A program made the position numbers and the translations under genes. From the NCBI RefSeq assembly GCF_000415985.1, contig NZ_KE356561.1, forward strand, positions 1,069,729-1,133,728: a stretch of 64,000 nucleotides of DNA, given 5' to 3'. This DNA comes from Haloquadratum walsbyi J07HQW2 (lineage in GTDB: Archaea; Halobacteriota; Halobacteria; Halobacteriales; Haloferacaceae). The notes under the pieces are model-generated. The model had not been told where the DNA came from. It saw nothing but the letters and a program-made list of their open reading frames with translations, and did no database searches. The number at the start of each line of letters is the position of its first letter. The first letter of the stretch is position 1. Below are positions 1 through 64,000 of the stretch, piece after piece.

Positions 1-745
1 GGTTTGTATGTTTATATGCGACATCGGTAACGAAGGTACGGATATCTTCAATAGCATCAGTGTAATCTTCAAGATCAGCAACGTACCTGTCAATCATTGC
101 GGCAGCAACAGTGATATCAATACTATCATTCTCACGTTTTCCCATTACTTTGATATCAGGACCAACAACGGGATGATCTTCAGCATATGTGCTATTGAGT
201 TGCATCTCAACGGCTTGGACAATCCTTTCAGTCTCTGTGAGAGGCGCATGTCCGACACCGAATGAGGTATCATTTGCCATTGGAACCTCGGTGTCGTTCT
301 CGCCAAAGACATCTTTGAGATCCCCAGATCCTTGTCCGAATCGAACATCGACGACGACGTCCGTTTCTAGGGTCAACGCTGGGATGTTCTCCCGAAGATA
401 TGCTCGAGCCGCTTTTATTGCGGTTGAGTCAACTGGGAGTCGTTGGCCATCGTAGTTCTTTGTTGCACGCCCGACAATCAAAACATAGATTGGCTCAACC
501 ACTTCCCCACCACCGAAGTCCGGAACTGATTCACCAGCTACCAACTGTGTTTCATCGGTATTATAATGTAAAACATGACCAACACGGTCGAGATAAAGTT
601 TTGATAGCGCACGCGAAACGGTCTCTGCGATGCCGTCACAAATAGAGTCTGGGTGACCGATTCCCTTTCGCTCGACAATTTCGACCCGCTGATCTTCAAT
701 AGCATCCCGGTTGGCTGCCTCGATTGCAATATTCCGCTTAGTCAT
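1..745 (-). CDS. mat: S-adenosylmethionine synthetase, archaeal type (3' end outside the window)
   Basis: Makes S-adenosylmethionine from methionine and ATP in the cytoplasm. The reverse-strand translation opens MTKRNIAIEAANRD, followed by VEIVERKGIGHPDSICDGI near residue 25 and FGGGEVVEPIYVLIVGRAT near residue 85. These blocks are typical of the archaeal synthetase, which differs from bacterial MetK. About 248 residues are visible; the family is about 400, so the C-terminal part lies beyond base 1. An in-frame upstream ATG at 769 would add eight residues, but the 745 start fits the family better. The next gene upstream, the CYTH protein, is on the same strand 72 bases away. Confident in function; the start is slightly uncertain. 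Confidence 0.93.
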   Translation of the reverse strand, partial: MTKRNIAIEAANRDAIEDQRVEIVERKGIGHPDSICDGIAETVSRALSKLYLDRVGHVLHYNTDETQLVAGESVPDFGGGEVVEPIYVLIVGRATKNYDGQRLPVDSTAIKAARAYLRENIPALTLETDVVVDVRFGQGSGDLKDVFGENDTEVPMANDTSFGVGHAPLTETERIVQAVEMQLNSTYAEDHPVVGPDIKVMGKRENDSIDITVAAAMIDRYVADLEDYTDAIEDIRTFVTDVAYKHTN

Positions 746-817
746 TATTCCCGTTTTTTCATCGGTCATCCTATAACTTGTGGAAACCTTCTCAAGAGAA
801 AATATTACTCATGAGAA

Positions 818-1405
818 TTAATTTGATGAGTCATCAAGAAGTAACCCAAGATATGAGGTTTGGATCTGATCGTCCGGGTCTACTCCCAAGGTCGCAAGCG
901 TGTCAATGAGACCTGACCGCACAGCCGGGATATCTGATTCAGCCGACGTCGTCGCTTCAGCCTCGATAAACTCACCAAGGTCAGCAACAGTATCAAGAAC
1001 AATTGTGTGTGTGACATCGTCTGTATACGCAAGTGTGTAGATATCACGATCTTTCACTACAGTGGCAGCCGGATCGAATCCCAATTCATCGAGGATGTCA
1101 GCAACTACAGAGTCATCACCGACCGATACCTCATGTTCTTTACGTGTTTTTGATGTTGAATCAATCCGTGGACCCTTATATGTAAGTTCAGTCGTTGATG
1201 AGGTTGCGTCGCTTTTCTCATCAGGTATATGTCGCTTTTCTCGTCGGATTCGAAGCGCCTCATCCGTCGTTGCAAAATCGCGATGCGGTGCATTGTAATA
1301 TGTATCGCGCTGGGTGACATGTCTAACGTACGTCGAATTGGTTTCTGTGAGCGCGGACTCAATTTCATCGTGAGACGCACGGACTTTGAGTTCAACCTCG
1401 TACAC
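818..1405 (-). CDS. CYTH-domain protein (CyaB / class IV adenylate cyclase-like)
   Basis: A 195-residue protein with the N-terminal EVELK signature (residues 3-7) of the CYTH triphosphate tunnel fold. Alternating charged strands such as ALRIRREK and ELTYKGPR should line the tunnel, and the C-terminal DLGEFIEAEA motif is typical of CyaB relatives. Such enzymes bind triphosphates and divalent metal; members are adenylate cyclases, thiamine triphosphatases or inorganic triphosphatases. The archaeal substrate cannot be told from sequence. It lies upstream of mat on the same strand, and the 72-base gap would allow co-transcription. Length is normal for the family. Confidence 0.85.
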   Translation of the reverse strand: MYEVELKVRASHDEIESALTETNSTYVRHVTQRDTYYNAPHRDFATTDEALRIRREKRHIPDEKSDATSSTTELTYKGPRIDSTSKTRKEHEVSVGDDSVVADILDELGFDPAATVVKDRDIYTLAYTDDVTHTIVLDTVADLGEFIEAEATTSAESDIPAVRSGLIDTLATLGVDPDDQIQTSYLGLLLDDSSN

Positions 1406-1678
1406 ATAGCTCTCGTATGACCGAATTGAAATAAATCGTCTGGTCCGTCGAAGCTCATCAGATAGTGGTTCGGAAGGTGCCCTCTCAAAATAATACGGTC
1501 AATGCACTCTCTTAGTCGCTCACGTAGTCAAGAAGGTCCTGAATTCAAATAGAATATGATATTTGGATAATACTCAGATTATGAGTTCACTAGCTTGACA
1601 ATTAATCACTGACTTGTGCGTAGTGATCTCCAGGGTCGAAACGTGATTCTTAAGAGTCAGACGGGAAATATTCAGTAT

Positions 1679-2731
1679 ATGAGTGACGAACCGCAGGCGG
1701 AAGAGGCCGATACGGCCGATTCGGGCATTCAAGACGGTGACTTTGTCCGTCTTGCATACACCCTTCGAACGCAGGAAGATGAATCTGTCATCGACACCAC
1801 TGATCCAGAGGTTGCTACAGAAGCAGGACTGGATGACGATGAGCGTGAATTTGAACCTCGTGTATTAGTTATTGGTGCAGGGCATCTGTTCCCGTCAGTC
1901 GAAGATGTTATTCTCGGAGCAGACGCTGGTGATAGCGGAACTGTTGATATATCTGCGGATGACGCCTTCGGTGAGTATGATGATGATGAAGTCCGAACGA
2001 TTAGTGCGAATAAGATTGACGAGGATAATCAATATCCTGGTGCACAGGTGCAGATTGATGACCAACAAGGTCGTATTATAACCATCATTAATACTCGGGC
2101 ACGTGTTGACTTCAATCACCCACTCGCCGGTCAGGATCTTGAGTATGAATATGAAGTGCGTGATATCGTCGAAGATCCTGAAATAAAAGCTGAGAGTTTG
2201 CTTGGAATGTATCTCCAGACGCCGCCAAGTGTTCAGATTGAGACTGATATGGTTGAAGAGCAAAAACCTATTGAGACGGCGGACGAGTCAGAGTCAGAAG
2301 CCGATGTTGACGGAGAGAGTGATATTGAGGCTGAAATTGAAGCCGAGGCTGAGTTAACAGCCGAAACTGAGACCGAAACGGTCGAAGTTGAAAAAGAGAC
2401 TCTCTACGTAGATTCAACACCCGAGATGCAGATGAATCAACAATGGCTTTTCTCAAAACAACAAATTGCAGAGGAAGTCATTGACCGGATTGATATTGAT
2501 CGGATGATCATTCAGGAGACGCTTGATGGTCAAGGTGGAATGATGGGAGGTCTTGGTGGTATGATGGGCGGTATGGGTCCTGATCTTGATGCTGAGGAGG
2601 ATGCCGGGGCAGATATTGATGAGTCGGATGATGTTGATATTGAAGAGACGGTCGAAGATCTTGAAGATCTCGAAGATGTAGATATTGACGCTGAGGAACT
2701 AGCTGCTGAACTAGGTGACGTCGAAGAGTAA
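1679..2731 (+). CDS. FKBP-type peptidyl-prolyl cis-trans isomerase (SlyD-like) with acidic tail
   Basis: Catalyses cis-trans isomerisation of prolyl bonds and acts as a folding helper. The FKBP domain (residues about 15-190) shows GDFVRLAYTLRT, VLVIGAGHLFPSVEDVILG and the flap insertion DAFGEYDDDEV seen in SlyD relatives. A long Glu/Asp-rich linker (about residues 200-245) leads to a second conserved segment, then a methionine/glycine stretch (MMGGLGGMMGGMGP) and a very acidic end. I chose the ATG at 1679 (350 residues); an upstream in-frame GTG at 1616 adds 21 residues with no family resemblance. The Met/Gly repeat could bind metal or be disordered; this is inference. Confidence 0.9.
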   Translation: MSDEPQAEEADTADSGIQDGDFVRLAYTLRTQEDESVIDTTDPEVATEAGLDDDEREFEPRVLVIGAGHLFPSVEDVILGADAGDSGTVDISADDAFGEYDDDEVRTISANKIDEDNQYPGAQVQIDDQQGRIITIINTRARVDFNHPLAGQDLEYEYEVRDIVEDPEIKAESLLGMYLQTPPSVQIETDMVEEQKPIETADESESEADVDGESDIEAEIEAEAELTAETETETVEVEKETLYVDSTPEMQMNQQWLFSKQQIAEEVIDRIDIDRMIIQETLDGQGGMMGGLGGMMGGMGPDLDAEEDAGADIDESDDVDIEETVEDLEDLEDVDIDAEELAAELGDVEE

Positions 2732-2829
2732 TCGGGCACTGTTGACAGTGAGTGTTGAATGATTTTTAATTGTTTTTTCTGTAAACAACATCTCGGTAAT
2801 TGCCGAATATATCTATGTATCTACAGATG

Positions 2830-3265
2830 AACGAAGCGGCTTAGATCGTTCAGGCACGCTATGTAATATTAGCGATATAAACATGCCCGATAGTCCACGT
2901 GGTGGTGAATTTCTATGCGTGACGATGACACCCGCTACCGTGGTTCCAAGTGCCCGAGCCATTGCAGCTGTCTTCGCAGCGTCTCGAATGGAGGCAACTG
3001 CTGGTGTTGTAACAACGATAACCATGTCTGCAACTCAAGATGGGCGGGCTGCATCCGAACCAGCTCTCGCAGGACAGTGTGTACGGATCAGTCGAATCGA
3101 CATAGTCCGTTTCAGACAATGAATCGATACTAGTATGAGCAGTGCCGGCAAGTCGATATAGATTCGGAAGATCGTAATCTGCATCGACAGCGACTGCAGA
3201 GCCTCTGACAGCGCGAGCGTTGTTATTTCGCTACAGCCACCCTTACCACCAGCAATCGCGAACAT
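2830..3265 (-). pseudogene. Relic of a MinD/ParA-family ATPase
   Basis: Three short reading frames on the reverse strand join into one degraded MinD-like protein. The first starts at 3265 with MFAIAGGKGG, the deviant Walker A start of the family, but continues CSEITT where GKTT is expected, so the nucleotide-binding lysine and threonine are gone. A second frame holds VDADYDLPNLYRLAG (switch I-like). A third has VIVVTTPAVASIRDAAKTA and ARALGTTVAGVIVT, the late part of the domain. The middle (Walker B region) appears deleted, since the total is far shorter than the usual 200-280 residues. MinD proteins position cell-division, motility or chemotaxis complexes at the membrane; this copy should be inactive. 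Confidence 0.68.
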
Positions 3266-3447
3266 GCTGAAATGGTCTGGTCGGATTATGATTTGAATAT
3301 CCGGACCTTTCAATAATCGTCAGACAGATATCGTATAATTCACCCTATCAGTTCGGGTTATTAGAGCTGAAATAAGGGGTCATAACGATAGTGTTCAATA
3401 CGACCCAGGTAGGAATGCAACGGTATTATGACATCAGGTTCAGAATA

Positions 3448-3825
3448 CTATTCATCTTGACAGCATCCGCCTGCTTCGCCGCCGAAATCAACAGCCAATG
3501 GATCTGAGATTGCTTTATTGACATCTTCGAGCTTCGACTGAAGTGTTTTTTGTGCATCAAGATACGCTGCCATCTTCGGCATATCATGTAGTGCTGACTG
3601 TGCAGACTTCACCTCATCAAGCATCTCTTGAGTAGCGGTGCCGGCTTGACGGGCACTCATAAACTCTTCACGGCGATTCTGGAATTCTGTGATCTGTGAT
3701 TGAATCTCATCATCTGCCTCAACCGCTGTCTTTGTTTCTTCGAACCTTTTATACTCTGTCGTATCAGCAATCGCCTCACCGAGTTCGCTTCCTAACTGTT
3801 CAAGTTTGTCTGTCTGAATGCTCAT
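3448..3825 (-). CDS. YlbF/YmcA-family protein
   Basis: A 125-residue, almost wholly helical protein with the YlbF-family layout: an N-terminal helix, a central charged coiled coil (residues about 35-75) and a C-terminal amphipathic helix (KMAAYLDAQKTLQSKLEDVNKAI). In Bacillus, YlbF and YmcA form part of a complex influencing RNase Y and biofilm or competence; the archaeal role is not known. The tail GGEAGGCCQDE has a vicinal cysteine pair, typical of haloarchaeal members and possibly metal- or redox-linked. I chose the ATG at 3825; the ATG at 3855 would add ten residues. It stands alone between the MinD relic and a divergent membrane-protein gene. Confidence 0.8.
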   Translation of the reverse strand: MSIQTDKLEQLGSELGEAIADTTEYKRFEETKTAVEADDEIQSQITEFQNRREEFMSARQAGTATQEMLDEVKSAQSALHDMPKMAAYLDAQKTLQSKLEDVNKAISDPLAVDFGGEAGGCCQDE

Positions 3826-4039
3826 GCTTGTATCTATGATTGGAACGTATTTCAAAGTGCGGTCGTGTCTATTAAAAATCGTGTATCATCAGACAATTAA
3901 TTACAATGCTGAATCAGCATACTGTGATATTATACTCAATTCTTCGTGAGATTGTTTTGTATTCGATGAAATCGAAATGATACCACACCAGAGTTGAGTG
4001 AGCAAAAGAATCTAACAGTTGAATTGATTATGTGCATAT

Positions 4040-5581
4040 GTGGCACCTGTCTCAGTTAATCGGTTCGCGACATTACTTCGCGGACTTGAGCAATCCCGTT
4101 TCATTGATTTTGTAGCTGCCCTCTGGGACGCGCGGAGTGATACAGATGTAACAGTTGGGCAGCGATTCATTCATGTCGGTGATTCAGATGAGAATGAATC
4201 GCAGACTGTGATTGCTGTGATTGGTCATTCATGGATTCCAGACCGATTTCGTCAGTTCAGTGTTCCTGAGACAGTTGATATATTGATCACGACACAGCAG
4301 ACAAAACGATATATAGAAACAACTGATGCTGTTGACGCACGTATCATTGGTCCCGCAGAGTTACACTCAATTGCACTATATGCTGTCTCGCGACCGACGG
4401 CTGAGACGCTTTTCAATACATACTTTGATACTTCTATTACAGTAAACAGCTCACATAATCGTGAAAGGAACGCTCACCACCGCATTGATAATTATATTGG
4501 ATATGAATTATCAGACACTCTAATATCGTTGATACAAAATACACGGTTCAGGCGTTCAAGACCCGTGGGGACAGTATTTATACTCATAATTATCCTGATC
4601 ATAATTGCAGGTAGTGGAATCGCACTTGGCGTGATGCCTGGAACAGCATCAAATGTCTCACCGGGGCTATCCTCAGAAGATTCCACAGTAGGGACGGCTA
4701 TCAATGAATTGACTGTCGAGATTCAGATGTTCCTTGGAATTTCATCAACTAATGCTGAACAGCAGTCATTGTCACGATCAGAGTCTGAGACAACATCTGC
4801 ACCGTTAGATCCTGGAAGTCAATTAACATCAAATGAGTCACAGTCTGGAGAGACAGAAGGAAACACTCAAACATTGCTTGGGTATCCACCAGGTGTCACG
4901 ACGACCGGTATTGTGGACCCAGACCGATTAGCAGCAGCACATGCTAATACTGTTTCAGGACAGTCATATCGATATGACGTCAATAAACAGCATGTCAATG
5001 CATTCGGTGGACAGACCTGGCAAGAACTCTCAGAAGAAGCAATAGTGGCAAGTCAAGTAGAATACTTATACACTGCAACAGGAACATTACAATCAACAAA
5101 TGAGACAGAGGATGTGAATTTAAGCGTCTACGCTGACAGGTCAGACGCATACATTCGAGTCGATCGCGAAAGTGAAACAAATGTTTCATTTGGGAAATTT
5201 TCAGTCAGTGGTGGTGAGTTTGGAAGCAACAATGGGCGATTTGCCAACCGTGCAGAAAGTATTCTGCAACGGTATCTTGACACCTCAGAGTCACGGATTG
5301 TGCTCTCGAAACTGAACAATGAAACATATAGCATCGTTGCAACTGGACAGCCATTTGGTTTAAATACAGACGGCCGTGTCAACGATTATCAAGCAGTCGC
5401 TCAGGTGAACGAACAGGGGTTTGTCTCATCATTTACCGCATCGTATCGTCGTGTTACAGAGAACAAAACTACTACCGTCTCTGTATCGTTCAATTATGAG
5501 GATATCGGATCAGCAACTCCATCACAGCCTCAGTGGTACACAACAGCACAAAATGAAACCGCGAGGTCAACACGAGAGTAG
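4040..5581 (+). CDS. Membrane protein: nuclease-fold-like N domain, one membrane helix, large exported domain
   Basis: A 513-residue protein starting at GTG. Residues 1-135 resemble the restriction-endonuclease-like fold domains found in many haloarchaeal membrane proteins (FIDFVAALWDARSDTDVTV, VDILITTQQTKRYIETT, ARIIGPAELHSIALYAVSRPT), but no complete D-ExK catalytic motif is evident. One strong transmembrane helix follows (GTVFILIIILIIIAGSGIAL, about residues 175-197). The rest is a Ser/Thr/Asn-rich exported region whose part from about residue 290 (DPDRLAAAHANTVSGQSYRY) resembles haloarchaeal lipoprotein-type DUF7537 domains. The split suggests an internal sensing or binding domain tied to a surface domain. 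Function unknown. Confidence 0.75.
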   Translation: MAPVSVNRFATLLRGLEQSRFIDFVAALWDARSDTDVTVGQRFIHVGDSDENESQTVIAVIGHSWIPDRFRQFSVPETVDILITTQQTKRYIETTDAVDARIIGPAELHSIALYAVSRPTAETLFNTYFDTSITVNSSHNRERNAHHRIDNYIGYELSDTLISLIQNTRFRRSRPVGTVFILIIILIIIAGSGIALGVMPGTASNVSPGLSSEDSTVGTAINELTVEIQMFLGISSTNAEQQSLSRSESETTSAPLDPGSQLTSNESQSGETEGNTQTLLGYPPGVTTTGIVDPDRLAAAHANTVSGQSYRYDVNKQHVNAFGGQTWQELSEEAIVASQVEYLYTATGTLQSTNETEDVNLSVYADRSDAYIRVDRESETNVSFGKFSVSGGEFGSNNGRFANRAESILQRYLDTSESRIVLSKLNNETYSIVATGQPFGLNTDGRVNDYQAVAQVNEQGFVSSFTASYRRVTENKTTTVSVSFNYEDIGSATPSQPQWYTTAQNETARSTRE

Positions 5582-5815
5582 CATTTCACTGAGAGATTAA
5601 AATATATTTCTTCCTCGTTCAAAAATAATGTTGACTGTTTTTGTATCGATACGACTGTGGTTTTCTGAGTTGTGTTTATGTAAGTAATTTGATGCACAGA
5701 TCACCACGAAAGTGCAGAATCTTTCAGGATAAATCAATGGAAAAAACCGGGTAACTCGAGGCTTTGACATCACCAGTGAACAACAGTTATGCGGCCAGAC
5801 AGGTTATATTTCACA

Positions 5816-6850
5816 ATGAGTCAAGAACCTGCAACTGAAGGAGATCTTCGAAATACTGGTATGTCACTCAAACACGACCGAGAGTGGGATTACGAACTTG
5901 ATCGGATTGTTGAGGAAATTGCGGAGCGTGATGCAGACCGCGTTGGATTGCAATTCCCTGAAGGACTCAAGCGACGTGGTCCAGCAGTCGCAGATGATCT
6001 TCGGGAACTGTGTGGCGATGATGTGACCTTTATGCTCTCTGGTCAGCCATGTTATGGTGCCTGTGATCTTGATACATATCTGATGCGTCGGACGGATGTA
6101 TTCGTGCATTTCGGACACTCACCAATGAAAGAGTCAGATAAGATCATATATGTGCCATTATTCTCGAATGTTGATCCATTCCCGATTCTTGAAGAGGCGG
6201 TTGACGAGCTACCCAAAGACGATGTGGGTCTCGTAACGACTGCTCAACATATGAATCAGTTTGATTCGATGGTTACGTGGCTTGAAACGCGTGGATTCGA
6301 GGTTCACACTCGAAAGGGTGATGACAGGTTAACACATGAGGGGCAAGTGCTAGGATGCAATTACGCATCAGCAGATATTGACGCTGATCAGGTGCTCTAT
6401 GTCGGTGGTGGAAAGTTCCATCCACTCGGGCTTGCAATGGAACATCCGGACAAACGGGTTTTGATCGCAGATCCAGTCAACAATGTCGTGACCGTTGCTG
6501 ACACCGAGAAGTTCATGAAACAACGCTATGCGGCTGTGCACAAGGCAATGAGTGCTGATAAGTGGGGAGTGATTTTCTGCACGAAGATTGGACAAGGCAG
6601 AATGGATACTGCTGAGTCTATTCTTGCGGACAATGATAATACATATCTCATCACAATGGATGAGGTGACACCAGACCGGCTTCGAAACTTCGATATGGAT
6701 GCATTTGTCAATACGGGTTGTCCGCGAATCACTACCGATGATGGACCACAATTCCACAAACCAATGCTTACGCCGGGCGAGTATCGAATCGCTGTCGGTG
6801 ATAAGCCATTAGACTCACTCTCTTTCGATACATTCCATGGCACATGGTGA
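5816..6850 (+). CDS. dph2: Diphthamide biosynthesis enzyme Dph2 (2-(3-amino-3-carboxypropyl)histidine synthase)
   Basis: Transfers the 3-amino-3-carboxypropyl group of S-adenosylmethionine to a histidine of elongation factor 2, the first step of diphthamide formation. This is a radical enzyme that holds a 4Fe-4S cluster with three cysteines, one per domain. Candidates are visible in GQPCYGACDLD (Cys79 or Cys83), VLGCNYASADI and NTGCPRI. RVGLQFPEGLKRRG near residue 42 is characteristic. Length (344 residues) matches archaeal Dph2. The ATG at 5816 was chosen over 5789, whose extra nine residues lack family resemblance. It is a single gene; the substrate-related mat gene is 5 kb away. Confidence 0.93.
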   Translation: MSQEPATEGDLRNTGMSLKHDREWDYELDRIVEEIAERDADRVGLQFPEGLKRRGPAVADDLRELCGDDVTFMLSGQPCYGACDLDTYLMRRTDVFVHFGHSPMKESDKIIYVPLFSNVDPFPILEEAVDELPKDDVGLVTTAQHMNQFDSMVTWLETRGFEVHTRKGDDRLTHEGQVLGCNYASADIDADQVLYVGGGKFHPLGLAMEHPDKRVLIADPVNNVVTVADTEKFMKQRYAAVHKAMSADKWGVIFCTKIGQGRMDTAESILADNDNTYLITMDEVTPDRLRNFDMDAFVNTGCPRITTDDGPQFHKPMLTPGEYRIAVGDKPLDSLSFDTFHGTW

Positions 6851-7095
6851 AATACCTCGAAATCAGATCCTGAAGCTTCATAATTCCACGACGCGCTTTG
6901 TACCGGTAGCTTTTCACTGAGCTGACGACGTATGGAGCGCAGTTGCATAGACGTGACTTTAGAGCATCCCGGTCAGACCTACTTGAAGCTTGATTGAGAA
7001 CAGTTTTTGCTGGGTTCAAATTTCTTTTTTGACACGAGTGTGCGTCACTATGTGTCTATCAATAATGGTTAATCCATGGCGTCAACATAGATGAT

Positions 7096-7935
7096 ATGGT
7101 TGATATTGAAAGCGATTGGGGGGCATGGCTCCCGCGTTCTGTCGAAGCAGCATCACCTGACACGGTGGCTGTCTGGTATCTTGGATGTAATGGGTTTTTC
7201 CTAAAGGGTAATCGGGGGACGACAATTGCAATTGATCCATATGTTGGGATTGGCGACCCTCCACGAACGGTTCGGATGATTCCAATACCATTCGATCCTG
7301 ATGATATAACGACTATGGATGCAGTGTTAGCGACTCATGAGCATACTGATCATACTCATGGTCCATCACAGGGTCCAATTCTTGAATCAACAGATGCGCA
7401 CTTCTATGGGCCTGATGATTCAATCCAGGTCGCACGCAAGACCGAGGCGTGGCAGAGTGAATACGATATCGATGACACACAATTTCGGATTATATCAGAG
7501 GGTGAAACGATTGACATTGGAGAGTTTACAGTTCATGTTGAGTACGCTCACGATCCCGACTCGACGCACCCAGTTTCATACGTGATTGAGCATGAAACAG
7601 GGACGTTTTTTCATGGTGGTGACACAAAACCGCATGAGGATTTTGACGCACTCGGAAATGAGTATGATATTGACCTTGGGGTACTTGCATTTGGCTCAAT
7701 TGGCAATATCGATGATAAGACGACCGGTGAGCCTGTCCAGACAAAATGGTACGCAACAGAGAATGAGATTATCCGGGCAGCAGCAGACCTCAATATTGAT
7801 CGGCTCCTCCCAAGTCATTGGGACATGTGGAAAGGATTGACCGCGGATCCAACGGCGCTACATACGCATGCACGGAGCTACATATCTCCTCGAGTTCTTG
7901 AAATTGCTGAAATTGGCGACCGTATTAACTTATAA
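7096..7935 (+). CDS. Metallo-beta-lactamase-fold hydrolase (UlaG/YtnP-like)
   Basis: A 279-residue cytoplasmic hydrolase of the metallo-beta-lactamase fold. The metal-binding motif HEHTDH sits at residues 81-86, with later ligands in VEYAHDPDSTHPVSYV, FFHGGDTKPH and LLPSHWDMW. The closing tryptophan-rich LPSHWDMWKG motif resembles UlaG-type L-ascorbate-6-phosphate lactonases, but substrate cannot be assigned. An ATG five bases upstream is out of frame, so the 7096 start is used. It is followed at once by the accessory region, so it marks the left edge of the variable segment. Confidence 0.85.
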   Translation: MVDIESDWGAWLPRSVEAASPDTVAVWYLGCNGFFLKGNRGTTIAIDPYVGIGDPPRTVRMIPIPFDPDDITTMDAVLATHEHTDHTHGPSQGPILESTDAHFYGPDDSIQVARKTEAWQSEYDIDDTQFRIISEGETIDIGEFTVHVEYAHDPDSTHPVSYVIEHETGTFFHGGDTKPHEDFDALGNEYDIDLGVLAFGSIGNIDDKTTGEPVQTKWYATENEIIRAAADLNIDRLLPSHWDMWKGLTADPTALHTHARSYISPRVLEIAEIGDRINL

Positions 7936-8144
7936 TTGCACGTAATTATACTAATGCGTTTACTCCCGGTAATAAATGTTAAACATGATTTATTTTTGAA
8001 GGACCTGTGTCGTACGGTACATCACTGGTATGTGCCCTGACCGATATCGCTGGAGTTAGGATTATAAAATAAATCTTGAAAGCACAATCTGTTTAATATC
8101 TGATTACTGAGAATCGAGGAGAAAGCCTCGTGTGCTTTCGCGCG

Positions 8145-8738
<594 letters not shown>

Positions 8739-9010
8739 CGCTCCGGGCGAGTCGAACCGTGTACCTCGCTGGTTGAATAGAATAGAATAGCCAGTCATGT
8801 GTAATGCTCGCTGTCTGCGAGGAGAGAGGATCTTTTGACAGAGTTATACGCGCTGGAACGCACACCGTTGGTCACAATTCGGTGGCAACCTTCGAGGGGT
8901 CACGCAAACGCGAACGCGTATCTGAATCCCGAGCCCGAGGAACCGCGCAACCTACAGATCCACTTCGTGGAATCCCGCGTCGCGTCTTTAGGCGCGGGAG
9001 GATGTCAACT
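8739..9010 (+). mobile_element. Right end of the IS1341-type element, with terminal hairpin (candidate omega-RNA region)
   Basis: The 270 bases after the tnpB stop hold no convincing gene and end in a GC-rich hairpin. Arms CCCGCG (8974-8979) and CGCGGG (8993-8998) are followed by GAGGATGTCAA, which I recall as a common right-end sequence of haloarchaeal IS1341-type elements. In active elements this part encodes the 3' end of the omega-RNA scaffold, with the guide lying just outside the element from about 9010. A short GAATA triplet repeat lies at about 8775-8788. The extent of the RNA is inferred from position, not from a structure calculation. Confidence 0.5.
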
Positions 9011-9893
9011 GCGAAACAAGCGTTCGGTTGGGAAGTAATCTAGGTCATTTTTCATCCACTTATTTCACCGAAATCACACATCACAACCCTACTAAACATA
9101 CTGTAGTCTCAGTTTCCAAACCGTCGTATTGATATAGCGCTATATGGTTTATACGTCGAAAGACGGACACAGACTAAGAATCATTAATGTAATATGGATT
9201 ATCTATTATTATACACTATCGGGAAGTATCGGCGTATATGACTCGGTGATACTCTGATAGTTCACATTGTCCACACTGAGTAGAATTCAAATAACTAGAA
9301 TCATTACATATAGGAGCTCTCTGCATTTATCGGTCAAACTCGTCTATTACTGCATCGATAATCGTTTTAGTTTATAGGTATTCTCGTCACATTTTCACCT
9401 ACCGTTGCAATAGAGAGAAAACCCGCACAGGGATTGAAACAGCGAATACTGTTGTGTAGCGATTGAAACAGCATACCCTCGCCTTTGAGTCGTGATCAGC
9501 ATCGGTTTGATTCGACACACACAAGTTCTCCCTACAAGCTAGCAGAGAGGAGGCCGAATCATGTCTGAGACTACGCATATAGCACGGGTGAGCGTGCCTC
9601 TATTGACGACTTATCTGATAAGGCGATTACGGCTCACACCACATTACCGCCGTAAATATTCAGTTGAAAGCTGGTGTGCTGTCGATAGATTTAGTTGGGT
9701 AGTTGAATACTCTTAGGTGGTCGTCTTGTGACCTATGCGACCATTGATGACACCCACTGACTCACCGACATCCCCCTTCGTCCGGGGAACATAGGCACTC
9801 CACTTTCCCCCAGTGTTAATTCCCGATGACCATGTGGTTCACCGAAAATAAAATGTGTAATATGTGCATAAACGAGAGTGACCGGTGAGTCTG
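9011..9893. other. Intergenic, relic-like sequence; one weak 51-codon frame
   Basis: No supported gene. A short plus-strand frame at 9561-9716 reads YRRKYSVES near its end, which resembles the YRRRW-type motif of DDE transposases, but it is too short to call. Two copies of GATTGAAACAGC occur 29 bases apart (9432 and 9461); the first is preceded by CCGCACAGG, giving a CRISPR-repeat-like 3' end, but there is no array. Confidence 0.35.
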
Positions 9894-10931
9894 ATGGCAA
9901 AAAAAGAGTCAATATCACGCTCGATCCAGAGCTCCACTCTGAAGCCAGAGAGCTGGGACTGAATATCTCAGGTGTCAGCGAGAGGGCTTTGAGACAGTAC
10001 GTTCAAGCTCTCACCAGCGATGAAGAGGTTGTTTTGTCCTTGTCTGCGTCAGAATCACCCGTCGATGACGACCGCGAGCAGTAGGCGTCAGAGCCCTCAC
10101 AGGAGTATGCTGATGCCTCCGTTGATGAGATCATTGCTGATATGAGCAGTACGGCAAAACAGTTCTCAACCGAAGTCAATCGACGCTCGATCAGCATACC
10201 CGATACGTTGGTCGACTGCTTCGTCATGCTGAGAAACCACCTGCAGCTATCAGGAAATGGATATCATCGCGTATATCGAATCAGAGCAGCCAATCAGCGA
10301 TGCTAAACACAAGAATATCCTCTCTGCCGCCCGGGTTTTGTTCCGTGAGTTCGTCGATACCGAGGCTGCCAGCAGCTTCAAGATCCCAAATATCAGCCCG
10401 AATCCAACGTCTGTCCCGACCAAAGATGAGCTACAGACGTTCTACGACGCTATCGATACCCGCCGATACCAGGCGGTCTTCCTGATGTATGCGACCTCAG
10501 GATTACGATCTGCTGAGTTGGTGCAGCTCACAATAGACTATATCACTGAGGAGGATCGGATGCTGATCCCCGACAAGGAATCTGAGAGCAAGCAAACGTG
10601 GGTGTCCTTCTACAACGAGGAGGCAGAAGCGGCGTTTGCGGCATACAACCACAACCGAAAACATGGTGATGATCGATTGTTCCAGGTGAGCAAACCCGCT
10701 GTACTCAAGATGTTCCAGAAGATCTCCGAGGAGTCGGGTGTGAAGATCACCCCGCAGGTACTCCGCCGGTGGTTCGCTTCTGAGATGGCCTCACTGGGCG
10801 TCGATTCAAGCTACATCGATGCCTTTGCTGGTCGAGTTCCTGAATCTGTCTTGGAGAAACACTACCTCGATTACTCTCCTCGTAAGTTGAAACAGATCTA
10901 CGATGATGCTGGGCTCACCGTTCTTGAGTGA
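9894..10931 (+). pseudogene. Broken copy of a CcdA-like / tyrosine recombinase fusion
   Basis: A decayed paralogue of the intact gene at 12044. The N-terminal part (KKRVNITLDPELHSEAREL) is a CcdA-like ribbon-helix-helix segment. It should start at ATG 9894 (MAKK...), but the seven-A run at 9899-9905 puts that ATG out of frame by one base; in the present frame only a GTG at 9878 is available. An in-frame TAG follows at 10082-10084, and a further frame change lies near 10240. The catalytic half is intact from 10257 (224 residues): ATSGLRSAEL holds the first arginine, TPQVLRRWF the second, and EKHYLDYSP the probable tyrosine nucleophile. The stop is five bases from the convergent hicA relic. Confidence 0.82.
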
Positions 10932-10934
10932 CTG

Positions 10935-11202
10935 TCACCGGTTAGTGTCAATCCATTGCTTGAATCTGTTGTAGTCTTTGGCACCGGCTTGGTCAGCAAT
11001 ATTTCTCAGCGTACCTTCGCTGACTTCGTCGTGGAGTGGGACTGGAACCGTTCGGGCGTCAGCATCGTGGTCCTCCGGGGGTTCCCATCGAAGAATTGCG
11101 TGGTCTCCACGGGTACGTTTCCACTCGTAGATTCCACTCGTAGATTCCACTATTCACCATCACTTTCACGATACCCTTCCCGGAAAACGGGGCATACGAC
11201 AT
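10935..11202 (-). pseudogene. hicA: HicA toxin gene disrupted by a 13-bp tandem duplication
   Basis: HicA is a small double-stranded-RNA-binding-fold mRNA interferase neutralised by HicB. The frame from ATG 11202 reads MSYAPFSGKGIVKVMVNSGI, then YEW, and leaves frame. The next frame resumes IYEWKRTRGDHAILRWEPP, holding the GDH catalytic-histidine motif, then TVPVPLHDEVSEGTLRNI to the end. The break coincides exactly with a direct duplication of 13 bases (11125-11137 and 11138-11150). Removing one copy restores a full HicA of about 84 residues. The antitoxin gene hicB lies just upstream on the same strand and is intact. Confidence 0.87.
11125..11150. repeat. 13-bp perfect tandem duplication inside hicA
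   Basis: TCGTAGATTCCAC occurs twice in direct contact (plus strand). The length is not a multiple of three, so it shifts the hicA frame. The unit is preceded by a further CCAC, consistent with replication slippage. Confidence 0.95.
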
Positions 11203-11217
11203 GGCTACTGGAGGGGA

Positions 11218-11472
11218 TTATTCGAAAATCTCTGAGTCTTCAACCGATCCAGAGCTATTCTGTTCTGGATCAATCCCCATGTCTCGAAGTTCCGAATTGC
11301 TTGGAGACTCGCCTTCTCCGTAATATCCTTCGAGTGCTTCATCGAGGTTTTCGAGGGCCTTCTGTCGAGTTTTTCCTTGGCTCGTGACACCTGTCTCTTC
11401 ATCGCTTGCTACCCACCACTCGCCGTCGTCATTGAGCGTGATGGATTGATTGGTGACAGAGTCTGCGCTCAT
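11218..11472 (-). CDS. hicB: HicB-family antitoxin
   Basis: An 84-residue antitoxin with the typical HicB core: N-terminal strand ITLNDDGEWWVASDEETGVTS, then GKTRQKALENLDEALEGYYG, the helix that packs on the partner. Homologues neutralise HicA by binding it and often repress their own operon. The C-terminal tail is short and acidic, without a clear DNA-binding domain. I chose ATG 11472; the ATG at 11490 would add six residues. The order is hicB then hicA, with 15 bases between. Because hicA is broken, this antitoxin is probably an orphan. Confidence 0.85.
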   Translation of the reverse strand: MSADSVTNQSITLNDDGEWWVASDEETGVTSQGKTRQKALENLDEALEGYYGEGESPSNSELRDMGIDPEQNSSGSVEDSEIFE

Positions 11473-11537
11473 TATTCTTGACTGCGTCACAGATAAAATA
11501 ACACTTTGGTTGTCAACTATCCATGTTCGGAGTTTAG

Positions 11538-11843
11538 TTAATTTCCGTAGCGTTTGTGAGCTTCATCGGTTGGAAGTATCTCACGAACCCGAGCTTCGTT
11601 TTATTTGTCATTTATTGTGTAAAATGCAGTATAGCCCCGTCCGATATGGAGTCGATACATTTCTCGTCCATCTACAGGTAGCTTCTCTCGGTCGCCACCT
11701 CCTGATCCGGGACGAGGATACGGATCATCCGCTAGTTGTTTGAGATTATCTCGGACAATCCGATTGGTCTTATCATCGGCGTCAGCTAGAAATTCGCGTG
11801 GCTGATCCCCAACAAGACACTGAAACCCACGGTTATACCTCAT
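11538..11843 (-). pseudogene. RelE/ParE-family toxin, frameshifted near the 3' end
   Basis: The main frame reads EFLADADDKTNRIVRDNLKQL, then REKLPVDGREMYRLHIGRGYTAFYTI and stops at NDK (11601). The conserved end of the family, here EARVREILPTDEAHKRYGN, continues at once in another frame to TAA at 11538-11540. A single-base indel near 11600 would restore a full-length toxin of about 100 residues. RelE/ParE toxins cleave mRNA on the ribosome or poison gyrase; the subgroup is unclear. The N-terminal part (MRYNRGFQCLVGDQP) is also unlike the usual strand and may be altered. It overlaps the end of the antitoxin relic. Confidence 0.75.
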
Positions 11844-12016
11844 CGAGCGGCACGAAATCGTCGTCATCAGTTCGGTCGAGTAACTCTCGTTTCCATTTGC
11901 TTGGTCTCGATCAGTTCTTTCACAACATCATCCCACGTCTCTCCCGCTCCTTTGAGTTCGTCCAGATCTTCGAAGGTCCCCTCACGGAGAGGAATCCGCT
12001 TTGTGGCCTTTGACAT
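11833..12016 (-). pseudogene. RelB-like antitoxin partner, frameshifted
   Basis: Starting at ATG 12016, the frame reads MSKATKRIPLREGTFEDLDE, then LKGAGETWDDVVKELIE, a short ribbon-helix-helix-like antitoxin of a kind common in haloarchaea. It ends early at TGA 11867-11869 with the unrelated tail TKQMETRVTRPN. In another frame the expected acidic tail SKWKRELLDRTDDDDFVPLD continues to TAA at 11833-11835, overlapping the toxin start. One indel near 11900 explains both. The early stop could alternatively be a natural shorter antitoxin, but the coherent downstream tail argues against that. Confidence 0.65.
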
Positions 12017-12043
12017 ATTTACAAGATTACACACTCACCTCCG

Positions 12044-13069
12044 ATGAACAAGAAGCGAACCAACATCTCGCTCCAACCGAACGTATACAAAAAAGCGAAA
12101 CAACTTGGAATTAATATCTCCCAGACAGCTGAAGAAGCCCTCCAAATCCGGATTGAAAGTGCTCACAGTGGTCCGATAGCTGACGGCACACCAGCACCAC
12201 TCGGGATTACGCTCGCCCACATGGACGCAGCGCGGATTATCAACACCACTTCTGACGACCTTGACCCCGAGCAATTCCTCGAAGAGTTCGAGCAGGCCTG
12301 CGAAGTTGACTGGGATCTAGCCGAGCGAACGACGAGAGATCGAGCTCGGTATGCGCGAAAACTCGTCGACTTCCTTGATGACCACCCGTTGACGGCCTCT
12401 GAACAGGATCTTCGCAACTTCCTCCAGCAATACGAGGATCAGAATTGCGTCAAGACAGTCCGTATCATCTACGGGCGGTTCTACGATCCCGACCTCGCTG
12501 AGAACTTCAAAATCAAGAACCCGCCTCCGACGCCGACAAAAGCACCCAGCAAAGAGGAATTACAAGCTGTCTACCATGAGCTCGATGCTGGAGAAGAACA
12601 GGCCGCCCTCTTGTTGATGGCTACGTCTGGTCTCCGACGCAGCGAGATTCTTGATCTTACGCCGAAGAATTTCGACCTAGAAAACCGGGGAGTGTACCCA
12701 CAGAAAGCGGACGGACAAACGACCAAACAGCAGTGGATGTCGTTTTACAGCCCGGATGCGGAACGGAAACTTCACGACGAGTACGACTTCGACCAGATGG
12801 ACTCGGATGAGCCACTGTTTACCCGTCACAAGTCGACCTTCACGCATAATTTCGCCGATGCAAGTGAGGAGGCCGATACAATGCGGATCACCCCGCAGGT
12901 GCTTCGGGTCTGGTTCTGTCAAGAGATGAGCAGTCTCGGTGTCGCTGATCGGCATATCGATGCGTTCTGTGGCCGAACCTCCCGATCCGTGCTTGCAAAT
13001 CACTACTCGGATTACACGCCAGAGAATCTCCAGAAAATCTACGAGGATGCTGGGATCTCGGTGTTATGA
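12044..13069 (+). CDS. Intact CcdA-like domain fused to a tyrosine recombinase
   Basis: A 341-residue protein. Residues 1-36 (MNKKRTNISLQPNVYKKAKQ) match CcdA-type ribbon-helix-helix antitoxin segments. Residues about 55-150 form a SAM-like core-binding domain. Residues 165-341 are the catalytic domain: Arg198 in ATSGLRRSEI, Lys228 as the likely hairpin lysine, Arg288 in TPQVLRVWF where most recombinases have HxLR, and Tyr321 in ANHYSDYTP as probable nucleophile. The box II histidine replaced by threonine recalls archaeal virus and plasmid integrases. It is divergent from the RelBE-like relic (27 bases between starts). Its broken paralogue lies 2 kb upstream on the same strand. It could integrate an element or invert DNA; no att site was found. 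Confidence 0.85.
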   Translation: MNKKRTNISLQPNVYKKAKQLGINISQTAEEALQIRIESAHSGPIADGTPAPLGITLAHMDAARIINTTSDDLDPEQFLEEFEQACEVDWDLAERTTRDRARYARKLVDFLDDHPLTASEQDLRNFLQQYEDQNCVKTVRIIYGRFYDPDLAENFKIKNPPPTPTKAPSKEELQAVYHELDAGEEQAALLLMATSGLRRSEILDLTPKNFDLENRGVYPQKADGQTTKQQWMSFYSPDAERKLHDEYDFDQMDSDEPLFTRHKSTFTHNFADASEEADTMRITPQVLRVWFCQEMSSLGVADRHIDAFCGRTSRSVLANHYSDYTPENLQKIYEDAGISVL

Positions 13070-13141
13070 CAAAATGTGCATTTATAACAGATCAGTAAAT
13101 TTGCACAGAAATTACAAAATGTTATCATGTCCTTCTATTGA

Positions 13142-13318
13142 ATGATGTCTAAAACTCTGAAGACACGCGATCATCATGGGGCAGATTCTTTGGATATCAT
13201 AATCCCTGTTGACGCTGTTCGAGAATATGATATCAACCAAGGCGACGTTTTTGAACTCGAAGCTGAGGAACAAGACGGTGATGTTATTCTCCGATATCGA
13301 CGAGTGTATGAAAGCTAA
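13142..13318 (+). CDS. Small AbrB/SpoVT-like DNA-binding protein
   Basis: A 58-residue protein (two adjacent ATGs, 13142 and 13145). The central part SLDIIIPVDAVREYDINQGD followed by VFELEAEEQDGDVILRYRRV matches the swapped-hairpin AbrB pattern (hydrophobic strand, IP-A, GD-F-hydrophobic). Such proteins are transition-state regulators or VapB/MazE-type antitoxins. No toxin gene sits next to it, so a regulator role is as likely as an orphan antitoxin. It lies 72 bases after the intact recombinase on the same strand. Confidence 0.65.
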   Translation: MMSKTLKTRDHHGADSLDIIIPVDAVREYDINQGDVFELEAEEQDGDVILRYRRVYES

Positions 13319-13417
13319 TTTTACCATCAGTCAGTGGCTGACTGTAACTCTGGAACGATCTAATTACAATTGTCACCGGGATTGCTCTGGCAATAGATCA
13401 GGAGAACATTGAGCCCG

Positions 13418-13801
13418 ATGAACAACGATGGACCACAAGGGTATGAGCGAGAGTTCACTACAGTCATCAACCGCCGTTCTCAAATTCGAATCGGTTTATC
13501 GACCGAGAAGGCCGATGTGATGCGGTTTTTTGTCCAACTAGAATACTGGCGTGATGGTGGCTGGATGGAAGTAGTCAGATTTGCCCACAACCCTAACACG
13601 GAGTTCGGTCACGATATTACGGAAGATGGACTCCACATGGATATCTACCGAGATGGAGAGAAATACCATGTAAGAGAGGACTTCCCAGCGGTGAAATTAA
13701 ACTGCGCCCCCACGCTATTGTATGGTATATATCCGAGAGCACGCGGATCGCACACTCAGGAGATTCAAGAATGGCACAACGTGAACGCGAACGACCGATG
13801 A
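13418..13801 (+). CDS. Haloarchaeal protein of unknown function (DUF7718-like)
   Basis: A 127-residue soluble protein; the start is taken at ATG 13418 (a TTG nine bases upstream is possible). The sequence is beta-rich: FTTVINRRSQIRIGLSTEKA, then VMRFFVQLEYWRDGGWMEVVRF, DGLHMDIYRDGEK. A pattern of this type is common as a small gene in haloarchaeal mobile or virus-derived regions. No catalytic motif is visible. It overlaps the next gene by 31 bases, suggesting translational coupling. Family assignment is from memory of the pattern, so the name is tentative. Confidence 0.6.
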   Translation: MNNDGPQGYEREFTTVINRRSQIRIGLSTEKADVMRFFVQLEYWRDGGWMEVVRFAHNPNTEFGHDITEDGLHMDIYRDGEKYHVREDFPAVKLNCAPTLLYGIYPRARGSHTQEIQEWHNVNANDR

Positions 13802-13947
13802 CAGACGAAGAGATCGACGATATAGCCGCGGCTGCCGATGAGCTTGGAGAACGGGTTGTCAACGCTCTCGAAGCGGAGACAGGGCGCGACGCTGAGGAGT
13901 TTGATGTCGATCCAGACGATTACGAGTTCCCGGGCTCAGATTCCTGA
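13771..13947 (+). CDS. Small acidic protein of unknown function
   Basis: A 58-residue frame from ATG 13771 to TGA 13945-13947, overlapping the preceding gene. It reads MAQRERERPMTDEEIDDIAA, then ADELGERVVNALEAETG, ending in an Asp/Glu-rich tail (EEFDVDPDDYEFP). It is a predicted helix with a basic N-terminus. Genes of this form often follow DUF7718-like genes in haloarchaea, which supports a paired role. No known domain is recognised; it resembles acidic partner proteins in shape only. Confidence 0.6.
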   Translation: MAQRERERPMTDEEIDDIAAAADELGERVVNALEAETGRDAEEFDVDPDDYEFPGSDS

Positions 13948-14145
13948 CTACGTTGTTCATTGTCGCGGCGGTTGCAGACTCTTTATTCCAAAGTCGCTCT
14001 TCGGTGATTGTCGGTGATGCTTAGTATCAAAACTGAGATTATGCGGATTCTATCTTTCCGAAATTAGGGGAACTCGGAAATTGAGCCTCCTATATCGGTA
14101 GTTTTTCTGCTCTAACCCTTGCTCAGAGCATAGATTTATGCTTCA

Positions 14146-14173
14146 ATTTCCGGTAATTAGAATTACCGGAAAT
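14146..14173. promoter_or_regulatory. Perfect 13-bp inverted repeat overlapping the integrase start codon
   Basis: ATTTCCGGTAATT (14146-14158), a two-base AG loop, then the exact reverse complement (14161-14173). The start codon of the following recombinase gene is 14172-14174, inside the right arm. Degenerate half-sites (TTTCCGAAATT and CTCGGAAATTG) lie about 75-110 bases upstream. This could be an operator for a dimeric repressor, a recombinase core site, or an mRNA hairpin hiding the start codon. Confidence 0.7.
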
Positions 14174-14784
14174 GAATTTGCAAGAGCATGAGATTAAAGA
14201 CGGGTTCAAACTGTGGTTATCTGAGCAAGAAGTTACCTCCCTGCTCGATCAAGCGATACATCCGAAGGCAAGAATTGCATTTGGGTTAGCTGCTCGATCA
14301 GGCTTAAGAAGCCATGAAATTACTGAGGTATATCCTGAGAATATTGTTGATACTGATGCAGGTTCTATGATCAGGGTTGAGCATGGAAAGGGTGACAAAT
14401 TTCGAGAGACTCCGATACCTCCTGAGCTAAAGACAACAATAGAGACTGCTGTTGAGTTTCGAGAACAGGGAGTAAATGAGCCTGTGATTCTCAACACAAA
14501 GGGTAATTCTTGCTCTACGCGCACGTTAAGGAATTGGTTAACTGAGACAAGAGAGAAGCTAGCTGATCGAGGGCAAGACAAGTACTGGAATGAAATGAGG
14601 TTAATCTGCATGACCTAAGACGCACATGGGCTACGTCATTAGCTTCGAAAGATGTTGATGCTCTCGTTTGCTGCGATTGGGGTGGGGGGGTTGGGAAGAC
14701 CTAGAAGTGTTCCTTAGCGCATACAGGGGCACATATTCGCCTGAGGCTCAGAGGCGTGAGAGAAATAAGGTTGAGTGGTTATGA
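14172..14784 (+). pseudogene. Tyrosine recombinase (XerC/D-like integrase) relic with two frameshifts
   Basis: The first frame (14172-14618) shows AARSGLRSHEI with the first catalytic arginine, VEHGKGDKFRETPIP with the hairpin lysine, and NTKGNSCSTRTLRNWL. It ends at ICMT, while the other frame continues HDLRRTWATSLASKDV, holding the box II HxLR. A second break falls in a seven-G run at 14684-14690. After it GWEDLEVFLSAYRGTYSPEA carries the probable tyrosine nucleophile and runs to TGA 14782-14784. Composition is visibly AT-richer than the recombinases at 9.9 and 12 kb, so the source differs. The N-terminal core-binding domain is missing. Confidence 0.8.
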
Positions 14785-14889
14785 GCCTAGCAGCTGATGA
14801 TGAGATTTCGGATTAACACGAAACACAAAAATAAGCTGCTGGTGGATTTTCTCGAGGTCAGTTCTTAGAATAACCGACGAGGAATGATT

Positions 14890-15387
14890 TTACTCTATGA
14901 GTTCCTCTTGATCGAGTTCTAGCTCCAGCTCCTGCTCCTGATCAGCTTGAGTTTGAGTCTCTGTGAGATTGAGATTCTCAGGAGGAGCCTCTAGATATGT
15001 GCGTGTCGCAATATCATAGACTAGGATATTGTGATTAGCGAATTGTCACCAAAAATACAGAACATGACAACAGACGTCATCAAATTCATATCCTTTGCAT
15101 TGGCAATCGCTGAGAATCTGCGATTCATGCTCCTGAGTCTCAACATAAAAAGTAACTCTGTAATCTCCTCCGATTGAGCCATTTGCGCGAGGGAGTGAGA
15201 TTTGCCATTGCCCCGGATTAACAGAGCCGATAATTGAGGTATATCTCTGTGCTCTCCGCCATGAGCTTGTATCCTCAAATCTTTCAGGGAGAGTTAGTTG
15301 ATCAGTTTGAGAGAGCAGATCAATGAGTAGTTGATTATGCGCGTGTTCGTTTTCGGGTATTTCGCGGTGTATTCGATTGATTGACAT
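14890..15387 (-). pseudogene. SWIM zinc-finger protein gene with an in-frame TGA
   Basis: From ATG 15387 (or 15429) the protein reads through a helical region (NQLLIDLLSQTDQLTLPERF), then VTFYVETQEHESQI and DCQCKGYEFDDVCCHVLYFW, which fits the SWIM zinc-finger pattern CxCx(n)CxH. SWIM domains bind DNA or proteins. TGA stops it at 15046-15048, six residues after the finger. The same frame stays open for another 51 codons to TAA at 14890-14892, with a strongly acidic Gln/Glu/Leu-rich end (ADQEQELELELDQEELIE), so the stop looks premature. The upstream half of the protein would still be made. It may derive from a virus or plasmid, as its neighbours do. Confidence 0.65.
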
Positions 15388-16635
15388 TTGTATTAGTTTT
15401 CTAAGTATTGCATACTGCATTGTGCACATTGCATCAAAAAAGAGAGCCTCTAGGACTATCTCTGTCGATATAAGAGAGGTTACTTGTGTAGCTACAGTGG
15501 ATTGACACCGTATGTGACCTGTTTATGTGTGTGTATACTTTATATTACTACTAATCTACTGTAGTTACACAAATAACTCAATATTACTGATCACGATATT
15601 CCCTGGTGCGACTATAATGATTCTACGGCATACGAACGTCATGAAAAATCTATTTAATATAAGTAGTCCCCAATATATGATGTGCCTAGATCACACGCTG
15701 GATGAAAAATAATTGTATAGAGAAATAGGACAACACACTCTATCCTTCGAGTTACTGAGATGAACTACTCGGACGCTTACTGAACGTGCATTGAGTGAAA
15801 CCGTGGAGTCGAGACCAATGACTCTGGGACACCTAGCCTGTAGAAGGGGTAATGTCAACCCTTACTCAGGGGTTAAGCTCAATAGAACCATGATCTAGTG
15901 TATTAAGCACCGGTATCAATTTTCGCTTTCGATCATACCAGACATATCAGTGCAGCAGCGCACCGGGTCAGGTCTGAGCGAGTAAGTTCACCTTTGAGTG
16001 GGACATAAACATGACAACGGAGAGAGGTGGTAAATATACAACCGAAAGGTTGCTCACGCTACACACAGTGACTTTGATCAGGTATCTTGCTCTCGCCTCC
16101 ATGGTGGAGTTAAACTATCTTATTATTATTCTCTCAGGTGTGCATTGGGGTGTGTTTCCTGCTGTTCAGGTATGATTGATATTGACCTCAAGACTATCCA
16201 TTTAATGGGCTTGGATCCGCCATCATAGAAGAGATTAAAACTAGATATTGGATCGTCATGCTGTCATCGCGCTTTGATCTCAGTCGCCGGCTCCGTATAA
16301 CTAATTAACTCGGGTTATGTTTTGCATTTTTTATATTAATATAAAATTTGTATAGTATTAGACGGCAAATCGATCATAAATTACTTTTCGCAACTGCATA
16401 TACTAAACTTGATGATGCAGAAATGCCGTATCCCGATTAATAGATAGGCTACATCTACAGATATCAAGGCGAGTGCCTCAGGGCTTGACTCCGAGAGGGT
16501 GAAGCCGACATGAAATGACGCTACATGTCTATGTCTTCTCAAAAAAATACAGTCAGAAAACCTTACAGATAGGTTAAAGATCTTCATCCAATGCTGGCTG
16601 CGACAGTCTAGAAATGTGACCCCTCTCACCATCCG
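15388..16635. other. AT-rich stretch without a supported gene
   Basis: Many stops in all frames and no domain resemblance. Short open frames (for example 16381-16632 minus) have no coherent start or neighbour. It is likely degraded mobile DNA. Confidence 0.5.
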
Positions 16636-16820
16636 CTACTGGCGGTGCGGCAGGGACAAGCGGTTTCACTGGGAGCTGGTGTAGACCCCGACTCCTCACA
16701 GAAAACGAGAAGGTCGGGGTCGGGAGGAATTGACTGAAATTCGCCTGCGGGTGCGGGTGCGGTGTTGATCTAAAACTGTGAAGCTTCGGCTTGGGACTTG
16801 TCCCCAGGGTACTTCACAAA
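16636..16820 (+). other. GC-rich patch with nested hairpins (candidate structured RNA or transposon right end)
   Basis: Inside AT-rich DNA lies a GC-rich block with a perfect 9-bp hairpin (GACCCCGAC 16684-16692, GTCGGGGTC 16713-16721). About 55 bases later is a compact cluster. TGTGAAG (16777-16783) pairs with CTTCACA (16812-16818). Between them AAGC-TTCG-GCTT is a small stem with a UUCG-type loop (its AAG overlaps the outer arm), and GGGAC-TTG-TCCC-type arms (GGGAC 16793-16797, GTCCC 16800-16804) form a second stem. The layout recalls a right end of an IS200/IS605 element without its gene. Folding is read by eye. Confidence 0.45.
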
Positions 16821-17788
16821 TCATAGCATGCATTCTTTTTATAACGATTATAACATTACACTCATCGGAAAGCTTGATACCGTCGTTGTATTTTATTAAT
16901 TCATATCCCTACGACTGTCGAGTTCAGTCAACTCAGAATATTCGTGAATCCGATAATGATAGCCGTCTTTCTTGACGAGTGTAAACTGATATTTGTCTAT
17001 TCACTATGCTACCGTTCATGTAAGTGCAAAACGCGAGTGACTGCATTTCTGGAAAATATATCCGAGAACAGCCATCTCAATATGGGTAACGATTGTTTCA
17101 AAGTAGCAATTTTGGAACGAGAGAGTTATTGAATTGAATTATGAGCGCTAGCGCTTAGATTCATCTGTCTGAGTTCCTATTTTGAATGCTATCTAACTTG
17201 AGATGGTCGGTACCTAGCCAGTGACACTCAGGAACGTGCATATCTTAAAATTGGAACCATGCGATATTTGATATTTAAACATATCTGAAACGAGAACATA
17301 AGAATAATACTGTTTTTGATGTCGTATTTGACGATGACACGAAGCCGTATGTGGTCTCAAGAAGCATTTCTCCGATACAGTCTCTGATTCTACCATAACA
17401 CATATTATACTAGAGCCGGGTCGCTATCGAGCGCCTCTATGGGCAAATAGCACGGTGAACAGGTCAATTTGTAGTACGCTTCATCGAAATATTGTTCCTC
17501 GCCAGAGCATTCTTTCTGTAATCAATTCAGTTGAGTAATATTATCTCTATATGAATGTGAGATGAAATACTATATCAGACATATATATCGTATGTCGCTA
17601 TATCAAATTGTTAGATGGCAAGGTGAAACTACACTGGGTCTAGGAGGGCTGTGATGCGTAGTCTCAGCCGAATCAGTGAACAGAAACTGCTTCAGATCAC
17701 CCTTCGTTCGCGTCTTCGTATCGTACCAACGGTCAGACCGTCGTTTTCTTGAGATTCTTGATAGCGCTGACCCAGACTGAACATTCTA
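16821..17788. other. AT-rich stretch without a supported gene
   Basis: No coherent protein and no RNA gene recognised. Composition becomes more GC-rich from about 17630, where the transposase relic region begins. Confidence 0.45.
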
Positions 17789-19300
17789 CTACCAGATTGC
17801 TGTTTCCTTCTTCAGCAGCGTCAGCGTATTATCGTTCGTCACAATCGGCGAGTATTCGTGATCACCGGTCAACTTGATCTGCACAAACAAATCGACTGCC
17901 CGCCAAATCAAGCACAGCAGACACGCGAACGCGAAGTAGAAAAACCGGGAGTCAAAATTCCTTGGACGTCGTCGTAACGATGAACCGCTTGATTGACTTG
18001 TAGCCATACTCAGTGAGAAGGCTACTCCCTCGGTTCGTCATGCACATTGAGTGCTGCTGATGGTCGTTATGCTCTGAGTTCTCTTTGCGTCGATAGATCA
18101 GCGTCGTTTCGTGTACTTGTTCTCGCCGAAATGGAGTTTCCCGTCGGGTTCATACAGGTCCAGATCTCGTCGGAGCAACCGCTTTGCCTGAGCTTTCTTG
18201 CTGGTCTGCATCCGCTTGAGCACGACGCAGGAAAGACCGGGCTGATTGAGCATCTTTAGGACGTGCTGACTATCGAACTCTCGATCCATCAGCATGTTAT
18301 CGATGTGAATCATCTCCTCAACCGAATCCAGGAAGTCCTCAACGATTTCTACGCGGGACTCACCCCTCTGAACTGGTCGCACGTCCAGCACGATTGGGAC
18401 GACACTTCCTACTAATTGGACGGTGACCCACTGATATGTGTACTCGTCGATCTTCTCCTTCGTCTCGGTGATCTCGTTCCTGTGGCTGGTTCTGTCGCCG
18501 GTAACGGGATCAGCTTCGGTGATGTCGATGGCGACGATCCCGGCTCGAAAGGACTACTCTGTCTTGGGGACTCCTGAACGAAGTCTCTGGATAACCTGAC
18601 GATACATCTCTCGGACCTGTTCGATCGGAAAGTCACAGATGTGGTCGCAATGAGCATGCCCGAGTGGCGTCCGCTCCCGCGTTGACCCGTAGGCGAAACT
18701 GCGAGCGCCCTCGTTGGCAGCCAGCCACTCGCGAAGTCCGAGAGACGTCCGTAAGTCCTAGTAGGCGTTCTCGTGGATCTCACAGCCCTCCTTTTGATCT
18801 AGCGAGAATGCCAGGAAGACAATCCGACCGACGTGCTCCGTAATCGGTGCTGCCTCGTCGAGAACAGCGTGGTCATCTGGGTCTGATTCGTCCGCTTTGT
18901 CACCGTGAGACGGACGCTACCGATCTAGGTTCCACGGAACACTAACACGCGCGTTCTGGGCTTTGACCAGAATGGTCCGCGCAGTGGTCTCGACTGTACT
19001 GCGAAGCTCGGCGGTGAACCGCCTGAGCCACAGCGTCGACTGGCCCGGTACACGCTTCAAGTTCGATTGCTCGCAGAGCGTTGGACGACGCTTGAGATAC
19101 TCTATTAGTGCTATTTCGTGCTCCCGCCCGTGGAGTTCTTTCAGCACGAACACACGAAAGAGGGTGTCCATCTCGTATCGAGTCGACCCCGCGTAGTGGT
19201 CGTGTGCTTCGAATTTGAAGTACACTAGCGGGAGCGAGTAGACGAAGTTCTCGACCGACTCGTGGCGGTTGTGTTTGAACCAGGTCTGTGAACTGTCCGA
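17789..19300 (-). pseudogene. DDE transposase relic, many frameshifts and an internal deletion
   Basis: Fragments in different frames on the reverse strand join in order. The N-terminal part has YFKFEAHDHYAGSTRYEMDT and LFRVFVLKELHGREHEIALI. The middle has IVAIDITEADPVTGDRT (first catalytic aspartate region) and then LMDREFDSQHVLKMLNQPGL (second). The end has FDSRFFYFAFACLLCLIWRA. Such proteins are haloarchaeal transposases of about 550 residues with a DDE active site. The segment expected to carry the catalytic glutamate (a YRWEIE-type motif) would fall in the deleted part between about 18098 and 18007. At least five frame changes are needed to read it. The insertion-sequence family and terminal repeats were not identified. 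Confidence 0.75.
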
Positions 19301-19692
19301 ACATTTGACTCCAGCCCATCGAACGAGCTTCGCTCGTACAGCGGTGTTGCATCGTATGCTGACCAGTCAGCGTGGGGGCGGTGGGCGATCTGTCAGAAGA
19401 CACTTTGGCGAGACTTACACGTCAGTGCCACCACGAGACGCTGAAGACGACTCGTTCAACAACGCCGCTCTCTCAAGGAGCCATATTGATCGATTCTCCC
19501 TCGGTATTCGCAATAGTTGGTTCTGTATCACGTGGTTCGTCCTCAAGGACTTTTTTCAGGATAGCGTAGAAGCGTCACTCGTCACCGTAGTCGTAGAGTC
19601 CTGAACACGCGAACGGACCTGGACGTCGCGATCTTCGTCAACGACGTGGGCGAAGTGAACGTCGACTCCAGGATCGATATCGATTTCGGATC
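19301..19692. other. Relic-like sequence between the transposase and integrase remnants
   Basis: No supported gene. A reverse-strand frame reads IDIDPGVDVHFAHVVDEDRD, which looks protein-like but lacks a start and is probably part of a broken gene. Confidence 0.35.
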
Positions 19693-20497
19693 TTAGACGC
19701 TGTCCAGATGGGGAGTGTTCTCATACTTGAGCATCTTCTCGGGCTTGTCAGAGATGGTGTCGTGGATCTGCTGGAGGACCTCCTCTGCAGCGAGCAGATT
19801 GTGCTTCTTAACCAACGCCCGCTTTTCGTCAATGAGGCCATAGAACTTCCAGGGGTAGTCCTGTCGGCATTGGTCATCATATAGGGCGACCTCGCCGACG
19901 ATACCGGCGTCGATGAGTTTCTGGATGTGCTTGTAGACAGTCGCGTCGCTCACGCCGGGGTTGAGCGCCTCCAAGTTCGTACATTGAGGGCAGCTGCTCG
20001 GATGCTAGAGGATGTTATTGATGAGTGCGAACCGCGTCTGCTGGGTCATGAAGTGGACGAGTTCCCGGGTCACACCGAGGGGGGGAAGCTCACTCTCTGA
20101 TAAAATCGATACTACGTCAAGCGCCTGTTCAGGACGCTCCCGACGTTTGGTAACGTTTTGTTCGCGATAGGACTCATAACTGGTCTCAATAGACTCGTGT
20201 CGGAGCAGCTCTTGTGGGAGTTCGGCGTCCTGTGCGTAGAGGTTGCTGCCGAGCCCACACCGGTCGCCGTGGGGTTTGAGATACTCTCCGTCAGTGTCGA
20301 GGTCCGGTGCGTCACAGAGCTGTTTCATCAGCGACCGTGCCCCGTTCTTCGAGAGTGCTGGTGGCGCAATCCTGTGTTCTCGGGGGATTTCAATCGACGG
20401 CGACTCGTCGAGAGCTGTCTCGATCTCCTTAGTGTCCCACTCCTGAGCATCAAGCCCTCCTCGTTGGCGTTCGCGAGCGACGCGTGATGCCGCATGA
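19693..20497 (-). pseudogene. Tyrosine recombinase C-terminal part joined to a winged-helix domain, disrupted
   Basis: The reverse-strand frame opens without a start near 20497, so the 5' part is lost. It reads EWDTKEIETALDE, then LKPHGDRCGLGSNLYAQDAE (HxxR box) and LRHESIETSYESYREQNVT (probable tyrosine nucleophile). A helix-turn-helix part follows: VHFMTQQTRFALINNIL, then VSDATVYKHIQKLIDAGIVG, a winged-helix pattern of the ArsR kind. TAG interrupts at 20005-20007. Right after it, the residues HPSSCPQCTNLEALNP make better sense (EQLPSMYEL) in the neighbouring frame, pointing to one lost and one gained G about 30 bases apart. The abrupt edge at 20497 suggests a deletion or insertion boundary. 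Confidence 0.75.
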
Positions 20498-20865
20498 GTA
20501 TCAATAATATGAAGTCATATATTAACGGTAAATCGGTTATAATGCGATTATCTAGCGGTCACTTGCCGATTAAGAGTTATCATAAGTGGTATGATGCTAC
20601 GTCGGCTAACCGAGTTTCTGAGCAGAGCCTAGAGGCTAGTTTATTTGAATTCATAGCTATTATTGATTATCTCAGATTTTACTGACAAGTCGTCAATCAA
20701 CTAATTAGCATTACTCTGTAGCAACCGACTCTGTTTGAATCCAACCGTTTTTGCTCAGCGCAATGTCGACCATCACGTCATTAATAAAAAATTGTAATCG
20801 TAAGATTGCTTCTCACGGGGGTATGATACTCAACTTCTTTGTGAACACCACTCAGAATAATCGAT
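20498..20865. other. AT-rich intergenic stretch, right edge of the accessory region
   Basis: No gene or RNA recognised. It ends with the promoter region of the Lrp-family gene at 20866. Confidence 0.45.
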
Positions 20866-21342
20866 ATGGAAGCAAACAAAATCGATGATACTGACCGCGC
20901 GATTTTATATGCACTACAGATGGATGCCAGAAATATGTCTTCAAGTGATATCGCAGAGCGGACGGGGACCGCAGACAGCACGGTTCGGAAACGGATCCAA
21001 CGACTTGAATCCACGGGGATGATTAAAGGATACAGTGCCGAGGTTGATTATCAACAGTCCGGCTATCCGCTTCGGATGCTGTTGTTTTGTACTGCAGCAA
21101 TTCCTGAACGTGGTGACCTTGTTCCTGATATCTTATCGATCAATGGCGTCGTGTCAGTACAAGAGTTAGTCACTGGTGAGCAGAACCTACTCGTCACAGC
21201 TGTCGGTGAGACCGATGATGACATTACTCCTGTGGCACAGGATCTTCTTGATTGTGGAGTAACAGTGGCTGATGAGGTTCTCGTCCGAAGTCATGAAGCA
21301 ACACCATTTGGTGGATTTGATACAAATATAGATGAGTCATAA
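20866..21342 (+). CDS. Lrp/AsnC-family transcriptional regulator
   Basis: A 158-residue regulator. Residues 1-62 form the helix-turn-helix domain (IDDTDRAILYALQMDARNMS, IAERTGTADSTVRKRIQRLE, GMIKGYSAEVDY). The C-terminal part is an Lrp-type RAM domain with VQELVTGEQNLLVTAVGETD, which normally binds amino acids or small effectors. These proteins act as dimers or octamers and regulate amino-acid or nitrogen genes. It is the first intact core gene to the right of the accessory region and is convergent with the amidohydrolase gene, so the target is not evident from context. Confidence 0.9.
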   Translation: MEANKIDDTDRAILYALQMDARNMSSSDIAERTGTADSTVRKRIQRLESTGMIKGYSAEVDYQQSGYPLRMLLFCTAAIPERGDLVPDILSINGVVSVQELVTGEQNLLVTAVGETDDDITPVAQDLLDCGVTVADEVLVRSHEATPFGGFDTNIDES

Positions 21343-21443
21343 CTCAGCTTATTGTAGTTAATTGATACCGGATGGAGAGAGGTAGTTATGCAGAGCGGGT
21401 TCGTGTGTCATGAGGCAGTACTCACTACATGTCAGGAACCAAA

Positions 21444-22460
21444 TTATAAAACCACACGTCTAACGTCAAGTGGTCCTGCTCGTCGGACAATAGCCTGGAT
21501 TGGGTCAACTGCGCGTGAGAGGTTATTTGAATCACCATCAATCACAAGCAATGCAGCCTGACGACCAACGTCAATTACTCCACGATTAAGCCCAATTGCT
21601 TCAGCCCCAGCAATTGTAGCCATCTGAAGCACTTCACGTGCTGTCACATCAAAGTGTTTTGCAGTGTATGCCATCTCCCGAAACATCGATGGTGGATTGA
21701 GCATCACATTGTCAGTCCCCAAAGCCACGGTCGTGTGATCGAGAAGTTCCCGGATTGGTGGTCGACCAACATCAAGTACCTGATTCGCCCGTGGACAAAC
21801 TACAACAGGAATCGACTCGCTTGCTATTTCATTGAGGTGTTCAGCCTCAGCATGAACCATGTGAACTAATAGATCTGGCTCTAGTGCAAGTGCGGGATAA
21901 ATATCGCTTGCATCCGGCTCACCAGCGTGAATCCCGAAGGGTGCATCAGCCATTCGAGCAGCGGTCCGTTGAGCGCTGAAATCGGCATCCGTAGCACCGC
22001 TTGCACCATATCCGTCAGCAACTCTAAGCACAGTACCCTCACCACTACCAAAGATAAATGTTGTCAGCTCACGTTTTGATGCAGCCGAGCGAAGCGCGGT
22101 TGTGCCAGAAATCCCTGACTCTCGGAAGTCAAGACAGGCACCTGTGCCTGTTGATTGCATAAACCCTAATGTGCGATACATACTCTCGATAAGCGTCTCT
22201 CGATCCGCTGTGTCGAGCCGACGATGTTTGAGACTATCAGGTGGTACGACCGCCTCGGTTAATGACAGTCCAACAGCAGCCTCAGTTGCTACTGAGTCAC
22301 CAAGGTGGGTGTGTGCATTGACGAATGTTGGAAGAATAATATCCGTCGATGAATTTGACTCCTCTTCGACAGCGGTAATCTCTCCGTTGTCAATGATAAC
22401 CTGTCCACGTATTGGTTCAAATGTTTCACCTTTGAGAATCGTTCCTTCGAACCGCTCCAT
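21444..22460 (-). CDS. Amidohydrolase (chlorohydrolase/cytosine-deaminase-like)
   Basis: A 338-residue metal-dependent amidohydrolase of the TIM-barrel superfamily. Metal ligands are visible in NAHTHLGDS (HxH), PFGIHAGEP, HMVHAEAEH and ALGTDNVMLN (final aspartate). An N-terminal beta strand (FEGTILKGETFEPI) and a C-terminal one (RQAALLVIDGD) form the flanking small domain. Family members deaminate or hydrolyse nucleobase-like or hydantoin-like rings; no specific substrate can be named. It is shorter than SsnA or TrzA relatives (about 400-450 residues) but the core is complete. Confidence 0.87.
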   Translation of the reverse strand: MERFEGTILKGETFEPIRGQVIIDNGEITAVEEESNSSTDIILPTFVNAHTHLGDSVATEAAVGLSLTEAVVPPDSLKHRRLDTADRETLIESMYRTLGFMQSTGTGACLDFRESGISGTTALRSAASKRELTTFIFGSGEGTVLRVADGYGASGATDADFSAQRTAARMADAPFGIHAGEPDASDIYPALALEPDLLVHMVHAEAEHLNEIASESIPVVVCPRANQVLDVGRPPIRELLDHTTVALGTDNVMLNPPSMFREMAYTAKHFDVTAREVLQMATIAGAEAIGLNRGVIDVGRQAALLVIDGDSNNLSRAVDPIQAIVRRAGPLDVRRVVL

Positions 22461-22968
22461 ACGGTATAAGCCACATAAATCACAATATGGCTTTCCATTT
22501 CAATAACACCAAACCGTTCGAGATTATCATCTGACCACTGATACTGAGTGAGAAATGCCCGATTCGGTGTATTTGATATCCTCCTGCGCCTGAAGACGCG
22601 GGTACTCTTCTTGTATTGTATAATTATTGTGTCACTGGTATGACTGTAATTGTGACAATTCATGGACGCATATCCGAAGTGATATGATTGAGCTAGTAGC
22701 GTTTATTCATTATATGCTAAGGATATCTTCATGAGTAATTACTCGGAATAATATATTGAATATAATGTTCTTATATTAGATAATTAAGAACGATATGATA
22801 CAATGAGAGGATTAAAGTAACATTCTGTTCGTGGGTATAATAGGAACGATCGATTACGCTGATATAGCTTGATGTTATGCTGGCAGTCAAAATTGTCTGT
22901 CAGCATGCAGTGATTGCAGCGATGATACGCACATCGATAATTGGCGTCGTCGGTCAGTGAGTTGAATC
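22461..22968. promoter_or_regulatory. Long regulatory region upstream of dabBA with two inverted repeats
   Basis: This 508-base stretch holds no gene. At 22767-22791 GTTCTTA and TAAGAAC form a perfect 7-bp inverted repeat with an 11-base spacer. At 22877-22906 a 30-base near-perfect palindrome (arms ATGCTGgCAGtCAA / TTGtCTGtCAGCAT with two symmetric mismatches) ends 62 bases before the dabB start. Such a symmetric element is a good operator candidate for a dimeric regulator. A transcription start was not determined. Confidence 0.55.
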
Positions 22969-24555
22969 ATGACGGGTGGAAATCAGTCACAAACGGATGA
23001 ATCAAGTGCAAAATTAAAATTATCGGCGAGTGGCGACAGCAGCACAGATGGTCAAGAAAGGTCCATATATTCACATCTGCAAATTCCAGTTCGTCTCACA
23101 CAGACAATGTGGACATTATGGATATTGAGTATTTCTGCCCTTGTTTTTTGGATATGGCGTGGCGGAACGTTTGCTATCACGCTGGATGTCAAGACTGGAT
23201 GGATACCAACACAGCTATTCAATGTCGATGGTGTCACACTCATTATTTGGGTTGCGGCGACATTTTTCAGCGGTATTGTTCATAGCTACAGTCGACGCTA
23301 TCTTGTGGGGGAACAACACCAAGATCGCTTTTTCATATTTGCGTTCGGATTCACATTGGCGGTCCTCGTCCTTGTCGCTGCAAATCATATTGCACTGTTT
23401 ACAGTATCATGGATGACAATGGGGCTACTGATGGCAGCACTGATTGGTCATGTCCGTGGATGGTCACAAGCACAGACAGCTGCATCATTTGCGCGGCGGT
23501 ATTTTCTGATCAGTGGCACATTCGTTGCTGTTGCTGGCGGAATTCTCTGGTGGACAGCCGATGTCGTCACAATTGATTCGGCGGGTAGTGCAGCTGTTAT
23601 CATTGGTCTCAGTCCACTCACAATTGCTAGTGTTACCGTTGCATTGATACTTGCAGCGATGATTCAATCGGCACTGATACCATTTCACACTTGGATGCTA
23701 TCATCGATGACTGCGCCAACTCCAGCATCCGCCCTTATGCACGCTGGATTTGTGAATGCAGGTGGAATTCTTCTTGTTCGATTCGGACCGATAATTGAAG
23801 CAGACACTCGTCTACTGATCTTGATCATGTTTATCGGGGCGTTGAGTGCACTTGGAGGGAAGTTCCTCAAAACAGTGCAGTCAGATGCTAAACGAAAACT
23901 TGGATGTTCGACCATCGGGCAGATGGGATTCATGATCATGCAGATTGGACTTGGGTTCTTTGCTGCGGCGATTACGCATTTAATTCTACACGGCTGTTAT
24001 AAGGCGTATCAGTTCCTCTCAGTCGGTGATACAGTGAAACGGTTGAGTCCAGAAACAGTAGATGAAAGTACCGAGGCGGAAGGTAAGTTCACTATCCGTG
24101 GGGTGATTATGACGGTGATTACGGCAATTACCGGGGGCAGTATTTTTACATTGATCACTGGTAAGGGGTCAGCACCGGATAGTGGTCTGCTTCTTAGTGG
24201 ACTCATCGTAATCACGACATTACATGCCACACAACGTATGATGCAACATACTACAGTTTCGAGTTATCTCCGATATGGAGCTGTTTTAGTCGTGTTTATG
24301 CCTGCAATCGCTATATACGGTTTTTTGTACAATGGTATTGCGGCAGTTATGAAGACAGGCGGAATGACCCCAGCGGTTCCAACGGAATTGACAGTCGTAC
24401 ATGCTATTGTCGCAGGTGGATTTCTCGTGTCGTATGCGGTGATTGAGACAGGGGTATATCAGCGCAGTCGTTGGCTGTATGTGCTATTGAAGAATACCTC
24501 ACAGCCGCCAGGAGAGACATTATTGACTACCACGGAGGAATACGATGACCACTGA
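22969..24555 (+). CDS. dabB: DabB-type proton-conducting membrane subunit (NuoL-like)
   Basis: A 528-residue polytopic membrane protein of the NADH-quinone oxidoreductase subunit 5/Mrp antiporter fold, with about 13 membrane segments. Signatures include [40 protein letters not shown] and [19 protein letters not shown], which mark the proton-channel helices. The first 45 residues are soluble and Ser-rich. In the DAB system this subunit is thought to use the ion gradient to drive carbon uptake by the DabA partner. It overlaps dabA by 11 bases, as expected for a tight operon. Assignment to DabB rather than a respiratory subunit rests on the DUF2309 partner next door. Confidence 0.88.
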
Positions 24556-27307
24556 ATCATCTAATGCAGAAATGGAGACAGAACAAGAGACAACGTCAGT
24601 ATCAACAGATACCGAAAAAACGGCTGACGTATCACAGTCAATCGACTCATCGGTAGATTCGTCGAGTTCTGAATCATCATCAATTGGCGCTGAGACCAAC
24701 GCTGGTAAGGATGACATGTCATCGTCAGTAAACACAATAATTGAACGACATATAAACTCAGCCGCAGAGGATGTTGGAGCGCTGTGGCCAATCCACTCAT
24801 TTGTGACGGCTAATCCGCTCGATGGATTCGAGAATCGACCGTTTCACGAGGCTATTGCCGCAGGAGCAGTCCACTTTGATGGTGACGGGTATCCTGACCC
24901 AAGCGTGTTTGAGCGCGCGTGGAGGACTGGACGAATCGATAACGAGATTCTTGCTAGCACATTGATTGAGTATGAGGTTGATCACACCCCAGCATCAGCT
25001 ATCGCCGCAATTGACGCAGACACAGTGACAAGATCAAATGGCAATGTGGAAGTAGATAACCAGACAGATAACTGGGATAAGATCGATAAACGAGTAATAA
25101 AATGGCTTTCAGCATTTCTTGATGCAGGGAGCGCCGAGTGGGCGATGCCAAATCGTAAGGAAGGATTTTATGTTGCATTTCAAGCAGTCGCGATGCATGA
25201 TACGACAATTCCTGATGTTGGTGTGATCAGAGACCCCCCAGCCGACCCACTTGACACGGTCTCTACGGTGCTTGAGTCATATCCAGAGTCGGAGTGGAAT
25301 GAGATTATTGAAGCACAGATGACGTCTCTTCCAGGTTGGACAGGGCTGATATGTCGTCGGATTGAGGACGAAACGACATGGCAGACAACGTATCCGATTA
25401 CACTCAGTGGCTATCTCGCAGTCCGTATGATGATTGCGGATGCACTCTCAGTGTCACTTGATAGTAGTTCCCAATCAGTAGGACATAATCGCTCATCAAG
25501 CACCCCTAAGCATGACCCAGCTACGAGCACGGACGCGTCGTCAGCGGATATCAGAAGCCGCCCACTTCGAGCGGTCATATTGATCGCATGGGAGCGAACC
25601 TACCGCGAGAAGCTCATTGAGCAAATTACTGAGACGACAGATGACCATGGTCATAAAGCAATGGATGATGAAATGACATCACGGACAAACTCAGATTCAT
25701 CCACAAATTGTCCAGACGCACAACTGGTATTCTGTATTGACACCCGATCAGAAGTTATCCGACGGCATATCGAGTCAACAGGTGAATATGAGACCTATGG
25801 TTATGCTGGATTCTTTGGCATTCCAATGCGATATGAAGGGTATAACAACACTGCTAGCGTTAACGCATGCCCACCAATTGTCGATGCACAACATCGTATC
25901 AGTGAGGATCCGATCGTTGGAGATATAAATAGTAACGAGAGTGACCACGCACGATATGAGCGCATTCACGAAATATATACTACAGGGGTAGATATCGTTG
26001 AGTCGCTTTCAGCGAATGTAACGACAGCATTTAATTTTGTTGAGACGACTGGGAGCGGCTATGGAGTCGGACTTGCGGCTCGAACGCTATTTCCGCAAGG
26101 AGTGTATGACGCTCTGACGCGCATTGAGAGACGACTTCCGCAACCGGATGCTGTCTCAAAACCACAGCTCGATACAGAACCCATGGATGTATCCAAGCAT
26201 GCTCACAGCGATACAGCTAGATCGCACTCTGAGGATGTACTTCCATATGGACTCACTCATCAGGAACGTGTCAAATATGCTGCATCGGCGTTTGAGATGA
26301 TGGGTTTGGAGACGTTTGGTCGCATTGTTGGATTTATTGGACACGCTAGTCAGACAGCCAACAATCCATTTGGGTCAAGTCTCGATTGTGGTGCATGTGC
26401 GGGAAATGCCGGAGGACCGAGTGCACGTGTTCTTGCACAGGTTTGCAATGATGACGATGTCAAGACATCGCTTCGTGACCGCGGAATCGACATTCCAGTG
26501 GATACAGTGTTCATAGCGGGTGAACATAATACAACGACCGATGAGATAACGCTCTACACTGAGACGGTCCCAGAGAGTCATCGGGGTGATATTGCATCAC
26601 TTCAGACAGATCTCACAATCGCTCAGAAACGTGCAGCAACTGAGCGTATTGAATCATTTGATACTGATAACACAGCAGATGCGGTGCAGGATATTGAACG
26701 ACGAGCTGCTGATTGGGCTGAAACTCGTCCAGAATGGGGGCTTGCCGGTAATGCTAGCTTTATTATTGGTCCACGGTCCCTAACTGAAGATATTGATCTT
26801 GAAGGTCGGACATTCTTACACTCATATGACTGGCAACAGGATAAAACAGGAAGTGAGCTCGAATCGATTCTAGCTGGACCAATGATCGTTACGCAGTGGA
26901 TTAATGCACAATATTACTTTGCAACTGTCGACACAGCGGCTTATGGAAGTGGGTCAAAGATCACGCAGAATCCAGTTGGAAACATTGGTATCTATCAGGG
27001 TAACGGTGGTGACCTGATGAGAGGATTGCCGATTCAGTCTGTTCGAAAAAGCACTGATGAGCTGTATCATCAACCAATCAGGTTATCGACAGTCATCCAC
27101 GCACCAGTATCTAAGGTAACACGTGCACTCGCTGATCTCGAGTCTGTCATTGAATTATTAGATAATAATTGGCTTTCATTGACCGTTGTCGACCCAACAG
27201 ATGATAATGACGTATTCCACTATACAGAAAATCTCACATGGATACCACATGGAGATGGATATGGATATGAAGATGATAATACAGCCTACACCGCTACAGA
27301 GGAATAG
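24545..27307 (+). CDS. dabA: DabA, DUF2309 inorganic carbon uptake subunit
   Basis: A 920-residue protein of family DUF2309, the peripheral subunit of the DabAB inorganic carbon system. DabA has a beta-carbonic-anhydrase-like zinc site. All four ligand positions are visible: Cys397 and Asp399 in FCIDTRSEV, His600 in [13 protein letters not shown], and Cys615 in LDCGACAG. The 15-residue His-to-Cys spacing equals that recalled for Halothiobacillus DabA. The first 55 or so residues are a Ser/Glu-rich extension, and a later ATG (residue 58) would remove it. An acidic insertion ([14 protein letters not shown]) interrupts the middle. The pair would take up CO2 or bicarbonate for anaplerosis in a heterotroph. 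Confidence 0.92.
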
Positions 27308-27466
27308 ACCGCTATTTCATCATTTGAAGACCGGATCATTCAGTATCATATAGCCAGTCCTTAAGATGCTAGATTCGGTTCACAGTTCAACTTGTATGGG
27401 CTCTAGTTACCATATCAGTAATCTCAAAATGAGTAAGGGACATGGACCGTTTACTATCAAATATGT

Positions 27467-28213
27467 CTACACCGGATCAATTAGCGATGATTCGTCGTTT
27501 GCAGGGCTGTTAACACGTGTTGAAACAGGATATGTTTCCCATTGATCTCCTGTGTGTGGGGTAAGTAATGACTCGACAGTATCAGCATCTCCGTGAAGCC
27601 ATACCGACTCTGCCTCGGGTGGAAGAACAACAGCCATTCGATGATGAAGAGAGGAAACAACGTCATTCGGCTCTGTTGTGATGATTGTGAAGGACTCAGT
27701 TGCTTGTTGTCCTGCTTCTGAATCAGTCATATCATCTGCGTCTCCAGCGCCAAAGTCACTGAGTCCTGTCTGCGTGTGCGTCGGTTCCCACCGTTCCCAA
27801 AGTCCTGCCATTGCAAAGGTCCGGTCATCGCTGAAGGTGACTCGGTATGGTTGCTTAGTATTGTCTCCCGCGCCCGTCTCAGAATCAGTATCATCTCTAA
27901 CCCATTCATAAAATCCGTCTGCAGGAACAAGACATCGCTGTGACTCATATGCAGTAGCAAATGTCGGCTTCTCATCAACTGTCTCTGCGCGAGCATTTAT
28001 TTGTCCACCAGTGTCATCATCTGCCCATGAGGGAATGAGTCCCCATTTGAGTTGTTGGAACTGATTTGGATTCTCATTTGTGATTACCGGAAGTGTCTGT
28101 CCTGGCGCACAATTATATCGTGGGAGTGAATCCGTTATTGTGGATGTAACAGTCGCGCCAAATCGATCGCTAAGTTTTGATGCAGAAGCGGAGAGTGTGT
28201 AGCGACCGCACAT
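27467..28213 (-). CDS. SRAP-domain protein (HMCES/YedK-like)
   Basis: A 248-residue SOS-response-associated peptidase-like protein that forms a covalent link to abasic sites in single-stranded DNA. It starts MCGRYTLS, and Cys2 (exposed once Met1 is removed) is the crosslinking residue. Other key blocks are PRYNCAPGQTLPVI, LKWGLIPSWADD, NARAETVDEKPTF, FYEWVRDD (catalytic Glu) and HHRMAVVLP (active-site His). It has an acidic insertion around residues 155-170 (DFGAGDADDMTDSEAGQQA). It is convergent with dabA, so is not part of that operon. Confidence 0.92.
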   Translation of the reverse strand: MCGRYTLSASASKLSDRFGATVTSTITDSLPRYNCAPGQTLPVITNENPNQFQQLKWGLIPSWADDDTGGQINARAETVDEKPTFATAYESQRCLVPADGFYEWVRDDTDSETGAGDNTKQPYRVTFSDDRTFAMAGLWERWEPTHTQTGLSDFGAGDADDMTDSEAGQQATESFTIITTEPNDVVSSLHHRMAVVLPPEAESVWLHGDADTVESLLTPHTGDQWETYPVSTRVNSPANDESSLIDPV

Positions 28214-28473
28214 ACTATATTGATCTGTTAGATAGATATTAATTTATGATTATCGCTTGTGTTTGATATAATAGTTTTATCTGAACTGATGAGATTCGAG
28301 ATTTAGACTTTTATTACATATATTACTCATATAATATAATCTCCGGCTCTAAGGATAGTAATTATACATTTTGCTGTTATTAACTGTAATCAACGGTGAT
28401 TTCGACGCTTTGTAGTTTCTAGTATTTACTGATAATAAGAAGAGATTAATTTATTGGCTGTTGAAACTGATGT

Positions 28474-29259
28474 ATGCGAATTGAGAATAGTTTTATTCCT
28501 GTTTCAGGCGTTGGCGAATCACGTGAGCGCTCGCTATGGGAGGCAGATATTATCTCTTGGGAGCGATTCGACCCGACGGATGCTCCTGTAGGTCCGAAGA
28601 CAGCAACAAAAATCGAGTCATTCCTTGCAGAAGCGCTTCCACGGCTTGATGACGGCGATACACAATATTTCAATGAGCAATTCCCCGATGGCGAAGTTTG
28701 GCGACTATATGAAAACACCCGCGATAATACATTATTTTTTGATATAGAAACCACAGGGCTCGATGCAGGATATAATGATGTCACGACGGTCTCATTCCAC
28801 CAACAAGGTGAGACAACAACACTTGTTCGCGGGGATGATCTAACGCGTGAGCGGGTACGTGAGCAATTCCGCACTGCGCCGCTCATTGCTTCATTTAATG
28901 GCAAGCGATTCGATATCCCGTTTCTAGAGCAGTGTTTTGATATATCAATTGAGACGCCACATCTTGATTTGATGTATCCATGTCGACGAGTCAATCTGAC
29001 CGGCGGATTAAAATCGATCGAAACTGAGATTGGAATTGATCGTGATCGACCTGATCTCTCAGGTAGGGATGCAGTTCGATTGTGGCACCAATATGAACGA
29101 GATGATGACACTGATGCACTTGATACGTTAATTTCATATAATCGCGATGATACGGTGAATCTTCGAAATCTCGCCGATGTCGTGGCGCGAACACTACATG
29201 AACAATCACTCGGGGCGGCAACTGGGACGTCCTGTGGAATCGCAGATCCACGCCGGTAG
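28474..29259 (+). CDS. RNase H-fold 3'-5' exonuclease-like protein (YprB type)
   Basis: A 261-residue nuclease-like protein. Exonuclease motif I is FFDIETTGLDAGYNDVTTVS (about residue 90). Motif II is in IASFNGKRFDIPFLEQ, and the third acidic motif is LISYNRDDTVNLRNLADV. The N-terminal 50 residues carry helix-hairpin-helix-like sequence (FLAEALPRL). Related proteins are annotated as YprB/RNase_H_2 and resemble DnaQ-type exonucleases acting on RNA or DNA. The substrate is unknown. The glycosyltransferase gene follows 52 bases later on the same strand. Confidence 0.83.
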   Translation: MRIENSFIPVSGVGESRERSLWEADIISWERFDPTDAPVGPKTATKIESFLAEALPRLDDGDTQYFNEQFPDGEVWRLYENTRDNTLFFDIETTGLDAGYNDVTTVSFHQQGETTTLVRGDDLTRERVREQFRTAPLIASFNGKRFDIPFLEQCFDISIETPHLDLMYPCRRVNLTGGLKSIETEIGIDRDRPDLSGRDAVRLWHQYERDDDTDALDTLISYNRDDTVNLRNLADVVARTLHEQSLGAATGTSCGIADPRR

Positions 29260-29311
29260 TCTATTTTTTGGTCGGCCTAAAATAGAAGTATCCCGGTCGA
29301 AAACGTCTATT

Positions 29312-30013
29312 ATGACCGATGCGTCGTACACATTTGATGATCTTACAGTCGTGATGGGAACATATAACGAATCGGATGCAATCACATCGGTACTTACAGA
29401 TATCGATCGTGTGACCGATGGACGTGCTGATATTATCTGTGTTGATAGCTCAACTGACAGTACCCCTGAGATTGCCCGCGAGCATGGAGCAACGGTCATC
29501 GAACAGCCACCGCGTGGATATGGATATGCTGTTGAGACCGCATTATCTGCGGCAGAAACACCTGTAGTAGTTACGACGGATTGTGATGATACATATCCAA
29601 TGGATTCACTTCCGAGGTTTCTTGAACTCATTAACGATGGATATGATATCGTATCGGGTGATCGGCTGTACCATGGCGCTACAGCAATGCCAGTATTGAA
29701 TCGTATTGGGAATGCAGTATTCGCAGTTGTTGCCTCAGTACTCGTTGGCGAGCGTGTGCATGATACAACGACAGGAATGCGTGCATACCGTCGACATGTG
29801 ATTGAGGATATAGATTGGACCGAGAACACCGGGTTGTCCGCAGAATTGTTACTCAGACCGATTTGTCGTGGTTATCGAACTCGGGAGGAACCAATTCTGT
29901 ATACCGAGAGATTGGGCGAAACAACCCTTGACCCTATCGATGGTGGATTCGCAATTGCCAAATCGATCCTTACTATCGGAATTGAAGAGCGGTTTGGTAT
30001 CACTCTTACCTGA
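29312..30013 (+). CDS. Family 2 glycosyltransferase (dolichol-phosphate-sugar synthase-like)
   Basis: A 233-residue GT-A fold enzyme. It has LTVVMGTYNESDAITSVL (donor-binding start), VDSSTDSTPEIAREHGA, PRGYGYAVETALSAAET and VVVTTDCDDTYPMDSL, which holds the metal-binding DxD-like motif. It ends RLGETTLDPIDGGFAIAKSI. Such enzymes transfer a sugar from a nucleotide donor to dolichol phosphate; in Haloferax the AglJ and AglD enzymes do this for N-glycosylation. The lack of a C-terminal membrane anchor fits AglJ size. I started at ATG 29312, not the upstream 29177 frame that overlaps the nuclease gene. Specific donor unknown. Confidence 0.85.
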   Translation: MTDASYTFDDLTVVMGTYNESDAITSVLTDIDRVTDGRADIICVDSSTDSTPEIAREHGATVIEQPPRGYGYAVETALSAAETPVVVTTDCDDTYPMDSLPRFLELINDGYDIVSGDRLYHGATAMPVLNRIGNAVFAVVASVLVGERVHDTTTGMRAYRRHVIEDIDWTENTGLSAELLLRPICRGYRTREEPILYTERLGETTLDPIDGGFAIAKSILTIGIEERFGITLT

Positions 30014-30206
30014 GAATATCAGCAACGCGACGAGGCTCATCACCAAGTGCTGGATCCTGCTCAATTATTTTAAGAACCTCATGGTCAGTTACGTCTGGAT
30101 ATGGTTTTTCGATTGCGTCCTCGATGAGGGCTTTCTCAAGTCGAAATTCAGTTCCATTGTATATCACATCAACGCCATCATCGTCAAATGAGAGAACAGT
30201 CATATC
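30006..30206 (-). CDS. Small conserved haloarchaeal protein (DUF5800-like)
   Basis: A 66-residue soluble protein: MTVLSFDDDGVDVIYNGTEF, then RLEKALIEDAIEKPYPDVTD, HEVLKIIEQDPALGDEPRRV. The start is taken at ATG 30206 rather than 30218. It has the layout of a small beta-then-helix domain. Family name recalled from pattern. It is convergent with the glycosyltransferase gene, overlapping its end by eight bases, and divergent from the bactofilin-like gene. Function unknown. Confidence 0.7.
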   Translation of the reverse strand, partial: DMTVLSFDDDGVDVIYNGTEFRLEKALIEDAIEKPYPDVTDHEVLKIIEQDPALGDEPRRVADILR

Positions 30207-30324
30207 TCTATTATTCAACCGGTGAATAAAAGCGCGTTACTCTATAGTCATGAGATGTATCTTAGTAGCTGTCTGACGGGCGTCGTACGGGTCGTTTATT
30301 AGGGATGCGTCTCGTCATGAAAGT

Positions 30325-31197
30325 GTGTCATTCGGGAACGATCCGTTCGACTCGTTAACCATCCCTGACGGCACGACCGTTGAGGAATATGACCTTGTTA
30401 CCGAGGGGAATGTAATGATTGGTGGTCAGAGCACAGTTGAGTTCGGCGTGAGAGCACAAAATATCCTTGCCGGTGAACGTGTTCAATTCGGTGGGAGTAT
30501 CGAAGCGGAGCGAGATTGTCGACTTGACGTTTGGTGTGAGGTTGCTGAAAACGTTCTTGTCGGAAAAGATGCATATCTTGGTGAACGGGTACATATTGGG
30601 GGGCAGCTACTGGTTGCCGGTGATCTTGATATTGGTGATGACGTAACAGTTGAGGAGGGATTCGAAGCAAACGGATGGATCGTCATTCGCAATCCAGTAT
30701 CCTCATTGGTATTTTACTTTATTATCCTCTCACATCTACTCCAAGTCAATGAGAGCGAAGCAGCAAGTGAATTTGCGCAAGAAATTGCTGCTGAAGCAGA
30801 GGGTGATGATGATGACGATGATGACGACGTAATGATGATCGTTATTCCACGTGGAGCAACCGTATCAGATGATATCTGGCAGGTATCTACGCCGGCATCG
30901 ATTGGTGATGATTGCCGTCTCCACGGAAATGTCCGGGCAGCGTCAATCACTGTCGGTCGCAATACCAATTTATTTGGAAGTCTTCGCGCCCGGGAGGATA
31001 TCAATATTGACCAGCGGACACGGATTCATGGTGATGTAACAACGCGAGATGGTGCTGTTTCAATTAGCGCTGGGGCTCAGATTCGTGGTGATGTTGTTTG
31101 TGGTGATCTTGAGTTACACGATGATGCAGAGGTGTATGGGACAATTCGCGCGAGTGGGAAGGTCAATATCGTTCATTCACCGGCTATCGATGAATGA
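30325..31197 (+). CDS. Bactofilin-like polymer-forming protein with a membrane segment
   Basis: A 290-residue protein starting at GTG. It is built of left-handed beta-helix-like repeats (VMIGGQSTVEFGVRAQNILA, LVGKDAYLGERVHIGGQLLV, DLDIGDDVTVEEGFEANGWI), then a hydrophobic segment (SLVFYFIILSHLLQV, about residues 128-142). After an acidic run of eight aspartates (about residue 161), a second repeat half follows (DCRLHGNVRAASITVGRNTN, RIHGDVTTRDGAVSISAGAQ). Polymer-forming (bactofilin) domains scaffold membranes or cell shape. The two halves around one membrane-like segment suggest attachment to the membrane. This may bear on flat-cell shape, but that is conjecture. Confidence 0.78.
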   Translation: MSFGNDPFDSLTIPDGTTVEEYDLVTEGNVMIGGQSTVEFGVRAQNILAGERVQFGGSIEAERDCRLDVWCEVAENVLVGKDAYLGERVHIGGQLLVAGDLDIGDDVTVEEGFEANGWIVIRNPVSSLVFYFIILSHLLQVNESEAASEFAQEIAAEAEGDDDDDDDDVMMIVIPRGATVSDDIWQVSTPASIGDDCRLHGNVRAASITVGRNTNLFGSLRAREDINIDQRTRIHGDVTTRDGAVSISAGAQIRGDVVCGDLELHDDAEVYGTIRASGKVNIVHSPAIDE

Positions 31198-31251
31198 TCA
31201 TACCCATGACGGACGGAAACGTACTTGCCGGCGTCTCGCCTTCCTGTCAGT

Positions 31252-32424
31252 ATGCTCTCTATTGCGCTTGCCGGAAAGCCGAATGCCGGGAAGTCAACGT
31301 TTTATCAGGCAGCAACGATGGCTGATGTCGATGTTGGGAACTATCCATTTACGACAATTGATCCGAATCAGGGAGTTACACATGCGCGAACTCGATGTCC
31401 TTGTCTTGATAGACAAAGCCGCTGTGGAAATTGCACAGATGGAATTAGATACGTTCCAGTCGAGTTGCTTGATGTTGCTGGACTCGTTCCCGGTGCGCAT
31501 GAGGGGCGTGGACTCGGGAATCAATTTCTTGATGCGCTGACCGACGCTGATGCTATTCTTGCTGTCGTTGATGCGGCAGGTGCAACCGATGCTGAGGGTG
31601 AGCCTGTCGAAGTTGGAACGTATAATCCGGTTGAAGAGGCTAATTTCGTTGAGGAGGAACTGGAACAATGGCTCGCTGGAATTATTGATCGAAACTGGGA
31701 AACAGTGGTTCGTCAGTCCCGAGCACCGGAATTTAATATCGATGAGGCGGTAACAGAGTTGCTAACCGGATTTGGGGCGAGTGAACATACTGTCGCAACC
31801 GCACTTCGGTCACTATCGTATCCTGATGACCCACAACAGTGGAGCACAGATGATCAGATGGCACTCGCAGTTGATATCCGGGAGCGAACAAAACCAATTG
31901 TTCTTGTGGCAAACAAAGCTGATATTGCCCCTGCAGAAAATATTGATCAGCTTCAACATATTTCGAAGTCGGTTATCCCAACAACAGCAGATGGAGAACG
32001 TGCGCTTCGCCGGGCTGCGGATGCCGATTTAATTGAATATAATCCAGGAGATGCAGAAATCAGTATTACCGGTGATATCTCTTCGACACAACAAGAGGGT
32101 CTTGAGACGATTCAAGACCTAATGAAGGATACCGATGGAACGGGTGTGCAAGCGGCGATTAATACGGTTACGTACGATCTGCTTGAGATGATAACAGTTT
32201 ATCCAGTAGAAAATGAGACACGATGGACTGACGGAAGCAACGATATGCTTCCAGATGCGGTCTTACTTGAGAAGGGATCAACCCCACTTGATCTCGCATA
32301 TGCCGTCCATTCTGATATTGGCGATGGCTATCTCCACGCTGTTGATGCACGCGAAGAACGGCGAATTGGCGAAGATCATGAACTCTCTGAGGGTGATGTC
32401 ATAAAAATCGTGAGTACGGCGTAA
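31252..32424 (+). CDS. Obg/DRG-superfamily GTP-binding protein (YchF-like) with TGS domain
   Basis: A 390-residue GTPase. G1 is in LAGKPNAGKSTFYQ, and the switch II region is LLDVAGLVPGAHEGRGLG with G3. G4 is VLVANKADIA; the canonical NKxD favours GTP over the ATP seen in YchF. A cysteine-rich loop (CPCLDRQSRCGNC) is an archaeal insertion and may bind zinc. A C-terminal TGS domain (KGSTPLDLAYAVHSDIGDGY) is typical of ribosome-linked GTPases. The start is ATG 31252; an upstream in-frame ATG at 31225 is less likely. It is 54 bases after the bactofilin-like gene on the same strand. Confidence 0.9.
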   Translation: MLSIALAGKPNAGKSTFYQAATMADVDVGNYPFTTIDPNQGVTHARTRCPCLDRQSRCGNCTDGIRYVPVELLDVAGLVPGAHEGRGLGNQFLDALTDADAILAVVDAAGATDAEGEPVEVGTYNPVEEANFVEEELEQWLAGIIDRNWETVVRQSRAPEFNIDEAVTELLTGFGASEHTVATALRSLSYPDDPQQWSTDDQMALAVDIRERTKPIVLVANKADIAPAENIDQLQHISKSVIPTTADGERALRRAADADLIEYNPGDAEISITGDISSTQQEGLETIQDLMKDTDGTGVQAAINTVTYDLLEMITVYPVENETRWTDGSNDMLPDAVLLEKGSTPLDLAYAVHSDIGDGYLHAVDAREERRIGEDHELSEGDVIKIVSTA

Positions 32425-32438
32425 TGAAAATCACCGAT

Positions 32439-33581
32439 TCAGGCAACTGCGTCGTAGGCTTTTTGCATAATATTGAGTGCCTCCTGAAGTGAGTCTTCAT
32501 CGGTTGCATATGATAATCGAGCGTACCCGCTGCCGCTTGCGCCGAATGCATCGCCAGGGACGATAATGACACCACGGTCAAGACACTCCATAACAAAGCC
32601 ATCAGGGACTTTTGGCATGCAATAGAATGCCCCACGTGGTGTCGGAACCTCAAGACCAATATCTGTAAGCCCATCAACGACGAGATCACGTCGATGCTCA
32701 AATGAGTCCGTCATCTTGGTAATAACGTCTTGTGGACCCCTAAGAGCAGCTTCTGCGGCAAACTGCGATGGAGCTGCTGCGCACGCCTGTGTATATTGAT
32801 GCACACGAAGCATGCGTTCAACCCGGGATGTTGATCCAACAACCCATCCGAGTCGCCATCCAGTCATTGAGTATAATTTTGAAGCAGAATTCACCACAAC
32901 CACATTATCACGGTCAGCAAACTCAAGTGGTGAGCGGAATTCCCCATCAAAAACGGTGTATTCATACACTTCATCTGAGATACAGAACACATCGTATTCA
33001 TCAGCAATCCGAGCAAATTCACGGATATCTGTCTGTGGTGATACTGCACCAGTTGGGTTTCCTGGGCTATTAACAACAAACGCAGCAGTATCATCGGTTA
33101 TACGCTCCTCGACAGCCGCAGGATCGAGTGTCAGATCATCACGGAGAGGAACTGGAACAGGTGTCCCACCGGCTAATCGAGTGAGTGCATCATATGAGAC
33201 AAAGCCTGGGTCGGGAACAAGAACCTCATCATCGGGATCAATATGTGCTTCCATGACGATGTGGAGTGCTTCAGACCCGCCTGCGGTCGCGATAATCTCA
33301 TCAGGATCAACTGTGATATCTTGATCACGTTGATGTTTGGCTGCGATTGCCTCACGGAGTGATATCATTCCTTTATTTTCTGTATACGCATCTGCTTCAC
33401 CTGCCTGAATTGCCTCAACGGCTGCATCACGGGCATGTGCTGGCGCTGGGAAATCAGGCTGTCCTAATCCGAGATTGATTGCGTCCTCACCGGCGGCTTC
33501 AAACACTTCTCGGATCCCACTGATTGACACTGACTCAACACGGTCAGAGAACGAATGCATATTCACATTCGAGATTGCCAC
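32439..33581 (-). CDS. Pyridoxal-phosphate aminotransferase, class I/II (AspC-like)
   Basis: A 380-residue fold-type I aminotransferase. The lysine binding pyridoxal phosphate is in VVNSASKLYSMTGWRLGWVV. Other blocks are LGLGQPDFPAP near the N-terminus, FVVNSPGNPTGAVSP (Asn and Pro of the active site), CISDEVYEYTVF (aspartate holding the cofactor nitrogen) and the late GSGYARLSYATDED region with the carboxylate-binding arginine. Members use aspartate or other amino acids with 2-oxoglutarate; substrate is not assigned. The start is ATG 33581. It is convergent with the GTPase gene (14 bases apart). Confidence 0.92.
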   Translation of the reverse strand: MAISNVNMHSFSDRVESVSISGIREVFEAAGEDAINLGLGQPDFPAPAHARDAAVEAIQAGEADAYTENKGMISLREAIAAKHQRDQDITVDPDEIIATAGGSEALHIVMEAHIDPDDEVLVPDPGFVSYDALTRLAGGTPVPVPLRDDLTLDPAAVEERITDDTAAFVVNSPGNPTGAVSPQTDIREFARIADEYDVFCISDEVYEYTVFDGEFRSPLEFADRDNVVVVNSASKLYSMTGWRLGWVVGSTSRVERMLRVHQYTQACAAAPSQFAAEAALRGPQDVITKMTDSFEHRRDLVVDGLTDIGLEVPTPRGAFYCMPKVPDGFVMECLDRGVIIVPGDAFGASGSGYARLSYATDEDSLQEALNIMQKAYDAVA

Positions 33582-33866
33582 GAGGTTATCTCTTGCCTCT
33601 TTATTCCAGTTGAGTTCCTACTATTACTATGCCTGCGTGCATACGCTTGTTGAGAGCACGATTCTAACGTCTGCATACAGCTAATTCACAGGGTAAACAA
33701 GAGATTATTACCGGTATAACTGACAAATACTAATGGATATATTTTCGCATAATCGAATGACTGAACGGTGGAGACAGAAGATTAGCTAATATGATCTCGT
33801 CGTATATATATGCGACCTTCGCCGGCTACCCGAGGCAAAAGCATGCTGACCGTCTAATACTCTCAG

Positions 33867-34952
33867 ATGGATAACACACGGGACAGTGATCAGACATACG
33901 TATCTCGACGTCGAGTTCTGCAGGCAGGTGGAGCGATCACAACAGCCAGTATAGGGGCGTTCGCAGGCTGTTCAGGTACAAGTGGTGGATCAACAGGCAC
34001 GAGCAACGATGGAATCGAGGAAATTCGTGTTGCGTACATGCCGATTTATCCTGATATGCAGTATTTTGTGATGGAAGAGGAGGGATATTTTGATGAGATT
34101 AATGCTGAGGTAACTGGTGAAGTTTTTTCTGACGGTCCAAGTATTGTCCAGGCATCAGCAACAGGCGATTTCGACGTCATGATGTTCGGAATCGTTCCAG
34201 CGATGATTGTCATGGATAAAGGAATTCCATCAAAAATTACAGGAGCAAACATCCAGAACGCGATGGAGATTCTAGCGCGTGATTCGTTCGCGTCGATATG
34301 GGATACTGCCTCATCAGGCGCTGAAGCATTCGCGCAGTTTGAAGCAGAGCGTGGTCGGAAATTTACGTTTGGAACCTTCCCACCGGGGTCGGTCCCTGAT
34401 ATTTTGCTTCGATACTGGCTTACTGAGGTCGTTGGTGTTGAACCGGGGTCTGATGTGTCAATAACGCCGCTCGGTGGGGCTGGACCGGTTCGACAAGCGT
34501 TACTTGCCAACGAAATCGACGGAACATCGATCATGGAACCGGTTCCAACGGTCGCTTCGATGAATGATGCTCCATATCAGTCAATCGCATGGGCTGGAGA
34601 CTTCATGCCAGGACAACCAGCCGCAGTCACGCTCATGCATGATAGACTTCGTTCTGATAACCGTGAGGTCGCACAGGCGTTCATTGAGCAGCATCAACGT
34701 GCAACAACATTCGCAGGAGAAAATCCTGATACAGCAGCCACACACGCGAGTACAGTCATCGGTGAGAGTGTGCTTCCAGTTGAGACAGCACAGCGTGCAA
34801 TCAGTGCGCGAGCGTCTGATTTCATTACAGACCCACATAAGATAGCCGATGGTGCAAAGATCTTCTCTGAATATGCTGCTCAGGCAGGAAAGATTGACTC
34901 AGCACTATCAAATGATCAGCTGTTTGATTTCGGTGTGTATGACTCAATATGA
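33867..34952 (+). CDS. ABC transporter substrate-binding lipoprotein, NitT/TauT type
   Basis: A 361-residue exported lipoprotein. The N-terminus has a twin-arginine motif (SRRRVLQAGG) and a lipobox ending in FAGCSG, so it is a Tat-secreted lipoprotein anchored at the outer membrane face. The mature part has VAYMPIYPDMQYFVMEEEGY, then GPSIVQASATGDFDVMMFGI and GSVPDILLRYWLTEVVGV, matching the SsuA/TauA/THI5-like fold that binds nitrate, sulfonates, taurine or thiamine precursor. The ligand cannot be told. The stop overlaps the permease ATG (ATGA at 34949-34952), so translation is coupled. Confidence 0.9.
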   Translation: MDNTRDSDQTYVSRRRVLQAGGAITTASIGAFAGCSGTSGGSTGTSNDGIEEIRVAYMPIYPDMQYFVMEEEGYFDEINAEVTGEVFSDGPSIVQASATGDFDVMMFGIVPAMIVMDKGIPSKITGANIQNAMEILARDSFASIWDTASSGAEAFAQFEAERGRKFTFGTFPPGSVPDILLRYWLTEVVGVEPGSDVSITPLGGAGPVRQALLANEIDGTSIMEPVPTVASMNDAPYQSIAWAGDFMPGQPAAVTLMHDRLRSDNREVAQAFIEQHQRATTFAGENPDTAATHASTVIGESVLPVETAQRAISARASDFITDPHKIADGAKIFSEYAAQAGKIDSALSNDQLFDFGVYDSI

Positions 34953-35854
34953 GCGGTGAAACGCCAACTGAATCAGAATTAACAGTCCCGACAGGAGATC
35001 CCAATCAAGATCAAGATGAGGGAACGGGGTCGGTTGAAACAACACAGGGGCTGTTCGGAGATGTTGACCCAGAGAGTATCGGGTATGGAGTTGCTGGAAG
35101 TGCAATCTTCATTACAATCTGGCAGGTCGCTGCTGCTGCCGTTGGTCGGACATATCTCCTTCCATCACCGATCGAGGTAGCAACTGCATTTGCTGTCGAA
35201 TTAACCGCTTCAGCTACGTTTACACTTCCAGTCGCCGGCGTGACATTACCGATGACTCGACTCACAGCAAATCTCGCACAGAGTCTCTTACATTATATTC
35301 CGGGACTGTTTATTGGGAGCACACTTGGAGTCAGTCTTGGTCTGGCAATGGGATGGAGTGGACGGCTTGATGACGCATTAACGCCGGTCACGCGTTTTCT
35401 CCGACCAATTCCGCCCCTTGCATGGATTGTGTTTGCGATTGTCTGGATTGGTATCGGTCACGGTGGTGCTGCATTTATTGTTGGCATTGGTGCATTTTGG
35501 ATTAATTTCTATAATGCATACGCCGGTGTTGAGGGCGTTTCAACACACCTCAAGGAAGTAGCTGCGAGTCTTGGTGTCGATGATGATCTGACGATGATCC
35601 GGAAAGTGATTATTCCAGCAGCGATGCCATCGATCACAACTGGTCTGCGGACAAGCATTGGACAGTGTTGGATGATCGTTGTCGCCGCAGAATTATTCGG
35701 CGCTCCCGGGGTTGGATTCCAGATTATCAATGCAGCACAAAATCTCGCAACAGATGTTAGCGTTGCTTATATGGCTGTTATCAGTCTTGTATTCCTTGTG
35801 AGCGATGGAATGTTCCGACGAGTTGAACGGAGGCTTCTCGAATGGCGGGTATAA
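34949..35854 (+). CDS. ABC transporter permease, NitT/TauT type
   Basis: A 301-residue inner membrane protein with a soluble acidic N-terminus and about six membrane segments. The EAA loop lies in LKEVAASLGVDDDLTMIRKV, then the conserved IPAAMPSITTGLRTSIGQCW that touches the ATPase. It ends IINAAQNLATDVSVAYMAVI. The substrate-translocating channel is formed by a homodimer. The neighbours on both sides overlap (4 and 13 bases). The acidic N-terminal extension of about 45 residues is typical of halophilic members. Confidence 0.92.
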   Translation: MSGETPTESELTVPTGDPNQDQDEGTGSVETTQGLFGDVDPESIGYGVAGSAIFITIWQVAAAAVGRTYLLPSPIEVATAFAVELTASATFTLPVAGVTLPMTRLTANLAQSLLHYIPGLFIGSTLGVSLGLAMGWSGRLDDALTPVTRFLRPIPPLAWIVFAIVWIGIGHGGAAFIVGIGAFWINFYNAYAGVEGVSTHLKEVAASLGVDDDLTMIRKVIIPAAMPSITTGLRTSIGQCWMIVVAAELFGAPGVGFQIINAAQNLATDVSVAYMAVISLVFLVSDGMFRRVERRLLEWRV

Positions 35855-36660
35855 ATCAAAATTCAGACTCACAGCTAGAAGCGAGCGGGTATCAACATAG
35901 CCACGTTGATGATACAACAGCAAAGGTTGTTGTTGATACTGTGAGTAAGGTATTCGAATCCGAACGACAGACAGTCCGAGCACTTGATGAGGTATCATTC
36001 ACCGTATCTGATGGTGAGTTTGTCTGTCTCGTTGGACCATCTGGTTGTGGTAAGACGACACTGTTCCGAGCGATTGCTGGTCTCGAAACGCCGACTGATG
36101 GGGAAATTCGGCTCGCGGGTAATACAGTCGAAGGTCCCGGAACTGACCGTGGCATGGTATTTCAAGAGTATGGATTATTCCCCTGGCGAACTGTCGAGGA
36201 AAATGTCACATTCGGGCTTGAAGAACAGGGTGTTGTCGAACCAAACCGTAGTCGTCGAGTTGATGAGATGTTAGAACTCGTTGGTCTCACACAGTTCAAG
36301 AATGCATATCCGAAGGAACTATCTGGTGGAATGAAACAACGCGTTGGGATTGCGCGAGCACTTGCAGTCGATCCGGAGATCCTTCTTGCAGATGAACCGT
36401 TCGGAAGTGTTGACGCACAGACACGGGAGATGCTACATGATGAACTGCTATCGATTTGGACAACAACTGAAAAGACGGTCTTATTTGTCACACACGATGT
36501 TGAAGAAGCAGTAACACTCGCTGACCGAGTTGTCGTGATGGCGCCTTCGCCCGGTAGGGTTAACGAAATCGTTAATATTGATGTCGACCGTCCCCGACAG
36601 CGAACAGACCCAGCATTCGGTGAATATGTTGAGCAGATTCGAGCACTTATTGGCGAGTAA
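35842..36660 (+). CDS. ABC transporter ATP-binding protein, NitT/TauT type
   Basis: A 272-residue ATPase. Walker A is LVGPSGCGKTTLFR, the Q-loop VFQEYGLFPWR, the signature ELSGGMKQRVGIARALA, Walker B EILLADEPFGSVD and the switch histidine FVTHDVEEAVTLADR. The end (VNIDVDRPRQR) matches the SsuB/TauB group. It powers the transporter with the two genes before it. The start ATG overlaps the permease end by 13 bases. No regulator or enzyme gene adjoins that would reveal the substrate. Confidence 0.93.
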   Translation: MAGINQNSDSQLEASGYQHSHVDDTTAKVVVDTVSKVFESERQTVRALDEVSFTVSDGEFVCLVGPSGCGKTTLFRAIAGLETPTDGEIRLAGNTVEGPGTDRGMVFQEYGLFPWRTVEENVTFGLEEQGVVEPNRSRRVDEMLELVGLTQFKNAYPKELSGGMKQRVGIARALAVDPEILLADEPFGSVDAQTREMLHDELLSIWTTTEKTVLFVTHDVEEAVTLADRVVVMAPSPGRVNEIVNIDVDRPRQRTDPAFGEYVEQIRALIGE

Positions 36661-36708
36661 CCTGCGCTCAACTGATAATGCTAAGATCAAATGGTAAGCT
36701 ATCGCCGA

Positions 36709-36900
36709 TCAAGATTCATCAGTAGTCTCACGAAGTGTCTCCACATGTGACATTATGACCGAAAGCGTCGCATCCGGGTCCGCATACCCTTTTTCATAAT
36801 CGTCATACGCTGCATCAATATCATCAAGGAACGTCGCGACGGCTGTCACCAATTCGGTATCATCCGAGTCAGTGTCCACTGGCATATATACACTCATCAT
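36709..36900 (-). CDS. Small acidic haloarchaeal protein of unknown function
   Basis: A 63-residue helical protein: MSVYMPVDTDSDDTELVTAV and ATFLDDIDAAYDDYEKGYAD, then VIMSHVETLRETTDES. It is acidic throughout and has no recognised domain. Two ATGs stand next to each other, at 36900 and 36897. It is convergent with the ABC transporter operon and divergent from the rad25 homologue. It looks real by its regular acidic composition, but no family is known to me. Confidence 0.6.
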   Translation of the reverse strand: MMSVYMPVDTDSDDTELVTAVATFLDDIDAAYDDYEKGYADPDATLSVIMSHVETLRETTDES

Positions 36901-37154
36901 TGGAGTCGAAAAAGGATGCCGTCAGAGTCAGGATTAATACTATTTGTATTAGTATTGATACACTTCGATGAGCAGTCAATCAATCTCTGGTGTTCAGATG
37001 CTATGTTATAATGAGCGTGTGCCAATATTTGAGTTCCTCTCACGGCTAGCCAGGGACTTTGTTCTTGAGCTTGTGTAATCATTGCCATTTCGAGACTCAA
37101 ATGATGAACATGGGCAGAGAAGTTTTATTCATCTCAATAATTACGTATAGAGAC

Positions 37155-38477
37155 ATGCGGTTGACCTTCGAGCGTGGGACGATAGCGATTGAGGGAAATG
37201 AATCTACTGTTCCGCACACAACATGGGATGAACAGACAGACACCAACCGAACCCTTGGATTTCGATATCGAGACATCAAAAATCATCTTGATGCCTCAGA
37301 TATTGAATACGAGGATGATGTGCTTGATCTCATCCAATCGCCAGAGTTGACAACTGAAATTGAACTGCGAGGATATCAACAACAGGCTCTGAATCGCTGG
37401 CTTTCTGAGCGCCGTGGTGTTGTTGTGCTTCCAACAGGGGCTGGAAAGACGTATGTTGGCATAGAAGCTATCGCAGAAACCAATCATTCAGCATTCGTTA
37501 TCGTGCCAACGCTTGATTTAGTGGATCAGTGGAAATCGGAACTTGAGATGTTCAATGTCCCTATTGGTGAATACACTGGTCGGGAAAAAACACTCAAGCC
37601 AATTACAATCTCGACATATGATTCAGCGTACAATCACGCTGAAAAGCTTGGAAATCGATTTAAACTGCTAGTTTTCGACGAGGTTCATCATCTTGCGTCT
37701 GAGAGCTACAGACAGATAGCACAATTATTTGCTGCCCCCTTTGCGCTAGGGTTGACAGCAACATTCGAGCGTGAAGATGACAAACACGAGGTGCTCGGCG
37801 AGTTACTCGGTGGTAAGATTTATGAGATCGAAACCGCGGAACTCACCGGTGAATATCTGTCAGAATACACCGTTGAGCGGATTACTGTTGAGCTTACACC
37901 GAAAGAGCGAGAAATGTATGACGAAAATGTTGAGACATTTCGAAACTATCTCATCTCAACAGACATTACCATGCGAGGTCCAGAGGATTTTCAAAAGGTC
38001 GTTTTGCGTAGTGGTAATGACCCTAGGGCATGGCGTGCAGTCCGTTCTCGGAATGAAGCTCGACAGATTGCGTATAGCTCAGAATCCAAACTTGATGAGC
38101 TAGCAATATTACTTGAACAACATCGCGATGATCGTATCATTATTTTCACGCGCTATAATGATCTAGTGTATGACGTATCAAACCGGTTTTTCATTCCAAG
38201 TATCACATATACGACTGATAAAGATGAGCGTCAACATATTCTCAAACGATTCAGGAATCATACGTATGATGCAATCGTGAGTTCACAGGTACTGAATGAA
38301 GGTATTGATGTTCCGGACGCAAATATTGGTGTCATCCTGAGCGGGACGGGAAGTAGTCGGGAGTATCGACAGCGGCTTGGTCGTATTCTCCGTCCCTCAG
38401 GAGATACTGCTCACCTCTATGAAATTGTCTCAAGCGGTACCGGAGAAATTCGAACATCAACCCGACGGAAATCTTGA
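37155..38477 (+). CDS. rad25: XPB/Rad25-family DNA repair helicase
   Basis: A 440-residue superfamily 2 helicase. It has the XPB N-terminal part (LTFERGTIAIEG), then motif I VVLPTGAGKTYVGIEA, motif Ia FVIVPTLDLVDQW, motif II VFDEVHHLAS (DEVH), motif III LGLTATFERED, motif V VLNEGIDVPDANIG and motif VI YRQRLGRILRPS. XPB opens DNA around damage. The start is ATG 37155; the longer 37059 frame adds an unlike extension. The next gene, a DUF790/Bax1 nuclease, starts six bases after the stop, as in other archaea. This suggests an operon for nucleotide-excision-like repair. Confidence 0.93.
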   Translation: MRLTFERGTIAIEGNESTVPHTTWDEQTDTNRTLGFRYRDIKNHLDASDIEYEDDVLDLIQSPELTTEIELRGYQQQALNRWLSERRGVVVLPTGAGKTYVGIEAIAETNHSAFVIVPTLDLVDQWKSELEMFNVPIGEYTGREKTLKPITISTYDSAYNHAEKLGNRFKLLVFDEVHHLASESYRQIAQLFAAPFALGLTATFEREDDKHEVLGELLGGKIYEIETAELTGEYLSEYTVERITVELTPKEREMYDENVETFRNYLISTDITMRGPEDFQKVVLRSGNDPRAWRAVRSRNEARQIAYSSESKLDELAILLEQHRDDRIIIFTRYNDLVYDVSNRFFIPSITYTTDKDERQHILKRFRNHTYDAIVSSQVLNEGIDVPDANIGVILSGTGSSREYRQRLGRILRPSGDTAHLYEIVSSGTGEIRTSTRRKS

Positions 38478-38483
38478 GTATCT

Positions 38484-39992
38484 ATGTTGACAAAACAGTT
38501 ACTTGAAGTATCAAAACAAAAGCCGAATATCAATCCACGGTATCGAGATATTAATGAATATCAATCGGTTGCTGAGCAGGTTCTTGACGCGTATGAGCTA
38601 GGGCAGACACAAGGGCAGATCCATGACACGGTTGAGACATTAGAAACTCATGACACGTTCAAATTGGTTCGCGGATTATCTAAGCTACTTGATCGACGTG
38701 TTGAGTTTGAACAACAGTTCCCAGTTGATCCATCAAAACTGCGTGATGCTGTCTTTACTCATGGTTTTGTCACCACGACAAATCAACGAAAGGAACTGCT
38801 TGCCACCGTCGGGAATAAATTCGACTTGACACCAAATGAAGTTGAGAATAATTTACGGGCTGACCGAGAGTCTCATGCAGTTCTTCGTTCTGAGCCTCAA
38901 ATCGGACCACGTGAGTTACTGCGTCAGTACAATCTATCACTTACACAAACACTGCTGTTTGATGCGGTTGAATTGGAATTTGCCGTATCAGATAATTTTC
39001 AAGAAATCTTTCGGTTAATCTCATATCTCGGATTGATGTACACCGTTGATCAAGAGTTGAACATAACCGTCACTGGACCGACATCGCTGGTAAAAAAGAC
39101 CCGGAAGTATGGGACAACAATGGCAAAACTCATTCCCAGTGTAATGAAACCAGCCGAATGGAGTATAACCGCACAAATTGAAACTGAAGTGGGTGGTGAC
39201 CCACAGCTATATGAATTCAATTTGGATTCAGCCGATGCACGTTATTTTCCGAGAACAACGGTGAGTAATTCATTCGATAGTGAACTTGAACGGGACTTCG
39301 CGACTCGGATTCGTGCGCTGATTGATGCATGGACAGTCAATCACGAACCCACAATCCTTCGTACCGAAGACCGTGTCATGATTCCAGATTTCAGTTTTGA
39401 GCGAGACACAACAGAGTTCTATCTTGAAGTGGTTGGTTTTTGGACTCCGGAGTATCTTGAAGAAAAACTACAGAAAGTTCATCATGTGAAATCAGATTAT
39501 CCGATGATACTCGCGGTTAATGGATCACTAAACTGTACGAAGTCAGATTTCGATGAGGCAAACGTGACAGATGTATTCTTTTATGATGATCAGATCCCGG
39601 TCAAACCAGTTATGAAGCGGCTACATGCGATTAATGAACGTGAAATAAGAGATGATCTTGGGTGGTTACATGATCACGATATCCAAGTGAATCAAAACGA
39701 GATTATTAATATCGACTCACTAGCTGCATCACATGATGTCGAATCAAAGGCTGTTGAGAAGTATTTGGACGACACATATGCTGGGGTTGTTTCGAAGATG
39801 AAGTTCATTCCGAGTTCAACCCTATCCGAGATTGAGGCTGCGATTGATACATTAGATGACATGACCCTCGCTAATGTGAATCCAATCTTGAAGAAACACG
39901 ACATTGGACAAGATGTCCTCGAAGAGATAGGATATACAGTCAAATATATTTCACTTGATCAAAATGAAGCGAAAATAATAAAATCAGAATAA
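38484..39992 (+). CDS. bax1: Bax1-type nuclease (DUF790), XPB partner
   Basis: A 502-residue protein of the DUF790 family, homologous to Bax1, which binds XPB and cuts 3' of bubble DNA. The N-terminal half is helical (YQSVAEQVLDAYELGQTQGQ). The catalytic part near residue 270 has FDSELERDFATRIRALIDAW, then VMIPDFSFERDTTEFYLEVV, which gives the acid-x(n)-E-x-V pattern of PD-(D/E)xK-like nucleases. It starts six bases after the helicase stop, so the two are probably made as a pair. Confidence 0.9.
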   Translation: MLTKQLLEVSKQKPNINPRYRDINEYQSVAEQVLDAYELGQTQGQIHDTVETLETHDTFKLVRGLSKLLDRRVEFEQQFPVDPSKLRDAVFTHGFVTTTNQRKELLATVGNKFDLTPNEVENNLRADRESHAVLRSEPQIGPRELLRQYNLSLTQTLLFDAVELEFAVSDNFQEIFRLISYLGLMYTVDQELNITVTGPTSLVKKTRKYGTTMAKLIPSVMKPAEWSITAQIETEVGGDPQLYEFNLDSADARYFPRTTVSNSFDSELERDFATRIRALIDAWTVNHEPTILRTEDRVMIPDFSFERDTTEFYLEVVGFWTPEYLEEKLQKVHHVKSDYPMILAVNGSLNCTKSDFDEANVTDVFFYDDQIPVKPVMKRLHAINEREIRDDLGWLHDHDIQVNQNEIINIDSLAASHDVESKAVEKYLDDTYAGVVSKMKFIPSSTLSEIEAAIDTLDDMTLANVNPILKKHDIGQDVLEEIGYTVKYISLDQNEAKIIKSE

Positions 39993-40306
39993 GAATATAA
40001 AATCTATATAATTTGATTACAATCATAAAAACAGATAATTCACTGTGATTATTTACTTTGTCTACATGATTGCTCGGTCACTGTTTCCTTACACACTCAT
40101 CTAGAATCTTGAAGAGGTTTGGGATGTATAGTCGAGCGTTTTTCTAATTTCCAGGGTCAGAGAACTTTGAATATCTATTCGAGTTATAGATTATTGATGA
40201 TAGAGTATATTGTCGGATTCATCTGCAGATTAAGACACTGGGCCTATTTTTGAGTTTCAATAGTCGCTGGAGTGTGTATCGTGTTATAGATTATATTTGA
40301 GCGAGT
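39993..40306. other. Intergenic, no gene seen
   Basis: A convergent gap of 314 bases, AT-rich, without recognised RNA or repeat. It may carry transcription ends of both neighbours. Confidence 0.45.
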
Positions 40307-40828
40307 TCAGCTCAAATCCTCACGTCGCCCCTTCGGGACGGTTGATCGGAGTTCATCATGCAGATAGAGACCAACGCCAATAGGTTCAATATCACCTGCA
40401 ATTTCATGTGCAACAATCAGATACCCCCAATCGCCATCCCATCGTGGGAGTGGTTGGTCGGTCCCATCAGCAAATTGAATTGCTTCATCATGATTGAGTG
40501 ATACGACATTCTTTGTTGCATGAACCCCAAACCGTTGAACAGCATTCGTCGAAGGTTTCCAGTGTTCCTGGCGCGTGCGAAGGATACGCAGACCAAGTCC
40601 TTCGATTGCTATTGGTGAGACATATTCTGCAGCAACAGCCCAGATTTTTCCCTTCCCTTTTTCCCAAAAAGTGTGATTATCCCACGTTGTCGGTGGAACC
40701 TCAAAGCGATTGTTCCACCACCGGATTACTTCCTCGCGCGTTGGGCGTCCGGCGACAGCGCGATCAGCTGCGGTTGGTGGCAGACGGTCAAGCTGCTGTC
40801 CATCGTTCACCGGGGCTTGATCACTCAT
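40307..40828 (-). CDS. Detached PUA-like RNA-binding partner of an NSUN-type methyltransferase (inferred)
   Basis: A 173-residue soluble protein with blocks LPPTAADRAVAGRPTREEVI, FWEKGKGKIWAVAAEY, GLRILRTRQEHWKPSTNAVQ and RWDGDWGYLIVAHEIAGDIE. The KPSTNAVQRFG pattern recalls the C-terminal RNA-binding domain of RsmF/Trm4-like enzymes. Its ATG (40828) overlaps the stop of the methyltransferase gene by four bases on the same strand, so the two are translated together. I infer that the domain, fused in relatives, is split here. It has no catalytic motif. The start is taken at 40828 rather than 40852. Confidence 0.72.
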   Translation of the reverse strand: MSDQAPVNDGQQLDRLPPTAADRAVAGRPTREEVIRWWNNRFEVPPTTWDNHTFWEKGKGKIWAVAAEYVSPIAIEGLGLRILRTRQEHWKPSTNAVQRFGVHATKNVVSLNHDEAIQFADGTDQPLPRWDGDWGYLIVAHEIAGDIEPIGVGLYLHDELRSTVPKGRREDLS

Positions 40829-41763
40829 GAGGTCACCTCGAGTTTCGCACAAAAGAATCCACCCGTGTCATTATGATGGGGATATACACGATGTGTTAAT
40901 TCCATCGACGAATCATACTCCTCATTACGCCACTGTGTTATTCCAGGGATGGTCTTGAATTCAGCTGGTGGATCCCATGAGACCACTCGACATGATTCTG
41001 AGTCAAGCACGTGATTAACCACATTTTCGTTTTCTTCAGGTGCAAATGTACACGTTGAATAAACAACAGTTCCTCCAGGGCGCGTTGCCTGGACAGCACG
41101 ACGGAGAATCGCCTTTTGAATTGCAACCACGCTCATCACATGTTCATATGACCACTGCTCAAACGCATCCGGGTTTTTTCGGATTGTGCCTTCACATGAA
41201 CAGGGAGCATCAACGAGTGCATGATCGAATGCCTCAATCCGAGTTGTTCTCTCTGTTCGATCTCCAAATGGTTTGAACGAAAAATTACGCGCATCTTGAT
41301 TCGTCACCGCAAGATTCGTCACACCCAATCGCTCAGCATTGTGCCGAAGAGCAGATAATCGGCCTAAATTGTTGTCATTGCCGATAAGAACACCTGTATC
41401 ATCCATTAACGCAGCGAGTTGCGTCGTTTTACTTCCAGGTGCCGCACACGCATCCCATACAATGTCACCTGGGTCAGGGTCGACTGCAAGCGCCGGTAGT
41501 ACAGATACTTCTTCTTGACCATGGAGCCATCCATGAAAGTATGACCATAAGGTACCAGGACTGTGTGTTGTGAGTTTAAACAGACCAGGATGCCACTCAA
41601 TAGGTTCATATTCAGTATTTGTCTCCTCAAGTGCATCCTGAGCGTGTTCAGTAGCTGTCTTAATGGTATTGACCCGAACGACAGACGGCAGCGGGCGGTT
41701 GCAGGCATCCCGAAATGCTGTCATATCATCAATAAGCGTTTTATATCGTTCGAGTGGGTCCAT
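40825..41763 (-). CDS. RsmB/NOP2/Sun-family RNA (cytosine-5) methyltransferase
   Basis: A 312-residue Rossmann-fold methyltransferase. The S-adenosylmethionine site is in DACAAPGSKTTQLAALMDD. Motif IV DAPCSCEGTIRKN and motif VI STCTFAPEENENVV hold the two cysteines of this group, one catalytic and one for release. The N-terminal part PSVVRVNTIKT lies upstream of the core. It methylates cytosine in rRNA or tRNA; which site is not known. The 3' neighbour looks like its missing RNA-binding domain. It is divergent from the PAC2 gene. Confidence 0.92.
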   Translation of the reverse strand: MDPLERYKTLIDDMTAFRDACNRPLPSVVRVNTIKTATEHAQDALEETNTEYEPIEWHPGLFKLTTHSPGTLWSYFHGWLHGQEEVSVLPALAVDPDPGDIVWDACAAPGSKTTQLAALMDDTGVLIGNDNNLGRLSALRHNAERLGVTNLAVTNQDARNFSFKPFGDRTERTTRIEAFDHALVDAPCSCEGTIRKNPDAFEQWSYEHVMSVVAIQKAILRRAVQATRPGGTVVYSTCTFAPEENENVVNHVLDSESCRVVSWDPPAEFKTIPGITQWRNEEYDSSMELTHRVYPHHNDTGGFFCAKLEVTS

Positions 41764-41908
41764 ATTCAGACGTATTGGTACCGCAATTTGTCGGTATCGG
41801 TCTGGGTCTGAATTTCGGTCCTCGAGTGTGATTAGCTGGTTCGGAGCTAATCGACAGTATGGTCGTAATCAGTGCCTATTTTTTATTCTTATATGTGGTA
41901 TAGTGTAT

Positions 41909-42655
41909 ATGGCGCAACTTGATGTACTAACGGACGCAGCAGACGTGTCATTGACAGACCCGTCACTGGTTGAGGGATTGCCTGGTATTGGACTTGTTGG
42001 GAAAATTGCGGCTGACCATCTTGTCGCAGAGTTTGATATGACACACTACGCCAATGTTCACTGTGAGACAATCCCCGCAGTAGCAGTGTATGAAGAGAGC
42101 GATCCCACAGTTCAATCACCAGTTCGGGTATACACCGATGATGAACACGACCTTGCCGTGCTTCAAAGCGATGTCCCGATTGACCCTGAGGCAGCGACAG
42201 AAGTCGCGACATGTCTATCTACATTCATTGATGAGACAGCTATGATACCAATATATTTGTCTGGCGTTCCCAGAGAGAAAGCCGAGACAGTTCCGTCATT
42301 ATATGGATTTGGCGTAAGCGGTGGGGTGAATCGGGTTCAACAGGCAGATATTGATCTGCCAGATGAAACAGGAGTTATCTCAGGTCCAACTGGAGCACTT
42401 CTGAATGATGCTGTCGTATCAAATCGTGATGCTATTGGATTAGTTGTTGAGTCGGATCCACAGTTCCCTGACCCAGAGGCGGCACGGGTGCTGATCAGCG
42501 ACGGGATTGAGCCACTGATTGATATTGATGTTCCTGTCGATGATCTTGTGGATCGAACCGAACAGATTCGGGAAGCTAAAGAACGCCTTGCAAAGCGAAT
42601 GCAAGAGGGCGGCGAAGAAAGTACACAAGCGCGCCCAATTGGAATGTATCAATAG
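41909..42655 (+). CDS. PAC2-family protein (proteasome assembly chaperone-like)
   Basis: A 248-residue protein of the PAC2/ATP-grasp-like fold. Conserved parts are PSLVEGLPGIGLVGKIAADHLV, FDMTHYANVHCETIPAVAVY and GVSGGVNRVQQAD, then GVISGPTGALLNDAVVSNRD and AARVLISDGIEPLIDIDVPVDDLVD. In eukaryotes PAC2 helps proteasome assembly; the archaeal role is inferred. The start is ATG 41909; the in-frame opening upstream from 41663 lies over the methyltransferase 5' region. It ends with a charged helix (EQIREAKERLAKRMQEGGEE). Confidence 0.85.
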   Translation: MAQLDVLTDAADVSLTDPSLVEGLPGIGLVGKIAADHLVAEFDMTHYANVHCETIPAVAVYEESDPTVQSPVRVYTDDEHDLAVLQSDVPIDPEAATEVATCLSTFIDETAMIPIYLSGVPREKAETVPSLYGFGVSGGVNRVQQADIDLPDETGVISGPTGALLNDAVVSNRDAIGLVVESDPQFPDPEAARVLISDGIEPLIDIDVPVDDLVDRTEQIREAKERLAKRMQEGGEESTQARPIGMYQ

Positions 42656-43001
42656 TCACAAATCATACCCCACGGTAACAATTACGTTGAGTCCAATTTA
42701 TACGATATTCGTTCTACCTCCGATGATCCAGTCTTAGTGGGTCTCTGCGTATTCGACAGAGAGTTAATACCGGACTGATCGTAGCTGTGTCGTCATGGAT
42801 ACGGTATAAGAAAACTCATAGAGTTTTTTGAAATATTCTGTAAGGACACAAGACTCAAACTATTATAATATGGCATCTAAAGCAATTAAAGCTCAAATTC
42901 AAGGGACGTGGCTGAATTATTTGTGGAATCCTCGTTGTTCTCTACGGATACGACATAATCAGTTCTATGTGTTTAAGAGTCGGCATACACTTCCACATCG
43001 T
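42656..43001. promoter_or_regulatory. Upstream region of grpE-dnaK cluster
   Basis: A 346-base gap with no gene. An in-frame opening runs upstream of the grpE start to 42828 but has no family resemblance. It presumably carries the promoter of the chaperone genes; I could not fix a TATA element or heat-shock operator. Confidence 0.4.
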
Positions 43002-43760
43002 ATGAGTGATGAGTCAACTGAAAACCATGGGACAGCTGAAGCGTCGCCGGACGGCGATGTATCAGGTAATGAGAATACCATGGTCAAAGGTGGAGATGAA
43101 AATGAGGATGCGGATAACGCTGAGAGTCTTGATGAAGACGGTCAAGACGCAGCTGCTGAGACAGTGAGTCTCGCTGAGCGAGTTGCTGAGTATGATGAGA
43201 CGCTCGCTGAGGAGGTAGCATCACTAAAGAGCGAGCATGATGAACAACGTGATCGGATTGATGAACTTGAAGGAGCGCTAAAACGCTCAAAAGCAGACTT
43301 TGAAAACTATAAAAAGCGGGCAAAAAAACGTGAACAGCAGATTCGTGAGCGAGCCACTGAAGATTTCGTCAATCGAATCGTTGGCGTTCGAGATAATCTT
43401 GTACGAGCACTTGAGCAGGATTCGGACGCAGATATTCGTCCAGGAATTGAGTCGACACTCGATGAATTTGACCGGGTGCTCGAAGATGAGAATGTGACAG
43501 TGATTGACCCGGAGCAAGGTAATAATGTTGACCCAGCAAAGCATGAAGTTCTCATGCGTGTTGATGCCGAACTACCTGAAGGAACCGTCGCCGAGGTATT
43601 TCAACAGGGGTATCAGATGGCTGGAGCAGTTATTCAAGAAGCACAAATAACAGTTAGTACAGGAGCAACTGCAACTGAAGAGGATGGTGATGATGACGAT
43701 AGTCAGAATGTTGATTGCACTGAAGAAGACATGGAAAATACAGAAGCGGATTCAGAGTGA
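43002..43760 (+). CDS. grpE: GrpE nucleotide exchange factor
   Basis: A 252-residue co-chaperone that releases ADP from DnaK. After a long acidic N-terminal part, a coiled coil runs through ERVAEYDETLAEEVASLKSE and ALKRSKADFENYKKRAKKRE. The beta domain at the C-terminus has VTVIDPEQGNNVDPAKHEVL and PEGTVAEVFQQGYQMAGAVI. The tail is acidic (DDDDSQNVDCTEEDMEN). The start is ATG 43002. It stands 171 bases before dnaK on the same strand, as in most haloarchaea. Confidence 0.93.
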   Translation: MSDESTENHGTAEASPDGDVSGNENTMVKGGDENEDADNAESLDEDGQDAAAETVSLAERVAEYDETLAEEVASLKSEHDEQRDRIDELEGALKRSKADFENYKKRAKKREQQIRERATEDFVNRIVGVRDNLVRALEQDSDADIRPGIESTLDEFDRVLEDENVTVIDPEQGNNVDPAKHEVLMRVDAELPEGTVAEVFQQGYQMAGAVIQEAQITVSTGATATEEDGDDDDSQNVDCTEEDMENTEADSE

Positions 43761-43931
43761 TTAACAATATTATTCCTCGATATACTGTGTTTGTTCTGCG
43801 GTTCAATATAAAACCTCCTACCATGAGAAATTTTGACATCTAAAATCGCATGACTGCGACGTCACGGTGAAGAGGTGCTCAAGCGATTGTCTAGTAACAT
43901 TTAACCGACTTAGACGAGTAATTATAGTAAG

Positions 43932-45875
43932 ATGGCCAGCAACAAGATCCTTGGTATCGATCTCGGTACCACGAACAGTGCGTTCGCGGTGATGGAAGGG
44001 GACGACCCGGAGATCATTGTAAACGCCGAAGGAGATCGGACAACGCCTTCTGTCGTCGCCATGACCGACGACGAAGAGCGACTTGTAGGGAAGCCAGCAA
44101 AGAATCAGGTAATCCAGAACCCAGACCAGACGATTCGCTCGATTAAACGGCACATGGGTGAGGAGGACTACACCGTCGAACTTGGCGGTGAGGACTACAC
44201 ACCTGAGCAGGTCTCGGCGATGACTTTACAGAAAATAAAGCGTGATGCTGAGGAGTATCTCGGTGACGACGTTGAAAAAGCCGTTATCACCGTCCCTGCA
44301 TACTTCAATGATCGACAGCGGCAAGCGACAAAAGATGCAGGTGAAATTGCTGGATTTGAAGTCGAACGTATCGTCAATGAGCCGACAGCTGCATCAATGG
44401 CATACGGACTCGATGATGAGTCAAACCAAACAATTCTTGTGTATGACCTTGGTGGTGGAACCTTCGATGTGAGTGTTCTTGACCTCGGTGGCGGTGTATA
44501 CGAGGTAGTTGCAACGAATGGTGATAACGATCTTGGAGGCGATGACTGGGATGAGGCGGTCATCGACTGGCTTGCTGGTGAGTTTGAGAATGAACATGGC
44601 ATTGACCTCCGTGATGACCGACAGGCACTTCAACGATTAAGAGACGCCGCTGAGGAGGCTAAGATTGAGCTTTCCTCACGAAAGGAGACGACGATTAATC
44701 TCCCATTCATTACAGCAACAGACTCAGGACCAGTTCACCTCGAGGAAACGCTCTCACGAGCGAAATTTGAGTCGCTGACGGGGGATCTCATTGAACGAAC
44801 GGTCGGACCAACTGAGCAAGCGCTCGAGGATGCAGGATATGATGATACCGACATTGATGAAGTGATTCTTGTCGGTGGGTCAACGCGGATGCCGCAGGTT
44901 CGTGAGCAAGTTGAGGGACTCCTTGGCACTGAGCCAAAGAAGAATGTCAACCCGGATGAAGCGGTCGCACTTGGTGCTGCAATTCAGGGAGGAGTTCTTG
45001 GTGGCGATGTCGATGATATTGTTCTTCTTGACGTGACACCACTGAGCCTTGGAATCGAGGTGAAAGGTGGACTCTTTGAGCGTTTGATTGATAAGAATAC
45101 GACAATCCCAACTGAGGAGTCTAAAGTATTTACAACAGCAGCCGACAATCAGACTTCAGTGAACGTTCGAGTGTTCCAGGGTGAGCGCGAAATCGCTGAG
45201 GAGAATGAGCTGCTTGGTGAGTTCCAACTTGCTGGTATTCCACCATCACCTGCGGGAACACCGCAGATTGAGGTCACATTTAATATCGACGAAAACGGCA
45301 TTGTTAACGTTGAAGCCGAAGATCAAGGGTCTGGTAACGCTGAATCAATCACAATTGAAGGTGGTGCTGGTCTCTCCGATGAAGAGATTGAACAGATGCA
45401 AGAAGAGGCTGAAGCACATGCCGAAGAGGATGAACAGCGACGTGAGCGGATTGAGGCTCGAAACTCTGCTGAAAGCGCTGTTCAGCGGGCAGAGACCCTT
45501 CTCGATGAGAATGAGGAGGACGTAGATGACGATCTCAGAGAATCGATTGAGGATGAGATTGAATCAGTCGAGGCTGTTCTTGAGGATGAGGATGCAACGA
45601 AGGAAGAGCTTGAAGATGTAACGGAGTCACTGTCATCAGAGCTACAAGAGATTGGAAAACAGATGTACGATGCACAACAAGCTGCCGCCGGTGCTGGTGC
45701 AGGAGCAGCGGGTGCTGGTGCCGGGGCGGTCCGGGTCCGGGTCCGAGGTCCAGGTCCAGGTGGTATGGGCGACATGGGCGGTGCCGGTGGCTCAAGTAGC
45801 GGTGATAGTGATAGTGATAGTGAGTATGTTGATGCAGACTTCGAAGATGTTGATGACGACTCAGAAAACGAATAA
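43932..45875 (+). CDS. dnaK: DnaK (Hsp70) chaperone
   Basis: A 647-residue Hsp70. The ATPase domain starts [20 protein letters not shown], then [40 protein letters not shown] and [20 protein letters not shown]. The substrate domain has [20 protein letters not shown] and [20 protein letters not shown]. The glycine/alanine-rich linker holds an odd run VRVRVR (residues 600-605), basic in an otherwise acidic protein, then [12 protein letters not shown]. In the neighbouring frame the same bases give GPGPGP, so a pair of compensating indels is likely. The tail is acidic. Upstream is grpE and downstream dnaJ. Confidence 0.96.
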
Positions 45876-46183
45876 CGATATCTTTAGACACTATCGCTAC
45901 CGTTAGATACGGACTTCGAAATTTGAGATATATTTTGCTATTGAGTATTTCAAGACCGGAGATCTATCATCGGCATCAAGTGACACCCGTGATAGAGTGC
46001 ATACTCTGTCTTGTTCTGCAGTAAATTATATTGAATACCCGAAGGTTGTCGTTCATTTATATACCTCATGAATGAGTGCGAGTCGGGTAAGGTGTGGATC
46101 TATCACTGTATTGTTTCAATCAAAAGTATGTTTATCGACCCGGTTCGTTGAAGTATCTCAACCGATTATTGTTGCAATAACAA
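45876..46183. promoter_or_regulatory. Region between dnaK and dnaJ
   Basis: A 308-base gap without a gene. It suggests that dnaJ has its own promoter, because it is longer than the spacings within the operons seen elsewhere in the window. Confidence 0.4.
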
Positions 46184-47347
46184 ATGAGTGAGGACTTCTA
46201 TGATGTCCTCGGCGTCAGTCAGAACGCCGATGAGGACGACATCAAGCAGTCGTACCGGAAAAAAGCAGCAAAGTACCATCCGGACGTTTCTGACGACCCA
46301 AACGCCGAAGAGAAATTTAAGAAAATCAAAAAGGCAAAAGAGGTCCTCACGGACAGTGAGAAACGTCAGATGTATGATCAACTTGGTCATGACCGGTTCC
46401 AGGAGGCAGAAAAACGCGGTGGTGTTGGTGGCGGTGGGAGCGGCGGTGGCAGGGGTGCGCGTGGTGATCCATTCGGCGGGATGGGCGGGCAGGGAAGTCC
46501 GTTCGGTGATATTTTCGAACAGTTCTTCGGCGGTGGACAGGGTCAACGCCGACAGCAAAATCGACCTCGTCAAGGGCAGAATCTCCAGACACGCGTCCGA
46601 TTAGATTTAGAAGAAGTGGACAGTGGAGTTGAAAAACAGTTCACTGTCAGACGACCGGAGACATGCCCAGACTGTAACGGACGTGGACATCCTAATGATG
46701 CTGATGTTCGAACCTGTCCACAATGTAATGGACAAGGACAGACAACGACTGTTCGTGAAACAGCACTAGGTCGTGTTCAACAGACACAGACGTGTCCACG
46801 ATGTGAAGGAAGCGGTGAAATGTATACCAAAACATGTTCTACATGTAGCGGTGATGGTGTGACACGGCAGGAAGCAACACTCTCAGTCGATATTCCAGCA
46901 GGAATACGTGATGGACAGACATTACGAATGGAGCGTGAAGGAGCGCCAGGAGATAATGGAGGTCCAAGGGGTGATTTATTAATTGATGTGAGTGTGCGTG
47001 ATCATCCTGACTTTGAGCGCGATGGAGATGACCTATATTATCGTTTAGCAATTTCCTTCCCACAAGCTGTGTTTGGATCAACTGTTGAGGTACCAACAGT
47101 TGATGGAGAGACAACACTTGATATCTCTGCAGGAACACAAAGCGGTGAGGAATTCCGTATTCGGAATGAGGGAATTCCACATCTCCGTGGACGAGGAAAC
47201 GGTGATTTGTATGTACAAGTGCAAATTGTAACGCCTGAGAATATTAGTCAGGAACAGCGAGAAGCGCTCGAAGCATTTGCCGAGGCTGGTGGGGAGAATG
47301 TGGACGTCTCACAGGGATTCTTTGAGAAGATCAAAAGCTCATTCTAA
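46184..47347 (+). CDS. dnaJ: DnaJ (Hsp40) co-chaperone
   Basis: A 387-residue type I J-protein. The J domain (FYDVLGVSQNADEDDIKQSY) has the HPD motif in KYHPDVS. A glycine-rich region (GGVGGGGSGGGRGARGDPFG) follows. Four CxxCxGxG zinc motifs are seen: CPDCNGRG, CPQCNGQG, CPRCEGSG and CSTCSGDG. The C-terminal substrate domain has VDIPAGIRDGQTLRMEREGA. The partner is DnaK. The gene is complete. Confidence 0.96.
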   Translation: MSEDFYDVLGVSQNADEDDIKQSYRKKAAKYHPDVSDDPNAEEKFKKIKKAKEVLTDSEKRQMYDQLGHDRFQEAEKRGGVGGGGSGGGRGARGDPFGGMGGQGSPFGDIFEQFFGGGQGQRRQQNRPRQGQNLQTRVRLDLEEVDSGVEKQFTVRRPETCPDCNGRGHPNDADVRTCPQCNGQGQTTTVRETALGRVQQTQTCPRCEGSGEMYTKTCSTCSGDGVTRQEATLSVDIPAGIRDGQTLRMEREGAPGDNGGPRGDLLIDVSVRDHPDFERDGDDLYYRLAISFPQAVFGSTVEVPTVDGETTLDISAGTQSGEEFRIRNEGIPHLRGRGNGDLYVQVQIVTPENISQEQREALEAFAEAGGENVDVSQGFFEKIKSSF

Positions 47348-47642
47348 TAGATTACTCTTGTGTATTGCTCATAGCGACGTTCAATAAGACTATATTATTC
47401 AATGTAGATTTAGAATTATTTCTTTTTTCATGTAGCTAAAGCAAGAGGGTGAGCGAAGGTGAAAAAACACTGGTGAAGGGTAGACCTACGATCAACAACA
47501 GTCCTACCCAGAAATTAGTGATTGGAGTGTAGTGTCGTGTCAGCCCAAAATATTCACAATGATCTTTTACTTGTATAGGATAAGCGGACAATAATGAATA
47601 ATAACCCGGATAGCCTATCTGAAAATACTAAAACTGATTAAT

Positions 47643-48407
47643 GTGACTACCGATGATGCTCCGACAGCGCCAGTAAGTGACCCAACAGTTATTGATGATA
47701 TCATGGATAGGGATCGACGGAACGGCGCGGTTGCCCTTCGTGCAGATGCCGTTGGTATATTTTATTCACATCGGGACTTTATTACAATATTGTATAAATC
47801 CGGTAATGTTATCCGTTATCTAGGTGGGAGACACGGTGACAATATCCTTCGCATCCCTGACTCGTTTCCTGAGCCGGTGTTAGCGTTCTACGGTGCTGCA
47901 CAACTAGGCATTGTGACACGATTTGATAAGACAGTTCAGTCAGATCATCCAGCCGAAGAACTCCTACGTATTGTGCTTGCGTCATCAATACAGGAAGAGA
48001 AATTTGACCTTCCACCTGGACATAATCTTGCTGTATACGGTAATGCTCCGACAACATCAGCAACAACACACTGGGAGACCGAAGTCTGGAGCGAGAATCC
48101 AGCAGTCCATCCTACACCGGTCGTCCCTAGCGACATCGCTCTTAATGCCGATACATAGACGCATACACATGAAGAGATCATAACCGAGGCAGTGCGTGTC
48201 GTCAATCAATGCAATATCGCCCCGGGAGAAGATGTCGTCGTGCGAGACAGTCTAATGAACTCACGCGTTGTGATAGCTGGGCTTGTCGCTCCGGTTTTCG
48301 CCGGGGCGACGACTGTGTTTCCTGATGAAAAGACGACGGGAGGTATTGGAGTTGGCAGTGGTGTTGTCCCAGAATCAAGACAGATTGACCTGAAATCGAT
48401 ATGGTAG
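47643..48407 (+). pseudogene. Conserved haloarchaeal protein gene, interrupted by in-frame TAG
   Basis: Starting at GTG 47643, a 171-residue frame reads NGAVALRADAVGIFYSHRDF and YLGGRHGDNILRIPDSFPEP, ending NADT at TAG 48156-48158. The same frame continues for 82 more codons (THTHEEIITEAVRVVNQCNI, then LVAPVFAGATTVFPDEKTTG) to the stop at 48405-48407, without further stops. This gives about 254 codons in total. The continuation is protein-like, so the TAG looks like a nonsense mutation. No known domain is seen. Alternatively two separate short genes share one frame. Nothing in the window supports pyrrolysine use. Confidence 0.62.
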
Positions 48408-48544
48408 TAAGAGTATGAGATAATAAACGAATGTCGGTTGCATCTGAGCGTCAATGATAAAATAAAAACATGAACTCAGTATCTGCGCACGTCGGGAGAA
48501 CCCACAATGTATTTTCACTCTGATACCATACTAAATTCTATACT

Positions 48545-49144
48545 ATGTATGTCCGGGACGCAAAAAATCGTGATGAGGCCTGGTTACTCGATTGGATTGA
48601 GGAGGCAGAGATTGGAGATCCAGCCTTTCGGTCCCGGGATTATGTGATTGCACTCAATGAAGAGACATCTCGGAAGGCTGGATTTGGTCGAATCCGAAGT
48701 CACAGTGATGATGACGAAACGTTCTGTGAACTTGCGTTAGTCTTTACATTACCAGTATGGCGTAATCAGGGCGTTGGTGCACACGTTATTGAGCGGCTGG
48801 TCGCAGAGGCAGCCGATGAACAGCATGAGACAGTGCATGTATTTACCACTGATCCTGGATATTTCACCATGTTTGGATTTAAACCACAAGAATCAGCTCA
48901 ACTTGACTCACATATAAAAACTCGATTTAGGACCGCGCGTGAAAATCGGGAAAGTGACGATGATCAGCTCGTAGCACTCTCGATTAATACCGATGAGTTG
49001 AGTATTCCACAGCAAATGCGTGAACGGTTCAAGCAGGCACGTCCATCGGATGAACCCGCTGAAGGTGAAGTCGTTATCGAAGAGACAGCTGAAGATTTCG
49101 GTATTGACCCAACAGAAACAACGTATAAATATGACACTGGTTAG
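48545..49144 (+). CDS. GNAT-family N-acetyltransferase
   Basis: A 199-residue protein with the GNAT acyl-CoA site in LALVFTLPVWRNQGVGAHVI, where the QGVGAHV loop binds the pyrophosphate of acetyl-CoA. DPGYFTMFGFKP follows as the typical C-terminal strand. It begins MYVRDAKNRDEAWLLDWIEE. The last 60 residues (QQMRERFKQARPSDEPAEGE) form an acidic extension. The acceptor is unknown. It stands alone, with no operon neighbours. Confidence 0.85.
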   Translation: MYVRDAKNRDEAWLLDWIEEAEIGDPAFRSRDYVIALNEETSRKAGFGRIRSHSDDDETFCELALVFTLPVWRNQGVGAHVIERLVAEAADEQHETVHVFTTDPGYFTMFGFKPQESAQLDSHIKTRFRTARENRESDDDQLVALSINTDELSIPQQMRERFKQARPSDEPAEGEVVIEETAEDFGIDPTETTYKYDTG

Positions 49145-49293
49145 CGTGAGCTTCTTTACTTTAGGTCCCAGGGACTTGTCTTGACCGCCAATAAACTAAG
49201 ATAACAATTCCGCTTGCAGCCTGGTGTGGACATCAACTGTCTCTATTAGTCAATATAAATATCCGCTCATTAGATAACGTAGTCATCCTAAAA

Positions 49294-49659
49294 CTATGTT
49301 CGATCAGAAAGAAAGTCTGTACTGAAGACAATGTATGCAAGAACACTACAGAAAAGAATCGGGGGTAAAATCGCAAATGCCCACAACGGTTCAATCCCCC
49401 ATCCAAGTAACAATACGAGATTACCAAGTCCAATCGCAAGAAATGGGGCAACAGCAATGGCTGCTCGTCGTCGATTGTGCCCACCACTATCTGACCCCAG
49501 TGGTGCATCTGGGTCAAATGATGATGTTCCGTTAGCATCTATTTCCGACTTTGTCATTTGCTTTTGAGTGGTCACTTCACGTCCTGCGGTAGTGTCAACT
49601 TTGATGCTTCGATCCGCATTCGTGCTTGTATTTTCTTCCGGTGATGATCGAGAATTCAT
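49294..49659 (-). CDS. Small membrane protein, two membrane segments, unknown function
   Basis: A 121-residue protein. The first 65 residues are polar and acidic (PDAPLGSDSGGHNRRR), then two hydrophobic segments follow: AAIAVAPFLAIGLGNLVLLL and PLWAFAILPPILFCSVLAYI. The RRR before the first segment suggests the N-terminus is inside. The start is ATG 49659. The second small membrane-protein gene lies 93 bases upstream on the same strand and may be co-transcribed. Confidence 0.7.
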   Translation of the reverse strand: MNSRSSPEENTSTNADRSIKVDTTAGREVTTQKQMTKSEIDANGTSSFDPDAPLGSDSGGHNRRRAAIAVAPFLAIGLGNLVLLLGWGIEPLWAFAILPPILFCSVLAYIVFSTDFLSDRT

Positions 49660-49752
49660 GAGTTCGATATATTCTGTAGTGAATAAAAATATGGATTATT
49701 TGTGTCTACGCGTTAGCATCTGAGTTATCTGTCTCAATCCCATTTATTTTTA

Positions 49753-50160
49753 TTAATTGTGGTCGGTATCAGTCATAACGTCATTGTTATCCTCAATTCG
49801 TGACGCAATCGAGACAAGTCCAAAGAGCATACTAAGAAGAAAAGTTGAGACGATAATTCCATACAATGAGAGGGAAACTGGGGTTGTAGGAATTGTCACA
49901 CTCATATTAAGAATCTGAGTGCGAGCCATAGTCTGTGGAGCATTACTACCGACAAGCCATCCAATCCCAGCTGAAAGAATGATAACAAATCCACCAAGTC
50001 CGAGGAGAATCTGACGACCAAGTCCTGGTTGTCCCTGTGGTGATTCTGACTGTGTCATTGAATCACCTGTGGATGATCCTTTAGTAGTCACAGTTGACTC
50101 AGTATCGGTATTTTCGTTCGTATCATGTGATGTTGGTAGCCCTGTCTCCTCGGCGGACAT
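49753..50160 (-). CDS. Small membrane protein, two membrane segments, unknown function
   Basis: A 135-residue protein with a Ser/Thr-rich polar N-terminus of about 45 residues (ENTDTESTVTTKGSSTGDSM) and two membrane helices: QILLGLGGFVIILSAGIGWL and SLYGIIVSTFLLSMLFGLVS. The end is acidic. The start is ATG 50160, not 50178. It is divergent from the cytidine deaminase gene and shares the layout of its downstream neighbour, so they may form a pair. Confidence 0.7.
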   Translation of the reverse strand: MSAEETGLPTSHDTNENTDTESTVTTKGSSTGDSMTQSESPQGQPGLGRQILLGLGGFVIILSAGIGWLVGSNAPQTMARTQILNMSVTIPTTPVSLSLYGIIVSTFLLSMLFGLVSIASRIEDNNDVMTDTDHN

Positions 50161-50291
50161 TATTAACCCTTGATACACAGACAGCGGGTATATGCCGTTC
50201 GACTCCCGAGCGTGCAGAAATTGTTGAAATACTGTTGAGAGAGCTCATAATCCACGGGGAACAATTTAACCCTTGCATACAAAATCAGCTG

Positions 50292-50714
50292 ATGATGAGC
50301 AGTGACCACGCGTTGATTACCCGCGCTCGTACGGCATTTCAATCAGCATATGTGCCATACTCTGAGTATCGTGTCGGCGCCGCAGTTGAGACGGCCGATG
50401 GTTCGGTGTATACGGGATGTAATATCGAGAATGCAAACTATTCAAATAGTCTTCATGCCGAGGAAGTCGCAGTTGCCGCAGCAATACAAGATGGTCAAGA
50501 CACATTCAAACGTATCGCGGTCGCTTCAGCCGCACAGGATGGTGTAACGCCTTGTGGAATGTGTCGACAAACACTTGCAGAATTCGCCGACGGTTCACTT
50601 AAAATCCTCTGTGATGAAGGAGGAGGAAATGTCAAGACCTATACGCTCACAGAGTTACTCCCAAAGACGATTTCAGAGGAAACGCTCAAAGATGCAAACG
50701 ATACGATGCATTGA
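50292..50714 (+). CDS. cdd: Cytidine deaminase
   Basis: A 140-residue zinc enzyme converting cytidine or deoxycytidine to uridine forms. It has AYVPYSEYRVGAAVETADGS, then CNIENANYSNSLHAEEVAVA with the catalytic Glu in HAEE, and TPCGMCRQTLAEFAD, whose two cysteines bind zinc. The first zinc ligand is His. Two ATGs (50292, 50295) are possible; longer in-frame starts would overlap the divergent gene. A uridine-phosphorylase-like gene lies 1.3 kb further on, consistent with pyrimidine salvage. Confidence 0.92.
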   Translation: MMSSDHALITRARTAFQSAYVPYSEYRVGAAVETADGSVYTGCNIENANYSNSLHAEEVAVAAAIQDGQDTFKRIAVASAAQDGVTPCGMCRQTLAEFADGSLKILCDEGGGNVKTYTLTELLPKTISEETLKDANDTMH

Positions 50715-50817
50715 CTTTGAAATCACTATCAGTGTCTGATTAATGCTACGTCTTGTGATAGTAGATCGAAGTACTATTTGCTATCGTTGGAACTTGATCT
50801 CGTCCGAGTAATCACAA

Positions 50818-51776
50818 TCAGAATAATACTAATGGAAGCATCACAACCACGCTGACAAATGTTTCGACAGTAAATTCACGATACCTACCGCCATCGACAT
50901 TCTGTCCGATCTCAAGTACCTTTGGAAGGAATTCTGTAATAACGAGAAAAATCATCCCACCAGCTACAAACCTAAATCCGAATGGGAGAAATATTCTTGC
51001 CCACGATACGAAAATAAAAGTGATGACAGCAGTAATGAGTTGTGGTAATAATGAGAAGATGGCGGCTGCGACCATTCGCCACTCACTGACATCTAGTGAT
51101 CGTAATGTGATGGAGACAGCAACCCCCTCCGGAATATTGTGAATAGAAATAGCGATTGATATAAAAACCGTTAATACCGGAACGGTAAAGCCAGACAGTA
51201 CAATCGCTTGATTAAATCCAGTATAGGCAAACGGCACTCCAACGGTGACACCCTCTGGGAATGAGTGGATGTCAGAACTCCAAATATCAGCAGTAGTTTC
51301 TTAAAATCCGCATCCACAGCAGCGATTGAAAGTGCCGATGAGTCCATTTTTTTGATAGCCTCATCGTTGTTGTTATGACACTGGGTTGTGTCCACAATAG
51401 GCCTAGTATCATTACTTGTCGCTGTCCCACCACCTGCATGTGTGGAGTGAGCAGGTGATTTTGAAGTAGTCATTGCTGCCTCAGAGTCAATATTGATCTG
51501 GTCAGTGACAGCGTCTGCGAGAATCATTAACATGACTCCTGTAACTGCACCAGCAATCAACAGGCTTGGAAATCCTTCTGAAGCAGAAACCCCCTCAGTA
51601 ATAAGTCCAAGTCCTGAGGCAGAAAGCATAATGCCTGATGCAAGACCCCAGAGAATGACATTCCAGCGGTCGCTGATCTCATCGAATAAAAAGAGTGGAA
51701 TTGCACCAATACCGGTTGCCACGGCGGTCACTAGTTCAGCAACAAAGACAAATTCAATCGCGGTGAGCGTTATCAT
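50818..51776 (-). pseudogene. ZIP-family metal transporter with one frameshift
   Basis: The N-terminal frame from ATG 51776 gives three membrane segments (LTAIEFVFVAELVTAVATGI, WGLASGIMLSASGLGLITEG, LLIAGAVTGVMLMILADAVT), a His-rich loop (HSTHAGGGTATSNDTRP) and LLLIFGVLTS, then leaves frame near 51262-51275. The other frame restores IHSFPEGVTVGVPFAYTGFN, the ZIP helix IV motif. IHNIPEGVAVSITL (helix V) follows, to the end at 50818. One base indel repairs the whole gene of about 320 residues. ZIP proteins import zinc or other divalent ions. A recent mutation or a sequence error are both possible. Confidence 0.85.
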
Positions 51777-51987
51777 ACTAACTTATCTCATATTGATGAC
51801 GAGTGGTTTCTTATCATAAATATCAGTATTTCGGTGGAATATTGCTTCGACCCAGATATGTCACAGAATCACCCCAGAGTATAGCATAATTATAAACATT
51901 TTATATTTTATTTATTGCCCCGTCGATAATGTGATTACATATCTAGGTATACGACAATATATTGTCGTCTGAGACAATGTACAGTGC

Positions 51988-52812
51988 ATGGACGATAGCG
52001 AGGATCCTAACGATGATGAGCAATATCATCTTGAGATCACGGCGAATGATATCGCTGATACGGTTTTGCTTCCGGGAAATCCGGGTCGGGTAGAAACAAT
52101 TACTGAAATATGGGACCAAGCAACAGTGTATGGTGATCACAGAGAATTTCGAACAGCGACCGGAACGTATCAAGAAACACCAATTTCAGTTACGTCGACA
52201 GGGATCGGTGGTCCTTCTGCGGCTATTGCAATCGAAGAGCTGGCACGGATCGGAGCTGAGACATTCATCCGGGTAGGGTCTTGTGGTGCGTTGTCCGCTG
52301 ACGTTGCCGTTGGTGATCTTATTATTTCTTCAGGAGCAATCAGACAAGAAGGAACGTCGGCGGAGTATGTGCGCGATGATTATCCGGCAGTCGCCGATTA
52401 TGAAGTTATCTCCGCGCTCACCGCCGCCGCGGAGCAACTTGGTCATGATTATCATGTTGGTGTCACATTGAGCACTGATTCGTTTTATCCGGGACAGGAC
52501 CGACCAGGGTTCAACGGATATACCGCACCAGGATCTGGGTCACTCATCGAAGAACTCAAACAGCTGAACGTGATGAATATCGAAATGGAAGCTGCTACGT
52601 TACTCACCATTGCGAGTCTATATCAGCTCCGCGCGGGAGCCATATGCACTGTCTATGCAAATCGAGAGACCGGAGAGTTTCAAAGTGGTGATGACACAAA
52701 GGCTGCGGAGACCGCAACTCTTGGATGTCATCTCTTAGCGGAAATGGATGCGGCAAAACGGTCAGCTGGAGTTGATCAGTGGCATGCTGGACTCTCGATT
52801 GAATCCGAATAA
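51988..52812 (+). CDS. udp: Nucleoside phosphorylase, uridine phosphorylase-like
   Basis: A 274-residue phosphorylase of the PNP/UDP family 1. Blocks are TVLLPGNPGRVETITEI (phosphate site), ISVTSTGIGGPSAAIAIEEL, IRVGSCGALSADVAVGDLI and NVMNIEMEAATLLTIAS (ribose-binding glutamate). Uridine phosphorylase-like proteins have this arrangement; purine specificity is not excluded. The start is ATG 51988, with an AT-rich region upstream. It lies near the cytidine deaminase gene, so pyrimidine salvage is plausible. Confidence 0.86.
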   Translation: MDDSEDPNDDEQYHLEITANDIADTVLLPGNPGRVETITEIWDQATVYGDHREFRTATGTYQETPISVTSTGIGGPSAAIAIEELARIGAETFIRVGSCGALSADVAVGDLIISSGAIRQEGTSAEYVRDDYPAVADYEVISALTAAAEQLGHDYHVGVTLSTDSFYPGQDRPGFNGYTAPGSGSLIEELKQLNVMNIEMEAATLLTIASLYQLRAGAICTVYANRETGEFQSGDDTKAAETATLGCHLLAEMDAAKRSAGVDQWHAGLSIESE

Positions 52813-52982
52813 GAGGCTGTTCTAGTATCAAAGTAATATACGCTTATTGCTTTTATCTATCATGTATTTCTGTTATATATATGACTCATATATCAATATT
52901 TTTGCTGGCTGAAAGCCTATTACTGTTGATTTGTCCAACTCGTTCCGCAGTTGATTTATTCGATAACGTGTAATGTTTAAAT

Positions 52983-54179
52983 ATGAGCACACAGGTCGTC
53001 GTCGTAGGGGCTGGGTATGCGGGCACCGGTGCTGTAAATCGTCTTGAGGACGAACTTGGACCAGATGCTGAACTCACGTGGATTTCAGAGAACGATTATC
53101 ATCTCGTTTTACATGAGGTTCATCGCTGCATTCGTGACCCAAGCGTTGAGTCAAAGGTTGCAATCCCGATTGATGATGTTAAGACATCAGAAACAGACTT
53201 TCAGACGGGTCGGGTAACAGATGTTAACGTTGATGACCGCACTGTTGAGGTTGACAATGGTGAAGAAACAATTGGGTATGATTATTTGCTATTAGCTATC
53301 GGGTCAGGGACTGCATTCTATGGTATTGATGGTCTGAAAGAACATGCTCACGAACTCAAAGGTCTTGATGATGTACGAGCGATTCACTCTGACGTCGCTA
53401 CCGCTGCGAAGGAGGCGACTCAAGAGAACCCAGCAGAAATTATTATTGGAGGGGCAGGTCTCTCAGGCATTCAGACAGCCGGAGAGATTGCAGAATATCG
53501 TGACGAGCATCGTGCACCAATAGAGATCACACTTGTTGAGGGTCTTGATGAAGTATTCCCAGGGAACGATACAGAATTGCAAGGAGCCCTCAGAGAGCGG
53601 TTAGAAAAGCGTAACGTGAATATACTCACTGGAGAGTTTATTTCAGAAGTTGACTCGGAGAACGTGTATGTCGGTGGCGACGATGATAGTGATCCGGAGG
53701 AGCTATCTTACGACACGCTCATCTGGACAGGCGGGATAACTGGTCAAGATGAGGTTACTGATGTTGAAGTTGACAAGGATGACCGATCACAGCGCGTGTT
53801 CGCTGGTGCGGATTTCCAGACATCAACTGACCGTGTTTTTGCTGTCGGTGACACAGCACTTATTGAACAAGGATCTGATTCAGTCGCACCACCAACGGCA
53901 CAAGCCGCATGGCAAGCTGCTGAAGTAGCTGGTGAGAACGTTGCACGAGCGATCAATGGAGAGCCGCTTCAGACGTGGAGACATGATGATAAAGGGACCG
54001 TCATTTCTGTTGGCGATGATGCTGTTGCACATGGTGTTAAATTCCCTGTGCTCGGTCAACTACCAATTAATGTCTTTGGTGGTACAGCGGCTCGAACGCT
54101 CAAAAAGGGAATCGCTGCCCGCTGGATTGCTGATGTCGCTTCGACTCGCCATGCGCTCGAAGCATGGGAAAGCATGTAA
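52983..54179 (+). CDS. FAD-dependent NAD(P)H dehydrogenase (NDH-2-like)
   Basis: A 398-residue flavoprotein with two Rossmann folds. FAD-binding starts with VVVVGAGYAGTGAVNRLEDE, the second dinucleotide site is EIIIGGAGLSGIQTAGEIAE, and DRVFAVGDTALIEQGSD closes the FAD site. APPTAQAAWQAAEVAGENVA is typical of type II NADH dehydrogenases. The C-terminal part (VLGQLPINVFGGTAARTLKK) has the kind of amphipathic helix that binds the membrane. Such enzymes pass electrons from NADH to menaquinone without pumping. The 170-base upstream region is AT-rich. Confidence 0.88.
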   Translation: MSTQVVVVGAGYAGTGAVNRLEDELGPDAELTWISENDYHLVLHEVHRCIRDPSVESKVAIPIDDVKTSETDFQTGRVTDVNVDDRTVEVDNGEETIGYDYLLLAIGSGTAFYGIDGLKEHAHELKGLDDVRAIHSDVATAAKEATQENPAEIIIGGAGLSGIQTAGEIAEYRDEHRAPIEITLVEGLDEVFPGNDTELQGALRERLEKRNVNILTGEFISEVDSENVYVGGDDDSDPEELSYDTLIWTGGITGQDEVTDVEVDKDDRSQRVFAGADFQTSTDRVFAVGDTALIEQGSDSVAPPTAQAAWQAAEVAGENVARAINGEPLQTWRHDDKGTVISVGDDAVAHGVKFPVLGQLPINVFGGTAARTLKKGIAARWIADVASTRHALEAWESM

Positions 54180-54549
54180 ATAATCTGGAGTTACCGCTGA
54201 TAGCCCGGCAATAATCTCACTGATATCATAGTATATGTTGCGATATACTACGTGATAATTCAGAACACGTGTTCAAAATATGTCTTTAGAAATTACTGAT
54301 AACAGCCGTTCACTACCTATATTTATACTGTGAGTAATCAGATGAACAATAAGTGAGTGATAATATAACACCTCATTCATTCGATCAGTTCTTATGATGA
54401 ATAGATAATCTATTATTGGATATATGATACTTTTTCTACTTATTACTTCTTTTAAATGCTGCTTGTCCTGTGGGTCCTGAGAACTGACAAGGCGACAGGA
54501 AAATACTACGGTAGATATAGAAATTAGGAGACTCTAGTACAGACAGAAC
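54180..54549. other. AT-rich convergent gap, no gene seen
   Basis: A 370-base convergent gap, very AT-rich, with several near-repeats of TATA-like sequence. No RNA gene or element was recognised. Confidence 0.4.
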
Positions 54550-55083
54550 TTAATGTGACGTCTCGCCAGCAGGTGCACGCATGTCGTCGATCTGGAGAAT
54601 AAGGATATTACTTGTATCGTCCTTGCCATCGATTGTTCCCTCAATAATGAGTTTTGAAAGTGGCGTTGGACCGACTGTCATCGAATCACCCTCATGAAAG
54701 TCGCGGACAGAGCCTTGAATATGAACTTCTGCACGACAGAGTTCAGGATGGTGTACAGATGAGAGATCAATTTCTTCAACATTTGCGTTGTCAAGCTCTT
54801 CGTTCTCATGGAATAATGGAACAAATGCCGGGTTCTCCATCTGATTGACATCAAGTGCCTCATATGCATTTGCCGTTGGCTTGTATCCCCCTTTTGGACC
54901 TGGCACGCCTTCAACAAGTTGCAATGCTTTTAAACTCTGCATCTGGTTTCGGATTGTTCCGGGGTTACGGTCTACCTCACCCGCAATGGTTTCACCCTTT
55001 ACAGCCTCCTCATCGTCTCGATGAAGATTAATCAGTGCCGTTAAGATAGTTTTCTGGCTTGATGTTAGCTCTATTGATGACAT
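54550..55083 (-). CDS. Winged-helix transcriptional regulator (haloarchaeal, Rrf2/TrmB-like)
   Basis: A 177-residue protein. The first 75 residues form a winged helix: LTSSQKTILTALINLHRDDE, AGEVDRNPGTIRNQMQSLKA, then VEGVPGPKGGYKPT as the wing. The C-terminal part (CRAEVHIQGSVRDFHEGDSM, then VGPTPLSKLIIEGTIDGKDD) may bind an effector. No cysteine cluster like Rrf2/IscR is seen. The gene is divergent from the epimerase gene at 55165 with 81 bases between starts, so it may regulate it. Confidence 0.82.
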   Translation of the reverse strand: MSSIELTSSQKTILTALINLHRDDEEAVKGETIAGEVDRNPGTIRNQMQSLKALQLVEGVPGPKGGYKPTANAYEALDVNQMENPAFVPLFHENEELDNANVEEIDLSSVHHPELCRAEVHIQGSVRDFHEGDSMTVGPTPLSKLIIEGTIDGKDDTSNILILQIDDMRAPAGETSH

Positions 55084-55164
55084 AACTAATCATTTACTAT
55101 AGACGGTATTAAATCCGGTGGATGATTCGATATCAATTTGTGACTCCTATCATAGATATAGTAT

Positions 55165-56082
55165 ATGCGTGACAAACGTGTTCTTGTAACTGGCGGAGCG
55201 GGTTTTATTGGCTCAAATCTGGCGAATCATCTTGCAGAAACCAACGATGTCGTAGCTGTAGATGATCTTCATCTCGGAACACCGTCAAATCTCAATGAAA
55301 CAGTGAACTTTGTAAATGCTAGCGTGCTTGAAGATGAGCTACCAACTACTAAGATCGATGTTGTGTTTCACCTTGCTGCATACTCATCATACACAATGGT
55401 CGAAGAAAACAAACGACAAGCAACCAGAGTGAATGTTGAAGGATTCGTCAATACTGTTGAGCAAGCACGTGAGGATGGATGTCAAACAGTCGTGTACGCA
55501 TCAACCTCATCGATATATGGTTCGCGGACGGAGCCATCGCCAGAAGATCTACCAATTGAAGCACGAACATGTTATGAGGCATCAAAATTAGCTCGTGAGA
55601 CCTACGCGGAGTATTTTAATCATCACTATGACATGACACTTGCAGGACTGCGGTTTTTTTCTGTGTATCAAGGGTACGGAGGTGCAGAAGAACATAAAGG
55701 CGAGTACGCAAATACTGTCGCACAGTTTGCGGAAAAAATCGCAAATGGCGAGCGACCAGCGCTCTTTGGGGATGGGACACAAACACGCGATTTCACACAT
55801 GTTGATGATATCGTCCGCGGAATCGAGTCCGCTGCCGAATACGACCTACAGGGGATTTATAATCTTGGCACGGGCGAAAGTTATGATTTCAATACCATGG
55901 TCGATATGATCAATGACGAACTTGGGACCGATATTGATCCTAAATATATTGAAAATCCACTTGATGTGTATGTTCATGATACGATGGCTGATAGCACAAA
56001 GATACGCGAGGCGACTGGGTGGACTCCTGAAATTACATTTGAGGAGGGTGTCTCACGAGTTTGTGAAGCATATCTAGATTGA
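55165..56082 (+). CDS. NAD-dependent sugar epimerase/dehydratase
   Basis: A 305-residue extended short-chain dehydrogenase. The NAD site is RVLVTGGAGFIGSNLANHLA, the active site YxxxK is in ARTCYEASKLARETYAEYF, and STSSIYGSRTEP holds the conserved serine. RFFSVYQGYGGAEEHKGEYA and RDFTHVDDIVRGIESAAEYD match UDP-glucose 4-epimerase relatives. Substrate could be UDP-glucose, UDP-N-acetylglucosamine or GDP-sugars. It would feed surface glycosylation. Confidence 0.9.
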   Translation: MRDKRVLVTGGAGFIGSNLANHLAETNDVVAVDDLHLGTPSNLNETVNFVNASVLEDELPTTKIDVVFHLAAYSSYTMVEENKRQATRVNVEGFVNTVEQAREDGCQTVVYASTSSIYGSRTEPSPEDLPIEARTCYEASKLARETYAEYFNHHYDMTLAGLRFFSVYQGYGGAEEHKGEYANTVAQFAEKIANGERPALFGDGTQTRDFTHVDDIVRGIESAAEYDLQGIYNLGTGESYDFNTMVDMINDELGTDIDPKYIENPLDVYVHDTMADSTKIREATGWTPEITFEEGVSRVCEAYLD

Positions 56083-56094
56083 TCTACTGTGAGA

Positions 56095-56124
56095 GATGGT
56101 GATGGTGATGGTGATTGCGATTGC
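56095..56124. repeat. Short tandem repeat GATGGT x3 followed by GATTGC x2
   Basis: Direct six-base repeats at 56095-56112 and 56113-56124, between the epimerase and gyrA genes. It is non-coding in both neighbours. Confidence 0.9.
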
Positions 56125-56206
56125 TTACTGGAGAAAATATCGTAGGAGATATTTCATTATCGCTGCAGTAAAAATACCGTTGATCAGAACTCTGTCAGGG
56201 CGTTAA

Positions 56207-58770
56207 TTATTGAGCCGGTGTTGTTGACGCATTCTTGCTTTCACTCTTATTATCATCCGTTTCCGATGTGTTATCTGCGTTTGGATGAATGTCAACGCTT
56301 GCAACAGTATCATTCGTATCTAGATCCATGACAATGACTCCCGATGTGTTTCGACCGACCGTTGAGATATCGCTGACGGGGGTTCGGAGGATCTGCCCAT
56401 TGCGGCTCATAATAAAGAGTTCACTATCTGCTCCGACTGTCTCAACTTCACAAACACGACCGTTGCGGTCGTTTGTCTTGATATCAATGAGCCCTTTACC
56501 ATTACGAGATTGTTGTCGGTACCGATCAATGTTAGTCCGCTTGCCATATCCATGTTCGGTCACGGTGAGGACCCACTCATCACGGTCCTCATCGATAGCA
56601 GCAAGCGCGGCAACGGCGTCGGTATCCTCAAGTTTGATTCCATGAACACCGCGAGCTGACCGTCCCATCGATCTGACATCGATCTCATCGAATCGAATAG
56701 CCATCCCTTTGCGGGTCCCAAGGATGATATCCTGGCTTCCATCTGTCACCTCAACATCAATAAGTTCATCATCAGCATCAAGATCTATTGCGATGATACC
56801 CGTTGCTCGGATATTCTGGAAGGAATTTACACTCGTTCGTTTAATATACCCTGATTGGGTTACCATTGTAAAGTATCGCTCATTACCATTATCAATATCC
56901 ATCTCAGCGGTATTGACAACAGCAGTGATCTCTTCACCATCATCCAATTCTAAGAGATTTACTGCTGACTTTCCACGAGCAGTCCGTGACATTTCTGGAA
57001 TTTGATATGTCTTGAGCTGATATACTTGCCCATGGCTGGTGAAATACAGTAGATAATCATGCGTATTTGCAACATATACTGATGATACATTGTCACCATC
57101 TTTCAGTGATGTCCCGATGATACCTTTTCCACCGCGATGTTGACTACGGAAGTCTTCAACTGACATCCGTTTTATATAATCGTCTTCAGTAACGACGACA
57201 ATGACATTTTCCTGTTCAATTAAGTCCTCATGCGTAACTGCCCCATCATCCTCAATTATGCTTGTTCGTCGTTCATCAGCATACCCATCGCGGATCGTAG
57301 CGAGTTCATCTTCAACAACAGCATCAAGCTCATCAGGGTTGCTGAGGATTGTTTGAAGACGATCAATACGCTGTTGAACAGATTCATATTCGTCTTCAAT
57401 CTCGTCGGATTCAAGTGACGTGAGCGAGCCGAGTTGCATCGCAACGATATGGTTCGCCTGAGCTTCAGAGAAATCAAATGTTGGTAATGGCTCACTGTGC
57501 TCATCCGATTCAACAACGTGCTCACCACGAAGTGCAGCCTTTGCACTGTCACGATCTGTTGAGTTTCGAATAATATCGACAACATCATCAGCCTGCTTGA
57601 GGGCACGAAGTCGACCCTCGAGAATGTGCGCACGGTCGCGTTTTTCACCAAGTTCATACTGTGATCGACGACGAACAACAGTGCGGCGATGCTCAAGATA
57701 CTCATGGAGTGTTTGTTTGAGTGTGAGCACCTGCGGTTGTCCATCAACAAGTGCGAGGTTGATCACTCCAAATGTCGATTCCAAATGGTGTTCGAGTAAT
57801 TGGTTTTTCACAACATCCGGATTTGCGCCTCGCTTGATTTCAACAACAACACGAATCCCATCTCGGTCGGATTCATCTCTGAGATCGCGAATGCCTTCGA
57901 TTGTCCCAGCGTTAACGTTATCAGCGATTCGTTCGACCAATCGTGCCTTGTTTGTTTGGAACGGTAGTTCTGTTATGACGATCCGATCATCTTGGACATT
58001 GAATTCCGCACGAACACGGAGTCGTCCACGCCCGGTTTTGTATGCTTTATGAATTGCATTCTGTCCAACGATGTTTGCACCAGTTGGAAAGTCCGGACCT
58101 TTTACATGACTCATCAGGTCCTCAATCGTACAGTCAGGATTATGAATCAGATGAATTGTTGCATCAATTACCTCACCAAGATTATGTGGTGGAATGTTGG
58201 TCGACATCCCAACTGCAATCCCGGATGATCCATTAACTAAGAGATTTGGAAACGCTGCCGGAAGCACGGAGGGTTCTGTGAGTCGATCATCGTAATTTGC
58301 TGTGAACTCAACGGTGTCCATCTCAATATCGTCCAACAACTCCTCAGCAATTGGCGACATACGTGCCTCGGTATATCGCATCGCTGCCGGTGGATCACCG
58401 TCAACAGAGCCAAAGTTTCCTTGCCCATCGACAAGTGGATATCGCATCGAAAAGTCCTGTGCCATCCGTGCAAGCGTATTGTAAATCGCGGAATCTCCAT
58501 GTGGATGGTAATCACCCATCGTTTCACCGACAATTGATGATGACTTACGATGGGCAGATCGAGCGGAAATTCCCGATTGATGCATGGCATACAGGATCCG
58601 TCGATGGACAGGTTTGAGTCCGTCACGAACATCCGGGAGCGCTCGACCCGCAATAACTGACATTGCGTAGTCGATATACGACTGTTCCATTTCCCGCTCA
58701 ATTCGTGCTGTCTCAACCTCAGCAGCAATTCCTGTCTCAGGATCAAATCGTTCGGGAGCGTCTGAACTCA

Positions 58771-58771
<1 letters not shown>
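56207..58771 (-). CDS. gyrA: DNA gyrase subunit A
   Basis: An 854-residue subunit of DNA gyrase, which introduces negative supercoils and resolves links. The N-terminal half has [20 protein letters not shown], then [20 protein letters not shown] and [20 protein letters not shown]; the Tyr that binds DNA is in [15 protein letters not shown]. The C-terminal pinwheel carries [13 protein letters not shown] as the GyrA box, and blades such as [20 protein letters not shown]. The ATG at 58771 shares its A with the gyrB stop (TAATG), so the two are coupled. The 58786 start is less likely. No intein is seen. Confidence 0.96.
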
Positions 58772-61503
<2,732 letters not shown>

Positions 61504-64000
61504 ATGACCTCGTTTCAGTCGGAACTCGGCGAAGAGAGCGAGATTGCCGATGAGTTGGCAGAGAGCCAACGAGCAATTTCGATCGCCGAGTTCTTCGAGA
61601 AGAACAAGCATATGCTGGGCTTCGACTCGGGAGCTCGAGGGCTTGTAACCGCTGTGAAGGAAGCGGTTGACAATGCTCTTGATGCCACCGAAGAAGCCGG
61701 GATTAAACCAGATATCTCTATTGAAATTCGTGAATCCGGTGATTACTATACCCTCATTGTCGAAGATAACGGTCCAGGGATAACACGCGAACAAGTACCC
61801 AAAGTCTTTGGAAAGCTACTGTATGGGTCGCGATTTCATGCTCGCGAACAGTCACTGACACCCAATCAGACGCTTCTAGTTCGTCGCGATGGTGATGTTA
61901 CATTTACTTCAATCAGTGAGTTATGTGATTCACATCTACTTGAGGATGGGCCGGCATCAGCTCCTATTCCGGCAGACTCCAATATCGAAGTGCCATCATT
62001 CAATCGAACGACACATGAAATGACGTGGCAACCAGTGACAAATGCAATTCGTCACCGGACAGATGAGGACGTGTATCGGGTTTCAACAGCATGTGGTCGA
62101 ACAGTTGAGATAACAGGTAATCATAGTCTATTTTCACTTTCTTCCAGTGGCGAAACGATAGAAGTGAATGCTAGCGAACTCTCACCAGGGGATAACATTC
62201 TCGCGCCAAAGCAACTTCCGGTGACTCCAGAATCTACAGATGTCAGAGAAGCCGTGGATACGGAGCCACAGGCGGGTGAGAAAGGACAGATCATTAATAT
62301 TCTTGATTACATTCAGTTAGCTGATCTTCAAGAAAGTGAGTATACATTCCAAATTCATGGAGTTGATGAAGCATCTCATTCCTCTGTGGGGGATCATCAT
62401 ACTTCGTCATGCGCAGCAAAAATGAGTTCATCTTCATCGATGATGGCATCTACTGGAGTTGCATCATCAAGTGGACAACAAGCTCATTTTAGTGCAGACC
62501 GGCAACACTCAAAAACTGATATATTCGATAGTAGCCACAAAAATAACGAGAGCCGCATATCAGTCAAAGAGATAATTGAGTGTAATGAAGCGTCTACAGT
62601 TGCCGATCATACTCTTGAGATAATCAATCCGGACGGCGAGACAGCACGATTGCCAGTGTCGGTTCCTATCGATGATATAGTAACTTCTCATCTCACGAAA
62701 TATATTACATCAGAATCTACACCAGCAGTATCACACACATCAAATAGCAAGCTAGATAACAGCACGCCAGATGAATTCTCAGAGGGCACAACAACACCGC
62801 TTGAATCGATAATATCGCTCATCTGTGAGAGTGCTGGAGAGATACGGCTCCCGTCGTTTATTTTTGAGTGTGACTCTGAACACCAACAGCAGTTACTAAC
62901 TAAATTATATCAACATAGCGAGACGCCAAACAAAACAGCTGCTAGCAATGATGTTGCTACATATACAACATCGAGTGAAACATTTGCCAGACAGCTCACC
63001 ACGTTGTGGAATATGAATGGGGTAGTTGCAACAACAGATACACGAACTGAGACTATTGCAGCTGAGAGTGAACGAACGGTATATGAGGTATCGGTTGATC
63101 AGGCTGAGGTTGAAGTGGTAACTGATAACGAACCAGATTATCAACAGCATAACGGAGACCTTTGTTTATTGTCGGTAAACAACATTGAGCAAATTGACGC
63201 ACCGCCATATGTATATGATATCTCCGTTCCAGGTGCAAGCGGTCATGATGAGAATTTTGTGGTCACAAATGATGGAGCAATCTGTGTAAAGAATAGTCGA
63301 GGACAACAAGGAATTGGGATCTCTGCAGCGGTGTTGTACTCACAGCTTACTTCAGGGAAGCCAGCAAGGATAACCACGCGAACACAGAGTTCCGATACAG
63401 CACAATATTTTGAACTCATTATTGATACAGACACAAACGAACCAGAGGTGAGTGCCGATCGGGAGCGTGACCCTGGTGCTGCATCGCTATCACCAACCCA
63501 TGGCACGCGGATTGAGTTAGAAATGGAAGCAAACATGCGGGCTCGTGGACAGCTTCGGGATTACGTCAAAGACACGGCGGTTGTCAACCCACATGCACGG
63601 ATCACACTTGATGAACCCGGGCTCGAGGAGCCTCGTCAGTACGAGCGGGTCGACGGTGCTGAACTACCGGCACAAACTGAAGAGATTCGACCACATCCAC
63701 ATGGTGTTGAATTAGGAACGTTGTTGAAGATGCTTGAAGCAACAGAGTCATACTCTGTGTCTGGCTTTCTTCGTGAGGAATTCACTCGTGTTGGATCAAA
63801 AACAGCAACAAAAATCCTCAATCGATTTCGTGACCGTCACTTTGGTCGTGCTCTTCCTGTGTCTGCTCCGGAAACGATACCAAGTGATGTAGCTGATGTC
63901 GACGATACTGATGATACATTACCCTCGTCACTTGAATCAATCATTGAAGTTGCGGTAGTAAACAAAGGTGCGTCTGCGACTGCTGAATTCGCAGACCGTG
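61504..64000 (+). CDS. top6B: DNA topoisomerase VI subunit B, with intein (3' end outside the window)
   Basis: Type IIB topoisomerase subunit B. With subunit A it relaxes and unlinks DNA using ATP. The GHKL part reads [40 protein letters not shown] and [20 protein letters not shown]. After the intein it resumes [20 protein letters not shown], the ATP-lid region. Later parts are [20 protein letters not shown] and the H2TH part ([20 protein letters not shown]). The start is ATG 61504. The reading frame is still open at the last base. Without the intein about 351 residues are visible. Confidence 0.95.
61852..63294 (+). other. Intein in Top6B (481 residues) with degenerate endonuclease region
   Basis: Inserted between HAREQ and SRGQQGIG in the ATP-binding part. 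It starts Ser ([20 protein letters not shown]); block B is [12 protein letters not shown] (TxxH), block [21 protein letters not shown] and block G ends AICVKN before Ser. Unusual points are Ser at position 1 and Lys in place of the usual His before the last Asn. The region between blocks B and F (about 350 residues) contains a Ser/His-rich stretch. Only weak LAGLIDADG-type remnants are seen, such as [18 protein letters not shown], so the homing endonuclease is likely dead. Confidence 0.9.

Follow-up and report, generated by a model that had tools for sequence, protein, structure and literature searches.

A tyrosine recombinase with a CcdA-like ribbon-helix-helix domain in Haloquadratum walsbyi and the association of its family with surface-protein genes

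The 64,000 nucleotides of Haloquadratum walsbyi J07HQW2 analysed here (contig NZ_KE356561.1, positions 1,069,729 to 1,133,728; hereafter the window) contain an uninterrupted gene, A, whose product joins a ribbon-helix-helix (RHH) segment to a tyrosine recombinase, and a broken relative, B, lies close by. This arrangement raises the question of what such an enzyme acts on and why it should carry an RHH part. On balance, we lean towards reading A as an RHH-armed recombinase belonging to a surface-protein module that is mobile and often decayed, and of which A and the broken B would be the remnant at this locus.

Domain architecture of the fusion protein

The A frame encodes 341 amino acids from an ATG start (Table 1). 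In a Pfam search, its residues 3–39 matched CcdA (PF07362; E 2e-9, with 38.1 bits exceeding the cut-off of 22.4), the best match of the N-terminal part, and residues 171–324 matched Phage_integrase (PF00589; E 2.3e-10, 41 bits against a cut-off of 27.1). Residues 167–323 also exceeded the cut-off of Phage_integr_3 (PF16795; 28.8 bits against 27), and a weak match to a SAM-like core-binding domain at residues 78–138 remained below threshold. These domains and the open frame bear out the preliminary description, which had recognized a CcdA-like segment fused to a complete tyrosine recombinase. The unusual TPQVLR box that it had pointed out is indeed present at residues 283–288 and gives Q285xxR288 instead of HxxR. 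Read against XerA, the other catalytic positions are in place as R198 (SGLR), K228, R288, R311 (GR) and Y321 (HY); compared to the canonical R...K...HxxR...H/W...Y, Q285 thus replaces the His and R311 the His/Trp. The QxxR box is common to A, B and the copies at loci L039 and L042. Judged by its sequence, A looks like an active tyrosine recombinase of the site-specific kind, in which the missing His could reduce catalysis. The full-length structure model was weak (mean pLDDT 52), and Foldseek returned XerA for this low-confidence model (E 1.5e-7); SSV1 integrase chains were among the PDB matches of A. PADLOC assigned neither A nor B nor the TumE pair described below to a defence system.

The N-terminal part had been proposed either to target the recombinase to DNA or to bind a toxin. 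CcdA antitoxins consist of a DNA-binding N-terminal half and another half that binds CcdB. The match of A covers only positions 1–37 of the 71 profile positions, which supports the DNA-binding half and leaves the toxin-binding half unsupported. XerA structures align with A only from about residue 53 (5hxy) or 75 (4a8e), and the low-confidence model of A places an N-terminal extended stretch and helices at residues 12–20 and 30–41 apart from the core-binding helices, so residues 1–45 appear to be separate from the core-binding domain rather than folded within it. Of the original proposal, a separate RHH part of DNA-binding type is therefore supported, whereas toxin binding is not. The model of the N-terminal part alone was likewise weak (mean pLDDT 63) and, like the full-length one, begins with an extended stretch and two helices; five fold matches to a short N-terminal model, with CopG, Arc and CdbA among them, included no significant one, and a PDB sequence search for RHH proteins resembling the segment gave no credible match. 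An alignment of five RHH copies revealed the common pattern KKR-N-I...P...A..LG.N.S...E.AL. The RHH could not be demonstrated in Halorubrum-type relics, the N-terminal parts of which are absent or unrecognisable.

Comparing A to known archaeal recombinases, both A and B resemble the SSV type in exceeding the PF16795 cut-off, and the SSV1 chains mentioned above point in the same direction. According to passages of a review of archaeal tyrosine recombinases (PMC8371274), SSV-type enzymes have a KxxR box and an att site inside their own integrase gene, and the pNOB8 type has a YxxR box. A differs from the former by its QxxR box and by the RHH fused in front; as to an att site within the gene, C-terminal-only relics and a chimaera at L044 exist, and no att pair was identified. 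With the pNOB8, XerA and SNJ2 recombinases A shares core-binding and catalytic domains that align with XerA (4a8e, 5hxy), but it carries QxxR rather than the YxxR of the pNOB8 type, and Arg at the usual His/Trp position. Two archaeal subfamilies are likewise non-canonical at the His of HxxR, as stated in passages of the same review, whose text mentions no CcdA-type domain and has neither the word CcdA nor the word ribbon.

The module in the window and on a Halonotius contig

The broken paralogue with the same fusion, which had been described 2 kb away from A, was recovered as B: both its RHH domain (PF07362, E 8.7e-10) and its catalytic domain (PF16795, E 3.2e-13, 50.3 bits) matched, and the gene is damaged by an in-frame stop and frameshifts. 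Between the two copies lie genes of toxin-antitoxin type, which had been taken for two decayed modules. Decay probably applies to the HicA-like gene, given its tandem duplication and a match that begins late in the Pfam profile, whereas the other three frames are open. The HicB-like gene has a homologue with 83% nucleotide identity beside another recombinase copy of the same genome, at 87 kb, and the ParE-like homologue at that copy clears the Pfam cut-off. VapB-like homologues at the 87-kb locus and in Halonotius are located directly upstream of surface-glycoprotein genes. No surface gene was found near A in the window. A piece of another tyrosine recombinase (Pfam) occupies positions 14172–14618, just downstream of the module.

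Table 1. Features of the module in the window (positions count from the first base of the window)
Feature	Position	Strand	Basis
Conserved region upstream of B, left end of homology	9611..9877	+	~90% identity to the Halonotius contig, counted jointly with B
B, broken paralogue with the same fusion	9878..10931	+	RHH and catalytic domain in different frames
HicA-like toxin gene, probably damaged	10935..11150	-	Pfam; 13-bp tandem duplication
HicB-like (DUF7387) gene	11218..11490	-	Pfam
ParE-like toxin gene	11601..11867	-	Pfam match below cut-off
VapB-like antitoxin gene	11867..12034	-	Pfam match below cut-off
Junction, surface-glycoprotein gene missing compared to Halonotius	12036..12044		2-bp overlap of two homologies, no repeat
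A, RHH, core-binding and tyrosine recombinase fusion, intact	12044..13069	+	Open frame, Pfam, selection, XerA alignment
RHH domain of A (residues 1–45)	12044..12178	+	Pfam CcdA match at residues 3–39
Small MazE-like gene, kept downstream of A in Halonotius	13142..13318	+	Pfam match below cut-off
DUF7718 gene, kept downstream of A in Halonotius	13409..13801	+	Pfam, homology
Small acidic ORF, conserved	13771..13947	+	Homology

Two stretches of the window, 9611–10929 and 12039–14004, recur with 90–91% identity in two places on a Halonotius pteroides CECT 7525 contig of 19,929 bases (G058:C42, titled 'cov_514.617'), and this homology stops at 14004. The ends of the contig share an exact terminal repeat of 55 bp, which suggests a circle; the contig is thus probably circular, and it encodes a Cdc6-like gene. 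Both A and B are intact there, and its A protein is 97% identical to that of the window. Reading from B to A through the contig ends, we found TumE, an HVO_A0114-type regulator, TnpB, DUF7342, MazE-like and VapB-like genes and, with its stop overlapping the start of A, a gene whose 1248-aa surface protein carries a halo_sig_pep leader. This plasmid-like contig presents the fullest form of the module, comprising B, toxin-antitoxin genes, the surface-glycoprotein gene and A. At the 87-kb copy, a broken B is accompanied by TumE, HicB and ParE/VapB genes and by a 1335-aa surface protein, whereas the window has HicA, HicB, ParE and VapB genes without the surface gene. Compared to both of these loci, the gene lost from the window lay precisely where the upstream region of VapB now meets the start of A, and the minimal overlap at the junction is as expected from illegitimate recombination. 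Chromosomal copies retained the recombinase-surface part of the module and not the replication genes.

Several further observations concern these loci. On the Halonotius contig (L038), a perfect 18-bp palindrome, GTGTGTAT-AG-ATACACAC, is located at 5970–5987, some 20–40 bp upstream of A; it is a possible candidate for an RHH operator and has no counterpart in the window. An 81-bp block upstream of surface-gene starts (L038 2168–2248, also at L040, L044 and L045) is 84–89% conserved between Halonotius and Haloquadratum despite differing gene bodies. Positions 7925–20822 of the window represent a hypervariable slot in Haloquadratum, where the same flanking genes enclose different gene content across genomes (12.9 kb here, ~33.8 kb in G099 and 26 kb in G100). 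The surface gene at 87 kb was also considered as the main S-layer slot, a candidate that we rejected: the csg region of G099 maps elsewhere, to 2.63–2.66 Mb.

Occurrence of the family and its linkage to surface-protein genes

In order to gauge how common the fusion is, which the preliminary description had left to a count in other haloarchaea, we searched genome sets of the taxonomic family, order and class, which overlap. Using A as query at a cut-off of 1e-5, matches came from 10/170 genomes at the family level and 11/392 at the order level, generic integrases included; a profile search gave 15/170 (family) and 15/391 (class) at 1e-10 and 5/392 (order) at 1e-18. The fusion is therefore rare and not universal. 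Only three intact fusions were present in this census, namely A of the window and A and B of Halonotius, and three more RHH-bearing copies are broken (window B and the copies at 87 kb and 1.397 Mb), so that the genome of the window holds four family members, three of them broken. The other family copies are mostly relics, many of them reduced to the C-terminal part. Weaker matches in G031, G041, G045 and G192 were discarded as ordinary integrases, which have HxxR-type boxes and start without an RHH, and the four loci fetched for them entered the control set of integrases. The family had no match among 50,697 phage records, 72,556 plasmid records and two IMG/VR scans, and a virus integrase was rejected on this basis. 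In published titles, the beginnings of abstracts and text passages, we found no description of an RHH-recombinase fusion or of its linkage to surface genes.

Genes with an S-layer-type leader or Tat-fimbria genes lie within 10 kb of 12 of the 15 family loci and of none of the 14 control integrase loci, which the same searches had turned up (Fisher p 1e-5). The 15 loci are not independent; collapsed by shared ancestry into six groups, the comparison becomes 5/6 against 0/14 (Fisher p 4e-4). The 12/15 result relies on home-made marker profiles, built mostly from the family loci themselves, and on a Tat-fimbria marker picked post hoc, so searches with curated models provide the fairer test, and these agree with the linkage. 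The three loci without a marker are the window, L120 and L121, the last of which nevertheless has a 2634-aa beta-helix surface protein adjoining its relic. In the genome of the window, the only two halo_sig_pep matches (84.2 kb and 1398.6 kb) are each at most 2.4 kb from a recombinase copy. Such matches adjoin a family locus in five of five cases in G100, three of six in G205, one of two in G099 and one of three in Halonotius, and in none in G111, G113, G146 and G216; the relics of these four genomes and of G133 are located inside Tat-fimbria (Taf) clusters. G099 is probably strain C23, since a halo_sig_pep match of it at 265 kb falls within the S-layer region published for that strain (passages of PMC3119063). 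Across four genomes, five of six recombinase loci, all except the window, lie within 3 kb of a marker, and such zones make up 0.9–1.6% of each genome. Toxin-antitoxin genes adjoin 7/15 family loci, all from Haloquadratum or Halonotius, and the surface-gene association is thus both wider and stronger than the toxin-antitoxin association.

In all eight loci outside Haloquadratum and Halonotius (L042, L043, L117, L118, L119, L121, L136 and L046), the recombinase relic and a gene for an exported protein are convergent, with the relic facing the 3' end of that gene at a distance of ~75–340 bp in seven of them and ~840 bp in L042. This layout is absent for window B, L038–L040, L044 and L045; in Haloquadratum and Halonotius, toxin-antitoxin genes come after B instead. 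Six of the eight convergent neighbours have a beta-helix domain, as seen by Pfam (L043, L046, L118, L121) or from blastp similarity to a beta-helix protein (L042, L119), and the beta-helix part is shared by proteins with unrelated N-terminal halves, which in Halorubrum are Tat-fimbrial and in G205 are Ig-like and carry an S-layer leader. L042 and L043 have a conserved relic, but the stretch separating it from the shared part of the neighbour differs (2.46 against 0.7 kb). In Haloquadratum walsbyi J07HQW1, an ORF at L044 14412–14861 runs in frame from the N-terminal part of a surface protein into the last 32 recombinase residues (SVLEEHYLDY...), and a near-identical surface ORF at 18308–18727 of the same locus has a different continuation.

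What the recombinase may do

If A is indeed the recombinase of a mobile surface-protein module, its recombinase domain would cut and rejoin DNA at a site near the module genes, and surface-protein modules could in this way be inserted, lost or exchanged. An RHH dimer would bind a palindrome, either close to the site of recombination or within the promoter of its own gene, which may provide targeting as well as autoregulation, and the toxin-antitoxin pairs probably stabilise the module. That A recombines DNA, and that the RHH targets or regulates it, is what we infer from its domains.

Several results speak against this reading: those of the searches that follow, the junction of illegitimate type, the missing surface gene near A, the His lost from the HxxR box, and the relics in which no RHH could be recognised. 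Att-like repeats around the two copies, a search for which had been suggested, were not found within 9.3–14.3 kb of the window, and the Halonotius contig likewise contains no att-like direct or inverted repeats; plasmid integration via att repeats was rejected as an explanation. Neither the window nor nine fetched loci contain a tRNA gene, which led us to discard a tRNA-targeting island. In a blastn self-comparison of 13 loci, no surface gene was bordered by an inverted pair on the side of the recombinase, so invertible DNA was dismissed as well. Inverted pairs elsewhere in these loci comprise 87 bp at 78% identity in L136, 62 and 37 bp within opposed Taf paralogues in L043, and a few short palindromes. 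Direct repeats occur at surface-gene leaders: in L046 (G205), two 122-bp copies with 99% identity (8606–8727 and 14575–14696), one at the leader of a gene for a 1667-aa surface protein, the other 6 kb away, enclose this gene together with the recombinase relic, and leader regions of G100 (J07HQW1) carry repeats of 316–660 bp with 92–97% identity. These repeats point to homologous recombination, which, acting on circles or duplications, would account for them no less well than any recombinase. In Halorubrum coriense (L042, L043), several exact or near-exact tandem duplications of 62–92 bp, some near runs of N, resemble assembly joins.

The strongest competitor, which we regard as a serious though less probable explanation, is that A is an ordinary plasmid or virus integrase or resolvase which, like B, integrates or resolves a small haloarchaeal plasmid, with the RHH as an arm-binding or regulatory domain comparable to the accessory proteins of other integrases, and that surface islands are merely hotspots collecting mobile DNA. 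The Halonotius contig, which looks circular and has a Cdc6-like gene, fits such an origin, as do the different sizes of the hypervariable slot in Haloquadratum. Other haloarchaeal integrases also come with separate small genes: at L138 (2356–3944) and L139 (2421–3985), a small DUF5805 gene with a weak, sub-threshold NikA-like RHH match overlaps or abuts the integrase start and is a possible unfused counterpart of the fusion, and IntSNJ2 has the helper proteins Orf2 and Orf3, according to passages of PMC8371274. An ordinary integrase is, however, at odds with the control loci, none of which lies near a surface marker, with the lack of tRNA genes, and with the chromosomal copies that kept the recombinase-surface part and not the replication genes. 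Since most family copies are relics, the linkage may also record hitchhiking in hypervariable islands.

A more far-reaching version of the preferred reading regards the RHH-tyrosine recombinases as dedicated haloarchaeal surface-variation enzymes, placed next to S-layer-type and Tat-fimbria adhesin genes or at their 3' ends, which would swap entire surface genes or else C-terminal beta-helix domains among modules, some of them on plasmids, as an archaeal counterpart of shufflons or antigenic variation, probably to escape viruses. The linkage suggests that the family serves surface variation, and we consider the full proposal tentative and rather unlikely as it stands. In shufflons, the gene of the recombinase Rci lies beside the 3' end of the surface-structure gene pilV. 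The convergent relics at surface-gene 3' ends resemble this layout, but inverted repeat sites or invertible segments were not found in the 13 self-compared loci. A haloarchaeal DNA inversion acting on structural and adhesion proteins is known from the virus phiCh1, judging by titles among the references of PMC8371274; the phiCh1 genes are, in contrast, viral.

A third possibility is that A is a dead-end relic, still open by chance and functionless in this genome. Three of the four family members of the genome are broken and A no longer has its surface gene alongside, which would suit this explanation. Comparison of A between the window and Halonotius, however, yielded a dN/dS of 0.052 (dS 0.30) over 341 codons, with 12.5 nonsynonymous of 69 changes (binomial p 1e-25 against neutrality). 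A is under strong purifying selection, and a relic appears improbable, even though this selection may have acted mainly before transfer. The catalytic part of B gave a dN/dS of 0.106 between the same two sources. The module is shared between these organisms and has been exchanged horizontally; between loci, dS is 0.06–0.09 for TumE/TumA compared to 0.25–0.41 for the adjoining B, which identifies the module as a mosaic.

That the RHH is a true CcdA-like toxin-binding part, with the recombinase as toxin sensor or addiction antitoxin, is very improbable: for all the CcdA match and the adjoining toxin-antitoxin genes, A shares with CcdA antitoxins the N-terminal RHH and lacks the toxin-binding half, its RHH is joined to a recombinase, Pfam detected no CcdB-type toxin among the scanned neighbours (HicA, HicB, ParE, VapB, MazE-like), and the toxins vary by locus (HicA, ParE, TumE, DUF5615) and have antitoxin-like genes of their own nearby.

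Haloquadratum strains differ sharply in their S-layer and other surface glycoproteins, and a 2011 genome comparison described deletion-coupled exchange of S-layer genes and argued that such changes help to evade viruses (passages of PMC3119063). A recombinase family linked to surface-protein genes would offer a testable enzyme behind this surface variation, and the RHH fusion would represent a new route to a tyrosine recombinase with a built-in second DNA-binding module.
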